In this document: piece by piece, positions 1 to 46,998 of the stretch
Numbering within the stretch: position 1 is the stretch's first letter
Layout of the letters: the number at the start of each line of letters is the position of its first letter
DNA from: Myxococcales bacterium
Lineage (GTDB): Bacteria > Myxococcota_A > Bradymonadia > REDH01
Length of the DNA: 46,998 bases
Direction of reading: 5' to 3'
Assembly (NCBI GenBank): GCA_947496715.1
Contig: CANMDT010000011.1
Coordinates: 1 to 46,998, forward strand
Position numbers and translations under genes: made by a program
The notes under the pieces: model-generated
The model's database searches: none
Told to the model about the DNA's origin: nothing
What the model saw: only the letters and a program-made list of their open reading frames with translations

Positions 1-110
1 TTGAATCCTGCTCGATGGCTCTCGCCATCTGCGTTAGCTTCTCTTTTCTTTCAAACATCTTTGTCTACCCGCTCCAGCCTCCCGGCCTTCGCAGGTTGTC
101 TCTTTCATCC

Positions 111-124
111 AGTTTTCAAAGAAC
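111..124 (-). promoter_or_regulatory. boxA-like antitermination element in an rRNA leader
   Basis: Minus strand GTTCTTTGAAAACT, a motif typical of rRNA leaders and spacers, about 50 nt downstream of the 179-206 promoter. Confidence 0.5.
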
Positions 125-178
125 CTCGCTACCCCTCCTGCTGCCCTCTTTCGAGAGCCGCAACGGGTAGGGGGACCT

Positions 179-206
179 AGTGTAGCGGGGGAAACTGAAG
201 TGTCAA
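179..206 (-). promoter_or_regulatory. Strong sigma70-type promoter, probably an rRNA operon promoter
   Basis: Minus strand reads TTGACA (206-201), 16-nt spacer, TACACT (184-179), then a GC-rich discriminator AGGTCCCC. It lies upstream of a boxA-like element and points off the left edge. Confidence 0.6.
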
Positions 207-242
207 CTGTGTTGCCTTCGGTTCGTCAAACCCCCGTCTTTC

Positions 243-806
243 CTAGCTGAGAGGCCCCTTTTGACCCCCGTAGCCCGATGCCGCATGCAAAAATCTTTGA
301 TCCGACGCGATCCGGCGCACCACCTCGTACCCGCCGATCCCCACCGCAGTCGCCAGGTTCAGGCTGCGCACGCCACTGGTGGTCGGTATGCTCACCCCCT
401 GCCCTGCCCACCTCGCGATGAAGTCGGCCGGTAGACCCTTCGACTCACGCCCGAAGACCAGCACCGCCCCACGCTCCATCCCCGCCTCCCAGTAGCTCCG
501 CCTCGCCTGCTTGGTGAAGAGGTAGGTCCGCCCTTGAGGGAGCATCGGCTCCAGCGTCTCTAGGCTCTCGTGCACAGACAGTGTCACGCTCGGCCAGTAA
601 TCGAGCCCTGCCCGCTTGAGGTAGCGGTCTTCGAGCCCAAAGCCGATTGGTTGCACGATGTGCAACCATGCGTGCGTTGCCGCAGCCAGCCGTGCTACGC
701 TGCCTGTGTTCTGCGGGATTTCGGGCTCCACGAGCACAATGTGGAAGTTCACATCGGGGGCGGCACCCACCTCGAAATTTGGAAGGGTTTGTACGATGCT
801 CGACAT
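243..806 (-). CDS. trmL: tRNA (cytidine(34)-2'-O)-methyltransferase, SpoU/TrmH family
   Basis: NFHIVLVEPEIPQNTGSVARLAAATHAWLHIVQPIGF, LVFGRESKGLP and IPTTSGVRSLNLATAVGI are SPOUT TrmL motifs. Start placed at MSSIVQTL inside ORF 243..959. Confidence 0.9.
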   Translation of the reverse strand: MSSIVQTLPNFEVGAAPDVNFHIVLVEPEIPQNTGSVARLAAATHAWLHIVQPIGFGLEDRYLKRAGLDYWPSVTLSVHESLETLEPMLPQGRTYLFTKQARRSYWEAGMERGAVLVFGRESKGLPADFIARWAGQGVSIPTTSGVRSLNLATAVGIGGYEVVRRIASDQRFLHAASGYGGQKGPLS

Positions 807-2784
807 GTCTCTCCATGCGATATTGCGCGGCCAGTTCGTTGCCGTTCGTAGCAGGCTCCGCGGCGGCGAACAGCGGTTCGCTTCGGCCCTAGCATTGGCG
901 CCCTCACTGCTTGCTCCACAGGGCGCATCGGCACCGGCCACCGCTGTGGCCATTCCCATCGACTACCAGCCCCTCGACTGGTCGACTGTGGCGAGCCCCG
1001 GACGCTTCTTCGAGCGCCAGGCGCTGGGGTGGGATACCCACTCGCCCGTCGACGCTGTCAGAGAACTATGGCGCGCGTTGGAGAGCTTCGCTGGGATCCT
1101 CTTTGGCCACTCTCTGGCATCTGCTGCCATGGGGGCAACGCTCGTCGCGCTGCTGCTCCTGCTCTTCGCGACCCTCGCGCTCGTCGACCGACGGCTCGTT
1201 CGCACCGCCGGCTACGGACATGTCGCGCTCCCCTTCGCCGAACAGTTCGCAACGCTGGCCGTTCCCTGCGGGGTCGCGGTCACGCTGACGCTATCGCAGC
1301 ATCTCCTTGGTCCCTCCTCGCTGGCGCGCACCTTCGCCATGCTTGCCCTCCTGTTCGCCGGAGCGCGGTTGCTTCGGGTGCCCGTCTCGCTGCTCTCCTC
1401 GATTGATTGCGCAGCGGGTGTTGTCCCGCCGTCCTCTCGGCTTCGCCGACACCTGCTCTATCCTGGGCGTGTCATCCTCGGCCTTTCGGCACTCATCGTC
1501 ATCACGCAGGCGATCGCTGTTGCCCCTGCAGTCGTCGACCTCTTCACACTTGTTCGCAACGTAGCGTTGATGCTTGCAGTCCTCGCACTTCTGCCGGTCC
1601 GTGCAGAGCTCATGGCGCTCTTTCCTGCGACGGGCAACCCGCGATACGTTGCGGTTCGTGCCTTTGTCAGCCGTATGCTCGCCGTGTTGTTGGTGTCGTC
1701 GCTGGTACTGCTGCTGCTCTGGAATCTAGGCTTCCGCAGAGCCGCCGAGACACTGCTGCTGCGCAGCTATGCTGTGCTTGCCGTAGTTCTCGCGGGTGCA
1801 CTCGCCTCGCGCTGGCTTGGCGACAAGGAGGAAGGAAGAACCGGGCCGCGCCACCCCGTCCTCAAGGTGCTGGTGGGGCCGGTAGACTGGGTGCTCCGGC
1901 TGGTGGTCTACGGGGTGCTCGGATGGGCGCTGCTTGCCACACTCGGCCTCTGGTCACCGCTGACGGCGATCTTGGCGCAACCCTTCCTCTGGGTGGGCTC
2001 GGGCGGCATCTCGTTGCTCGGCCTTTCGAAGGGGGCCGCGGTACTGGTCATTGCGGCCTATGTCTCACGAACGGTGCGCGCTGCGATGGATCTCTGGTGG
2101 TTCGGTGCGCTCGACGTCCCCGCAGCGACGCAGGGCGCCGCAAGCACGGGCGCTCATTACCTCACGATGCTCATCGCCGGTGCGGGCGCGCTCACGCTGT
2201 CGGGGATCGACCTGCGGGGGCTCGCCGTCTTCGCTGGAGCGGCCGGCCTCGGTATCGGACTCGGTCTGCGCGAAGTGGCGGCGCAGACCATCAGCGGCAT
2301 GACGCTGCTCTTCGGCGGAACGCTTGGCCGAGGCGACAGCGTGACGCTGCCGAGCGGCGAGTTTGGACGGGTGATGGAGATTGGGCTTCGCCGAACGCTG
2401 TTCGAGACTCCGGACGGCAGGGAGATCTCGGTGCCGAGCAGCGACCTTGTGAATGGTCAGATTGTGGTTTGGACGCGCAAGTCACGCTTCGTTCGGGTGC
2501 GAACCGAGGTCACCCTGCCGGTAGGCAGCGACCTTGAGCGGACTCGAGCAGCATTGGAGGGCGCGGCCGCCGCAGTTCAGAGCCGCGAGACGACTCAGCC
2601 GACCAAGGTGTGGCTGCGTAGCGCCGGGCCGACCGGGCTGGTCTGGGAGGCAATGTCATGGGTGGACATCGCGGGCACGACGCCCGACGAGGCCTCCGCG
2701 ACGCTGCTTCGCGCCTGCCTGACGGCCCTCGCAGAGGCGAAGTTGGAGCTAGCGCGCCCCACCCTGTCGGTCACGCAGGGCTAA
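796..2784 (+). CDS. Mechanosensitive ion channel, MscS family, with extended multi-TM N-terminus
   Basis: ORF 658..2784. C-terminal GLGIGLGLREVAAQTISGMTLLFGGTLGRGDSVTLPSGEFGRVMEIGLRRTLFETPDGREISVPSSDLVNGQIVVW is an MscS pore and beta domain. Start at 796 or 805 is uncertain. Confidence 0.85.
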   Translation: MLDMSLHAILRGQFVAVRSRLRGGEQRFASALALAPSLLAPQGASAPATAVAIPIDYQPLDWSTVASPGRFFERQALGWDTHSPVDAVRELWRALESFAGILFGHSLASAAMGATLVALLLLLFATLALVDRRLVRTAGYGHVALPFAEQFATLAVPCGVAVTLTLSQHLLGPSSLARTFAMLALLFAGARLLRVPVSLLSSIDCAAGVVPPSSRLRRHLLYPGRVILGLSALIVITQAIAVAPAVVDLFTLVRNVALMLAVLALLPVRAELMALFPATGNPRYVAVRAFVSRMLAVLLVSSLVLLLLWNLGFRRAAETLLLRSYAVLAVVLAGALASRWLGDKEEGRTGPRHPVLKVLVGPVDWVLRLVVYGVLGWALLATLGLWSPLTAILAQPFLWVGSGGISLLGLSKGAAVLVIAAYVSRTVRAAMDLWWFGALDVPAATQGAASTGAHYLTMLIAGAGALTLSGIDLRGLAVFAGAAGLGIGLGLREVAAQTISGMTLLFGGTLGRGDSVTLPSGEFGRVMEIGLRRTLFETPDGREISVPSSDLVNGQIVVWTRKSRFVRVRTEVTLPVGSDLERTRAALEGAAAAVQSRETTQPTKVWLRSAGPTGLVWEAMSWVDIAGTTPDEASATLLRACLTALAEAKLELARPTLSVTQG

Positions 2785-2809
2785 GGACTTTGGGGTACTA
2801 GCAAGGCGC

Positions 2810-4018
2810 CTACTTGCCGCGGAAGATGATCTCGACGCGGTTGTTCTTTTCGCGATCCGCAGCCTGCTGGCCCTGATACCGGGGCTTTGACTCGCCGAAG
2901 GCCTGGATAGTGAGGCGGCCGGTCGAAATTGCGCGCTGCAGGAAGTAGTCCTGTACCGAGCTGGCGCGGGCCTGACTCAGTGACTGATTGGATGAATCAG
3001 TGCCGCGGTCGTCGGTGTGGCCCTCGATGACGATGGAGTGGTTCTTGAACTGCTTGGCGATCTCGATGACCTTGTCGAGGAGGGTGCGCCCGCTGTTGGA
3101 GATGCCGGAAGAGCGGCCATCGAAGATGCCCGACGTGACGACGACGATGCCGCGGGCGTCGATGAAGGCGTTGCGCACGCCGAACTCCTTCTGAGCGCGC
3201 TCGTAGATGGCCTGCGATTCGGTGTTCCGGAGGAGTTTGTCTTGCTCCTCGGTCCACTGGGCGCGGGAGACATCACTTGCGTTTTTGAAGGCCTCCTGAG
3301 CCTGCAGCGCCATCTGATAGGCGTCGTCAAACTTCTCGTCGTTGTAGAGGGTTTCGGCCCGCGCGAGGAGGTTCTGTGCCTCGTTGAACTTGGGGCCGGC
3401 AAAGTCAGGAGCTTTGAGGCCTTCGGCCTCTGTCTTCTTGATGCGCGCCTCTTGGAGCGCGTAGATGGAGCGCGACTCGCTCTTGGCCCTCTCTTCGAAG
3501 GAATCCAGCGAGCGGCGGAGCTCCTCGTTGCGCTTGAACAGGGTCTGGATGGTCTCGAGCAGGGTTACCAGTTCCTGCTCGCCCTGGAGCCTCTTCTGGT
3601 AGTCATTCCGGCGGGAGAGCTGCTCCTGGTAGCGCTGGTTGGCCTGATTAAGGCGCACTCGAGCGTCTGCGGAGCGGGCGTAGTTTTCGGCTGCTCGGTA
3701 GTACATGAGCGCGATCTTAGCGCGGGCATCTGTGTTGGCCGGGTCTCGCTCATCGAACGACTCCAGCGAGAGTTCGTAGTAGGCGTCGCTGAGCTTCACG
3801 AGCTCGTTGGCCGACTGGCGCAGGCGCTTGAGGTTCGGTTCGGGCTCGTCGGCGGCTGGCTTCCGAATCTCTGCGGAGTACTCGCGGGCGCGCAGGGTCT
3901 CGAGTTCGGCAAGGTCCCCCGTCTTCGGTCGAGGGCCGCCGCAGGCGACGATGGCCAACGAGAAAGCGAGCGGGAGTGCGATGCGGGAGAGGCTGTTGCG
4001 GTGTGTCATGTGGTTCAT
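2810..4018 (-). CDS. OmpA-family outer membrane lipoprotein with long helical/TPR-like N-terminal region
   Basis: Lipobox-like LAIVACGG; C-terminal VIEGHTDDRGTDSSNQSLSQARASSVQDYFL...NNRVEIIF is a peptidoglycan-binding OmpA domain. Confidence 0.88.
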   Translation of the reverse strand: MNHMTHRNSLSRIALPLAFSLAIVACGGPRPKTGDLAELETLRAREYSAEIRKPAADEPEPNLKRLRQSANELVKLSDAYYELSLESFDERDPANTDARAKIALMYYRAAENYARSADARVRLNQANQRYQEQLSRRNDYQKRLQGEQELVTLLETIQTLFKRNEELRRSLDSFEERAKSESRSIYALQEARIKKTEAEGLKAPDFAGPKFNEAQNLLARAETLYNDEKFDDAYQMALQAQEAFKNASDVSRAQWTEEQDKLLRNTESQAIYERAQKEFGVRNAFIDARGIVVVTSGIFDGRSSGISNSGRTLLDKVIEIAKQFKNHSIVIEGHTDDRGTDSSNQSLSQARASSVQDYFLQRAISTGRLTIQAFGESKPRYQGQQAADREKNNRVEIIFRGK

Positions 4019-4019
4019 C

Positions 4020-4502
4020 TTACTTCCCCGTCTTGGGAGCCGGTGTATCCTTCTCGAGCGCGTCGACGATGGCCGAAACTTGGCTCTGCAGGTCGGTTCG
4101 ACGCGAGGAGGTGGTCTCGAGCTCGAGCTGGAGTTCGTCCGCTTGGGTCTGGATGGTCACATTGTCCGCCTCGCGCTTGTCGGCCAGATGGTCAATCTCG
4201 CCGCGGTCGAGCAGCGACTTGACCAACTTGAGCGTGGCTTCGAGGGTCAGGAGTGTCGTCTCCGCCTTGCCGTACATCTCGGAGGCAAGGCTCGTCTGGA
4301 TGTCGGTGATTGCGAGGCGAGCGATGGCGATGTCTTGGCTGGCATCGTCACGAAGCTCGTGGGTCTCGAGTTCGGCAAGGAGGCCGCTGGCCGCCTCCAT
4401 GCGGGAGGCAACTTCTTCCGGCGAGAGAGCGTGCGCCACGCTCGCTGTGAGCATGAGAGCGATAAGGGCGAGAGATGCAATGTGGTTCTTCACGATTGGC
4501 AA
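4020..4502 (-). CDS. Secreted coiled-coil protein of unknown function
   Basis: Signal-peptide-like N-terminus (IASLALIALMLTASVAHA); one nucleotide separates it from the downstream OmpA-like gene. Confidence 0.65.
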   Translation of the reverse strand: MPIVKNHIASLALIALMLTASVAHALSPEEVASRMEAASGLLAELETHELRDDASQDIAIARLAITDIQTSLASEMYGKAETTLLTLEATLKLVKSLLDRGEIDHLADKREADNVTIQTQADELQLELETTSSRRTDLQSQVSAIVDALEKDTPAPKTGK

Positions 4503-4538
4503 CCTGTGTGAGTGTAGCGGGAGATGCGTTGAGGAAGT

Positions 4539-5039
4539 TCAGAGTTTCCAGCTGACGGGCGCCGACGGCGTTCGGCACTCACGTTCGCTGCAGATGCTGA
4601 GGCGGAGAGTGGCATCGACAATGCCGGAACCTTCCGAGGGCACGACGACCTCGTAACGGGCGCGATCTGCGCCGAGCTCCTTTGCCTCGGACTTCACGAA
4701 CTTCTTGCCGGCGAGGAAAGGCGAGGTGGCAGCAATCGTGAGGGCCCAGGGGAACTCCTGGTTGATGTGGAAGCCGGGCTCGGGGGTGACCTCTGCGACG
4801 AGATGGCGGCCATCGGGGCCTGCTTCGACGCGGGCGACCAGCTTGAAGCCGGTGTCAGCCTGCGCGGGTGCAGCAGCGGGAGCCGGGGCGGGCACCAGAG
4901 CCGGCGCTGCGGCAGGAGCGACAGCTTGTGGCTGAGGGGTCGCTACCGCCGGCTCGAGGTTGGTTGCACTCGACGAGCCGCATGCTGCGAACGTCAGTAT
5001 GAGGATTCCGGAGAGGTATACGCGGGGTCGGGTTGGCAT
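4539..5039 (-). CDS. Hypothetical lipoprotein with Ala/Pro-rich linker
   Basis: Lipobox LTFAACGS, PAAAPALVPAPAPAAAPA linker, globular C-terminus. Same strand and context as the two downstream genes. Confidence 0.65.
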   Translation of the reverse strand: MPTRPRVYLSGILILTFAACGSSSATNLEPAVATPQPQAVAPAAAPALVPAPAPAAAPAQADTGFKLVARVEAGPDGRHLVAEVTPEPGFHINQEFPWALTIAATSPFLAGKKFVKSEAKELGADRARYEVVVPSEGSGIVDATLRLSICSERECRTPSAPVSWKL

Positions 5040-5207
5040 GATTCCTCGGTCGTGCAGATGTTTGTAATGGATCTTTTCCTACCACCGCAGGCGTCTCAGT
5101 CAAAGAGCGACGCGCGATCGTATCTTCGGGTCAGAGGAGGGCCGCGGGAAGTTTGTCGTCTACAGCGGGAGTTGGTACCACGCTGTCCTAACCTTTTGGA
5201 GCAAGCG

Positions 5208-5399
5208 ATGGTGGTTGCAGAAACAACAGCCCTGCAACGCAGGATTCGCACCGCGGGATTCCTCTTTCTTCTGGTGCTGATCGCGGTGTCTGTCACCTCG
5301 AGCTTCGTCGGCGTGCTGCGGGGGCTGGAGGCGAAGGAGGCGCGCGACCCGCTGCCTGCGATCTGCCCTCCTGCGCCGAGCGAGGCCAGCCATGGATGA
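5208..5399 (+). CDS. Small single-TM protein
   Basis: MVVAETTALQRRIRTAGFLFLLVLIAVSVTSSFVGVL... lies inside the longer ORF 4767..5399 and overlaps the next start (5392) by 8 nt. Confidence 0.55.
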   Translation: MVVAETTALQRRIRTAGFLFLLVLIAVSVTSSFVGVLRGLEAKEARDPLPAICPPAPSEASHG

Positions 5400-6285
5400 G
5401 CAGCAGTCTGCAGAGGAGACCCTTCACGAGATGAGGCGCGAGCTGATCGAGACGCGCAACCTCTCCATCAAGGCCGACCATGCGCTGCGGGGTCTGACGA
5501 CCGAGATGAAGCAGCTCGGCCGGCGCCTAGAGGCCGGCGAACGGCGGACGGCGCTCAATTCCATCGCCTCGTATGTGCTGTTTGCCGCGCTGAGTTTTGC
5601 CGGCATGTTCCTCTTCTTCCGAGCAGCCATCGAGCGCAACGAGGTAGACCATCGGTTGGTGGAGGAGAAGCAGGATCAGAACCAGCGGAAGCTCGCCGAC
5701 CTAGAGGCGGAGATCGAGCGCAGGCGTCAGTCAGAGCGCGAGAGCTATGCCTTCCTCGAGTTGCTCCAATCGGGCAGGCGCGATGAGGTGGTGGAGCGGT
5801 TTGCCGCCATTCAGGGCCGGCTGACGGACCGGGCGACGCTGGAACTGTTCCGGCGCGAAGTGGACCGCACACGGCAGGAGGTCGCCCAAGAGGCCTACCG
5901 AGAGGGCATCAAGGCGGCGAAGGCGGAGAGCTGGGAGCGTGCCCGCGACGCCCTGTTGCGGTCACTCACCCATGTTGAGCAGGCCACCTATACGCCGAAC
6001 CTCCGGTTTCAACTGGCGGAGTCTCTCTACCATCTCCGCGACTGGTCGGCCGCAGAGCCGCACTATGCGGCGGTCATCGAGTCGAACACACTGTCTCGCA
6101 ACGACACGATCCTCGCGACCTATCACCGCGCGGAGTGCCTGGAGCGGTCCGGTCGCGCCGGCGAGAGCGCCGTGGTCTATCGGGGATTTGCCCAGCGCTA
6201 CGACTACCATCCGTGGGCGCAGAGTGCTCTGCAGAAGGCCGCGAGCCTAGAGCGTCGCTCTGGCGGTTCGGACGAAAAGAGGTAG
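5392..6285 (+). CDS. Membrane-anchored TPR/coiled-coil protein
   Basis: One TM segment (YVLFAALSFAGMFLFF), a coiled coil and TPR-like repeats (LRFQLAESLYHLRDWSAAEPHYAAVIE). Confidence 0.75.
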   Translation: MDEQQSAEETLHEMRRELIETRNLSIKADHALRGLTTEMKQLGRRLEAGERRTALNSIASYVLFAALSFAGMFLFFRAAIERNEVDHRLVEEKQDQNQRKLADLEAEIERRRQSERESYAFLELLQSGRRDEVVERFAAIQGRLTDRATLELFRREVDRTRQEVAQEAYREGIKAAKAESWERARDALLRSLTHVEQATYTPNLRFQLAESLYHLRDWSAAEPHYAAVIESNTLSRNDTILATYHRAECLERSGRAGESAVVYRGFAQRYDYHPWAQSALQKAASLERRSGGSDEKR

Positions 6286-6449
6286 CTAGCGATCACGCCT
6301 CACTGCGGCAGCCGACGGAGCCGCAGATGTCATTGCATCGACGATGGGGAGCAGGGGCAACCAGCCTCAGGCGAGCAACCTTGCCCTACTACAGCAGGGC
6401 TTTGGGAAGCCGCGAGAGAAGCCGTAACGGCCGCGGCGCAGGCGCAGGC

Positions 6450-7898
6450 CTAGGGAGCCGCGGGGACGGGGTAGTTGGCGCGGTAGACAGCGCCAGGGGC
6501 CGGGATCACGAGGGGCTTGTCGGCCTCGGAAACGGAGGCGGGCGTGATGAACCGGAAGCCGATGCTATTGGGGCAGCTGGTAGCGTCGTAGTCGACGACA
6601 TACTGGGCCGTTGCTGAAATGGCCGCATCGCCGGAGCCGATCGACTCAGACTCCCCTGCACTGCCGGCGGAGACGAGAGCCGTGAAACTTGGCTGCTCGG
6701 GGTTCTTGAGCGCGACCGCCACTTCAAAGCCGGAGCAGACCTTCGGCGGGATGGTGTCGTCACCGGGGTTGACGCAGGCCTCGCCAGCCGGGCAGTCAGC
6801 GTCGCTCTGGCAGGTGAGGGGCGGGTCCTGAAGGCAGCGCAGGTTCAGGTTACGACCGATGACATCGCCGATCTGGGTGAGAGCCGATGCATACTCACCG
6901 GCGCAGATGTTCTGCTCGAGGCCGCGCGCACCAAAGTAGTCGATGAGTTCGCGGTAACGCTTGCCGTCGTAGCCCGTTGACAGAAAGGTCTCTGCCGATG
7001 CGCCGCTTCCGTCTGTCGTCTCGCGGGTGCAGGCTAGGGGGTGATCGCGACCGTTCTCCGGCAGGGGGCCAGCGTCGGGACCTATGATTCCGGCGAAGAA
7101 GATGCGGCTCAACACCTCCGCGCGCTCGTCGGGCACCGAGGTGTCCTGACCCGGGCGGGTTTTGGCGCGGATGAGCGCGTCGAGGTAAAGTTCGACCCCA
7201 GGCAGCGTTCGGCTGGCGGCATAGCAGGCGCTGTCTCCTCCGGAGGTCGCGGCGCCATTTTGGGAACAGTCGTCTTCGTCGGAGAGAACGATCACGACGA
7301 GGTAGGCGTCGGGACGAAGAAAGCCCTGGTTCGGCCCAGCGAGGTTTTCGGGGCTCAGCGCAAGTCGCACAGCATCGAGGCCCATTTCGATGGGCTCGCC
7401 GCAATCGCCTGTCTGGCCGAGGCATCGGAAGTCTGCGGCAAGCCGCGGGGCGTCAATGGCGCTACCCGGGTCGCTCGGATCGACCTTGTAGTCGGAGGTC
7501 CGAAGGACGGGGTCCCGCTGGCCACAAGAGACAAGGTCGTCGGGCGCGCTAAAGCAACCCTTGGCGATAACATCTCCGGGTCCGCGACGGAAGGTACCGC
7601 CTTCGCTGATGTCGGTGGAGACCGCCGCAAGATGGACATCGGCGCCGAGTAGGCTGAGCGCATCGACGAACGAGGCGAACTCGCGACCAAGCTGGGCCTG
7701 CTCGTCGAGCATCGAACTCGAATTATCGACGACCCAGAGCACATCGACACGGTTGGTGCCGAGCGGCAGGCTCTGCTCGATGTGCCAGCGATCGAATGCC
7801 TCGGAGAGCGGCGTTACCGGGTGCTCCGCGCAGGAAAAACAGCAAACTCCTGCGAGGCCGGCGAGGCTCAACGCTCGGTACCAAGTTGGCTTTGTCAT
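6450..7898 (-). CDS. VWA-domain lipoprotein
   Basis: N-terminal lipobox-like GVCCFSC; VDVLWVVDNSSSM is a MIDAS DxSxS motif; Cys-rich C-terminal CQSDADCPAGEACV. Confidence 0.75.
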   Translation of the reverse strand: MTKPTWYRALSLAGLAGVCCFSCAEHPVTPLSEAFDRWHIEQSLPLGTNRVDVLWVVDNSSSMLDEQAQLGREFASFVDALSLLGADVHLAAVSTDISEGGTFRRGPGDVIAKGCFSAPDDLVSCGQRDPVLRTSDYKVDPSDPGSAIDAPRLAADFRCLGQTGDCGEPIEMGLDAVRLALSPENLAGPNQGFLRPDAYLVVIVLSDEDDCSQNGAATSGGDSACYAASRTLPGVELYLDALIRAKTRPGQDTSVPDERAEVLSRIFFAGIIGPDAGPLPENGRDHPLACTRETTDGSGASAETFLSTGYDGKRYRELIDYFGARGLEQNICAGEYASALTQIGDVIGRNLNLRCLQDPPLTCQSDADCPAGEACVNPGDDTIPPKVCSGFEVAVALKNPEQPSFTALVSAGSAGESESIGSGDAAISATAQYVVDYDATSCPNSIGFRFITPASVSEADKPLVIPAPGAVYRANYPVPAAP

Positions 7899-7994
7899 TC
7901 AATCACTCCCTGCTCACATTTCAGCCGTCGCGTCACTCTTGCCGATCCCGTCTGAACTTTCAAGCAACCCGATGCTGGTGAAGCGCAGGCCCTG

Positions 7995-9599
7995 TCAGGA
8001 GACAACCCAGACGAGCGCGGCGAGCGCACCGAGCGCGAGCAGCGCTGCGAGCAGCAGAAGCGGGACGGTCAAACGGGACCGGCTGAGCCGTGGGACGGAC
8101 GCGATGCCATCGGCCGTATCGAGCGAGACGATACGGGAGGTGCGGTCATCGGCGAGGAGTCCGGCGATAGAACGTGGGAGCCAAATGAGCATGAGACCGA
8201 CAACGGCAGCAGTCAGCGCGGACCGAAAGCGGGTTCTCCAGAGCTGTTTGTGTGCAGCGACAGCTGCGAGGTCGCGCTCTCGCGAGTCTGTAAGCAGTGG
8301 CCGCTGCTCGAACCGGCGCGGTAGCCAAGCAAGCATCCAGCGGAGTCCTGCGCGCAGGGTCGCATCGTCGGCTGTGGCCAGAAGGTCCCGCGTGGGCGCC
8401 CGAAGTTGATCGGCGAGTTGGCCTCCAGCAGAGAGCTGCATCGCACCAAAGAGCGCAAGCGCGCCCGCACGCAACTGAGCTGTATCTTCGACCGGGAGCA
8501 GCCAGGTCGAGGCGTGCTGCGGGTGGAGGAGGTAGGGTTGGTTCGATGCTTGGAAGAGGCAGAGTTGCCCCGCCACGCTGCGGGGTAGATTCACCTCGAT
8601 CTGGCCAACTCCGTTGGAGAGTTGCGAGACCGTAGTCGCGGTCCAACGACCGCCGCAGAAGAGGTCGCCCTGCCAGGTGGCCTGGTTTCGAAGTTCGGCA
8701 GTTGCAATCTGCAGCGGAGCGGGCAGCGGTGCAGTGGCGGGCAGCCAAAAGGCGACCATCCCGTCACGCAGCAGCGGCAACTGCAACGGGGCGGTGACCT
8801 CTGCACCACCGCAGCGCCATCGCAGCAGGTAGGCGGTCTCGCTGTCGAGGACGACCGATAGCTCGGCGAGGCCGAAGTTTGAGGTAGGGGCAGCCGCGCG
8901 AGGAGCGGGAGCTGCTCCGAGCCGGGTGCCGAGCAGCTCCATCGCTACCGAGCTTCTTGGTAGGCCAGCTGCGTCGGTGAGGCGGACGAGCAGTATCGTC
9001 GCCATCAGCTGTTGGGCCACACCGCCGATGGGGACGATGCTGACCAGGTCTGTGCAGCCGGGTGCCGCCGACCCGACAACGGGGGCGGCGGCCTCATCAC
9101 GCGGCTGAGTAGCAGTCCGGATCAGGCGGCCAAGGCCATCCATCGCCACCGACGCCATCGCCTGTGGCGCGTCGTCTGAGGGCTCGATTACGAAGGGCAG
9201 TGGCGGCGCATCGAGCATCAGCGCGGACGCCTCCGCCCTACCCTGCAGAGGCCCCACGTGCTCACCCACCGGCAGGCCGAAGACCATGCTCTCCTTCGAG
9301 GCGAAACCGGCCGTCAGCGGGCTGCCGCTGACGGCCAGTCGGACTGTCGCCGGCGCAGCGACACGGCCGCTCTCGAGCGTCCGCACAGCAACGGCCAGCG
9401 GTGCTGTGGCATCAGGCCAAGGCGCGGACTCACCAAAGACGACGATGGACTTGAAGACCTTTACGCCAGACATCCGAAGCAGCCCGAGGAAGGCGACACC
9501 TCCGACGAGCGCGAGCAGCACCGAGGCAACGACGGCTGCGCGAAGGCGGGTGCGGAGCGGAAAGGCCGCTGCCTCGTCGGCGTCGGGCCGGTTGGCCAT
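7995..9599 (-). CDS. Hypothetical membrane-anchored protein with Ig/macroglobulin-like extracytoplasmic region and C-terminal TM segments
   Basis: ORF 7995..9635, start placed at MANRPDADE. TM near the N-terminus and two near the C-terminus. Domain call is weak. Confidence 0.6.
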   Translation of the reverse strand: MANRPDADEAAAFPLRTRLRAAVVASVLLALVGGVAFLGLLRMSGVKVFKSIVVFGESAPWPDATAPLAVAVRTLESGRVAAPATVRLAVSGSPLTAGFASKESMVFGLPVGEHVGPLQGRAEASALMLDAPPLPFVIEPSDDAPQAMASVAMDGLGRLIRTATQPRDEAAAPVVGSAAPGCTDLVSIVPIGGVAQQLMATILLVRLTDAAGLPRSSVAMELLGTRLGAAPAPRAAAPTSNFGLAELSVVLDSETAYLLRWRCGGAEVTAPLQLPLLRDGMVAFWLPATAPLPAPLQIATAELRNQATWQGDLFCGGRWTATTVSQLSNGVGQIEVNLPRSVAGQLCLFQASNQPYLLHPQHASTWLLPVEDTAQLRAGALALFGAMQLSAGGQLADQLRAPTRDLLATADDATLRAGLRWMLAWLPRRFEQRPLLTDSRERDLAAVAAHKQLWRTRFRSALTAAVVGLMLIWLPRSIAGLLADDRTSRIVSLDTADGIASVPRLSRSRLTVPLLLLAALLALGALAALVWVVS

Positions 9600-9600
9600 C

Positions 9601-11085
9601 TTAGAAGTCCCCCGCCTCATCCCAGGATGCAGCACCGGGTAGCATTGGGTCCGAGGGTGCTACCGGCGACGCTACGGGGGCCGTAACGGCGATCTTGTCG
9701 AGCAGGTCTCGCAGCGCTCCGACCCGCCGTGCGTAGGCTGCGAGCTGCCGTCCCTTGAGGGCGGGTCTTCTGATCTCGCGGCGCTCAAGGGGGTCGACGA
9801 ACTTGCCGTCATGCTTGAGCCCGAAGTGGAGGTGGGCACCGGTCGACAGACCCGTGTTTCCGACGAAGCCAATGACCTGCCCTTGCTCAACGCGCTGCCC
9901 CGCCTTCAGGCCGCGAGCGAAGCGGGAAAGGTGTGCGTAGCCGGACTCGTACCCGTAACCATGCCTGACGCTGACGAGGTTGCCGTTGCCGCCCTTGGGA
10001 CCGACGAAGCCGACGACACCATCTGCCACCGCACGGACGGGCGTGCCGGTCGGTGCAGCGTAGTCGACGCCGAGGTGAGGTCGGCGGATCTTAAGGACGG
10101 GATGAAGCCGGTTGGGATCGAACTTGCTGGAGATACGTCGATACCTGCAGGGTGCAGCGAGGAAGAGTTTGGAGAGCGACTCGCCCTTGGCATTGAAGTA
10201 GTCGGTGCCATCCTCCTCGGGGCTTCGGAAGGCGACCCAGGCGCCTCTCGCACCGAGGTACTCGGCCGCGAGAACATCGCCGAGCCGGTAGGGCTTGCCG
10301 TCGAGAAAGTGCCGCTCGTAGACCACCCTGAGTGCGTCTCCAACGACGGCCTGCTGGCTGAAGTCGATGTCCCACTGGAACACCGCGGCGAGCGACTGCG
10401 CAAGCTGCGCATCGAGTCCGGCTGCCTCGACCGATTCCCAGAGAGATCCGATGATCGGAATGGAGACTGCCTGCGCGCGCCGCTCGACGGGTAGACGCAC
10501 ATCGACGGCGGAGAACCTTGCGTCGGTACCAAGCGTCGCCTCGAGATATCGCTCCGGCGAGGTCTGATACTTGAGCGCAACGAGGGTGCCGTCGGACTGC
10601 AGGCTAGCCTCCCATGTATGCCCCACGCGGGAGCGCCTGAAATCGAACTTGGCGGAGAGAGCGACGAGCGCGCGCTGGGTCGAAGCGGGGGCTGCGCCGC
10701 GCTCGGTGAGCGCAGAAAAGAGCGTCTGCCCCGGCTCAATGGCGCCTGATGGCTGCAGGTCAGTGACGGCGGGTGTCGAGACGGCGGTCAACCCGTCTCC
10801 GCGCGCGCCGTTGAGGGCGAGGCGAATCTTCGGCGCGACAAGGGCAAGCATCGGGGAGCCGGAGGTCACAGGGGCCTCCTCGACCTCGCCGCCGCGGTGA
10901 GCCCAGATGCGGCCGACGCCAAGCCCCAATGCGATGGCAACCGAGATCATAACTGCGAACCAGAGGCTGCTGCGCCGCCGCGGCGCCCGACGAATGCGCC
11001 GTCGAAGCAGCCCACGCGTGAACTGGTCACCCGCCAGCAAGCGCACCTCTTGCCAGCAACTCGCGGGCTGCTGTCCGCGCGGCAT
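9601..11085 (-). CDS. M23 family metallopeptidase (LytM/murein DD-endopeptidase type)
   Basis: HPVLKIRRPHLGVDYAAPTGTPVRAVADGVVGFVG and STGAHLHFGLKHDGKFVDPL carry HxxxD and HxH motifs. The ORF-track start overlaps recN by 59 nt, so the true start may be further downstream. Confidence 0.88.
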   Translation of the reverse strand: MPRGQQPASCWQEVRLLAGDQFTRGLLRRRIRRAPRRRSSLWFAVMISVAIALGLGVGRIWAHRGGEVEEAPVTSGSPMLALVAPKIRLALNGARGDGLTAVSTPAVTDLQPSGAIEPGQTLFSALTERGAAPASTQRALVALSAKFDFRRSRVGHTWEASLQSDGTLVALKYQTSPERYLEATLGTDARFSAVDVRLPVERRAQAVSIPIIGSLWESVEAAGLDAQLAQSLAAVFQWDIDFSQQAVVGDALRVVYERHFLDGKPYRLGDVLAAEYLGARGAWVAFRSPEEDGTDYFNAKGESLSKLFLAAPCRYRRISSKFDPNRLHPVLKIRRPHLGVDYAAPTGTPVRAVADGVVGFVGPKGGNGNLVSVRHGYGYESGYAHLSRFARGLKAGQRVEQGQVIGFVGNTGLSTGAHLHFGLKHDGKFVDPLERREIRRPALKGRQLAAYARRVGALRDLLDKIAVTAPVASPVAPSDPMLPGAASWDEAGDF

Positions 11086-12709
11086 CGGACTTCCTGGTTC
11101 CGCCGAGCATCCGGGCGAGTTCCTCTACCCTGCCCTCCTGATCGAGCGTCTCGATCTGGCTGACAGTGCGACCTTCGACCACCTCCTTTTCGACCCGCAG
11201 GTGATGCTGCCCGTAGGCTGCGACCTGGGGCATGTGGGTGATAGCGAAGATCTGTCGGTCGCGCCCGAGCGCACGCAGCAGGCCGCCGAGCGTCTCGGCG
11301 GTGGCGCCGCCGATGCCCACATCCACTTCGTCGAAGAGGTAGATGACCGCTGGGTCGCCGCGCAGGAGCACACTCTTGAAGGCCACCATCAAGCGCGAAA
11401 TCTCGCCGCCGCTTGCAACCTTTCCGAGCGGCCGCGCCTTGTCGCCCGGGTTGGCGCAGAAGAGGATCTCGACCTCGTCGGCGCCATGTTCTGCGACGAC
11501 CCCATCGGCGAGTGCATCCAACCTGAGTTCGACAATGGCGTGGGGCAGCGCAAGCGGGCGGGCGGCGGCCTGCAGCGCAGCAGCGGCGAGCGGCGCGGCA
11601 GCGCGGCGTGCTGCCGCGAGCGTCCGACCAGCCTCGATAAGGGCCTTGGAGGTCTCGCTGACACGGGAGGCGGCGCCAGCGAGGGCAGCCTCGACGCCCA
11701 TGAGACTGTCTCGCTCGCTGCGTAGAGAATCGACACGGCCGATGAGCTCCTCGGGTACGAGCGCATGCTTGCGCGCGAGCTTGCGTATCTGCTCATGCCG
11801 CGTCTCAAGCCGGTCAACATCGTCAACGCCCTCGACGTCGAGGAGATAGCCGCGGAGGTCGTCTGCGACACCGTCGAGTTCGGAGGCGAGCGCGTCAAGC
11901 CGCGGGAGATAGGCGCCGAGAGACTCGTCGATGGATGCCATCTTTCCGATGAGCTGGCGGCTCTGCCGCAGGAGGTCCGAGGCGGAGGGTTCAGCCTCTG
12001 ACAGAAGGGTTGCGGCTCGACCCACACCCTCGCCCAGTTTGGCCGCATGCCGGACCCGAGCAAGCTTCGAGTCGAGCTGTTCGTACTCACCGGCGACGAG
12101 CCCCAGCGCTTCGAGCTCTTCGAGAAGAAAACCCACATACTCGAGTCGCTGCTGGCGCTCGCGGGCGACGCTCTCAATCTGAGCGAGCTCAGCCAGCGCG
12201 GCCCGGTGGCAAGCGTGGGCCCGCGAGACGACCTGCCGCATGGCCTCATGCCCGGCGTAGGCGTCGAGCAGATCGCGCTGCACATCGCGTCTAGCGAGCG
12301 CCGTGCCCTCGTTTTGACCAATCATCTCAACATGTTCACCCACAACCCGCTCGAGCAGCGAGACGGTGACGGCAACATCGTTGATGAAGGCGCGGCTCCT
12401 TCCCTCTCTGCTGACGGAGCGGCGGACGATGAGTTCATCGGCGAAGGGAATCCCGGCGGCGTCGAGCAGGTCGTGCACCCGCTGGCGCAGGGCCGGGGCC
12501 ACGGCCAGCGTTGCACTGACCGTGGCCTCGCGGGCGTCAGAGCGCACGAGTTCTGCGCTAGCCCGCGTCCCGCGCAGCAGGTGCATCGCATCAAAGAGGA
12601 TGGATTTTCCGGCACCTGTTTCACCCGTCAGCACCGTCAGGCCCGCGCCGAGTGAGAGCGTAACGGCGTCGATGAGAACGAAATTGCGAATCGTCAGTTC
12701 TAGAAACAC
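11027..12709 (-). CDS. recN: DNA repair protein RecN
   Basis: FLELTIRNFVLIDAVTLSLGAGLTVLTGETGAGKSILFDAMHLLRG (Walker A), GGEISRLMVAFK signature, IYLFDEVDVGIGG Walker B. GTG start chosen at 12709. Confidence 0.93.
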   Translation of the reverse strand: MFLELTIRNFVLIDAVTLSLGAGLTVLTGETGAGKSILFDAMHLLRGTRASAELVRSDAREATVSATLAVAPALRQRVHDLLDAAGIPFADELIVRRSVSREGRSRAFINDVAVTVSLLERVVGEHVEMIGQNEGTALARRDVQRDLLDAYAGHEAMRQVVSRAHACHRAALAELAQIESVARERQQRLEYVGFLLEELEALGLVAGEYEQLDSKLARVRHAAKLGEGVGRAATLLSEAEPSASDLLRQSRQLIGKMASIDESLGAYLPRLDALASELDGVADDLRGYLLDVEGVDDVDRLETRHEQIRKLARKHALVPEELIGRVDSLRSERDSLMGVEAALAGAASRVSETSKALIEAGRTLAAARRAAAPLAAAALQAAARPLALPHAIVELRLDALADGVVAEHGADEVEILFCANPGDKARPLGKVASGGEISRLMVAFKSVLLRGDPAVIYLFDEVDVGIGGATAETLGGLLRALGRDRQIFAITHMPQVAAYGQHHLRVEKEVVEGRTVSQIETLDQEGRVEELARMLGGTRKSDAARTAARELLARGALAGG

Positions 12710-12819
12710 GGTGAAACTCCTGAAGTCGAGGGCCGAGGCGAGGAGGCTGGCTCGTTGACTTCCCATGCGGTCACGCTATGCCGCGCGGGTGTATTTTGGC
12801 CCAAACGCTAGGTCTTGTC

Positions 12820-14550
12820 ATGCGCTTTGTCTCCTCCCTCGCACTTATCGGCGTTAGTTCGTTTTTGTTGCTGACAAACGGGTGCAGCAGCTGTTCTTCG
12901 GACAAGAACAAGACTTCAGGCTGGCCCGACGCGCCCGCGACGCCTGCGGCGGTCTCTGCCTCGCTACTTGACCAGATGCCCGCGAGCACCCGTTGGGCCC
13001 TGGTTATTCCAAATGCGGCTGCCTTCACGAAGGGCTTTGGCAGCTTGCGCGCACCCATCAGCGCCGCGATTCCTGGCTTTCGTGTGATGGACCAGGACTT
13101 CAAGAACACCATCGGCGTAGACTTCGGCGATGCCGCTTCGCTGGCGAAGTGGGGCATCCCGGAGACCAGCGGTGTCTCGTTCTCTCAGATGGGCACCGCG
13201 AACTTGGCGATGCTGTGGGTCACGGATGGCGACAAGTTCACGACCGAGGTGGAGCGGGTGCTCACCCATCAGCCCTACAACTATGTTGCCAACCCGCAGC
13301 CGGCGACAGTCGGCGGGATGACCTTCAAGACCTACACCACCAAGGCGCCCGAGACGCGTCAGGCCTATCTTAACATCGATAAGGGCCTGGTCCGCATCAT
13401 CGTCTGCCCCACGACCAACAGCTGCGAGCCAGCCATGACAGCAGAGCTCGCCGCAACGGCGCGACATGCCGCGGCCGATCCGCTCGTCGCCAAAGTCCTA
13501 GAGGAGGCGAAGGGTGATTCGGTCTTCGGCTGGTACGATGTGAGCGACCGAAAGGACGGCACCCCGCCGCCCGACTTCGGCATGTTTCAGAAGCAGATGG
13601 CGCCCATCGTGAAGTCGGGAGGACTGGTCGGAGCTTCGGTTCGGATGGCCAAGGATGGTCTCGACTTGCGCGTTACGATGGCGCCCAAGGATGTTACGGG
13701 AGCCAAGCCGATGCTCACCCCTCCAGCCAACGCGGTTGCTCCGGGATTTTCGAAGCTCTTCAAGGATGATGCCTACGCATTCGTTCGGATCACGACGCAG
13801 TTCTCAGATCTCCTCGCGACCATCCGTTCCTCCACCGAGGCGCAGGAGAGGGCCGAACTCGAGAAGGCGATCGCCGATGCAGACGCGGTTCTCGGAGCCA
13901 GCATCGAGAAGGAAGTCATCCCTGCGCTCGGCAGCGCGGGCGTTCTCTTCACGACGCGCGCCAAAATTCTCAGCCTGGGCTCGGCGAAGTCAGCGGCGGA
14001 TTACGCAAGCGCACTCGGCGCCGTAGCCGCCTGGCAGGTGAAAGATCGCGCCAAGCTCGAGCCTCTCTTCGACAAGGCGGTGACGCTTCTGGAAGGCAAG
14101 GCAACGAAGTTCTCGGAGAGCGGTGCCACCGTGCTGCAGTTTACCGACTCACAGATGGACCCAGGCAATATCGTGCTCACCGACTCGCTCCTGCTGCTCG
14201 TTCCCGACCGCGATCGCGCTGCGGTGTTGGCGAACCTCGCCGCCGCCTCGCCTGCAGCCGGCGCGCCCCCCGCAGACGCGGCCAAGCTCCTCGACGAGGC
14301 CTCGGCCATCGGCCTCTACCTCAACATCGGAAAGCTTGCGGCGGGTCCGATTGGCCAGATCTTTGGCGGGCGCCTTCCCCCCGAAATCCAGACGGGGCTG
14401 AGCATGCTCGACACGCTCACCATCCGCACCCGCTACGGCAAGGAGACCTTCGGGGCTGATCTCCATCTGGGCCTGCTTCAGCAGCCACCCGCAGCGGAGG
14501 CTTCGGGGGCGCCCACGGCCGAGGCTTCGGGCGAGCCCAAAGCGCCCTAG
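12820..14550 (+). CDS. Lipoprotein, DUF3352-like
   Basis: Signal/lipobox FLLLTNGCSSC after MRFVSSLALIGV; long extracytoplasmic region. Family assignment tentative. Confidence 0.65.
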   Translation: MRFVSSLALIGVSSFLLLTNGCSSCSSDKNKTSGWPDAPATPAAVSASLLDQMPASTRWALVIPNAAAFTKGFGSLRAPISAAIPGFRVMDQDFKNTIGVDFGDAASLAKWGIPETSGVSFSQMGTANLAMLWVTDGDKFTTEVERVLTHQPYNYVANPQPATVGGMTFKTYTTKAPETRQAYLNIDKGLVRIIVCPTTNSCEPAMTAELAATARHAAADPLVAKVLEEAKGDSVFGWYDVSDRKDGTPPPDFGMFQKQMAPIVKSGGLVGASVRMAKDGLDLRVTMAPKDVTGAKPMLTPPANAVAPGFSKLFKDDAYAFVRITTQFSDLLATIRSSTEAQERAELEKAIADADAVLGASIEKEVIPALGSAGVLFTTRAKILSLGSAKSAADYASALGAVAAWQVKDRAKLEPLFDKAVTLLEGKATKFSESGATVLQFTDSQMDPGNIVLTDSLLLLVPDRDRAAVLANLAAASPAAGAPPADAAKLLDEASAIGLYLNIGKLAAGPIGQIFGGRLPPEIQTGLSMLDTLTIRTRYGKETFGADLHLGLLQQPPAAEASGAPTAEASGEPKAP

Positions 14551-14918
14551 TCTGCGGAGATGGCTCCGCGCAGGAGCCGCTCCACGCTCGCTCCGACCCG
14601 CGGGTCGTCTGCGAAGACCTGTTCCGCCTCCGCTAGGCGAGCATCGAGCGCCGGTCCTTTGAGGCCCGCCGGCATCTGTTGACGAGCCATCGACGAGATG
14701 ACCTCGGAGATGCCGGTGGAGAATGCGATCTCGCCGGTCTTCACCTGCGAGGCAACCCGATCGACGGTCGACTGGAGGGCGGCGCGCAGAGATGCCTCGG
14801 ACGGAGAACCGACACCGGACGCAGCTCCTGCTGCCTCGGCACCTGTCGCACCACCGACCTCTCCGACACCGTGAAGGCCGGTTGAGGCTCCAGACTGACC
14901 TATGGGCTTGATGACCAT
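14547..14918 (-). CDS. Conserved-looking hypothetical protein
   Basis: Gly/Ala-rich N-terminus and helical C-terminus. Its stop overlaps the convergent stop of the previous gene (CTAG). Confidence 0.5.
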   Translation of the reverse strand: MVIKPIGQSGASTGLHGVGEVGGATGAEAAGAASGVGSPSEASLRAALQSTVDRVASQVKTGEIAFSTGISEVISSMARQQMPAGLKGPALDARLAEAEQVFADDPRVGASVERLLRGAISAD

Positions 14919-15023
14919 GCTCTTGGCCTAGCGAAAGTCTGCCGCCGATTCCAGATCAGGTTGAGGTGCATTCCAGCGCCGAAACCTTGCGCCTCTGCCT
15001 CCGATGATGCAGCAGAGGACGGC

Positions 15024-16067
15024 ATGGCATCGACACCTTTCGACCCGATACTGCGGCTTCCCAAAGCCGACCTTCACCTCCACCTCGACGGGTCGCTCCG
15101 TGCCGACACGGTATTGGAGATTGCCTCCAGCGAGGGCATCAACCTCGCCAGCCGAGACAAAACATCCCTCCGAAAGATCCTCTCGCCGCCGCTCGACCCC
15201 CCCAGTCTGGAGAGGTATCTCAAGGCCTTCGATGTGACCTGCGCGGTGATGCAGTCGCGCGGCTCCCTCCGGCGTATCGCGCGCGAACTTGTTGAAGACT
15301 GCGCTGCCGAAAACATTACCTACCTGGAGGCCCGTTTCTGCCCCAGCCTGCTTACGCTGGGCGGGCTCTCCGTCGCAGAGGTCATCGAGGCTGTGGCGGA
15401 GGGTCTCGAAGAGGGCGAGCGAGCGACGGGGACGATGGCGCGCCAGATCATCTGTGCGCTCCGTCACCGAGATCTGCGTGAAGGGGTCGAGTTGGCCGAG
15501 GCTGCGGTCGCGCTCCGAAGCCGCGGTGTGGTCGCCTTCGATCTTGCCGGTCCCGAGGCTGGCTTTGCAGCCAGTTGGCACGAAGAGGCCTTCCGCGTCG
15601 CCCGCCGTGGTGGGCTCTGGACGACGGTTCACGCCGGCGAGGCAGACGGGCCCGACTCGATCTACGAGGCGCTGCACACGCTGGGTGCGGACCGGATCGG
15701 ACACGGCACGACGCTCGTCAACGATCCTGCGCTGATGGCCTGGATGATCGACAGGCAGCTGCCCATCGAGGTCTGCCCGACCAGCAATGTACAGACGGGC
15801 GCGGCGCCTTCGATCGACCGCCACCCCGTGCGCATCCTGCTTGAGCGCGGTGCAACGGTCGTTGTCTGCACAGACAACCGCCTCGTCTCCGATGTGACGC
15901 TCAGCCACGAACTTCAGGCGGTCGCGAACGCGGCGCAGCTGAACCTCGACGAGACCGGCCTGCTGCTCCGGCGCGGCTTCTCCTCTGCCTTCGTGTCGCT
16001 GGACGAGCGTCGACGGCTCCTTGCCGCCTTCGACGCTTCCTTCGCGTCGCTTGGGGCGGGCTGCTAG
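15024..16067 (+). CDS. add: Adenosine deaminase
   Basis: LPKADLHLHLDGSLR, TVHAGEADGPDSIYEAL, RIGHGTTL, VCPTSNVQTGA and VCTDNRLVSDVTLSHEL are the metal- and catalytic motifs. Confidence 0.92.
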   Translation: MASTPFDPILRLPKADLHLHLDGSLRADTVLEIASSEGINLASRDKTSLRKILSPPLDPPSLERYLKAFDVTCAVMQSRGSLRRIARELVEDCAAENITYLEARFCPSLLTLGGLSVAEVIEAVAEGLEEGERATGTMARQIICALRHRDLREGVELAEAAVALRSRGVVAFDLAGPEAGFAASWHEEAFRVARRGGLWTTVHAGEADGPDSIYEALHTLGADRIGHGTTLVNDPALMAWMIDRQLPIEVCPTSNVQTGAAPSIDRHPVRILLERGATVVVCTDNRLVSDVTLSHELQAVANAAQLNLDETGLLLRRGFSSAFVSLDERRRLLAAFDASFASLGAGC

Positions 16068-16072
16068 CTCGA

Positions 16073-17890
16073 ATGACGATGGCTGAACGGCTCCCGCCGG
16101 ATCGGAACCGATTGCACCTGCTCGCTGCAGGCTGCGGCGTCGCGGCTTGGCTCTTCTATCTCTGGCGTGCCGCCCCGACCACCTACCTGCTCGACAGCTC
16201 CGAACTGGTGAACGCCACCTGGTCGCTAGGCATCAGCCATCCGCCCGGTCACCCTGCCTTCCACCTGCTCTCCTATCTCGCAGGCTTGGTTCCACTTGGC
16301 CCCTACCCGTGGCGCATCCACCTCTTTGCTGCGACCTGCACCGCTCTGGCAGTATCGCTGCTCCCCCTGATTGCGGATCGCCTTGCTTCGGTTGCAACCC
16401 GGTTTGCACTGCTGACGGTGGGCAGCTTCACGCTTCTCGTCGGGACGTCGACCGCGCTCGTGCTCCAGTCCATCCGCGGTGAGGTCTATAGCCTGCACTT
16501 CCTCGTGGCTGTCGCGACGCTCTGGCTCATGGTCTCGGTCGAACGGCTCGGGCTGCGGGCGCTCACACTCTGTGCGCTGGTGCTCGGCGTGGGGCTGCTG
16601 AACCACCACTACCTCACCTTCTTCCTCTTTCCTGCCGTGCTCGTCTGGCTGCTGCTCGCACGGTTTGGCGGCCGCGCCTCGCTCGCGGGGGTTGCAGCCT
16701 CTTTGGCGGTCGGCCTATCGCTCGTAGCTGGATACGCCGCGCTGGTCGCCCGTGGCGCCGCACGCCCGCACGGGAGCTGGGCTTGGCCCGATAGTTTTCA
16801 GAACCTCTACTGGGTGGTTTCCGCGCAGGCCTTCCAGAAGACGGCGGCGAAGGTGGTGACAGTGGATGTCGGGACCGGACTTACCAATGTGTCGGACCTG
16901 TTCATGCAACAGGTTGGGCCGATGGCGCTGCTGCTGGGCGCAGCAGGACTTGTCGGACTCGCGATCACCAAGCCGCGTCTCGGGCTGCCGCTGAGCGTCG
17001 TGGTGGTCTTCAACATCGCCACGCAGTTCATCTTCGACTTCGACCCTTGGAACCCCGATGTGCTCGGTTACTTCATGGTCTCAGTGGCCGCGCTGGGACT
17101 CGGTGCAGGTTGGCTCCTTCAGCAGCTCGCAGAGGGCGCATCCCGCCCCAACATCATCCGGCTGACGGCTTACGGACTGCTACCACTCACCGCGCTGTTT
17201 TGGGGCCTCGCAGAGGCTGAAGACGGGCGAACCCGCGACCTCGCGGACTACCGCGAGAGCGAGATCTTCCGAGATGCATTCCTGCGCAATGCACCGGCCG
17301 ATTCGCTCTGGGTCACCTCCTACTTCGAGACCGCATTTCAGACCTGGTATGCGCAGGGGCCAGAGGACCAGCGACCAGATCTCGTTCATCTCCACCGCTC
17401 CTTCCGAACCTACGGCCACTACGATGCGATGATCGTAGAAGCGGAACCGAGGCTCGCGCCTGTCCTCGCGGCGGACTCTTCCGTCGCTGCGCTGTCTACC
17501 GCCGGACTCTCTGCCTGGGCATCACGCTCCGCCGTGCGCATGGAGCCAGATGAACTGGTCTCCACCGAAGAGCGTCAACACCTTCTTGCAGGCGAGGGAG
17601 GCCTCGTCTGGCAGGCTTTCTCACCGACAGCTGCGGAGCGGGCAGAGGCCGCAGCACAGGCGCTCACTGCCTGGGAGGATCGGTTCTCCGGGGCCTCCAA
17701 CTTCGAGCTGCAGAGCTCTCGCAACCTCATCTGGTGGAGCGTCGGTTATGCCCGATTTTTGCAGCGCACGGGCGACCCAAAGGCCGCCGCGGGGTTTCTC
17801 GCCATGGCTATCCGCCAGTCCCCAAACGATCCCGTCCTGCTCGGCCTCATGCGCCAACTCTCAGACGGCCGCAAAGGGACCGGGAACTAG
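16073..17890 (+). CDS. DUF2723-family multi-TM protein (putative protein O-mannosyltransferase-like)
   Basis: TTYLLDSSELVNATWSLGISHPPGHPAFHLLSYLAGLVPLGPYPWRIHLF matches the DUF2723 N-terminal pattern; about ten TM segments. Confidence 0.8.
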   Translation: MTMAERLPPDRNRLHLLAAGCGVAAWLFYLWRAAPTTYLLDSSELVNATWSLGISHPPGHPAFHLLSYLAGLVPLGPYPWRIHLFAATCTALAVSLLPLIADRLASVATRFALLTVGSFTLLVGTSTALVLQSIRGEVYSLHFLVAVATLWLMVSVERLGLRALTLCALVLGVGLLNHHYLTFFLFPAVLVWLLLARFGGRASLAGVAASLAVGLSLVAGYAALVARGAARPHGSWAWPDSFQNLYWVVSAQAFQKTAAKVVTVDVGTGLTNVSDLFMQQVGPMALLLGAAGLVGLAITKPRLGLPLSVVVVFNIATQFIFDFDPWNPDVLGYFMVSVAALGLGAGWLLQQLAEGASRPNIIRLTAYGLLPLTALFWGLAEAEDGRTRDLADYRESEIFRDAFLRNAPADSLWVTSYFETAFQTWYAQGPEDQRPDLVHLHRSFRTYGHYDAMIVEAEPRLAPVLAADSSVAALSTAGLSAWASRSAVRMEPDELVSTEERQHLLAGEGGLVWQAFSPTAAERAEAAAQALTAWEDRFSGASNFELQSSRNLIWWSVGYARFLQRTGDPKAAAGFLAMAIRQSPNDPVLLGLMRQLSDGRKGTGN

Positions 17891-18594
17891 CCCAGCTTCC
17901 ACTTGAGGCGGAGGACCTGGACGAGCGCCTCTCTGGCAATCTCGGCCGACATCTTCGACACACCCGCAACGCGATCGGGGAAGACGATGGGGATCTCCAC
18001 GAGCCGGAGGCCGGCCCGGTGGACGCGGTACTTCAGCTCAATCTGGAAGCAGTAGCCGGTGGAGAAGACCTCGCCGAGCTGGATCTGCTCAAGCGCCTCG
18101 CGGCGGTAGCAGACGAAGCCGGCTGTCAGGTCTTGGATGGGGAGTCCGAGGATGGTGCGCGCATAGAGGCCGCCTCCACGCGAGATGAGCCGGCGCGAGA
18201 GTCCCCAGTCGACCGTCCCGCCGCCTTCCACATAGCGGGAGCCGATGACCATGTCGGCGTTCTCCGAAGCATCGATCATGGGCTGCAGATACTTGGGGTC
18301 GTGGCTGAAGTCGGCGTCCATCTCGAAGATGCGCTGGTAGTCCCGCTCGAGGGCGAAGGCGAAGCCGGCCAGGTAGGCGGTGCCGAGGCCAAGTTTGCCG
18401 GAGCGGCGGAGGAGGTGGATGCGGGGGTCGGCCTTGCATCGGGCCTCGACGAGGTCGCCGGTTCCGTCGGGCGAACCGTCATCGACGACGAGGATCTCAA
18501 CATCGGGCACCGCCGCCTGAACCTCCGTCAGTATGCGCTCGATGTTCTCCCGCTCATTGTAGGTTGGGATGATGATGAGCGTCTTGGGATTCAT
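17887..18594 (-). CDS. Polyprenol-phosphate mannosyltransferase-like GT2 (Dpm1 type)
   Basis: MNPKTLIIIPTYNERENIERILTEV, VDDGSPDGTGDLV, FEMDADFSHDPKYL. Start ATG overlaps the asnB stop (ATGA). Confidence 0.9.
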   Translation of the reverse strand: MNPKTLIIIPTYNERENIERILTEVQAAVPDVEILVVDDGSPDGTGDLVEARCKADPRIHLLRRSGKLGLGTAYLAGFAFALERDYQRIFEMDADFSHDPKYLQPMIDASENADMVIGSRYVEGGGTVDWGLSRRLISRGGGLYARTILGLPIQDLTAGFVCYRREALEQIQLGEVFSTGYCFQIELKYRVHRAGLRLVEIPIVFPDRVAGVSKMSAEIAREALVQVLRLKWKLG

Positions 18595-20519
18595 GCCATT
18601 GCCTCCGTGCCGGGCGCGGAGACTGTCACACCCCACCGCTGCCGCCAAGCCTCAAACATCATGAGGGTCCAGAGCTGTTTACGGTGGTCGAATGTACCAG
18701 CCTCGTGTTCGGCCATGAGTCGCTCCACGACCATTGGATCAAAAACACCCGCGGAAGCCAGTCGGTCGTGGCTGAGTAGGTCGCGCATCTGCCCTCGGAG
18801 CGGCCCCTTGAGCCAGGCGGCGACAGGCATTCCGAAGCCCTTCTTCTTCCGCGCCGTGACCACCGGCGGCAGCATGGGGCCGACAGCCTGTTTCAGCACC
18901 CACTTGGCCTTCAATCCCCTGCCCATCTTGAGGTGGGAGGGCATGCGCGCGACGAGCTTCAGCATCTCGGGGTCGAGAAAGGCGGAGCGGGCCTCGAGGC
19001 CTGCCGCCATGCTCGCCCGGTCCACCTTGGTGAGAATGTCCTCGGCAAGGTAGGTTCGGATGTAGGCGTTTGAGAGCCGTTGGCGGTGGTCTCGCCCCTG
19101 CGGCGCATCGTAGTGGACCCCCATGATGGCGAAGATCTCGTCGGCGTTGAGCAGCCGGCGTCGGTCGCGCGCGAGCGGCTGCGGGCCGGCGTCGGGCAGG
19201 AAGGAGCTGAGCCAGCGCACGTGGCGCTCGACGCCCGGCGAACCTGCGCCGCGCAAGAAGGACTTGGCGACAAAGTCCAGGCTGAAGTTCCCTGTGCTGA
19301 CCGGCATGGCGCGCACCAGCCGCTCGGTGAGTCGTTGGAGCGGCTTCGGGAGCCTAGCATAGGGAGCTGCAACTTCATCGGCGCGGAAGGTCTCGTAGCC
19401 CAGAAAAAGTTCGTCGCCGCCATCGCCGCCAAGGGCGACCTTGACATGCTCGCGGGTGAACTTGGAGAGCAGGTGGGTGGGGAGCAGGCTGGCGTCACCG
19501 AAGGGCTCGTCCATGTGGCCCATCATGGCCGGAACGAGGTCGAGGAGATCCGACGTACCGAACCGGCGCACATGGTGGGTTGTACCGAGCGCCTCCGCGA
19601 CCGCCGATGCATACTGCGACTCGTCAAACGAGGGATCGTCAAAGGCAATGGAGAAGGTCTGGAGCGCGCCGCGGGGCATGTCGGCGCTCAGGAGCGCGGC
19701 GATGGCGGAAGAGTCTACGCCGCCCGAGAGGAAGACCCCGATCGGCACATCGGCCATGGTCCTCGCCCGCACCGACGCGAGCAGCACCTGCTTGGTCTGC
19801 AGGATCCATTCATCGTCGGTCAGATCAAGCTGCTCCGACTGGCAGAAATCGCTCTCGCAGAAGGGCTCGATGGTCAACCGACCGGCCTCCCAAACCAGCG
19901 CGGTGCCGGGCTCCAGTTTTTGCACGCCCTCCACCGCGGCGTGGGGCCAAGGAACATACTCGTAGGTCAGATACAGCTCGAGCGCCGCCTGCGAAATGCG
20001 GCGTGTGCAGCCTGGATGCGCCATGAGCGCGCGGAGCTCGCTCCCGAACCAGAGCGAACCATCGGGCAGGTGCATGTAGTAGAGCGGCTTCTCGCCAAAA
20101 CGGTCGCGTGCAAGCCGGCCGCGTCGATGAGCGGGGTCCCACACCGCGTAGGCAAACATGCCGTTGAGCTTGGCCGGCAGGCCCGCTCCCCAGGCATGAG
20201 CGCCATGCACGAGCACCTCGGTGTCGGAGGAGGTTTCGAACCGGTAACCCCGCTGCTCGAGCTCCACCCGAAGGGCCATGTGGTTGTAGATTTCGCCGTT
20301 GAAGCAGACCGTTGTCCTGTGTGTCGCTGCCCGCATGGGCTGCGCTCCGCCTTCGAGGTCTACGATGGCGAGCCTGCGGTGGCCGAAGGCAAATCCCTCT
20401 CCGAGCAGCAGCCCTTCACCGTCCGGCCCTCGGTGGGCCAGCGAGTCCGTCATGCGGCGAAGCACCGCCTCGTCGTGGGCGGAGGGAGCGACGAAGAAGC
20501 CGCCGGCGATGCCGCACAC
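18591..20519 (-). CDS. asnB: Asparagine synthase (glutamine-hydrolysing)
   Basis: MCGIAGGF N-terminal Cys glutaminase; CFNGEIYNH; IGVFLSGGVDSSAIAA PP-loop; LGGDGGDELFLGY. Confidence 0.93.
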   Translation of the reverse strand: MCGIAGGFFVAPSAHDEAVLRRMTDSLAHRGPDGEGLLLGEGFAFGHRRLAIVDLEGGAQPMRAATHRTTVCFNGEIYNHMALRVELEQRGYRFETSSDTEVLVHGAHAWGAGLPAKLNGMFAYAVWDPAHRRGRLARDRFGEKPLYYMHLPDGSLWFGSELRALMAHPGCTRRISQAALELYLTYEYVPWPHAAVEGVQKLEPGTALVWEAGRLTIEPFCESDFCQSEQLDLTDDEWILQTKQVLLASVRARTMADVPIGVFLSGGVDSSAIAALLSADMPRGALQTFSIAFDDPSFDESQYASAVAEALGTTHHVRRFGTSDLLDLVPAMMGHMDEPFGDASLLPTHLLSKFTREHVKVALGGDGGDELFLGYETFRADEVAAPYARLPKPLQRLTERLVRAMPVSTGNFSLDFVAKSFLRGAGSPGVERHVRWLSSFLPDAGPQPLARDRRRLLNADEIFAIMGVHYDAPQGRDHRQRLSNAYIRTYLAEDILTKVDRASMAAGLEARSAFLDPEMLKLVARMPSHLKMGRGLKAKWVLKQAVGPMLPPVVTARKKKGFGMPVAAWLKGPLRGQMRDLLSHDRLASAGVFDPMVVERLMAEHEAGTFDHRKQLWTLMMFEAWRQRWGVTVSAPGTEAMA

Positions 20520-20521
20520 AG

Positions 20522-21493
20522 CTACTCCTTCGCGCCGGCGGCCGGTGCAGGGTTCAGCACCGAACGGACGAGGTAGATCTGCTTGCCCTGCGCCTCATGG
20601 TAGGTGCGAATGATGATCTCCGCGAGCAGCCCCATCATGACCAGCATCAGACCGATGGTGACGAGGAAGGTGGAGAGGAGCAGGAGCGACATGTTGTGCT
20701 GGAAGGGTGGTGCGTTCCAGATGAATCGGCCCACAACGACACCGAGCGCGACGGCGGATCCCAAGCCGGCGAGAATCAGCCCGATGCCCCCGAAGAGGTA
20801 GATGGGTTTGGTTGCGTAGTTGCTCAGGAACTTCACGGTCAGCAGGTCGAGGAGGACCTTGAAGGTCCGGTTGATGCCATACTTGGAGACGCCGAACTGC
20901 CGCGCTCGGTGGTTGACCACAATCTCGGCGACGCGGCCTCCGGCCCACGATGCGTAGATGGGGACAAACCGGTGCATCTCGCCGTAGAGTCGGATGTCGC
21001 GGATGACCTCTGCGCGATAGGCTTTGAGGCTGCAACCGTAGTCGTGGAGTTTCACTCCGGTCCAGGCGGAGATGAGCCGGTTGGCGAGGACCGAGGGGAG
21101 TCGCCGGCTCCAAAACAGGTCCTGCCTGGACTTGCGCCAGCCGCTGACCACATCGTAGCCCTCATCGAGTTTGGCGATGAGGCGCGGTATGTCTGCCGGG
21201 TCGTTCTGGAGGTCGGCGTCGAGCGGGATGTAGATGTCGCCGGTCGCATGCGCGATGGCGGCAGCGAGCGCCGCGGTCTGGCCAAAGTTCTTCCGGAATC
21301 GGACAACGCGGCAGCGCGGGTCGGCCGCTGCGATGGCGGTAAGGACCTCAAAGGAGCGATCGGTAGAGCCGTCATCAACGAGCACGACCTCAACATCGAG
21401 GGCGAACTGCTTGGCCATGGCATCTATCTGCCCGTGCAGCAGCCAGAGGTTCTCCTCCTCGTTGAACACGGGAATGAGCAGCGACAGTTTCAT
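20522..21493 (-). CDS. GT2 family glycosyltransferase with C-terminal TM pair (ArnC/GtrB-like)
   Basis: MKLSLLIPVFNEEENLWLLHGQ, LVDDGSTDRSFEVL, PLDADLQNDPADIP, plus two C-terminal TM helices. Confidence 0.9.
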   Translation of the reverse strand: MKLSLLIPVFNEEENLWLLHGQIDAMAKQFALDVEVVLVDDGSTDRSFEVLTAIAAADPRCRVVRFRKNFGQTAALAAAIAHATGDIYIPLDADLQNDPADIPRLIAKLDEGYDVVSGWRKSRQDLFWSRRLPSVLANRLISAWTGVKLHDYGCSLKAYRAEVIRDIRLYGEMHRFVPIYASWAGGRVAEIVVNHRARQFGVSKYGINRTFKVLLDLLTVKFLSNYATKPIYLFGGIGLILAGLGSAVALGVVVGRFIWNAPPFQHNMSLLLLSTFLVTIGLMLVMMGLLAEIIIRTYHEAQGKQIYLVRSVLNPAPAAGAKE

Positions 21494-21556
21494 GGGAACG
21501 ATCTTTCGCGAGGGAACGCCGACGGCAGGTAGGCGGCGTAACAGAGGCTAACCCGT

Positions 21557-21661
21557 TGTTCAACTTGACCTAGCGGCGAGAGGAGAGGCGGAGACAATGC
21601 TGTTCATTACCTATTCGAAGTGTTGACATGGAGGTGAAAACTGTTCATTAACTGTCCATCA
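21557..21661. promoter_or_regulatory. Candidate CarH/LitR-type operator: TGTTCA-like boxes between divergent transcription units
   Basis: TGTTCA at 21557, 21601 and 21642, TGTCCA at 21653. ACTGTTCATTA (21640-21650) and ACTGTCCATCA (21651-21661) are abutting 11-bp direct repeats with 9/11 identity. TTGACA at 21623-21628 is a possible -35. Confidence 0.5.
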
Positions 21662-21683
21662 CTTTCCCAACTCGGGTGTTGCC

Positions 21684-22241
21684 ATGACCGACATTGAACT
21701 CCTCCAAGCCCTCCGCCGCCGTGACCCGAACGCAGCTCGCGCCCTCTATGATGGCTACCGAGACCGCGTCTTTGCTGTGACTGTGCGCATCCTTCGGGAT
21801 GAGTGGGACGCCGAAGAGGCGACCAACGATGCCCTGTTCACTGTGGTGAACAAGATCGACCTCTTTCACGAGCAATGTGCTCTGTGGAGTTGGATTTACC
21901 GAGTGGCTGAGAACTGCGCGAGGATGAAGCTGCGGACATTCAAGCGCCGCCCGATTCTCGTAGAGAGCGACACGCTAAGCGCGATGATGGCGCCGGCCGC
22001 GATGGAGAACAGGTCGGATCGCCCCGACGACCAGCTCCGCGAGAGGCGTTGCATCGAGGCCTACGCAGCAGGCCTGATGGAGATTGAGGAGACCAACCGC
22101 AGCCTCTACGTGGCGATGGATCTCGACGGCCGCTCCAAGGAGGAGGTGGCCGCAGAGCTTTCGCTCACGATTCCAGCACTCAAGGCCCGCCTGCACCGCG
22201 TCCGTGAGGGCCTCAAGGCGCGGATGCTCGCGGCAGCCTGA
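21684..22241 (+). CDS. ECF-type RNA polymerase sigma factor
   Basis: RRRDPNAARALYDGYRDRVFAVTVRILRDEWDAEEATNDALFTVVNKI is sigma region 2; KEEVAAELSLTIPALKARLHRVREGLKARM is region 4 HTH. Confidence 0.85.
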   Translation: MTDIELLQALRRRDPNAARALYDGYRDRVFAVTVRILRDEWDAEEATNDALFTVVNKIDLFHEQCALWSWIYRVAENCARMKLRTFKRRPILVESDTLSAMMAPAAMENRSDRPDDQLRERRCIEAYAAGLMEIEETNRSLYVAMDLDGRSKEEVAAELSLTIPALKARLHRVREGLKARMLAAA

Positions 22242-22249
22242 GGCAGCTC

Positions 22250-23185
22250 ATGCTCACGCCTCTCCTCAGCATCGGCGCAGTCTCAAAGGCCTGCGACGTC
22301 CCGGTTGAGACGCTCCGGACCTGGGAGCGCCGTTATGGCTTCCCCGTCGCCACGCGTACTCCTGGCGGGCAGCGTATCTACCAACCTGCGACCGTGGAGC
22401 TCCTGCTGCAGGCGAAGCGGTCCATCGACTCAGGTCTCCGTCCGGCGCAGGCCTTCGAGCGCATCATCGCAGGGAGGGAGGCGGCAGAGCCGCAGGAGGG
22501 AATCAGGCCGCTGCCTACCGTGGTTTGCGACGCTCCACCCTGCACCGAGTCCGACGCAGAGACCGATGCGTTGGTCTCGCGCTGGCTCCGCGCGGCGACC
22601 CTCTTCGACTCGGCGACCCTGGCGCATGGCTTCGCAGCGGAATGGCGCAAGCTCGGTCTCTTCGACTTTCTGGAGCGGCGCATTCATCCCTTCATCGTCG
22701 CCATCGGCGAGGCCTGGATGCGTGATGAACTCAGCATCCCGCACGAACACTTTGCTTCGGACCGAATCATCGACTTTCTCGGTACGATTTGGCGTCCGCT
22801 CTCTGATGCCTCGACGGGTCCCGTGCTGGTTGGTGCCACCATGCCCATGGAGCAGCACGCGGTGGGCCTTCACATGGCTGCCGTGACGGCTGCCGCCGCG
22901 GGCTGTAGAATTGCCTACCTCGGGCTCGATACGCCCGTGGTCGAGATTGCGAAGGCCGCTCGTCAGGCTGAGGCTTCGGTCTTCATCAGCGTCTCGGTGA
23001 CGACGCCGCGCCCACTCGTGCTGGAGCAGGTGCGGGAGCTTCGCCGCCACCTCACTTCGCGAAACCAACTCGCCATCGGCGGCGGCGGCGCGAGGTTGGA
23101 CATCGAAGGGGTGGCCCTGCCCCAGAGTTTCCGCGCCTTCTTTCTCTGGTGCGAGTCACAACCTCTGCCGCGCCCCGTTCGCTAG
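22250..23185 (+). CDS. MerR-HTH / B12-binding regulator, CarH/LitR-like putative light sensor
   Basis: MerR HTH SIGAVSKACDVPVETLRTWERRYGFPVATRTPGGQRIY; W-x9-EH (WMRDELSIPHEH); ExHxxG (EQHAVG); B12 fold SVSVTTP and IGGGG. Confidence 0.88.
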   Translation: MLTPLLSIGAVSKACDVPVETLRTWERRYGFPVATRTPGGQRIYQPATVELLLQAKRSIDSGLRPAQAFERIIAGREAAEPQEGIRPLPTVVCDAPPCTESDAETDALVSRWLRAATLFDSATLAHGFAAEWRKLGLFDFLERRIHPFIVAIGEAWMRDELSIPHEHFASDRIIDFLGTIWRPLSDASTGPVLVGATMPMEQHAVGLHMAAVTAAAAGCRIAYLGLDTPVVEIAKAARQAEASVFISVSVTTPRPLVLEQVRELRRHLTSRNQLAIGGGGARLDIEGVALPQSFRAFFLWCESQPLPRPVR

Positions 23186-23241
23186 CCTGCTCCACCTTTG
23201 GCTTGCACGCGGAGGCGATGCCCCGTAGTCGCGCGCTCATC

Positions 23242-24531
23242 ATGTCTGACCTGATGCCACTGCACCCGACCGAGCGCCTCATCTCCCGCCTCACGCTCGC
23301 CGTGGTCACGGCTTGGCTGGTGTTGTGCGCCATCCAGCCTCACATGCCCGTCAACCCCGCGAGCCGTTTGGCAGCCATTCAGGCGCTGGTGGAACAACGC
23401 ACCTGGGCCATCGACGGGGTTTCGCTCGGCTCGATGACCATCGACAAGGTCTTCCTCAACGGCCACTTCTACAGCAGCAAGCCGCCCGTTCTCAACTTCG
23501 TCGGCGCGGTGCTCTACGCGGTCGTCAAGCCGTTGACCGGTTGGACCTTCGACACCCACCTCTTCCAGCTCGGCTCGCTGTTCGGCATCCTGCTCGGCAC
23601 GCTCCCGTGGCTCTTGGGGGTGCTCCTCTTCCACCGGCTGCTTCGTCTGACGGTGGGTTCGTGGCAGGTCCGAACGGTGTCGATGGTGGCCATCACGCTC
23701 AGTTCGTTGGCGACCGCCTACGGTGCGACCTTCAACAACCATGTGGTCGGCTTCGTGCTGGTGTTCGCGATGTGGGAGCGCTGGTTTCCGGCCTTCCGCG
23801 GCGAGGCGCTGTCGGGCTCTCGGCTTGCGCTCGGAGCGCTCGCGGGCAGTTTCGCGATTGCCTGCGAGCTTACGAGCGGCGCGGTAGTTGCCGCATCTGT
23901 AGCCATGCTTCTGCCGGCGCTCTACCGAGATCGTGCATGGGGGCGACTCGCCGGGCTGAGCCTTCTCTTGGCCTCCCTGCCGCTGGTACAGGTTGCGATT
24001 CACTGGAACCAGTCCGGTTCTCCGGTGCCGATCCAGTTTCAGGATCCGGCATGGAAGTATCCCGGCTCCTACTGGAAGAACCCCGTTGAATTCGACGCGC
24101 TCAACGAGCCGCTGCCCGTCTATGCTTTTCACTCCCTGTTCGGCCATCACGGGCTGTTCAGTCTGACGCCTTGGCTGCTGCTATCGGCAGGATGGTTCAC
24201 GGCCCGCCCCACCGAAGGTCGGGAGCGCGCGGCTTGGTATGCTGGCTGGTTCATCCTTATCGCGATGGTGGGCTTCTATCTGTACCGAACCAACAACTAC
24301 GGGGGCCGGTGTGTCGGTTTTCGCTGGTTCATCCTGCTGCAACCCATGATGTTTCTGGCTGCGGCCCGCGTGCTTGACAGAGAGGGGCCGTTACTTCGGC
24401 GCCCTGTCCTGCTGGGCCTGTTGATCGGCGCGGGCGCCATCAGCGCGCTCGGAGGGGCCATCAACCCCTGGGAAGAGGGGCTGGTACATGCCATCTTCCG
24501 CGCAATCGGGGCGGGCAGCGTCGACGGATAG
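23242..24531 (+). CDS. Multi-TM membrane protein, PMT/GT-C-like
   Basis: ORF 23149..24531, start at MSDLMPLHPTERL. About ten hydrophobic segments; GHFYSSKPPVLNFVGAVLY is GT-C like. Confidence 0.7.
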   Translation: MSDLMPLHPTERLISRLTLAVVTAWLVLCAIQPHMPVNPASRLAAIQALVEQRTWAIDGVSLGSMTIDKVFLNGHFYSSKPPVLNFVGAVLYAVVKPLTGWTFDTHLFQLGSLFGILLGTLPWLLGVLLFHRLLRLTVGSWQVRTVSMVAITLSSLATAYGATFNNHVVGFVLVFAMWERWFPAFRGEALSGSRLALGALAGSFAIACELTSGAVVAASVAMLLPALYRDRAWGRLAGLSLLLASLPLVQVAIHWNQSGSPVPIQFQDPAWKYPGSYWKNPVEFDALNEPLPVYAFHSLFGHHGLFSLTPWLLLSAGWFTARPTEGRERAAWYAGWFILIAMVGFYLYRTNNYGGRCVGFRWFILLQPMMFLAAARVLDREGPLLRRPVLLGLLIGAGAISALGGAINPWEEGLVHAIFRAIGAGSVDG

Positions 24532-24535
24532 CCCG

Positions 24536-25702
24536 CTACTTTGGGTAGTTGAGCGTTGTCCAACCCGTGCCAGCCACAGCCGAGACGGCACCACCGATGC
24601 GGAGGGTGGCCTCGTACCGGTTGGAGATTTCGTAATCCATCGGAGCAAGCGCGCTCGCGAGAACGGCGCGGAGCATAGGGCTAAGGGTTGCTAGCGGGTT
24701 CTCGCGGAGTTCGAGGTGTCCGTCAGTGACGGTCAGTTCAACCTCGTCGGTACCGCTCCGCGCCTGCACACGATAGCCGAAGAGGACCGGATAATTCGAT
24801 GCTTCGATGGCCTGGTTGCGGACATCGACGGGCTTCAGCACAAGGTCGCGCGATGCAAAGAGGAGTTCATCTCCGAGGCTGACGGTGAGCCAGCCCACGG
24901 TGGCGTGGCCATAGGTGTCGGGGGTCAGGAGGTGGTTCATCGTGATGGTCAGGCCATCATCTCGGAGGGCACGAAAGCCGGTCCAACGCTCGCCGATGGA
25001 GGAGGGGAAGGATGATGTACGGCGATGCTCTGCATACCCCCGCCCGGTGACGGCCTGCCACTGCTCGGGGTCCTTCTTGCTCTGCCGTGTACTGAGGCGC
25101 CCAGTGACCGAAAAGCGGGGGATGATGTGCTCGGTCAGGGTCGTGTCGCCATCCCAGCCAAAGCGGGTGACGCCATCGCCAGCCTGCCAGAGCGGCCGGT
25201 CCAGCGTGAGGTCGAGTTCGGTCTTCACGCGGCCGGCCAGGAGCGCGAGATGGAAGGTTCGGCCATCGCCGCGCAGATAGCAGTCGTCAAAGACGAGGTT
25301 GAAAGCGTCGTCACTGGAGTTCCACTCGCCATCCTGCCCTGAGAAGCCGCGGCCGGCCCGAAACACCCCGTCTTTGGTGTCGTCGGTGGTGGTCTGACCG
25401 ATGGGGGCGACCACCACCTTCAGGCTACCCTGGCGCGCAATCTTGAAGAAGCCGGCTCGCATCGAGGTAACGACGAACTGCAGCTTCATGTATCGGCCGT
25501 CGTCGAGCCAGACCCAGAAGTCGTATGACTCGAAGGAGGTGCCCTCGCCACCCCATGGCGCGAGGTCGGTGGCAACGAGCGGCTCGGAGCCGGCTTCTAC
25601 CCATCCCCGGACGGGCTCCGCTTCGGCGTTGCCACGGTCGGGCATCAGCGCGGCGACGCAGAGGAGGAGGAGCGAGATGGCTGCACGAAGCGAGACAATC
25701 AT
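24536..25702 (-). CDS. Secreted hypothetical protein (lipocalin/CrtC-like beta fold possible)
   Basis: MIVSLRAAISLLLLCVAALMPDRGNAEA signal peptide; rich in W/aromatic beta segments. Start overlaps the upstream stop (ATGA at 25702-25699). Confidence 0.65.
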   Translation of the reverse strand: MIVSLRAAISLLLLCVAALMPDRGNAEAEPVRGWVEAGSEPLVATDLAPWGGEGTSFESYDFWVWLDDGRYMKLQFVVTSMRAGFFKIARQGSLKVVVAPIGQTTTDDTKDGVFRAGRGFSGQDGEWNSSDDAFNLVFDDCYLRGDGRTFHLALLAGRVKTELDLTLDRPLWQAGDGVTRFGWDGDTTLTEHIIPRFSVTGRLSTRQSKKDPEQWQAVTGRGYAEHRRTSSFPSSIGERWTGFRALRDDGLTITMNHLLTPDTYGHATVGWLTVSLGDELLFASRDLVLKPVDVRNQAIEASNYPVLFGYRVQARSGTDEVELTVTDGHLELRENPLATLSPMLRAVLASALAPMDYEISNRYEATLRIGGAVSAVAGTGWTTLNYPK

Positions 25703-26697
25703 GGCGGCCCTGCTGGGGGAGTCGGGTTCTGAGCTGGTCGACCAGCCTGCGCGCTGATGGCGGTGACGGCCCTGATGTGAACCGCCTGCGCGGCGCGGTT
25801 GGTCTCGTCGAGATCGAGCGCCTGATCGGCGAGCTCTTTGCAGCGCTCGAAGTCTGCGCTGCGGCAAGCTTCGCCTGCGCGGTCCACGAGCATTCGGACC
25901 TGTTCCTCGGTCGGAGGCTGAGGCGCAGCGGAGGCTGGAGCGACCGATGGCTCCGCGGGCGCGAGACCGGGCGCGCGGCCGGCTGGCGGAGCGAGGGCCG
26001 GCGCGAGAGCACGATGCATCCGCTGGTAGACTGCGAATCCTAGGCCTGCGACGAACAGCAGGGTCAGCGCTATCACGACGGCGCGAGCCGATGGCCGCCT
26101 CGGCGCCGAGTTCGCCCTTCTCGCGCCACGCCACGCACCTCCGACGGGAGGACCGTTCAACCCTGCTGCCTCGTTCATGAGATCGAGCGCAACTTCGTTG
26201 GCCGATGCAGCGCCTGCGTTCGGTGCCCGCCGTCCTCGGCCGTCTACGCCGCCCTCGCGGTGTGCCGATGGTGAGGCTGCTGCGTCACTCAACCGCAACG
26301 GCGGCGGCTCAGCCGGCTGCCAGCCATCGGCCTCGGGCAGGCGACCCGACGCGAGGCGGTCGGGCAGGCGCGAAGGCGCAACAGCAACCTTGGCATCGAA
26401 GGCACCGAGCACCCTGCCCCACCCCTCTCCGGCAGCCGGCGTCGCGCTGCGCGGGTCAGGCGCCGCGGCTTCGCGCACGACCGCGAGCAGGCCAAAGGCC
26501 GCAAGCTGTTCGACAATGCGAGAGACTTCGCCCCGATCGTCGCTGCGGAGCACCTCCACCTCACCGCGCTGTAGCTCGATGGCGAGCTGCGTCCTGCTGC
26601 GGCCAGTGATCTCGCTCAGCCGCGCGGGCAGCACAACGGCCTCATCTCCCGGACGAGGGGTCACAACGACGACGAGTTGGACAGATTGCGACGACAT
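25699..26697 (-). CDS. Hypothetical membrane protein with cytoplasmic N-terminus, one TM and a helical/TPR-like C-terminus
   Basis: TM segment SARAVVIALTLLFVAGLGFAVYQ followed by Ala/Pro linker and repeat-like helices. Confidence 0.6.
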   Translation of the reverse strand: MSSQSVQLVVVVTPRPGDEAVVLPARLSEITGRSRTQLAIELQRGEVEVLRSDDRGEVSRIVEQLAAFGLLAVVREAAAPDPRSATPAAGEGWGRVLGAFDAKVAVAPSRLPDRLASGRLPEADGWQPAEPPPLRLSDAAASPSAHREGGVDGRGRRAPNAGAASANEVALDLMNEAAGLNGPPVGGAWRGARRANSAPRRPSARAVVIALTLLFVAGLGFAVYQRMHRALAPALAPPAGRAPGLAPAEPSVAPASAAPQPPTEEQVRMLVDRAGEACRSADFERCKELADQALDLDETNRAAQAVHIRAVTAISAQAGRPAQNPTPPAGPP

Positions 26698-26753
26698 TTC
26701 GACCGGGGAAGAGTGCGGTGCAGCTCACCTAGCAGGAGCGGCGGGCAGAGACA

Positions 26754-27680
26754 TTATCCGCGAGAGTTGCCACGTTCAAAGCGTCCGATCGCGCTGGGAA
26801 CCATGGGGATGGAGGGCGCCGGGCGGCCGAGCCGTGCCGCGAGGGCGTCGCGCATTACCTCGAGCGGTGCCACGCGCCCCGTCCAGAGTTCGAAGGAGGC
26901 CGCTCCCTGATGCAGGAGCATGGTTGCGCCATCGAAGGCAGCACGTCCTGTCCAGAGGCTCAGTGGCGAAGCTGCGCTACCGTAGCTGAGGTCGAAGAGT
27001 TCGGCGCGGTGGTCGAGGACGCGCCAAGGCAGACGGGCCTCGTGGCCCCCGCATCGGGCAACACCGCGATCCCCAACGGCGTCTATCACCAGCGAGGCAT
27101 CGGCAAACGCCTCCTGCAGCGCCACCAGATCGCCGGGATGTTGGAGTTGCAGTACCTGCCAGCGAGCCCGGTTTTCAGGATGCAGCATCTGCGCGGCACA
27201 GAGTGCCCGCGCGTGCGCCGGCGTGCGATTGATGACCAGCACAGCCTCTGCCCACTGACCCAGCACGAGGGCCGCGGCGCGCGCCGCGCCACCTGCCCCA
27301 AGCAACACCACCCGCTGCCCCGCGGAGAGGGCACCGTAGGCCGTTAGCATGGCCCACATCCCGTCGGCGTCGGTGTTGAAGGCCTCCGCGCCGCGCGGAC
27401 CGATGCGCCAGGTGTTTGCGGCGCCCGCAGCCTGCACCACCTGTGAGCAGACCTTCGCCATCTCATAGGCGACCGTCTTGTAGGGCGCAGTAACGTTCAG
27501 TCCCCGGAACCCTTCTGCGGAGGCTCGACGCAGGAAGCCGGGAACCTCCGACACCATGAGCGAGCGGGCCTCATAGGTTGGCTGCAAACCCATGGCCTGC
27601 AGCGCAGCATTGTGCATCGCAGGCGAGGCCGAACCGACCACATCTGCACCCACGACTGCGAACCTACCCGCTGCGAACAT
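26754..27680 (-). CDS. aroE: Shikimate dehydrogenase
   Basis: FAVVGADVVGSASPAMHNAALQAMGL, GFRGLNVTAPYKTVAYE, NTDADG, VVLLGAGGAARAAALVL, INRTPAHA, GATMLLHQGAASFELWTG. Confidence 0.92.
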   Translation of the reverse strand: MFAAGRFAVVGADVVGSASPAMHNAALQAMGLQPTYEARSLMVSEVPGFLRRASAEGFRGLNVTAPYKTVAYEMAKVCSQVVQAAGAANTWRIGPRGAEAFNTDADGMWAMLTAYGALSAGQRVVLLGAGGAARAAALVLGQWAEAVLVINRTPAHARALCAAQMLHPENRARWQVLQLQHPGDLVALQEAFADASLVIDAVGDRGVARCGGHEARLPWRVLDHRAELFDLSYGSAASPLSLWTGRAAFDGATMLLHQGAASFELWTGRVAPLEVMRDALAARLGRPAPSIPMVPSAIGRFERGNSRG

Positions 27681-27761
27681 CTGGCACCTTGCACGCCGAC
27701 GGCCTAGATGGCTGCGGGCACTTGCCCGTCGAGACCCCTCGCCGCACGGAACCCTAAGTCG

Positions 27762-28673
27762 ATGCAATCTTCGAATCAACGAACTGTCGTCACCATCGGT
27801 AACTTCGACGGTGTGCACCTCGGCCATAGACGCCTCGTCGTTGCAGCGGTGGCGGATGCGCGTGAAGCGGGGGCCGAAGCCGTAGCCGTGACCTTCGAGC
27901 CGCACCCAGTCAGCTTTTTCAAGCGTGTCGCGCCAGAGACCTTCCGGCTTCAGTCACCCGATGGCCGAGATGAGACTCTCACGGGGTTGGGCCTGAGCCG
28001 CGTAGATCGGCTGACCTTCGATAACGCGCTCACGGCAATGTCGCCCGAAACCTTTGTCGACCTGCTGGTGGCGCGCCATCCAGGGATCGCCCGTGCGCAT
28101 GTCGGTGAGGACTTCCGCTTTGGTAGCGGCCGCGCTGGCGACACGGTGATGCTTGGTGCGCTCGGAGAGCGTCAAGGCTTCACCGTCACCGTGCATGAGG
28201 CTGTCACACATCTAGGTGAGGCCGTCTCGTCGTCGCGGGTGCGCGGTGCGCTGCGATCGGCTGACATGGGCCTCGTCGCGGCACTTCTTGGCCGACCATA
28301 CGCAATCGCAGGAGAGATCGCTTCGGGCCACGGTCGCGGCCGAACGCTGGGTGTTCCTACGCTCAACCTCTACCCGCTTGGACACCTGCTGCCTGCGCAC
28401 GGCGTCTATGTTGCGACCATCGTTACCGCGGCGCATTCCATCTCTGCCGTCGCCAACCTTGGGGTCCGGCCCACCTTCGCGGACGACCCTCGCATCTCAC
28501 TCGAGGCCCACGCACTGAACGAGTTCGCAGCCTTCGAGGGGCCGGTGGCAATCCAACTTCACGCCTACCTGCGCCCCGAGCAGCGCTTTGAAGAGGCGCT
28601 CGCCCTTCGCACCCAGATCGGCATCGACATCGCATCGGCTGCCGCTTGGCACAGCGCTCACCCACGAAGTTAG
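27762..28673 (+). CDS. ribF: Bifunctional riboflavin kinase/FAD synthetase
   Basis: VVTIGNFDGVHLGHRRLV, FEPHP, RAHVGEDFRFGSGRAGD, SSSRVRGAL, ASGHGRGRTLGVPTLNL. Confidence 0.93.
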   Translation: MQSSNQRTVVTIGNFDGVHLGHRRLVVAAVADAREAGAEAVAVTFEPHPVSFFKRVAPETFRLQSPDGRDETLTGLGLSRVDRLTFDNALTAMSPETFVDLLVARHPGIARAHVGEDFRFGSGRAGDTVMLGALGERQGFTVTVHEAVTHLGEAVSSSRVRGALRSADMGLVAALLGRPYAIAGEIASGHGRGRTLGVPTLNLYPLGHLLPAHGVYVATIVTAAHSISAVANLGVRPTFADDPRISLEAHALNEFAAFEGPVAIQLHAYLRPEQRFEEALALRTQIGIDIASAAAWHSAHPRS

Positions 28674-30907
28674 GCCGCGGAGTCTCCGCCCTTCGCCTTG
28701 TCGTCTGACTGACCGTAGTAGGCACCGTAGTGCCGGTAGTAGTAGTAGTAGTAACCACCGCGTCGACGCCCTTCGACGTCGATCGCGTTCAAGACGACGC
28801 CAAGAAGGTTGGCGTTGACGCCTCTCAGCAGGTCGACCGCGCGCGCTATCATCTCGCGGCGCGTCGACCCTGAGCGTGCAACCAGGACAACGCCGTCCAC
28901 AGCAGCACCAATGATGGCTGCGTCGGTAACAGGTACCACGGGCGGCGAGTCGAACACGACCATTCCGAACCGCTCGGTGAGTTCGGAAATCAGCTCACGG
29001 AACCTGTCAGACTGAAGCAACTCCGCCGGGTTCTCGGGGACACTTCCGCAAGGAATGAGAAAGAGGTCGGGGACGCGCGTGGCTTGGATGACTTCGTCCA
29101 GCGAGGCCTCGCCCATGAGCACACTGGAGAGCCCAAGCGCGCCGTCCAGACCGAATATCTTGTGAAGGCGGGGCTTGCGCATGTCGCCGTCGATCAGAAC
29201 GACCGGACTGCCAGACTGTGCCATCACCGCAGCAAGGCTGACCGAGGCAGTCGTCTTACCCTCGCGAGGCCCCGCCGAGGTGACGAGGATGGAGCGCAAC
29301 GGCTGCTCTGAGCCCATGAAGATAAGGTTGGTTCGGATGGAGCGACAGGACTCCGCCATTGTCGACTTCGGAAAATCGATGACAAAGGTGTCGCGCTCAA
29401 ACTCTTCGCCCTTAGCGGGTGCGCGCGTAGAACGCCGTGTGGCTTTCCCACGCGAGATGATCGGCAAGAAGCCGAGGGCCGTCACGCCGATGAGTCGCTC
29501 GAGCTCGCCGACCGAACGGACCGAAGTGTCCATTGTCTCGACAAGGTAGGCGAGCACGAAGGCGAGAAGCACGCCCACAACCAAGGAGGCCAGCATCGAG
29601 AAGCCAACCTTTGGATAGACGGGCACGCCATTGTCGGTGGCTCGTTCAACCACCGCCACGCGGTTCTGCTGAAGCATGCGCGCGATCTCGACCTCTTTGA
29701 GTCGGCGCTCAATCATGCGGTAAAGTTCTCTGTCTGACGCTGCCGCAGAGACGAGATTGTTATACGTCAGCTCGTCCTGCCCCATCGCGAGTGCCTCGGA
29801 GCGGGTCTGATCGAGGCGGCCCCGGAGTTCACCAACGCGCTTGTCTGCCTGCGCTAGCTGCGACTCCACTGCACGGATGGAGTTTCGGACCTCGCGGAGA
29901 AGCATCAAGCGGACTTGGGCGTACTGTTGCTTCACCGAGGCAAGCTGCGGGTGGCCATCGAGGTAGGTTGCCTCAAGCTTGGTGCGCTCCACGCTGAGAT
30001 CCACCAGACGAACTTTGAGGTCTTCGATGAGCTCCGACGAAATGACCCCTTGAACCGCGGCATCGAGCAGCGCCTCGTCGGTCTTCACAAGCCGATGCTG
30101 CTCGGCAGCTACGCGCAGCCCGCGCGCATCTGACTCGGCTTGGAAGAGCTGTCCACTCAGCTCTCCGAGCGCCTCGCCCGTGAGGTTCTGTTTATCGCCG
30201 AGCGAGATGGAGAGAATGTTTCGCTCTTTGCGAAAGTCATAAACCGCCGACTCAGAGGCCGAGAGCTGCTTGCCGAGATCCTCATACTGTTGCCGAAGCC
30301 AGGCTGCAGAACTCTCCGAGACATCAAGCCTACGCTTGACCCGCTGGTCGATGTAGACATCCGCAACCGTGTTCGCGATCTGGGTGGCAAGTCTGGGAGA
30401 CGAGGCGCGGGCGTGAATACGTAAGAGCGAGGACTCGAACACCGGCTCGATGGTGATGGCGCCCATCACGGCAGCGGCTGCGTCGGTCCGCCCGAGCGCC
30501 TCGCGGAGCGCGGCAGGGTCCTTGACCTCTGACAGGCCGACAAAGGCCGCGTTCTCACGGAGCGCGAGCCGATTGGCGACATCTTCAGCGACGGTGCGCC
30601 CTGCGATGACACGATACTGCGACTCGAAGTTCATGCGCAACTCGCGCGAGCCGCGGGCTCCACCCTGGGCATCGAGTCCCGCCGACATGCTGCCGAGGAC
30701 ATTGGGGGACTCGGTGTCGAGATCGAGGAGCGCCGTCGAGCGGTACTGAGGCGAGAGGGTCCGCAGGTAGAGGAAGCTTCCGAGCATGGAGATGGCTACG
30801 ACGGCCACCGTGAGCCAGAGGTGTCGCAGAATGAGTCCGAGGTAGTCGACCTGCGATGCTGTCGAGGACTCGACGGAGGTGCGTGGCTGTGTCCCTTCAC
30901 TGCTCAT
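28670..30907 (-). CDS. Polysaccharide biosynthesis tyrosine autokinase, Wzc/GumC-CpsD-like
   Basis: N-terminal Wzz region; SILVTSAGPREGKTTASVSLA Walker A; VVLIDGDMRKPRLH; FDSPPVVPVTDA; Tyr-rich tail GGYYYYYYRHYGAYYGQ. Confidence 0.92.
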   Translation of the reverse strand: MSSEGTQPRTSVESSTASQVDYLGLILRHLWLTVAVVAISMLGSFLYLRTLSPQYRSTALLDLDTESPNVLGSMSAGLDAQGGARGSRELRMNFESQYRVIAGRTVAEDVANRLALRENAAFVGLSEVKDPAALREALGRTDAAAAVMGAITIEPVFESSLLRIHARASSPRLATQIANTVADVYIDQRVKRRLDVSESSAAWLRQQYEDLGKQLSASESAVYDFRKERNILSISLGDKQNLTGEALGELSGQLFQAESDARGLRVAAEQHRLVKTDEALLDAAVQGVISSELIEDLKVRLVDLSVERTKLEATYLDGHPQLASVKQQYAQVRLMLLREVRNSIRAVESQLAQADKRVGELRGRLDQTRSEALAMGQDELTYNNLVSAAASDRELYRMIERRLKEVEIARMLQQNRVAVVERATDNGVPVYPKVGFSMLASLVVGVLLAFVLAYLVETMDTSVRSVGELERLIGVTALGFLPIISRGKATRRSTRAPAKGEEFERDTFVIDFPKSTMAESCRSIRTNLIFMGSEQPLRSILVTSAGPREGKTTASVSLAAVMAQSGSPVVLIDGDMRKPRLHKIFGLDGALGLSSVLMGEASLDEVIQATRVPDLFLIPCGSVPENPAELLQSDRFRELISELTERFGMVVFDSPPVVPVTDAAIIGAAVDGVVLVARSGSTRREMIARAVDLLRGVNANLLGVVLNAIDVEGRRRGGYYYYYYRHYGAYYGQSDDKAKGGDSAA
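28736..28753. repeat. Trinucleotide tandem repeat (GTA)6 / (TAC)6 coding for tyrosines
   Basis: Read directly: ggtagtagtagtagtagtaacc, in frame with the tyrosine-kinase tail. Confidence 0.9.
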
Positions 30908-30914
30908 TTTGACC

Positions 30915-31511
30915 TCAATTGAGCAGCTGGAAGGTTGGGACGAAGACAACGTCTCCCGGCCAGAGGAGCAGGTTGGGCACCCGCCCCTTCATGATCTCCT
31001 GCAGGGGGACCTCAAGCTTAACCTGCTGCCCGTCTACCATCCTGGTGACGAGCACGTCGCCACTGGCGTTGGTTGCGTCGATGCCCTTCGCCGCCGCCAC
31101 CGCGTCGACGACCGTCAGCCCCGGCGTGTAGGGAAAACTACCTGGCGAGACGACTTGGCCTACTACGGAGATGCGTCGAGACCGCATCTCAATGAGCGAA
31201 CAGGTGACAAGTGGCGCTTTTAGAACGGTGGCCGCAAGACGCTCCGTGAGGTCTTCCTCGAGTTCAGCGCAGGTGCGCCCCTGCGCGGTAACCGTCCCGA
31301 CGAGCGGGAACCGGATGACTCCCAGCTCGTTCACAGCGAAGTCGCCCCCGAGGTCTGCCTGCCCAAACACCTTGATGGCGAACGAGTCACCCACGCCTAA
31401 GCGGCCAGGGTCCTGGAACTGCCATGAGCGCTCTGCCCACTCCAGATAGGAGTCCGAAACAGCGGGGTGACAGGCACCCAGAAGCAAGAGGCTCAAGGTA
31501 AGGCGGCGCAT
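30915..31511 (-). CDS. Polysaccharide export protein (Wza-like, Poly_export/SLBB)
   Basis: LGVGDSFAIKVFGQADLGGDFAVNELGVIRFPLVGTVTAQGRTCAELEEDLTERL and the SLBB-like RRISVVGQVVSPGSFPYTPGLTVVDAVAAAKG. Confidence 0.88.
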   Translation of the reverse strand: MRRLTLSLLLLGACHPAVSDSYLEWAERSWQFQDPGRLGVGDSFAIKVFGQADLGGDFAVNELGVIRFPLVGTVTAQGRTCAELEEDLTERLAATVLKAPLVTCSLIEMRSRRISVVGQVVSPGSFPYTPGLTVVDAVAAAKGIDATNASGDVLVTRMVDGQQVKLEVPLQEIMKGRVPNLLLWPGDVVFVPTFQLLN

Positions 31512-31576
31512 CGGAACGAACTCTCAACAGACGACCAAAGCTGCGGCGGGCCTTACGGCCGGCGCGCAGACTCAAA

Positions 31577-32923
31577 TCAGTACTTCAGGTCGACGGTAAA
31601 GTAGGCCTGATGCCGCGTATACTCGTTGATCTTTGTCAGGTCGCCAGCGGTGATCAGGTCAGCCGCATCGCCAGTTCCAGCACCGCTAGCATCCACGACG
31701 CCCTCTGCAGAGCCAGACCTCGTCTCGAAGACATACTTGAAGCCAGCCAAGACTCCCTTCGCCACCTTGAATCCAACCCGGCCCTCCGCGCTCGCGACCA
31801 GATCGGTGGTCGTGGTGACGAGGGGGTCCTGCTGGTCGGGGCCAAAGTTGCGGAAGGATGCCGCAACACGCGCAGAAGCGTCGAACAGTTGATCGCTTGT
31901 CCCATACTTCACCGAGACCCGATCAAACTGGACCCAAGAGTACCGAGCCGTATCAGCGAAGTCGCGGAGATACTCAAACGAGAGCGTGTTTCGCCGAGAG
32001 AGGTAGTAGGTCGCGCGCGCGTTGCCAACGAAGGCCGATGGTTTGTCGATGGAGCCGTACTCTACGAATGCGGTGCCAAGTTCGACTGCTACTTCGAGCT
32101 GCGCGGAGAGAAGAGTGTCGCCGCCGAGGAAGAGCCGGATGGGCGTGGTGTTGATGTTGCTGAGCTCAATGCCGGAACCCTCGCCTGAGCCTTCGCCGCC
32201 TCCAACCTTGGAATCTGCCGTCTTGAAGACATTGTCCTCGACTGTCGCAACAAAGGAAGCAGCCGTGCGGGGCAGGAAGTTGTAACGGAGCTCACCGCGC
32301 CCCTTGCCAACACCCTTGTCTCGGAAGTCGTAGCCGTCCCCATTGGAGTATTGGAGGAAGCCGTAAGACCCCTTCGCAAGAGCACTGAAACCTAAGCGGG
32401 CCTTGGCGGCGGAACCGCCTGGGTGGAAGCCAAGTTCGGCGCCCGCCTCGTTCGAAACAGCTGTAATCGGCTCACCGGACGGGCTCGGATTGGGCGGAGA
32501 AGAGATCCGAAGCTGGTCCGAGGGGGTGAAGGAAAACGCGCCACCCGGATTGAACTTGAGGGCGAAGATACCGCCGAAATCTGGCGCGGACTGGTCCTGT
32601 TGCCCATCGGGGACGAGCAGGTATTGACGCCAACCCAGACCCGCACCTGCGTTGACCTGCATGAGGCCCGACGCCGGCGTCGAGAGGTTCAGCGACGGCC
32701 GCAGGTTGAGCTGTGCAACCGAACCATCAGACCCTGAGTTCGCCTGAACGTTGGAATTGAAGCCGAATTCCGTGCCCAGACGTGCGTCAAGCTTGAGGGC
32801 CCCAACACGCAGACCTTCACCGGCGGCATTGGCTTCGCCTGCTCCAAACAGAGAGACCACTGCCACAACGAGCAACGAGACCCAGTGACTGCCCGAGGCA
32901 GCCCTTACCGTTCCAACCTTCAT
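31577..32923 (-). CDS. Outer membrane beta-barrel protein linked to EPS export
   Basis: Signal peptide, alternating beta strands and C-terminal YFTVDLKY; in the EPS operon. Confidence 0.7.
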   Translation of the reverse strand: MKVGTVRAASGSHWVSLLVVAVVSLFGAGEANAAGEGLRVGALKLDARLGTEFGFNSNVQANSGSDGSVAQLNLRPSLNLSTPASGLMQVNAGAGLGWRQYLLVPDGQQDQSAPDFGGIFALKFNPGGAFSFTPSDQLRISSPPNPSPSGEPITAVSNEAGAELGFHPGGSAAKARLGFSALAKGSYGFLQYSNGDGYDFRDKGVGKGRGELRYNFLPRTAASFVATVEDNVFKTADSKVGGGEGSGEGSGIELSNINTTPIRLFLGGDTLLSAQLEVAVELGTAFVEYGSIDKPSAFVGNARATYYLSRRNTLSFEYLRDFADTARYSWVQFDRVSVKYGTSDQLFDASARVAASFRNFGPDQQDPLVTTTTDLVASAEGRVGFKVAKGVLAGFKYVFETRSGSAEGVVDASGAGTGDAADLITAGDLTKINEYTRHQAYFTVDLKY

Positions 32924-33531
32924 GGCGTCACAGCTGGGCTTGTGACGACATCCGAGGTCGCAGGGTCGTCGACACTGTCACCAGACGGCACAAATTCATC
33001 GGGCGCAAAGCCATCCTCGGACTCCTCATCGCCCTGCAGATCGTCAAGACCGGAGAGTCCGCCAGACGAAGACTCGCCGTCGGGAACGCCGTCGGGAACG
33101 CCGTCGCCGTTGGCATCAACGCCACCACTTGCGACACCGCCCGCCTCGCAGGCGGATGCCGCGGCGGCGGCTGTCTTGGCGTTCTTGTTGGCAAGCAGAA
33201 GCAGGCTTAACTGAGCCTGCGCCGTTCCAGCGTCACCCCCGCTCACAGCCGCGGTGAGCGAATTCAGCGCCGCGCTCCCGGAAGACTCGTATTGGCCGAG
33301 CGTCTGCACGACCTGGTTCAGACAGCTCGCTACAGAAACCTGCGGTGGCTGCGCCGCTTCGGATGCACTCGCCCGCAACCCTGCGTCTGACATGAGAGAA
33401 CGAATCTCTTCCAGTAGAGCATTGCCTTGCTCAGGCGCCGAACCGCCTGCAGTCTGACCACTTGCCGAACCGCTTGCTGAAAGCATGCTGCCGCAAAGGA
33501 AGAGAAGCGATACGAACGACTTGCGCCACAT
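32920..33531 (-). CDS. Secreted acidic protein with TSP3-like Ca-binding motif
   Basis: Start MWRKSF has an SD-like AGGTG. Signal peptide; VDANGDGVPDGVPDGE. 4-nt overlap with downstream gene. Confidence 0.65.
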   Translation of the reverse strand: MWRKSFVSLLFLCGSMLSASGSASGQTAGGSAPEQGNALLEEIRSLMSDAGLRASASEAAQPPQVSVASCLNQVVQTLGQYESSGSAALNSLTAAVSGGDAGTAQAQLSLLLLANKNAKTAAAAASACEAGGVASGGVDANGDGVPDGVPDGESSSGGLSGLDDLQGDEESEDGFAPDEFVPSGDSVDDPATSDVVTSPAVTP

Positions 33532-33666
33532 GAGACACCTCAGAAAAAGTAACAAGCAACAGAATTGGTATCAAAGACACGACGTGATGTCAAAGGAAAG
33601 TGTGACCAACGGGCATGTGTGACACTCTGCATCAACAGCAGAAATTCAACCAGATAGTCCGCTCGG

Positions 33667-33739
33667 CCGCCTGCGAAAGATCCGGTAGCGACGCCGACGC
33701 GCCTTACCCGCAATCAAGAAGTCCGCCTGCGAAAGATCC
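33667..33739. repeat. 17-bp exact direct repeat CCGCCTGCGAAAGATCC, period 56 bp
   Basis: Copies at 33667-33683 and 33723-33739 in the noncoding gap between the AgmX-like gene and the EPS operon. Confidence 0.8.
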
Positions 33740-33866
33740 ATCGTCCGGGCCGCAGGGGCCAACTCGGTACCGAGCCCGCACTGCACGCTAGCAACGCAGG
33801 TGAGAAGGCGATCGGAGGACGCAGCCAGCATCCGCGCCGGCCCCCTCAAAGGTCAGGCCTGTGAGT

Positions 33867-35252
33867 CTAGTTTCCGGAGTCGAGAATGAAGACCTTCGAC
33901 ACGGTGATGCTACCGCCTTCGGGCTTGGCAAAGCGCCAGCGACGGACAACACCCTTCGAACAGGCTGCCACGGCGCTACCAAGGTCGTTCTCGCCGACGT
34001 CGGCTTGGGTGACTGTGCCCTCTTCACCGATCGTCCACTTGATCTCGAGACGACCCTTGAGACCGGGATCCTTGGCGAGCTCGCGCTCGTAGCAGCGCTC
34101 GATATCCTTTTTGCGGCGGTCAATGACCTCGCGGATCTTATCCTTGGAGAGCGAACCGCTACCGGCCGTGGACTCAGCCTCAGCTTTCAGACGAATCTTC
34201 ACCTTAGCTCCCGTGGTTCCCTCGACGCGGACAGCGGTGGCTCCGCCGACGGAGCTGCTACCGCTCACATCGACGCCGCCAAGCTTGCCGCTGCCGCCGT
34301 CGCTTCCGCCCAGGCCAGTGTTGGAGGCGATACCGGTGCCATCGCCGGCGAGCTTCTGGTTCTTGATAACCTCATCTGCACGCTTGCTCGACATCGACTC
34401 AGAGATACCCAAGGCAGGACCGGCGCCACTGTCGCTGTTGAAGAGCGCCGAGAGCGCAGAGTCCTGTTGCACGCGTTCTTTTGCGGCCGCACGAATCTCC
34501 TCTTGGGTCCGAGGCGGAGCCTCCTGGGCGGGTTTCGCTTCGGGCTCAGGCTTCGCTTCAGGTGTCTTCTCTTCGGCCTTCTCCGCCTCGGCGTTGGGGT
34601 CGACCTCGGTCGGCACCTCCTCCTCCTTGGGCTTGGGCGGCTCGACGTTAGCGATGATCTTGATGATGCGCTCAGTCATCTCCTTCATCGCGGCGTCACG
34701 AGCCGGCGGCGGAACAAAGTTCACTGCATAGAGGATGGTGCCCGCCTGAAGCAGCAAAGAGAAGGCAAAAGAGCTGAGATAGACCGCGTCAATGCTCGCC
34801 GCCGTGGCGAGGAAGGTGAGCAGGTTGCCGCGCATGTTGGCCGGCAGCTGCGGGAGTACCTTCAGCGGCGGTGGCGCAACGAACTGGAAGAGCAGGGTGG
34901 TGTCGCCGAGGGAGACCTTACCGCGCGAGGAGTCGGGAATCTCCACGCTCCATGCGTCGCCTGCCTTCTGGCCCTTCCCCGAGGTCGCGATGTTCGCGAG
35001 ATCGAGCATACCGTCACTGAGCGCGACTCGCCCCTGCATGGCAGAGGTAACCCGCAGATGGTACTTCCCACCCTTGACCTCAAAGAGTGTGAGGCTCGCG
35101 GGAAAGGCGCTGGAGGCCACGACGAAGGAGTTCTTGAGTCCTTGCCCGGCGGTGACCGTTTCGCGGCTGCGGAAGATGCGCTCTTCGACAACCTGGCCGT
35201 TCTGGATGACACCGACGCGCAGGATACGCTGTGTGGGGGCTGCAACCGCCAT
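33867..35252 (-). CDS. AgmX/PglI C-terminal domain protein (TonB-like periplasm-spanning)
   Basis: N-terminal FHA-like segment, one TM, Pro/Glu-rich linker, C-terminal IREVIDRRKKDIERCYERELAKDPGLKGRLEIKWTIGEEGTVTQADV...RWRFAKPEGG. Confidence 0.85.
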   Translation of the reverse strand: MAVAAPTQRILRVGVIQNGQVVEERIFRSRETVTAGQGLKNSFVVASSAFPASLTLFEVKGGKYHLRVTSAMQGRVALSDGMLDLANIATSGKGQKAGDAWSVEIPDSSRGKVSLGDTTLLFQFVAPPPLKVLPQLPANMRGNLLTFLATAASIDAVYLSSFAFSLLLQAGTILYAVNFVPPPARDAAMKEMTERIIKIIANVEPPKPKEEEVPTEVDPNAEAEKAEEKTPEAKPEPEAKPAQEAPPRTQEEIRAAAKERVQQDSALSALFNSDSGAGPALGISESMSSKRADEVIKNQKLAGDGTGIASNTGLGGSDGGSGKLGGVDVSGSSSVGGATAVRVEGTTGAKVKIRLKAEAESTAGSGSLSKDKIREVIDRRKKDIERCYERELAKDPGLKGRLEIKWTIGEEGTVTQADVGENDLGSAVAACSKGVVRRWRFAKPEGGSITVSKVFILDSGN

Positions 35253-35350
35253 GACTCACTCCTTCGATGCGCCCCGGGTGGAGGAGCTCAGTTCAGACAC
35301 GTAACAACAGACAGCGCGAAACGGTCAAAGTTCCGCCAGCGGTTGGCGTC

Positions 35351-35956
35351 TTAAGGTGCTTTCTTGACGACTGCACCCTGACCACGCTTGGTAGCGGCGA
35401 ACCTGATGTTCTGGACGCCTGCGATGCTGGCGGTCGTCATGACCTGGATGAGCACCTTGTAGGGTGTGTCCTTGTCCACGATCAGCGTGGCGAGCCGCTC
35501 GTCAGGACGGCCGAGCTGTTTGGCCCACATCGAGTTCTGCTCCAGCCGCTCCTGCAGTTTCTGTTGCAGGAGCGGGATGATGGAGCTCTCCGCGCTCTGA
35601 AGATTGGATGGGTCAATGGCACCGTCCACGATCGAAACCACGAACTCGTCTTGGAGCATCACCGACTTCTTGGAGATCGAAATCGCGACGGAGTCCTTGA
35701 GCGCGAGGTCGCTGGTGGACTTCGCAATGCGGAGGTCAGCGCTCTCGTTCACGGTGATCGGGTCTGCATTGAAGCTCTGAATGAGGAAGGTCACGAGGAC
35801 CGTCATCATGTCGATCATAGCATTGAGGTTGAGTTCAAACTCGCCCTCGATTCGCTCGTTGATTGCTTTCTGGCGACGGCGTTCTTTTTTCTTGACCATG
35901 TAGGGATCAAGGAAGTCGCCATTGTCAGCCGCGAGGTTTTCGATGTTCTCTGCCAT
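35351..35956 (-). CDS. ExbD/TolR family biopolymer transport protein
   Basis: FELNLNAMIDMMTVLVTFLIQSF with conserved TM Asp, plus periplasmic domain. Confidence 0.87.
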   Translation of the reverse strand: MAENIENLAADNGDFLDPYMVKKKERRRQKAINERIEGEFELNLNAMIDMMTVLVTFLIQSFNADPITVNESADLRIAKSTSDLALKDSVAISISKKSVMLQDEFVVSIVDGAIDPSNLQSAESSIIPLLQQKLQERLEQNSMWAKQLGRPDERLATLIVDKDTPYKVLIQVMTTASIAGVQNIRFAATKRGQGAVVKKAP

Positions 35957-35991
35957 GTGGCCTCGATACGGTGAACGTTAGAGCTAGGGGG

Positions 35992-36822
35992 CTAGCCGCC
36001 GGAGGGACGGGCAGCAACGAGCGAGGGGAAGGGGAAGAGATCGAAACGCTCATTCTTCTTCGGGTTCCCCGCTGCAGGCTTCACTGCAAACTTGGACTTC
36101 TCGAGGGCATCGGGACCGGGCGACTTGCCATCACCGAGCAAGAAGGCCGAGACATTGGAGGCAGCCGAAGGAGTCCCAGGATCAGCCTTGCCGTCCGGAG
36201 CGAGGATGTACCGGGCCGTGTCTATCGTCTTGACGATAACCTCGAACGGGATCTCTGCATCGGCACCGATGGAGACAACGTTGTTGCCGTCCTTTCCGAA
36301 ACCCTCAAACCAGGTCGGCTCCAGCCGAATCTTGACGAGTTGGTTGTAGAGCGCCGCATAGTCGAGCCGTGCAATCAGCGGCTCCGTCTCAGCAAGCCCC
36401 TCGCGCATGCAGATGGTCGGTTTGGTGCCGTCTGCGGCTCCGCCGCCACAACGCTCAATGGGGCCAGCAAACTTCGCAGCGAAGTCCGGGTTGTTCGTCT
36501 GATCCAGGACGCGGAAGCCATCGCTGGAGATGTAGACGGTTACCTTCGGCACCTTGACTGCATTGTCGTCGGAAGGGGCGCCGGCAGCCGCGGAGGGCGC
36601 CTTCGCGCTCGTAACTTCCAGCGTGCTGGTCTCCGAGAGAACCGCGGTAAAGATGAGGAAGAACATGATGGTGGTCATCATGTCGATCATCGCGATGAGA
36701 TTCAGCGGGGTGTCGCCTTCGTGGCGGGCACGGTGCGCTCGACCCCGGCGCTTCTCTGCCCGACGGGCAAGGAAGGCCTCGTGGTTCTCTTCGGAGATGG
36801 GTGCTTGATTCTGATCAGTCAT
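35992..36822 (-). CDS. ExbD/TolR family biopolymer transport protein, second paralogue
   Basis: TPLNLIAMIDMMTTIMFFLIFTAV with conserved TM Asp. Confidence 0.87.
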   Translation of the reverse strand: MTDQNQAPISEENHEAFLARRAEKRRGRAHRARHEGDTPLNLIAMIDMMTTIMFFLIFTAVLSETSTLEVTSAKAPSAAAGAPSDDNAVKVPKVTVYISSDGFRVLDQTNNPDFAAKFAGPIERCGGGAADGTKPTICMREGLAETEPLIARLDYAALYNQLVKIRLEPTWFEGFGKDGNNVVSIGADAEIPFEVIVKTIDTARYILAPDGKADPGTPSAASNVSAFLLGDGKSPGPDALEKSKFAVKPAAGNPKKNERFDLFPFPSLVAARPSGG

Positions 36823-36895
36823 GGTGAAACCAGTCTGGTGGACTCAGGTAGAGGAGGAGCGTTACCACTGCCGCCCAGAAGGGGCGGCAAGGTCG

Positions 36896-37546
36896 CTAGC
36901 CTTCGTCGGCCGAGAGCTTGCCCTTTCCGTAGGCCACGAGGAGGTTTTCCGTCTTGATCGAGTACTGCTCGATCTCCTCGACGATCTTCTTCGACATCGT
37001 GGAGAGCCAGAGGTGAGCAAGCATGCCGACGATAGCAACGCCGAGACCGAAGGCGGTTGCGTTCATGGCCATGGCGATACCTTCGGTGAGGATGCGGCTG
37101 CGGTCTTCGGGGGCTGCGCCGCCGAGACCGGCGAAGCAGGTGATCAGACCATGGATGGTGCCGAGGAGGCCGAAGAGGGTAGCAACGTTGGCGAGCGTGA
37201 GCAGGCCGTTGGTGCGCTTCATGATGTGTGGCACGATCTCGAGCTGGGCCTCTTCGATTGCATTACCGATGGCAACCTGGCCCTTGTTGGCGCGGGTCAG
37301 GCCGGCCTTGATCACGCGGGGCAGAGCGGCGCTGGGGGCAGCGTTGCAAAGTTTGATCGCACGATCGATGTTGCCGGCGATGACGAGCTTCTGGATCTGG
37401 CCCATGAAGTCGGTCGCGTTGATATTGTACTTGAAGAACAGAAAGATGAAACGCTCAATCGCGATGCCTAGCACCCAAATCGAGGTTGCAAGGATCGCAA
37501 AGATTGCGGGATCAGCACTACGAAAAAATCCAGCCAATGAACTCAT
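36896..37546 (-). CDS. MotA/TolQ/ExbB proton channel family protein
   Basis: GLTRANKGQVAIGNAIEEAQLEIVPHIMKRTNGLLTLANVATLFGLLGTIHGLITCF...GIAMAMNATAFGLGVAIVGMLAHLWL. Confidence 0.92.
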   Translation of the reverse strand: MSSLAGFFRSADPAIFAILATSIWVLGIAIERFIFLFFKYNINATDFMGQIQKLVIAGNIDRAIKLCNAAPSAALPRVIKAGLTRANKGQVAIGNAIEEAQLEIVPHIMKRTNGLLTLANVATLFGLLGTIHGLITCFAGLGGAAPEDRSRILTEGIAMAMNATAFGLGVAIVGMLAHLWLSTMSKKIVEEIEQYSIKTENLLVAYGKGKLSADEG

Positions 37547-37567
37547 GTCCGCACATCCTCCTAAAGG

Positions 37568-37593
37568 GCCCGAAAGTGTTCGGGCTGTTTTTT
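37568..37593 (+). terminator. Intrinsic-terminator-like hairpin in + orientation
   Basis: GCCCGAA-AGTG-TTCGGGC (perfect 7-bp stem) followed by TGTTTTTT. Confidence 0.55.
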
Positions 37594-37652
37594 CAGTTCG
37601 TCGAAGTTTGGGTCACTAGCAGGAAATCTGCGTCCTGCCACATTCACAGTCA

Positions 37653-37901
37653 CTAGAAAGGTGCCTTTTCTACCGTCTCGTAGAGACGGACCAGAAATGA
37701 GGCTTCCGGAAGGGTCTGCTGGTAGGTCAGATTGGAGGGCGCGAGGATGTAGTAGGCCTCGGGCTTCTCGATTTCGCCTTTGATCTTCTCTTCGTCGAGC
37801 TGCAGCACTGCCCCGCGGCGACCCTGGGCCACCGCCTGCGTGGCGACAGATGCGAGGACCAAGAGGCCAACGACGAGCGCGCTCAAGTTGATGCGGTTCA
37901 T
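37653..37901 (-). CDS. Small secreted protein
   Basis: Signal peptide (LSALVVGLLVLASVATQAVAQ), 82 aa; 4-nt overlap with upstream TPR gene. Confidence 0.7.
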   Translation of the reverse strand: MNRINLSALVVGLLVLASVATQAVAQGRRGAVLQLDEEKIKGEIEKPEAYYILAPSNLTYQQTLPEASFLVRLYETVEKAPF

Positions 37902-39163
37902 GGTGCAGGCTCCTCAGTTGCAGGGGGCTCCTCGATAGGAGTCTCGGTGTCTTCCGCGGGGGGCTCTTCAGGCGGTGCCTCAGCCTTCAGGCGCTTCTTC
38001 TCTTCGGCTTGGGCCTTGAGCTCACGCTCGGTCTTGGAGAGCTGGGTCGCATCCTTGGCGAACTTGGTCGCGCGCTCCACCGCGGGCCCGGTTGAGGCCT
38101 TGGCGAGGAAGGCGTTGAAGAGCTCAGCGGCCTTGTCCATGCGGGCGATCTTGTCGAGTCCACCGAACTCGGCGTCGAAGTAGAGCAGCCCGAGATTGTA
38201 GTAACTCATCGGCTCGGCGGGAGCGAGCTGGATTGCCTTGTCGAAGGCCGTCTTGGCGTCGTCGTAGCGCTGCGCTCCCTTGTAGGCGGAACCGAGGTTG
38301 TTCCAGACGGCCGCGCTGTTCTGATCGACCTTGCTGGCCGCTTCGAGGTGCTCGATGGCACCTTCGAAGTCACGCGTGCGCATCGACAGTACGCCCAGGT
38401 TGTTGCGGGCCTCGGGATGGTACGGATCGAGCTCGATGACGCGCCGGAGGAAGGTTCGGGCCTGGTTCTGGCTTCCGGCGGCCAACTCGATCTTGGCCTT
38501 GAGGAAGTAGAAATCGGGGCGACCCGCATCACGCGAGATGGCCTGATCGCAGATGTACCGGGCGAGCTCGACGCGGCCCATGGAGACGTTTGCCGCGGCC
38601 ATGGCAAAGTAGGCGTCGAGGTTTTTCTCGTCTCGGAGCAGAAGCTTGCGCGCCTTGGAAATGACTTCCTCGCTCTGCCCCTGGGCGAGGTCGATGAGGA
38701 GTCCGGTCGCCTCAATCGATGCTGCGTTGCCAGAGGCGGAGAGCCGCTGCTCGAAGAGCGAGCGGGCACCCGAGGTGTCTCCCTCTGCGAGGCGCAGTCG
38801 GATGAGCGCGGCGACGGGTGGCGCATAGGCGGAATCAAGCCCTGCGGCCTCGTTGAAGAGCCTGGCGGCGGCTGAGCGGTCGCCTCGATAGTAGGCGATG
38901 ACGCCCTGCGCATGCTTCGGGGCGCCGGCGGAGAGCCCGTCTGGGAGTGCGGAGAGGTTCGATGCGGCGGCGACCAAGTCGCCGGCACGGAAGGAGCTGA
39001 GTGATTCAGTCCCCTCTGCCGAGACGGCAGCGGCCTCTGGAGGCGGAGCAGCAACCACAGAGGGCTGTGCTGCCTCGGCCTGGACCACAAGGAGGTCATC
39101 GGCAGGGAGCGGGAGAGCGGTCGTAACGAGCGCCCCAAGATGAAAGAGAAGTTGGTGCATCAC
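37898..39163 (-). CDS. TPR-repeat secreted protein
   Basis: Repeated TPR units (PEARNNLGVLSMRTRDFEGAIEHLEAASKVDQNSAAVWNNLGSAYKGAQRYDDAKTAFDKAI). Confidence 0.87.
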   Translation of the reverse strand: MMHQLLFHLGALVTTALPLPADDLLVVQAEAAQPSVVAAPPPEAAAVSAEGTESLSSFRAGDLVAAASNLSALPDGLSAGAPKHAQGVIAYYRGDRSAAARLFNEAAGLDSAYAPPVAALIRLRLAEGDTSGARSLFEQRLSASGNAASIEATGLLIDLAQGQSEEVISKARKLLLRDEKNLDAYFAMAAANVSMGRVELARYICDQAISRDAGRPDFYFLKAKIELAAGSQNQARTFLRRVIELDPYHPEARNNLGVLSMRTRDFEGAIEHLEAASKVDQNSAAVWNNLGSAYKGAQRYDDAKTAFDKAIQLAPAEPMSYYNLGLLYFDAEFGGLDKIARMDKAAELFNAFLAKASTGPAVERATKFAKDATQLSKTERELKAQAEEKKRLKAEAPPEEPPAEDTETPIEEPPATEEPAP

Positions 39164-42100
39164 GGTGCGGCCTCGCCGGTTTCGGCGACGGGCGCAGAGG
39201 GTGTGGGCAGGAAGATCTGGGGCGAGACCAGGTCTGTTACGAGGGGATCAATCGGCTCGCTGAGGACGGGGTAGTCGCTGCCGCGATAGCGGTTGAGCTG
39301 CCGCGTGGTGTCGATGGTGCAGGTGTTTACGACACCAATCTTCTGCATGATCGGGTAGGCGATCTCCCACTCCTTGACGGCTGCGTCCTCATACTGGGAG
39401 GCAAACGCCTCGATGGCGGCGATGTACTCCTCTTCGGCAAACGGGTCGTCTGCCAGGGCCTCGGGGATAGGGAGCTGGTAGAGGATATCGGCCATGCGCT
39501 GGTAGACGCGGCCGCGCATGAAGAAGGCGCAGACGGTGACATCGGCAGAGTTGAAGTCGGTGACCGCCTCGAAGGTGCTCTGAAGTTCGATGATGCCGGT
39601 CTTACGGGCTCCGAGCGCCTTCTGCTGCTGCGGGACTGTCTCACCAAGCTGGATTGCGTCCCACCTTTTGAACTGGTCCATCGCCGCCTCGTAGGCCAAT
39701 TTTGCGGCCGGCTGGCGGGCTTCCGCGCTCTGCGGCTGGCGGGCGTTGAACTCAGCTAGGATCTGCTGGTTGGTCTTGGCGATGGCGCGGACATCCTTCT
39801 GCTGCTCGTAGAACTTGGTGGTGCGGCTCAGGCCATCGAGAACGGCATCGGGGATGCTGATCTTGGGCGAGCTGGCGTTGGCGCCGTACTCCTTGCGGAA
39901 GCGCTCGAAGAGTTTGACCATCTCCTTGCCATTGCCGGCCTTCTCGTAGTTGAGGGCAGCCTGGTAGAGGGCGACGGGGGCCTCATCGGTCCGGGGGTTG
40001 GCCTTAACGAAGGCGACATAGGCCTCTGCAGCCTCGGTGTAGCGCTGCGAGTAGTCGAGCAGTTCGGCTGCCTTGAGGCCTGGGTACTTGATACCCTCGG
40101 CGTCCGAGTAGCCGCGCTTGTTGAGGTCCCGGAAGGTTGAGATGGCGCGGTCGAAGTCGAAGAACTGGCGCGAGTTGACTGCGATGCGGACGAGGGCCTT
40201 ATCGACCCACTCGCTGCCCGGGTAATCTTTGAGGAGGCGGTCGAACTGGGTCATGGCCATTTCGAACTTCTTGAGGTTCTGCTCGTAGATGAGGCCGGCA
40301 TTGTAGAGGCCCAGTGCGCCGTTCTGCTGGCCAGCGAACTCGTTGGCGAGTCGGACATACTCTACGGCAGCCTGCTCATACTTGCCGGCGGCCACGAGAG
40401 CCTCCGCCTGCTGCGAGATGGCTCCCATCTGGTAGCGGGTGATGTCCTGCTTGAAGGCCTTCATGACCTCGGCATCCTTGATGACGATGCACTGTCCGCG
40501 GCGGCTGACTTCGTCGGCCCAGAACTCCATCTGCGCGTAGTCTTCTTGGTCGCGATAGGACTCGACGAGGTTGATGGCAGCCGGGCCGGTCATTTCGGAG
40601 CCGCAGTGGTTGTCCAGGACACCGATGAAACGGCGCTGGGCCTCAGGGAAGTCTTTGTATTCATAGTAGAGTTTTGCGCCAGCGTAGGCGAAGTTTGCCT
40701 GCTCGTCTGGGCTATCGGGGTTCTTGATTCCGAGCGCGATGTAGCGATCGTAGGCAGAGATGAGCTTAAGAGAGAGCTCGGGGACGATATCACTAGAGGC
40801 GACATTGCGGGGCGCGTTGCTGTCACCCTTCTTGGGCTCGGGGGCCTTGACGCCGACGCTAGCAGGACGGCTGGGCCAGGCACGGGCCTCGAGCCGGCCA
40901 GCATTGAACTCGCGCTCGATGGAGGTCTCGAAGCTTTGGATGGCAAAGCGGGCCGAGGCATCACGGAAGTTGTTGTTCAGAACCGACTCGCGGACGGTCT
41001 CGAAGCCGGCACCGGCAAGGTCATACTGCTCAGAGAAGAAGTAGGATTGAGCCAAGTACATCTGGATGTCGTAAACTTCCGCGTCGTTCGGGTAGGCCTG
41101 CAGGAACTGGCCGTACATGCGGGCGGCAAGGCGGAAGCGCTGAATGGCGCGGTCGTGGAGGCCTGTATCCTTGGGTGCTGCTTCGAACTGGGCGGCGAGC
41201 TGCTCGCCTTCGTTGTAGTAGAGGCCGGCGGTGTCTTTGAGCGAACGACGGGTCATCTCGTCGGCGACGGCGATGGCATCGGAATTGCCGAGCCGCTCCT
41301 GCGCCTTGTACCATGCGGTTCCGGGCCCGAAGAGCTGGCCAATCTTGGCGGACTCATCGAGTGCCTTTTCGATCTGGTTGTCTCGGGCGAAGGCCTCGAC
41401 AATCTTCTCGAAGCGGTTGGGATTCAGCGGGTCTTCGGGTGCACGTGCGATAGCATCGCGGAGGAGCTCGATGCCGTTGGCGTAACGCTGATTTTCAAGG
41501 AGGATGGCGACGACACGGTCGCGAATGGCGATGGAGTCTTCGTCGTCGCGGTCGCCGAGGTACTTGTTCATGCGGGGCATAATGAAGTCGGCGTCGCGGT
41601 TACCATCGCTGTTCCAGTCTTCTTCTGCGAGCGTGATCGCGGTATACTGGAGGGCCTCTTCCTTGAGGGCGGCGCTGTCGGAGTCTCCGGCCGACTGGTA
41701 GTAGTCGAGAAGCTTCTGGAAGGTGACGATGGCGCTGTCGTAGTCGGAAGCGAGGTAGGTCGCCCAGCCGAGTTTGAAGAGGATTTTGTCTGTTCGGCTA
41801 GAGGTCGGGTAGGTGAGCGCGGTCTCGAAGGCCTTTCGGGCCTTGTTCCAGTCTGAGGCCTCGAAGTGGATTTCGCCGATGCGGAGAAAGGCTTCTTGGG
41901 CGAAGTCGGACTTGGGTTTGGCGACGGTGAGGCGCTCGAAGGTAGCGAGTGCGCGCGGGTCTTTGGCCTCTGCGTAGAGGACGCCGACAAGATAGAGGGC
42001 ACCGTCGATGATGCGGTAGTCGGGATAGTCGCGGATGAGGCGTTCGTAGGTGGCTACGGCCTGGTTGAACTCTTTTTCGGGCGGGGTCGGCTCGTCGGGG

Positions 42101-42666
42101 ACAAAGCCCCGTTCGAAGCGTTCCATCTCGGCCTGGTAGGCTTCGTTCTTCTGCTCGTAGGTATCCTTGGCTTGCTCGTAGTAGAGTTCACCGAGGCGGA
42201 AGAGGACATCTGGCGTGTAGGTGGCGTCGGAGGGATACTCGGCGATGAACCGGGTAAAGTCGCCGATGGCGAGTTCGCGTCGGGCGCGTTCTTCAACGCG
42301 CCGGGAGTCGATGCCGTCGTTGTAGAAGGCGACGATGCCGTTTCGCTGGCGCTTATACTCGTTCTTAGAGAGTTCGAGCATGCCTTCGTTGTAGTCGCTC
42401 ATCTCTTCGGCATAGGCGCCAAGTGCCTGTTCGAAGCCGGGGAGCTGCTGTGCGACGACGGGGGGTAGCGCGGAGTATTGGGGTATGGGGCGCGAGAAGT
42501 TATCGCGCGGGGCGGCTGGGGCGGCTGGGGCGGCTGGGGCGGCGGAGCCCTCGGCAGCGTCAGCAGCGCGGGCGGCAGTGGGTGCTCCGAGGAGCGAGGC
42601 TGCGAAAGCGAGGCCAAGGAGAGCCCGAAGGCTGTGGCGAAGTTGAATCATGGCGGGGGTGCTCAT
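39160..42666 (-). CDS. Large TPR-repeat periplasmic protein (1168 aa)
   Basis: Signal peptide, (PAA)n linker, many TPR-like units (e.g. LFRLGELYYEQAKDTYEQK; AFLRIGEIHFEASDWNKARKAFETAL). Confidence 0.87.
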   Translation of the reverse strand: MSTPAMIQLRHSLRALLGLAFAASLLGAPTAARAADAAEGSAAPAAPAAPAAPRDNFSRPIPQYSALPPVVAQQLPGFEQALGAYAEEMSDYNEGMLELSKNEYKRQRNGIVAFYNDGIDSRRVEERARRELAIGDFTRFIAEYPSDATYTPDVLFRLGELYYEQAKDTYEQKNEAYQAEMERFERGFVPDEPTPPEKEFNQAVATYERLIRDYPDYRIIDGALYLVGVLYAEAKDPRALATFERLTVAKPKSDFAQEAFLRIGEIHFEASDWNKARKAFETALTYPTSSRTDKILFKLGWATYLASDYDSAIVTFQKLLDYYQSAGDSDSAALKEEALQYTAITLAEEDWNSDGNRDADFIMPRMNKYLGDRDDEDSIAIRDRVVAILLENQRYANGIELLRDAIARAPEDPLNPNRFEKIVEAFARDNQIEKALDESAKIGQLFGPGTAWYKAQERLGNSDAIAVADEMTRRSLKDTAGLYYNEGEQLAAQFEAAPKDTGLHDRAIQRFRLAARMYGQFLQAYPNDAEVYDIQMYLAQSYFFSEQYDLAGAGFETVRESVLNNNFRDASARFAIQSFETSIEREFNAGRLEARAWPSRPASVGVKAPEPKKGDSNAPRNVASSDIVPELSLKLISAYDRYIALGIKNPDSPDEQANFAYAGAKLYYEYKDFPEAQRRFIGVLDNHCGSEMTGPAAINLVESYRDQEDYAQMEFWADEVSRRGQCIVIKDAEVMKAFKQDITRYQMGAISQQAEALVAAGKYEQAAVEYVRLANEFAGQQNGALGLYNAGLIYEQNLKKFEMAMTQFDRLLKDYPGSEWVDKALVRIAVNSRQFFDFDRAISTFRDLNKRGYSDAEGIKYPGLKAAELLDYSQRYTEAAEAYVAFVKANPRTDEAPVALYQAALNYEKAGNGKEMVKLFERFRKEYGANASSPKISIPDAVLDGLSRTTKFYEQQKDVRAIAKTNQQILAEFNARQPQSAEARQPAAKLAYEAAMDQFKRWDAIQLGETVPQQQKALGARKTGIIELQSTFEAVTDFNSADVTVCAFFMRGRVYQRMADILYQLPIPEALADDPFAEEEYIAAIEAFASQYEDAAVKEWEIAYPIMQKIGVVNTCTIDTTRQLNRYRGSDYPVLSEPIDPLVTDLVSPQIFLPTPSAPVAETGEAAP
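42509..42543. repeat. 9-bp tandem repeat GGGGCGGCT, about 3.9 copies
   Basis: Encodes the PAAPAAPAAP linker of the 1168-aa TPR protein. Confidence 0.85.
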
Positions 42667-45008
42667 TGTCCCTTCAGGATTTCTTCGAAGTCGGCATCGA
42701 TGATGCTGAGGGCGTCTTGCCGCCTCCGCACCAGTTCACCGATCTCTTTGGTCAGTTCTTCCTTCTGCTGCCATGCGACATCGAGGATTCCGATGTTGGC
42801 GCGCATCATGAGGCCGTTCAGGCGTTCGCGGACGCGACCGAAGGAGGCTTGCGCTACGGAGCCGGTGAGTCGTGCACCGTCGGCGCGCAGCTTCTCGAGG
42901 GTGCTGCGGATGGTGATCATACGCGCCTGCTCTTCCGAGAGGACGACGCGAAGGTCGGTGATCTTTGTATCGACGGCGCGCTCGATGTCGGTGAAGTAGG
43001 CGTCGAGGGCGGCTTGGCTGCTGTCGACATTTTCGCGCACGGCGTCGGCCTGCGCGAAGAGATCTGCGCTGGAGGGCGCGAGCTGGCGGTAGGTTGCGAG
43101 GATTTGGGCTTCGCGGCGGAGGGAGTCACGGAAGCGGAGCCGAAGGCCGCGTTCGGAGGCGCTGACGTCGTCGGCTACGCCGACTTCTACGGACCGTGAT
43201 GCGATGTCCCGGCGCAGGTTGGCTACGGTATCGAGCCGCCGGTTGAATTCGCTGGCGTTCTCCTCGAGGGATGCGCGCTGGCGCTCTGCGAGTGCGGGTG
43301 AGATTTTGCCGAGCCGCTGGTTTTCGGCGATGGTTTCGCGGAGATCTTTAACCTCCCGGAGGGAGGCTTCGAGGTCTTGTTTGACGGCGAAGAGGTCTAC
43401 CGAGAGCGCCCGGATTTGCTTGACTGAAACCTCTTGGCGCTGGGTCATCTCGGCGAACGAGCGGGGCTGCGCGCGGTAGGAGGTCTCTAGGGCTGCTCGG
43501 TCGGCGCGGAGCTTGTCGAGTTCGGCAGAGGCCTCAGCCGGTAGTTTGCCTGCGAGCACAGTCCTCTCTGCATTGACGGAGCCGATGAGGAGTTGGAGGG
43601 AGTCCATTTCCAGTTCGATGCCTCGGGCCCAGCCATCGCGCATTTCGGGGAAGATGTTGACGCGGCTCCGGGAGTTGATGCCGGTGTCGAGCTCAGCGAG
43701 TGCGAGTTCGCTGTCGGCAACATTGACGGAGGCCTGCGCGAGGTCGTTGGAGATGTTAAGCGCGTGTTTGAGTTCTTTGTCTTGGACGAAGAAGGGCTGC
43801 GCAAAGGCGGGCAGTTCGAGAACACCGTCTGCCTCATTGACGAGCAATTTGAGGAAGGCAGCAGGGTCGGACTGGGAGGCGAGGATCTGGTCGACGCCGG
43901 CCACATCGGGCCGTTGAGCGCGAATGACTCTCGAGAAGGAGGCGGTGGCCTCTTGGTAGCGGCTTTCACGGAGCTGAAAGTCTCCGATGAGGAGACCGGC
44001 TTCGGGCAGATAGTATCGCAGTTCTGGGTCGTTGCTGGCGTAGATCTGAAGCCGCTGGAGGGCTAGAATGGCGTCTCTCGACCTGCCCTCGCGCTGAAAG
44101 CACCAGGCCTGTTCGAAGAGCGAGGCCTTGTACTGCGGGGAGTCGGGGTCTACCTCGCCGTAGGCTTCGATAGCGACCCCGAACTGCTGCTGCTCGTAGT
44201 AGATCCGGGCGCGGCCAAGCCGGGAGAGGTTGAGGAGTTCTCGTTCTGCGTCGCCCTTTTTCTTGGCGAGTTGCTGGATGATGGCCTCGAAGGCTTGGCG
44301 GCTCTCTTCGAGCTGTCCAAGGCGAGCACGGGTAACGCCGGCGAAGTAGGCTGCACGGAGTTCGAGGATGCCTGCCCCTTTGACTCCGGCGAAGGAGGCG
44401 AGTGCGGCCTCGTAGTTCCCCTGGCCATACTGGGCCTTGCCGCGCATGTAGGCGACATCGGGGCCGAAGTTGCCCATTTCGCTGTTTGCAAACTCGGAGA
44501 ACATGGCATCGAGGTCGGAGTAGTCTCCGTCGATGTAGGCCATTTCGAGGAGCCGCCTTGCCGCCTTGATTGCGTAGTTCGCATCTTTGGTGGCGACGAG
44601 GTCTCGGAATTGCTTCTTGGCAAGGTCGAAGTTGCGCAGATGGAAGAGGCTATCAGCAAACATGAACTTTGCGTCGCGGAGGCCTGCGCTCGCAGCGTAA
44701 CGCGGCTCATCGACCACTTGAGCGAGCAGGATAGAGGCTGCGTCCCAGTCGCTGATGCGATAGCGGAGTTGGGCGTCTGCGATCTTGGTGACGGCGTCGT
44801 TCTGGCTGCGGAACTCGGCGACGGTCACATACTGCGAACGGAGGAGTTGTACCCGGCCACCGAGTTCATTGGCGGCCTTTGCTGCGCCATCGAGCGACTG
44901 CGCCGAAGCATGGCTGCCCATTGCGAGTGCGAGCAGGAGAGATCCTGCAGCAACGAGGCGCACGGGAGCGAATGAACAAAGCTGGGTAGCGTTTGCCACG
45001 GCGTTCAA
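42663..45008 (-). CDS. TPR/coiled-coil secreted protein (781 aa)
   Basis: Signal peptide, TPR-like N-terminal half (AKFMFADSLFHLRNFDLAKKQFRDLV), long coiled-coil C-terminal half. Confidence 0.83.
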   Translation of the reverse strand: MNAVANATQLCSFAPVRLVAAGSLLLALAMGSHASAQSLDGAAKAANELGGRVQLLRSQYVTVAEFRSQNDAVTKIADAQLRYRISDWDAASILLAQVVDEPRYAASAGLRDAKFMFADSLFHLRNFDLAKKQFRDLVATKDANYAIKAARRLLEMAYIDGDYSDLDAMFSEFANSEMGNFGPDVAYMRGKAQYGQGNYEAALASFAGVKGAGILELRAAYFAGVTRARLGQLEESRQAFEAIIQQLAKKKGDAERELLNLSRLGRARIYYEQQQFGVAIEAYGEVDPDSPQYKASLFEQAWCFQREGRSRDAILALQRLQIYASNDPELRYYLPEAGLLIGDFQLRESRYQEATASFSRVIRAQRPDVAGVDQILASQSDPAAFLKLLVNEADGVLELPAFAQPFFVQDKELKHALNISNDLAQASVNVADSELALAELDTGINSRSRVNIFPEMRDGWARGIELEMDSLQLLIGSVNAERTVLAGKLPAEASAELDKLRADRAALETSYRAQPRSFAEMTQRQEVSVKQIRALSVDLFAVKQDLEASLREVKDLRETIAENQRLGKISPALAERQRASLEENASEFNRRLDTVANLRRDIASRSVEVGVADDVSASERGLRLRFRDSLRREAQILATYRQLAPSSADLFAQADAVRENVDSSQAALDAYFTDIERAVDTKITDLRVVLSEEQARMITIRSTLEKLRADGARLTGSVAQASFGRVRERLNGLMMRANIGILDVAWQQKEELTKEIGELVRRRQDALSIIDADFEEILKGQ

Positions 45009-45679
45009 TCCTTCGCGGCGGGGGCGGCTGCGGCGGGTGCCTCTTCGTGGGTCGCGAACTCCTCGACCTCGAAGCGGATACGGAAGCGGTTCGGGTCGAG
45101 GATATCTCCCTCTCCCGAGTCGAAGGCCACGGTCTGGATGCCGACGGTGCGGCCCTCATCGACAGTGAAGGGGTAGGATGCCGCCTTGTCGATGGTGATT
45201 TCGTTCATGTAGGCGAAGACGCCACCGAAGTCGCGTCCTCGGAACTTGAACTGAACGCTGAGGTTGTGGGCACCCGGAAGGACGGATGCGTCGAAGACTT
45301 CGAAGCGGGGGTCTTCGAGTTTGGTTGTGATTTCGATGCGGTTTCCGTCGAGCACGTAGGCCGCATCGACCAGAACGAACTTGTCGCCGAGGTTGTTGAC
45401 ATGTTCGACTGCGGCGCGGGAGCCGCCGATGGTGCGACGGAGGATTTGCTCGCGGAGCAGGAAGAGGCGAGATTTGCTCCGAAAGACATCTTGCTTGAAG
45501 GCGCCAACGCGGTCTTCGAGTTCCTGGAGTCGGAGGTCGTAATTGACGTCTCCGCTCGTGCTAGCAGGCGCCGTCTGCGTATGCCCGAGGGTGGGTAGAA
45601 GGCAGCAGGAGAGCGCGAGAGCCGTGCGAGCGAGGATGTTGCTAAGGGTCGATTTGGTCATGTTCCGATCCGCCGTCAC
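45005..45679 (-). CDS. Secreted hypothetical protein, first gene of the TPR operon
   Basis: Signal peptide (ALALSCCLLPTLGHTQ), coiled-coil then beta-rich domain. 4-nt overlap with next gene. Start at 45679 or internal MTKSTL. Confidence 0.7.
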   Translation of the reverse strand: MTADRNMTKSTLSNILARTALALSCCLLPTLGHTQTAPASTSGDVNYDLRLQELEDRVGAFKQDVFRSKSRLFLLREQILRRTIGGSRAAVEHVNNLGDKFVLVDAAYVLDGNRIEITTKLEDPRFEVFDASVLPGAHNLSVQFKFRGRDFGGVFAYMNEITIDKAASYPFTVDEGRTVGIQTVAFDSGEGDILDPNRFRIRFEVEEFATHEEAPAAAAPAAKD

Positions 45680-45805
45680 AGTGTTTCTGAGTGGGGGGTT
45701 TGCTTAAGAATGCGAGAAATTTCGGCTGCGTGGCAGTCTGGGTGCAAACGGAGCGCGGAGAGACTAGGTATGTCCATTCCTTATGTGTTGCATACCTTGG
45801 CGAGC

Positions 45806-46998
45806 ATGACAAGTTCTAAGTTGATCGCGGCGCTCTGGAGCGCGTGCGAGAGGTCACGGAGGATGTCGTCGACTGTCGCCACATATTTTGCGCTCGGGCT
45901 GTTGATTTTGGGCCCAGCCGTTGGCTTTGCAGCCGAGGCAGTCATCTCTTGTCGGGAGCCTTCGATGGAGGCGAACGGCGTGGTCCTAGTGCGTTGCCAC
46001 CTCGAAGCTGGCGGGGCGGGCGGCGCATGGACTGCGGTCACGGGCGGACGAGGGAGGGTTTGCGGCAGCCTGGCAATCGGGTCGACGCTCCCCGATGGCC
46101 TAGGTGCGCGGTGTGGGGTCGTGGGAGAGGAGGTCTGGTTCTGGCAGCGGCTGGCTGCACCGGAGCGAGGGGCGCTGCGCTACGGGTCCTGGGCACGTGG
46201 TGGCGCATGGAGGGTTGAGGGTTCGGAGCTGCTGCCGGATTCGCTGGTCGCGGTGGGGGCGATGGTCAGTGGGGGCCGTTGGGATGGCGGGGCGATGATG
46301 GCCTACGGTTCGTTTCGTGATCGAGGCTGGCTCGGAGGCAACCTGTCGTCCACCACGGATGGTTCGGTAACGGTGGTAGCAGAGTCGCGTGTCGCCGGCT
46401 TTGCGTCTGATGTCCTCGGGGAGTTGCGCCGATTGCGGCAGGCAGGCCACGGAGAGGTCGTGCAGGAGGTGCAGCTGTTGGCTGCTACCCGCGACGACTA
46501 CGCTTCGGGGCGGAGCGGGCCGGGTTGGTTGGTGCTGGAGCTTGGCGCGGAGGCGAAGGTGCAGCGGGTGGCAGAGGTGGTTCGACATGAGGTGGCGCAC
46601 CAACTTGTAGGGGGTGCGATCCGCTATGTGCGTTCAGGCATCGACGTTGGTTGGTTCTTGGAGGGATTCGCGGACTATCTTGGGTTTGCGATGACCCGTG
46701 ATGAGGCGGCGGGGCGTGCTGCCTTCTTCCGTCGGTTTGCGGAGGCCTGCGAGGCGGTGAGCCGGCCGCAGGGGGAGGTCTCGGGGTACGATCTGGGGTT
46801 TTTATATGCAGCGGCGGTAGATGGTGCGCTGTGGCGTGGCGCGGCGACGGGGCTGGGCGAGCGGCTAGGCGAGCTGGTGGCGGGCCGACAGGGGCCCTTG
46901 GTCTTTGGCGGCCGCGAGGACTTTCTCGGTAGGGAGCCGCGAGCAGCGCTCGTGAGCGCGTTGCTGGCTGGCGCGGACGATGCCGGTGCAGCGCGCGC
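45806..46998 (+). CDS. Partial putative gluzincin metalloprotease (HEXXH...E), truncated by right edge
   Basis: Frame open from ATG 45806 to the end; TM/signal YFALGLLILGPAVGFAAEA; VVRHEVAHQLVGGAIRYVRSGIDVGWFLEGFADYLG. Not in the ORF track because there is no stop. Confidence 0.75.
   Translation, partial: MTSSKLIAALWSACERSRRMSSTVATYFALGLLILGPAVGFAAEAVISCREPSMEANGVVLVRCHLEAGGAGGAWTAVTGGRGRVCGSLAIGSTLPDGLGARCGVVGEEVWFWQRLAAPERGALRYGSWARGGAWRVEGSELLPDSLVAVGAMVSGGRWDGGAMMAYGSFRDRGWLGGNLSSTTDGSVTVVAESRVAGFASDVLGELRRLRQAGHGEVVQEVQLLAATRDDYASGRSGPGWLVLELGAEAKVQRVAEVVRHEVAHQLVGGAIRYVRSGIDVGWFLEGFADYLGFAMTRDEAAGRAAFFRRFAEACEAVSRPQGEVSGYDLGFLYAAAVDGALWRGAATGLGERLGELVAGRQGPLVFGGREDFLGREPRAALVSALLAGADDAGAAR

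Follow-up and report, generated by a model that had tools for sequence, protein, structure and literature searches.

The sigma-carH gene pair

The stretch of DNA analysed here (hereafter the window) is 46,998 nucleotides long and comprises a whole contig (C11 of genome G000) of a 3.56-Mb genome, which is distributed over 244 contigs and 93% complete. The organism would belong, according to our placement, to the class that holds Bradymonadales, as a freshwater relative of the predatory Bradymonas. Two sets were used for comparison: a genus set of four genomes, consisting of this one and three sister genomes, and a class set of 57 genomes. The window contains two open reading frames on the forward strand, an ECF sigma factor gene and, 8 nt downstream of it, a gene for a MerR-type protein with a B12-binding domain, exactly as the preliminary description of this DNA had reported them. 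The coordinates of the two genes and of the associated elements are collected in Table 1. Each of the four genus genomes has retained both genes as well as both photosensing motifs of the second one. A search of the literature available to us found no description of this pair in Bradymonadales.

Table 1. Genes, protein motifs and upstream elements of the sigma-carH locus (window coordinates).
Feature	Position	Strand	Basis
Conserved block GGCGTAACAGAGGCTAACC[CT]GTTGTTCAACTTG with an extra TGTTCA at 21557-21562	21535..21568		One variable base in four genomes
Candidate operator pair 1, TGTTCA-N5-TATTCG, 11-bp register	21601..21617	+	Footprint over four genomes; repeats
Putative sigma-70-like promoter of the sigma-carH operon, TTGACA-17-CATTAA	21623..21651	+	Inferred from four-genome footprint
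Candidate operator pair 2, TGTTCA-N5-TGTCCA, 11-bp tandem repeat over the -10 region	21642..21658	+	Conserved in four genomes; one of two genome matches; TGTTCA enrichment
ECF sigma factor, 185 aa	21684..22241	+	Sigma70_r2 above cut-off; sigma70-ECF superfamily above cut-off; 92-97% identity in three sister genomes
CarH/class I LitR-type MerR repressor with B12-binding domain, 311 aa	22250..23185	+	MerR and B12-binding Pfam domains; best PDB match TtCarH, E = 4e-24
RTWERRY DNA-recognition helix motif (RxWERRY), residues 23-29	22316..22336	+	Sequence; motif per PMC9304148
W-x9-EH motif, caps the adenosyl group; residue after W is Met157, in the place of TtCarH His132	22715..22750	+	TtCarH alignment; conserved in relatives
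ExHxxG motif, E201-Q-H203-A-V-G206	22850..22867	+	His203 aligned with TtCarH His177

The sigma factor is built of sigma-70 regions 2 and 4 only; region 2 was recognised by Pfam (Sigma70_r2, 2.7e-8), and region 4 gave a sub-threshold match (20.8 of 25.7 bits). The Pfam scan of the neighbouring genes found no anti-sigma domain, in agreement with the preliminary description, which had seen no anti-sigma gene. Since the sigma factor has no anti-sigma partner in the operon, control over it is probably exerted at the level of its synthesis.

Judged from the window alone, the adjacency of the two genes could be accidental, with no functional link between them. This is highly improbable in the light of the class comparison: all 13 sigma homologues found at E<1e-35 stand beside a carH gene, in ten genera of three families, and the flanking genes change from genome to genome while the adjacency stays. 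Moreover, the pair has one upstream region, which carries a conserved candidate operator. The next sigma match after this set, in the genome G054, lies within a carotenoid (crt) gene cluster, 0.8 kb from crtB.

Identity of the MerR-type protein

The product of the second gene gave Pfam matches to the MerR (7e-10) and B12-binding (9.5e-9) domains. When it was compared with the PDB by phmmer, it matched CarH/LitR of Thermus thermophilus (TtCarH), and the W, EH, ExH and G residues were aligned column by column: W156, E166-H167, E201-x-H203 and G206 pair with W131, E141-H142, E175-x-H177 and G180 of TtCarH, respectively (equivalent residue numbers were derived by hand from this alignment). The stretch from W156 to E166-H167 reads WMRDELSIPHEH. 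The preliminary description had placed the two photosensing motifs at exactly the nucleotides where they were found, and had named as a refutation that these residues fall outside the CarH positions; the alignment puts all of them on the TtCarH positions. His203 is expected to be the lower axial ligand of the cobalt.

The B12-binding motif of myxobacterial CarH proteins was described as E/DxHx2G/P - x41 - SxT/V - x22-27 - GG (PMC9304148). Here it is complete, with E201QHAVG206, 42 residues, S249VT251, 25 residues and GG277-278; the first spacer is longer by one residue according to a hand count. Among about 30 relatives in the class W-x9-EH and ExHxxG are nearly always retained. The NCBIfam CarH model, whose cut-off of 400 bits defines one narrow equivalog and not the wider CarH/LitR family, gave 111.8 bits, and none of the 57 class genomes has a protein above this cut-off. 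An AlphaFold model was also constructed from an alignment of the four genus sequences (pLDDT 54, pTM 0.38). Foldseek ranked TtCarH first for it (E = 2.5e-11), and this was rejected as structural proof, as the TM-scores were about 0.25 and the ranking also uses sequence. Judged by its motifs and by the candidate operator described below, we class the protein with CarH (class I LitR), as a putative AdoCbl-based photoreceptor and repressor.

Departures from TtCarH and the response to light

Three positions differ from TtCarH: Met157 stands in the place of the light-state ligand His132, Gln202 in the place of Arg176 (dimer salt bridge) and Asp186 in the place of Gly160 (tetramer interface), while Asp227 (D201) and Gly218 (G192) are retained. 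Because of these three substitutions the oligomer and the photochemistry may differ from those of TtCarH. The residue following the Trp varies in the family, and the upper-axial His is a feature of many members, not of all of them.

It has to be considered whether the protein might be a dark sensor of the B12 level or photochemically inert, so that the operon would answer to B12 or to some other signal instead of light. The Met at the His132 position is compatible with this, as is the behaviour of the H132A variant of TtCarH, which is still largely tetrameric in light (PMC10442372). On the other hand, W-x9-EH is kept here, whereas CarA, a light-independent paralogue, has lost the Trp of this motif (PMC9304148), and CtMerR of Chloracidobacterium thermophilum, which has Arg at the His132 position and no upper His ligand, nevertheless passes from tetramer to monomer in light (PMC11796333). 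The upper-axial His does not define the CarH family (PMC11796333). An operon that does not answer to light seems to us unlikely; since CtMerR dissociates in light without the upper His, even though TtCarH H132A largely does not, a response to light is likely for the present protein. Natural CarH proteins lacking the His132 ligand bear on the question whether the light response needs bis-His ligation. A gene for a PduO-type cobalamin adenosyltransferase is present in the genome.

The operon promoter and the candidate operator

The intergenic region upstream of the sigma gene (190 bp) was footprinted in the four genomes of the genus, and TGTTCA-N5-TATTCG, TTGACA and TGTTCA-N5-TGTCCA were found conserved. 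On the opposite strand TGTTCA reads TGAACA, in accord with the CarH half-site TnnACA (PMC9304148); the CarH operator consists of 11-bp direct repeats, nAnnTnnACAn (PMC8156234). The -10 sequence is CATTAA in the window and CATAAC, CAATAC and CATAAG in the sister genomes; a scan with the sigma-70 consensus does not score the promoter of the operon in the window, as its -10 element is weak. The conserved block farther upstream stands between the pair and a divergently oriented glycosyltransferase gene, for which it may be the promoter.

In the upstream regions of the 13 sigma-carH operons 25 copies of TGTTCA were counted, where dinucleotide shuffles predict 0.74; four of these operons come from one genus, and they do not count as 13 independent cases. 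Just 14 of 243 other upstream regions have TGTTCA. The commonest spacing between copies in the sigma-carH promoters is 11 bp, a preference which is much stronger in promoters of carH genes without the sigma gene (14 pairs). With at most one mismatch, TGTTCA-N5-TGTTCA has two matches in the genome of the window; one of them is at the sigma-carH promoter, and this is the sole such site common to all four genomes of the genus. A three-repeat operator, TGTNNA-N5-TGTNNA-N5-TGTNNA, was also tried and discarded, having zero matches in the four genomes; the sites are pairs. The simplest reading of this distribution would be that the CarH operator is specific to the sigma operon and that the crt genes are reached via the sigma factor.

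In sigma-less members of the class (L040, L042, L044, L046-L050, L052) carH and a GST-like gene are oriented away from each other, frequently with a fatty-acid desaturase gene as a neighbour, and tandem TGTTCA repeats lie between carH and the GST-like gene. In the genome G032 a perfect TGTTCA pair precedes a lycopene cyclase gene.

Carotenoid genes and the candidate sigma promoter

The preliminary description had seen no carotenoid genes near the pair. This holds for the window, barring a reverse-strand gene at 24536-26134, two genes away from carH and conserved in the genus, whose product gave a sub-threshold match to the CrtC N-terminal lipocalin domain (E = 8e-4, 20.5 of 22.5 bits); a crt cluster is, however, present elsewhere in the genome. 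It lies on another contig (C147) and contains crtB (205 bits), crtI (585 bits), a crtE-like polyprenyl synthase gene (the Pfam match was made on the orthologue in the sister genome G003) and a lycopene cyclase gene, together with a gene for a CrtC-like protein that was recognised by eye only.

Throughout the class a gene of the phytoene/squalene-synthase family was found in 23 of the 25 genomes with this CarH subfamily and in 14 of the 32 without it (Fisher p = 2e-4, uncorrected for kinship). The genome G004, a member of the same taxonomic family, has neither. In some relatives there is physical linkage: crt, lycopene cyclase or photolyase-related genes adjoin the pair or the sigma gene at L041, L037, L138 and G027, and at L041 the neighbour is a full lycopene cyclase-desaturase-crtI-crtB run. 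A further family (c4), which may represent an unrecognised carotenoid-linked protein, is encoded immediately downstream of carH and turns up again in crt clusters; its members are roughly 250 aa long with signal-peptide-like N-termini and have no Pfam match (L039:10130-10879; L037, L038, L041, L044, L046, L049, L053, L090, L138, L145, L150, L153).

The preliminary description had proposed a scan for a sigma motif upstream of crt genes; a candidate is present there. In the genus, GCAACT-N14-GCATC lies about 50 bp before the start of crtE, whose promoter occupies 4742-4840 (minus strand) of contig C147 in the genome of the window. Other genomes with the sigma factor have GYAACY-N14/15-GCATC ahead of crtI or of the lycopene cyclase gene. 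Within the 220 bp preceding the crt lead genes, a site deviating at no more than one position is present in 10 of 12 sigma-bearing genomes and in none of 13 sigma-less ones (Mann-Whitney p = 4e-4; Fisher 2e-5); these figures are to be read with the reservations that the motif was spotted by eye in the sigma-bearing set, that three of the 12 genomes represent one genus and that the site in G048 overlaps the called start. Genome-wide the motif was not enriched over a reversed-pattern control. The genome of the window has ten perfect matches, and only that at crtE is intergenic at a normal promoter distance: seven of the other nine are inside genes, one overlaps a called start and the last stops 4 nt short of the start codon of an EF-P-like gene. 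We regard GCAACT-N14-GCATC as a candidate site of the sigma factor.

Other possible targets of the sigma factor

CarH might sense light and B12 and control the sigma gene, while the sigma factor serves mainly other genes, for example those for envelope glycan or photolyase, and crt is regulated independently. The genome-wide result for the motif leaves some room for such an arrangement. Additionally, the pair lies among glycan genes across the genus, and a photolyase-related gene is near it in two relatives (L037, G027); a photolyase-related gene of PF04244 was not found in the genome of the window and is present in the three sister genomes. Nevertheless, we hold this arrangement to be unlikely: the motif at the crt promoters separates sigma-bearing from sigma-less genomes, the sigma homologue of G054 is situated within a crt cluster, and the glycan neighbours do not accompany the pair in other families. 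The preliminary description had left two options for the targets, the adjacent glycan genes or distant ones. Distant targets are favoured; the adjacent genes are not favoured as the regulon because the pair has other neighbours outside the family, and they are probably bystanders. One gene inside the glycan region (18591-20519, reverse strand) codes for a protein of the asparagine-synthase type with a likeness to the amidotransferase of the XrtA/PEP-CTERM system (551 of 816.9 bits).

A proposed light-operated relay

The light- and B12-gated sigma cascade put forward in the preliminary description is supported by the candidate operator, the class-wide pairing, the crt cluster, the adenosyltransferase gene and the crt motif that tracks the sigma factor. 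We propose that the pair forms a relay resembling LitR/LitS, in which light would release CarH, and the sigma factor made in consequence would activate crt; we assign to this reading a probability of about 0.8. In the dark AdoCbl-bound CarH would oligomerise on the 11-bp tandem TGTTCA repeats (21601-21658) and thereby block its own sigma-70-type operon promoter. Light would cleave the Co-C bond and CarH would leave the DNA, so that both the ECF sigma factor and further CarH could be made. The sigma factor would then direct RNA polymerase to the crtE-crtI-crtB promoter through its GCAACT-N14-GCATC element, and possibly also to other photoprotection genes. The sequence itself shows the gene pair, the motifs, the operator-like repeats with their conservation, the crt cluster and the adenosyltransferase gene; we infer that the protein binds AdoCbl, answers to light and represses, and likewise which promoters are read by the sigma factor.

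In Streptomyces coelicolor light derepresses litS, and sigma-LitS transcribes crt (PMC12705666, PMC5401885). There too an AdoCbl-dependent class I LitR adjoins an ECF sigma gene; the present pair differs in that it comes from another phylum, that the sigma gene is the first in a shared operon and that a CarH-type operator on the sigma gene was derived here. The likeness in working that we suggest is one of anatomy. TtCarH has the same domain order, W-x9-EH, ExHxxG, RxWERRY and an 11-bp direct-repeat operator, although its output goes through a CRP-type activator, unlike the ECF sigma factor here. In Myxococcus xanthus TnnACA repeats for CarH overlie a TTGACA promoter (PMC9304148) and an ECF sigma factor also participates in carotenogenesis; in contrast to the present arrangement, CarH represses crt directly, and CarQ acts in a B12-independent branch with the anti-sigma factor CarR, whereas here the ECF gene is in the CarH operon. 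CtMerR, a natural photoreceptor with AdoCbl, likewise has no upper His ligand (PMC11796333; the text consulted mentions no sigma partner for it); it is more distant (E = 1e-7) and has a divergent DNA-binding domain.

If our model is true, the relay from light through a B12 photoreceptor and a sigma factor to carotenoids is extended beyond Streptomyces, and reaches largely uncultured freshwater and predatory bacteria near the myxobacteria, where CarH acts on crt directly. The model is testable, since the operator sites and a candidate sigma promoter can be named and a cultured host probably exists, namely Persicimonas caeni, which seems to have the same pair.

More tentatively, and with slightly less than even odds in our estimation, the class may hold two wirings: CarH acting on its own promoter region (perhaps on crt directly) in some genera, and a sigma relay with sigma sites at crt in others. 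The CarH proteins of the relay would lack the bis-His ligand and a part of the oligomer contacts of TtCarH, and the family of the window would have a split operator, in which two tandem pairs of 11-bp register, spaced by 41-42 bp, stand on either side of the -35 box. Such a situation would be a natural experiment in which a light input gained an amplifying sigma stage.

CarH paralogues whose photosensing motif is damaged (EQF, ERF) or missing were also observed beside the sigma gene, at L045:331-1416 and 2392-3363 (-) and at L053:9096-10169 (-). At L053 the damaged paralogue adjoins an intact copy; these paralogues recall the carA-carH tandem of Myxococcus.
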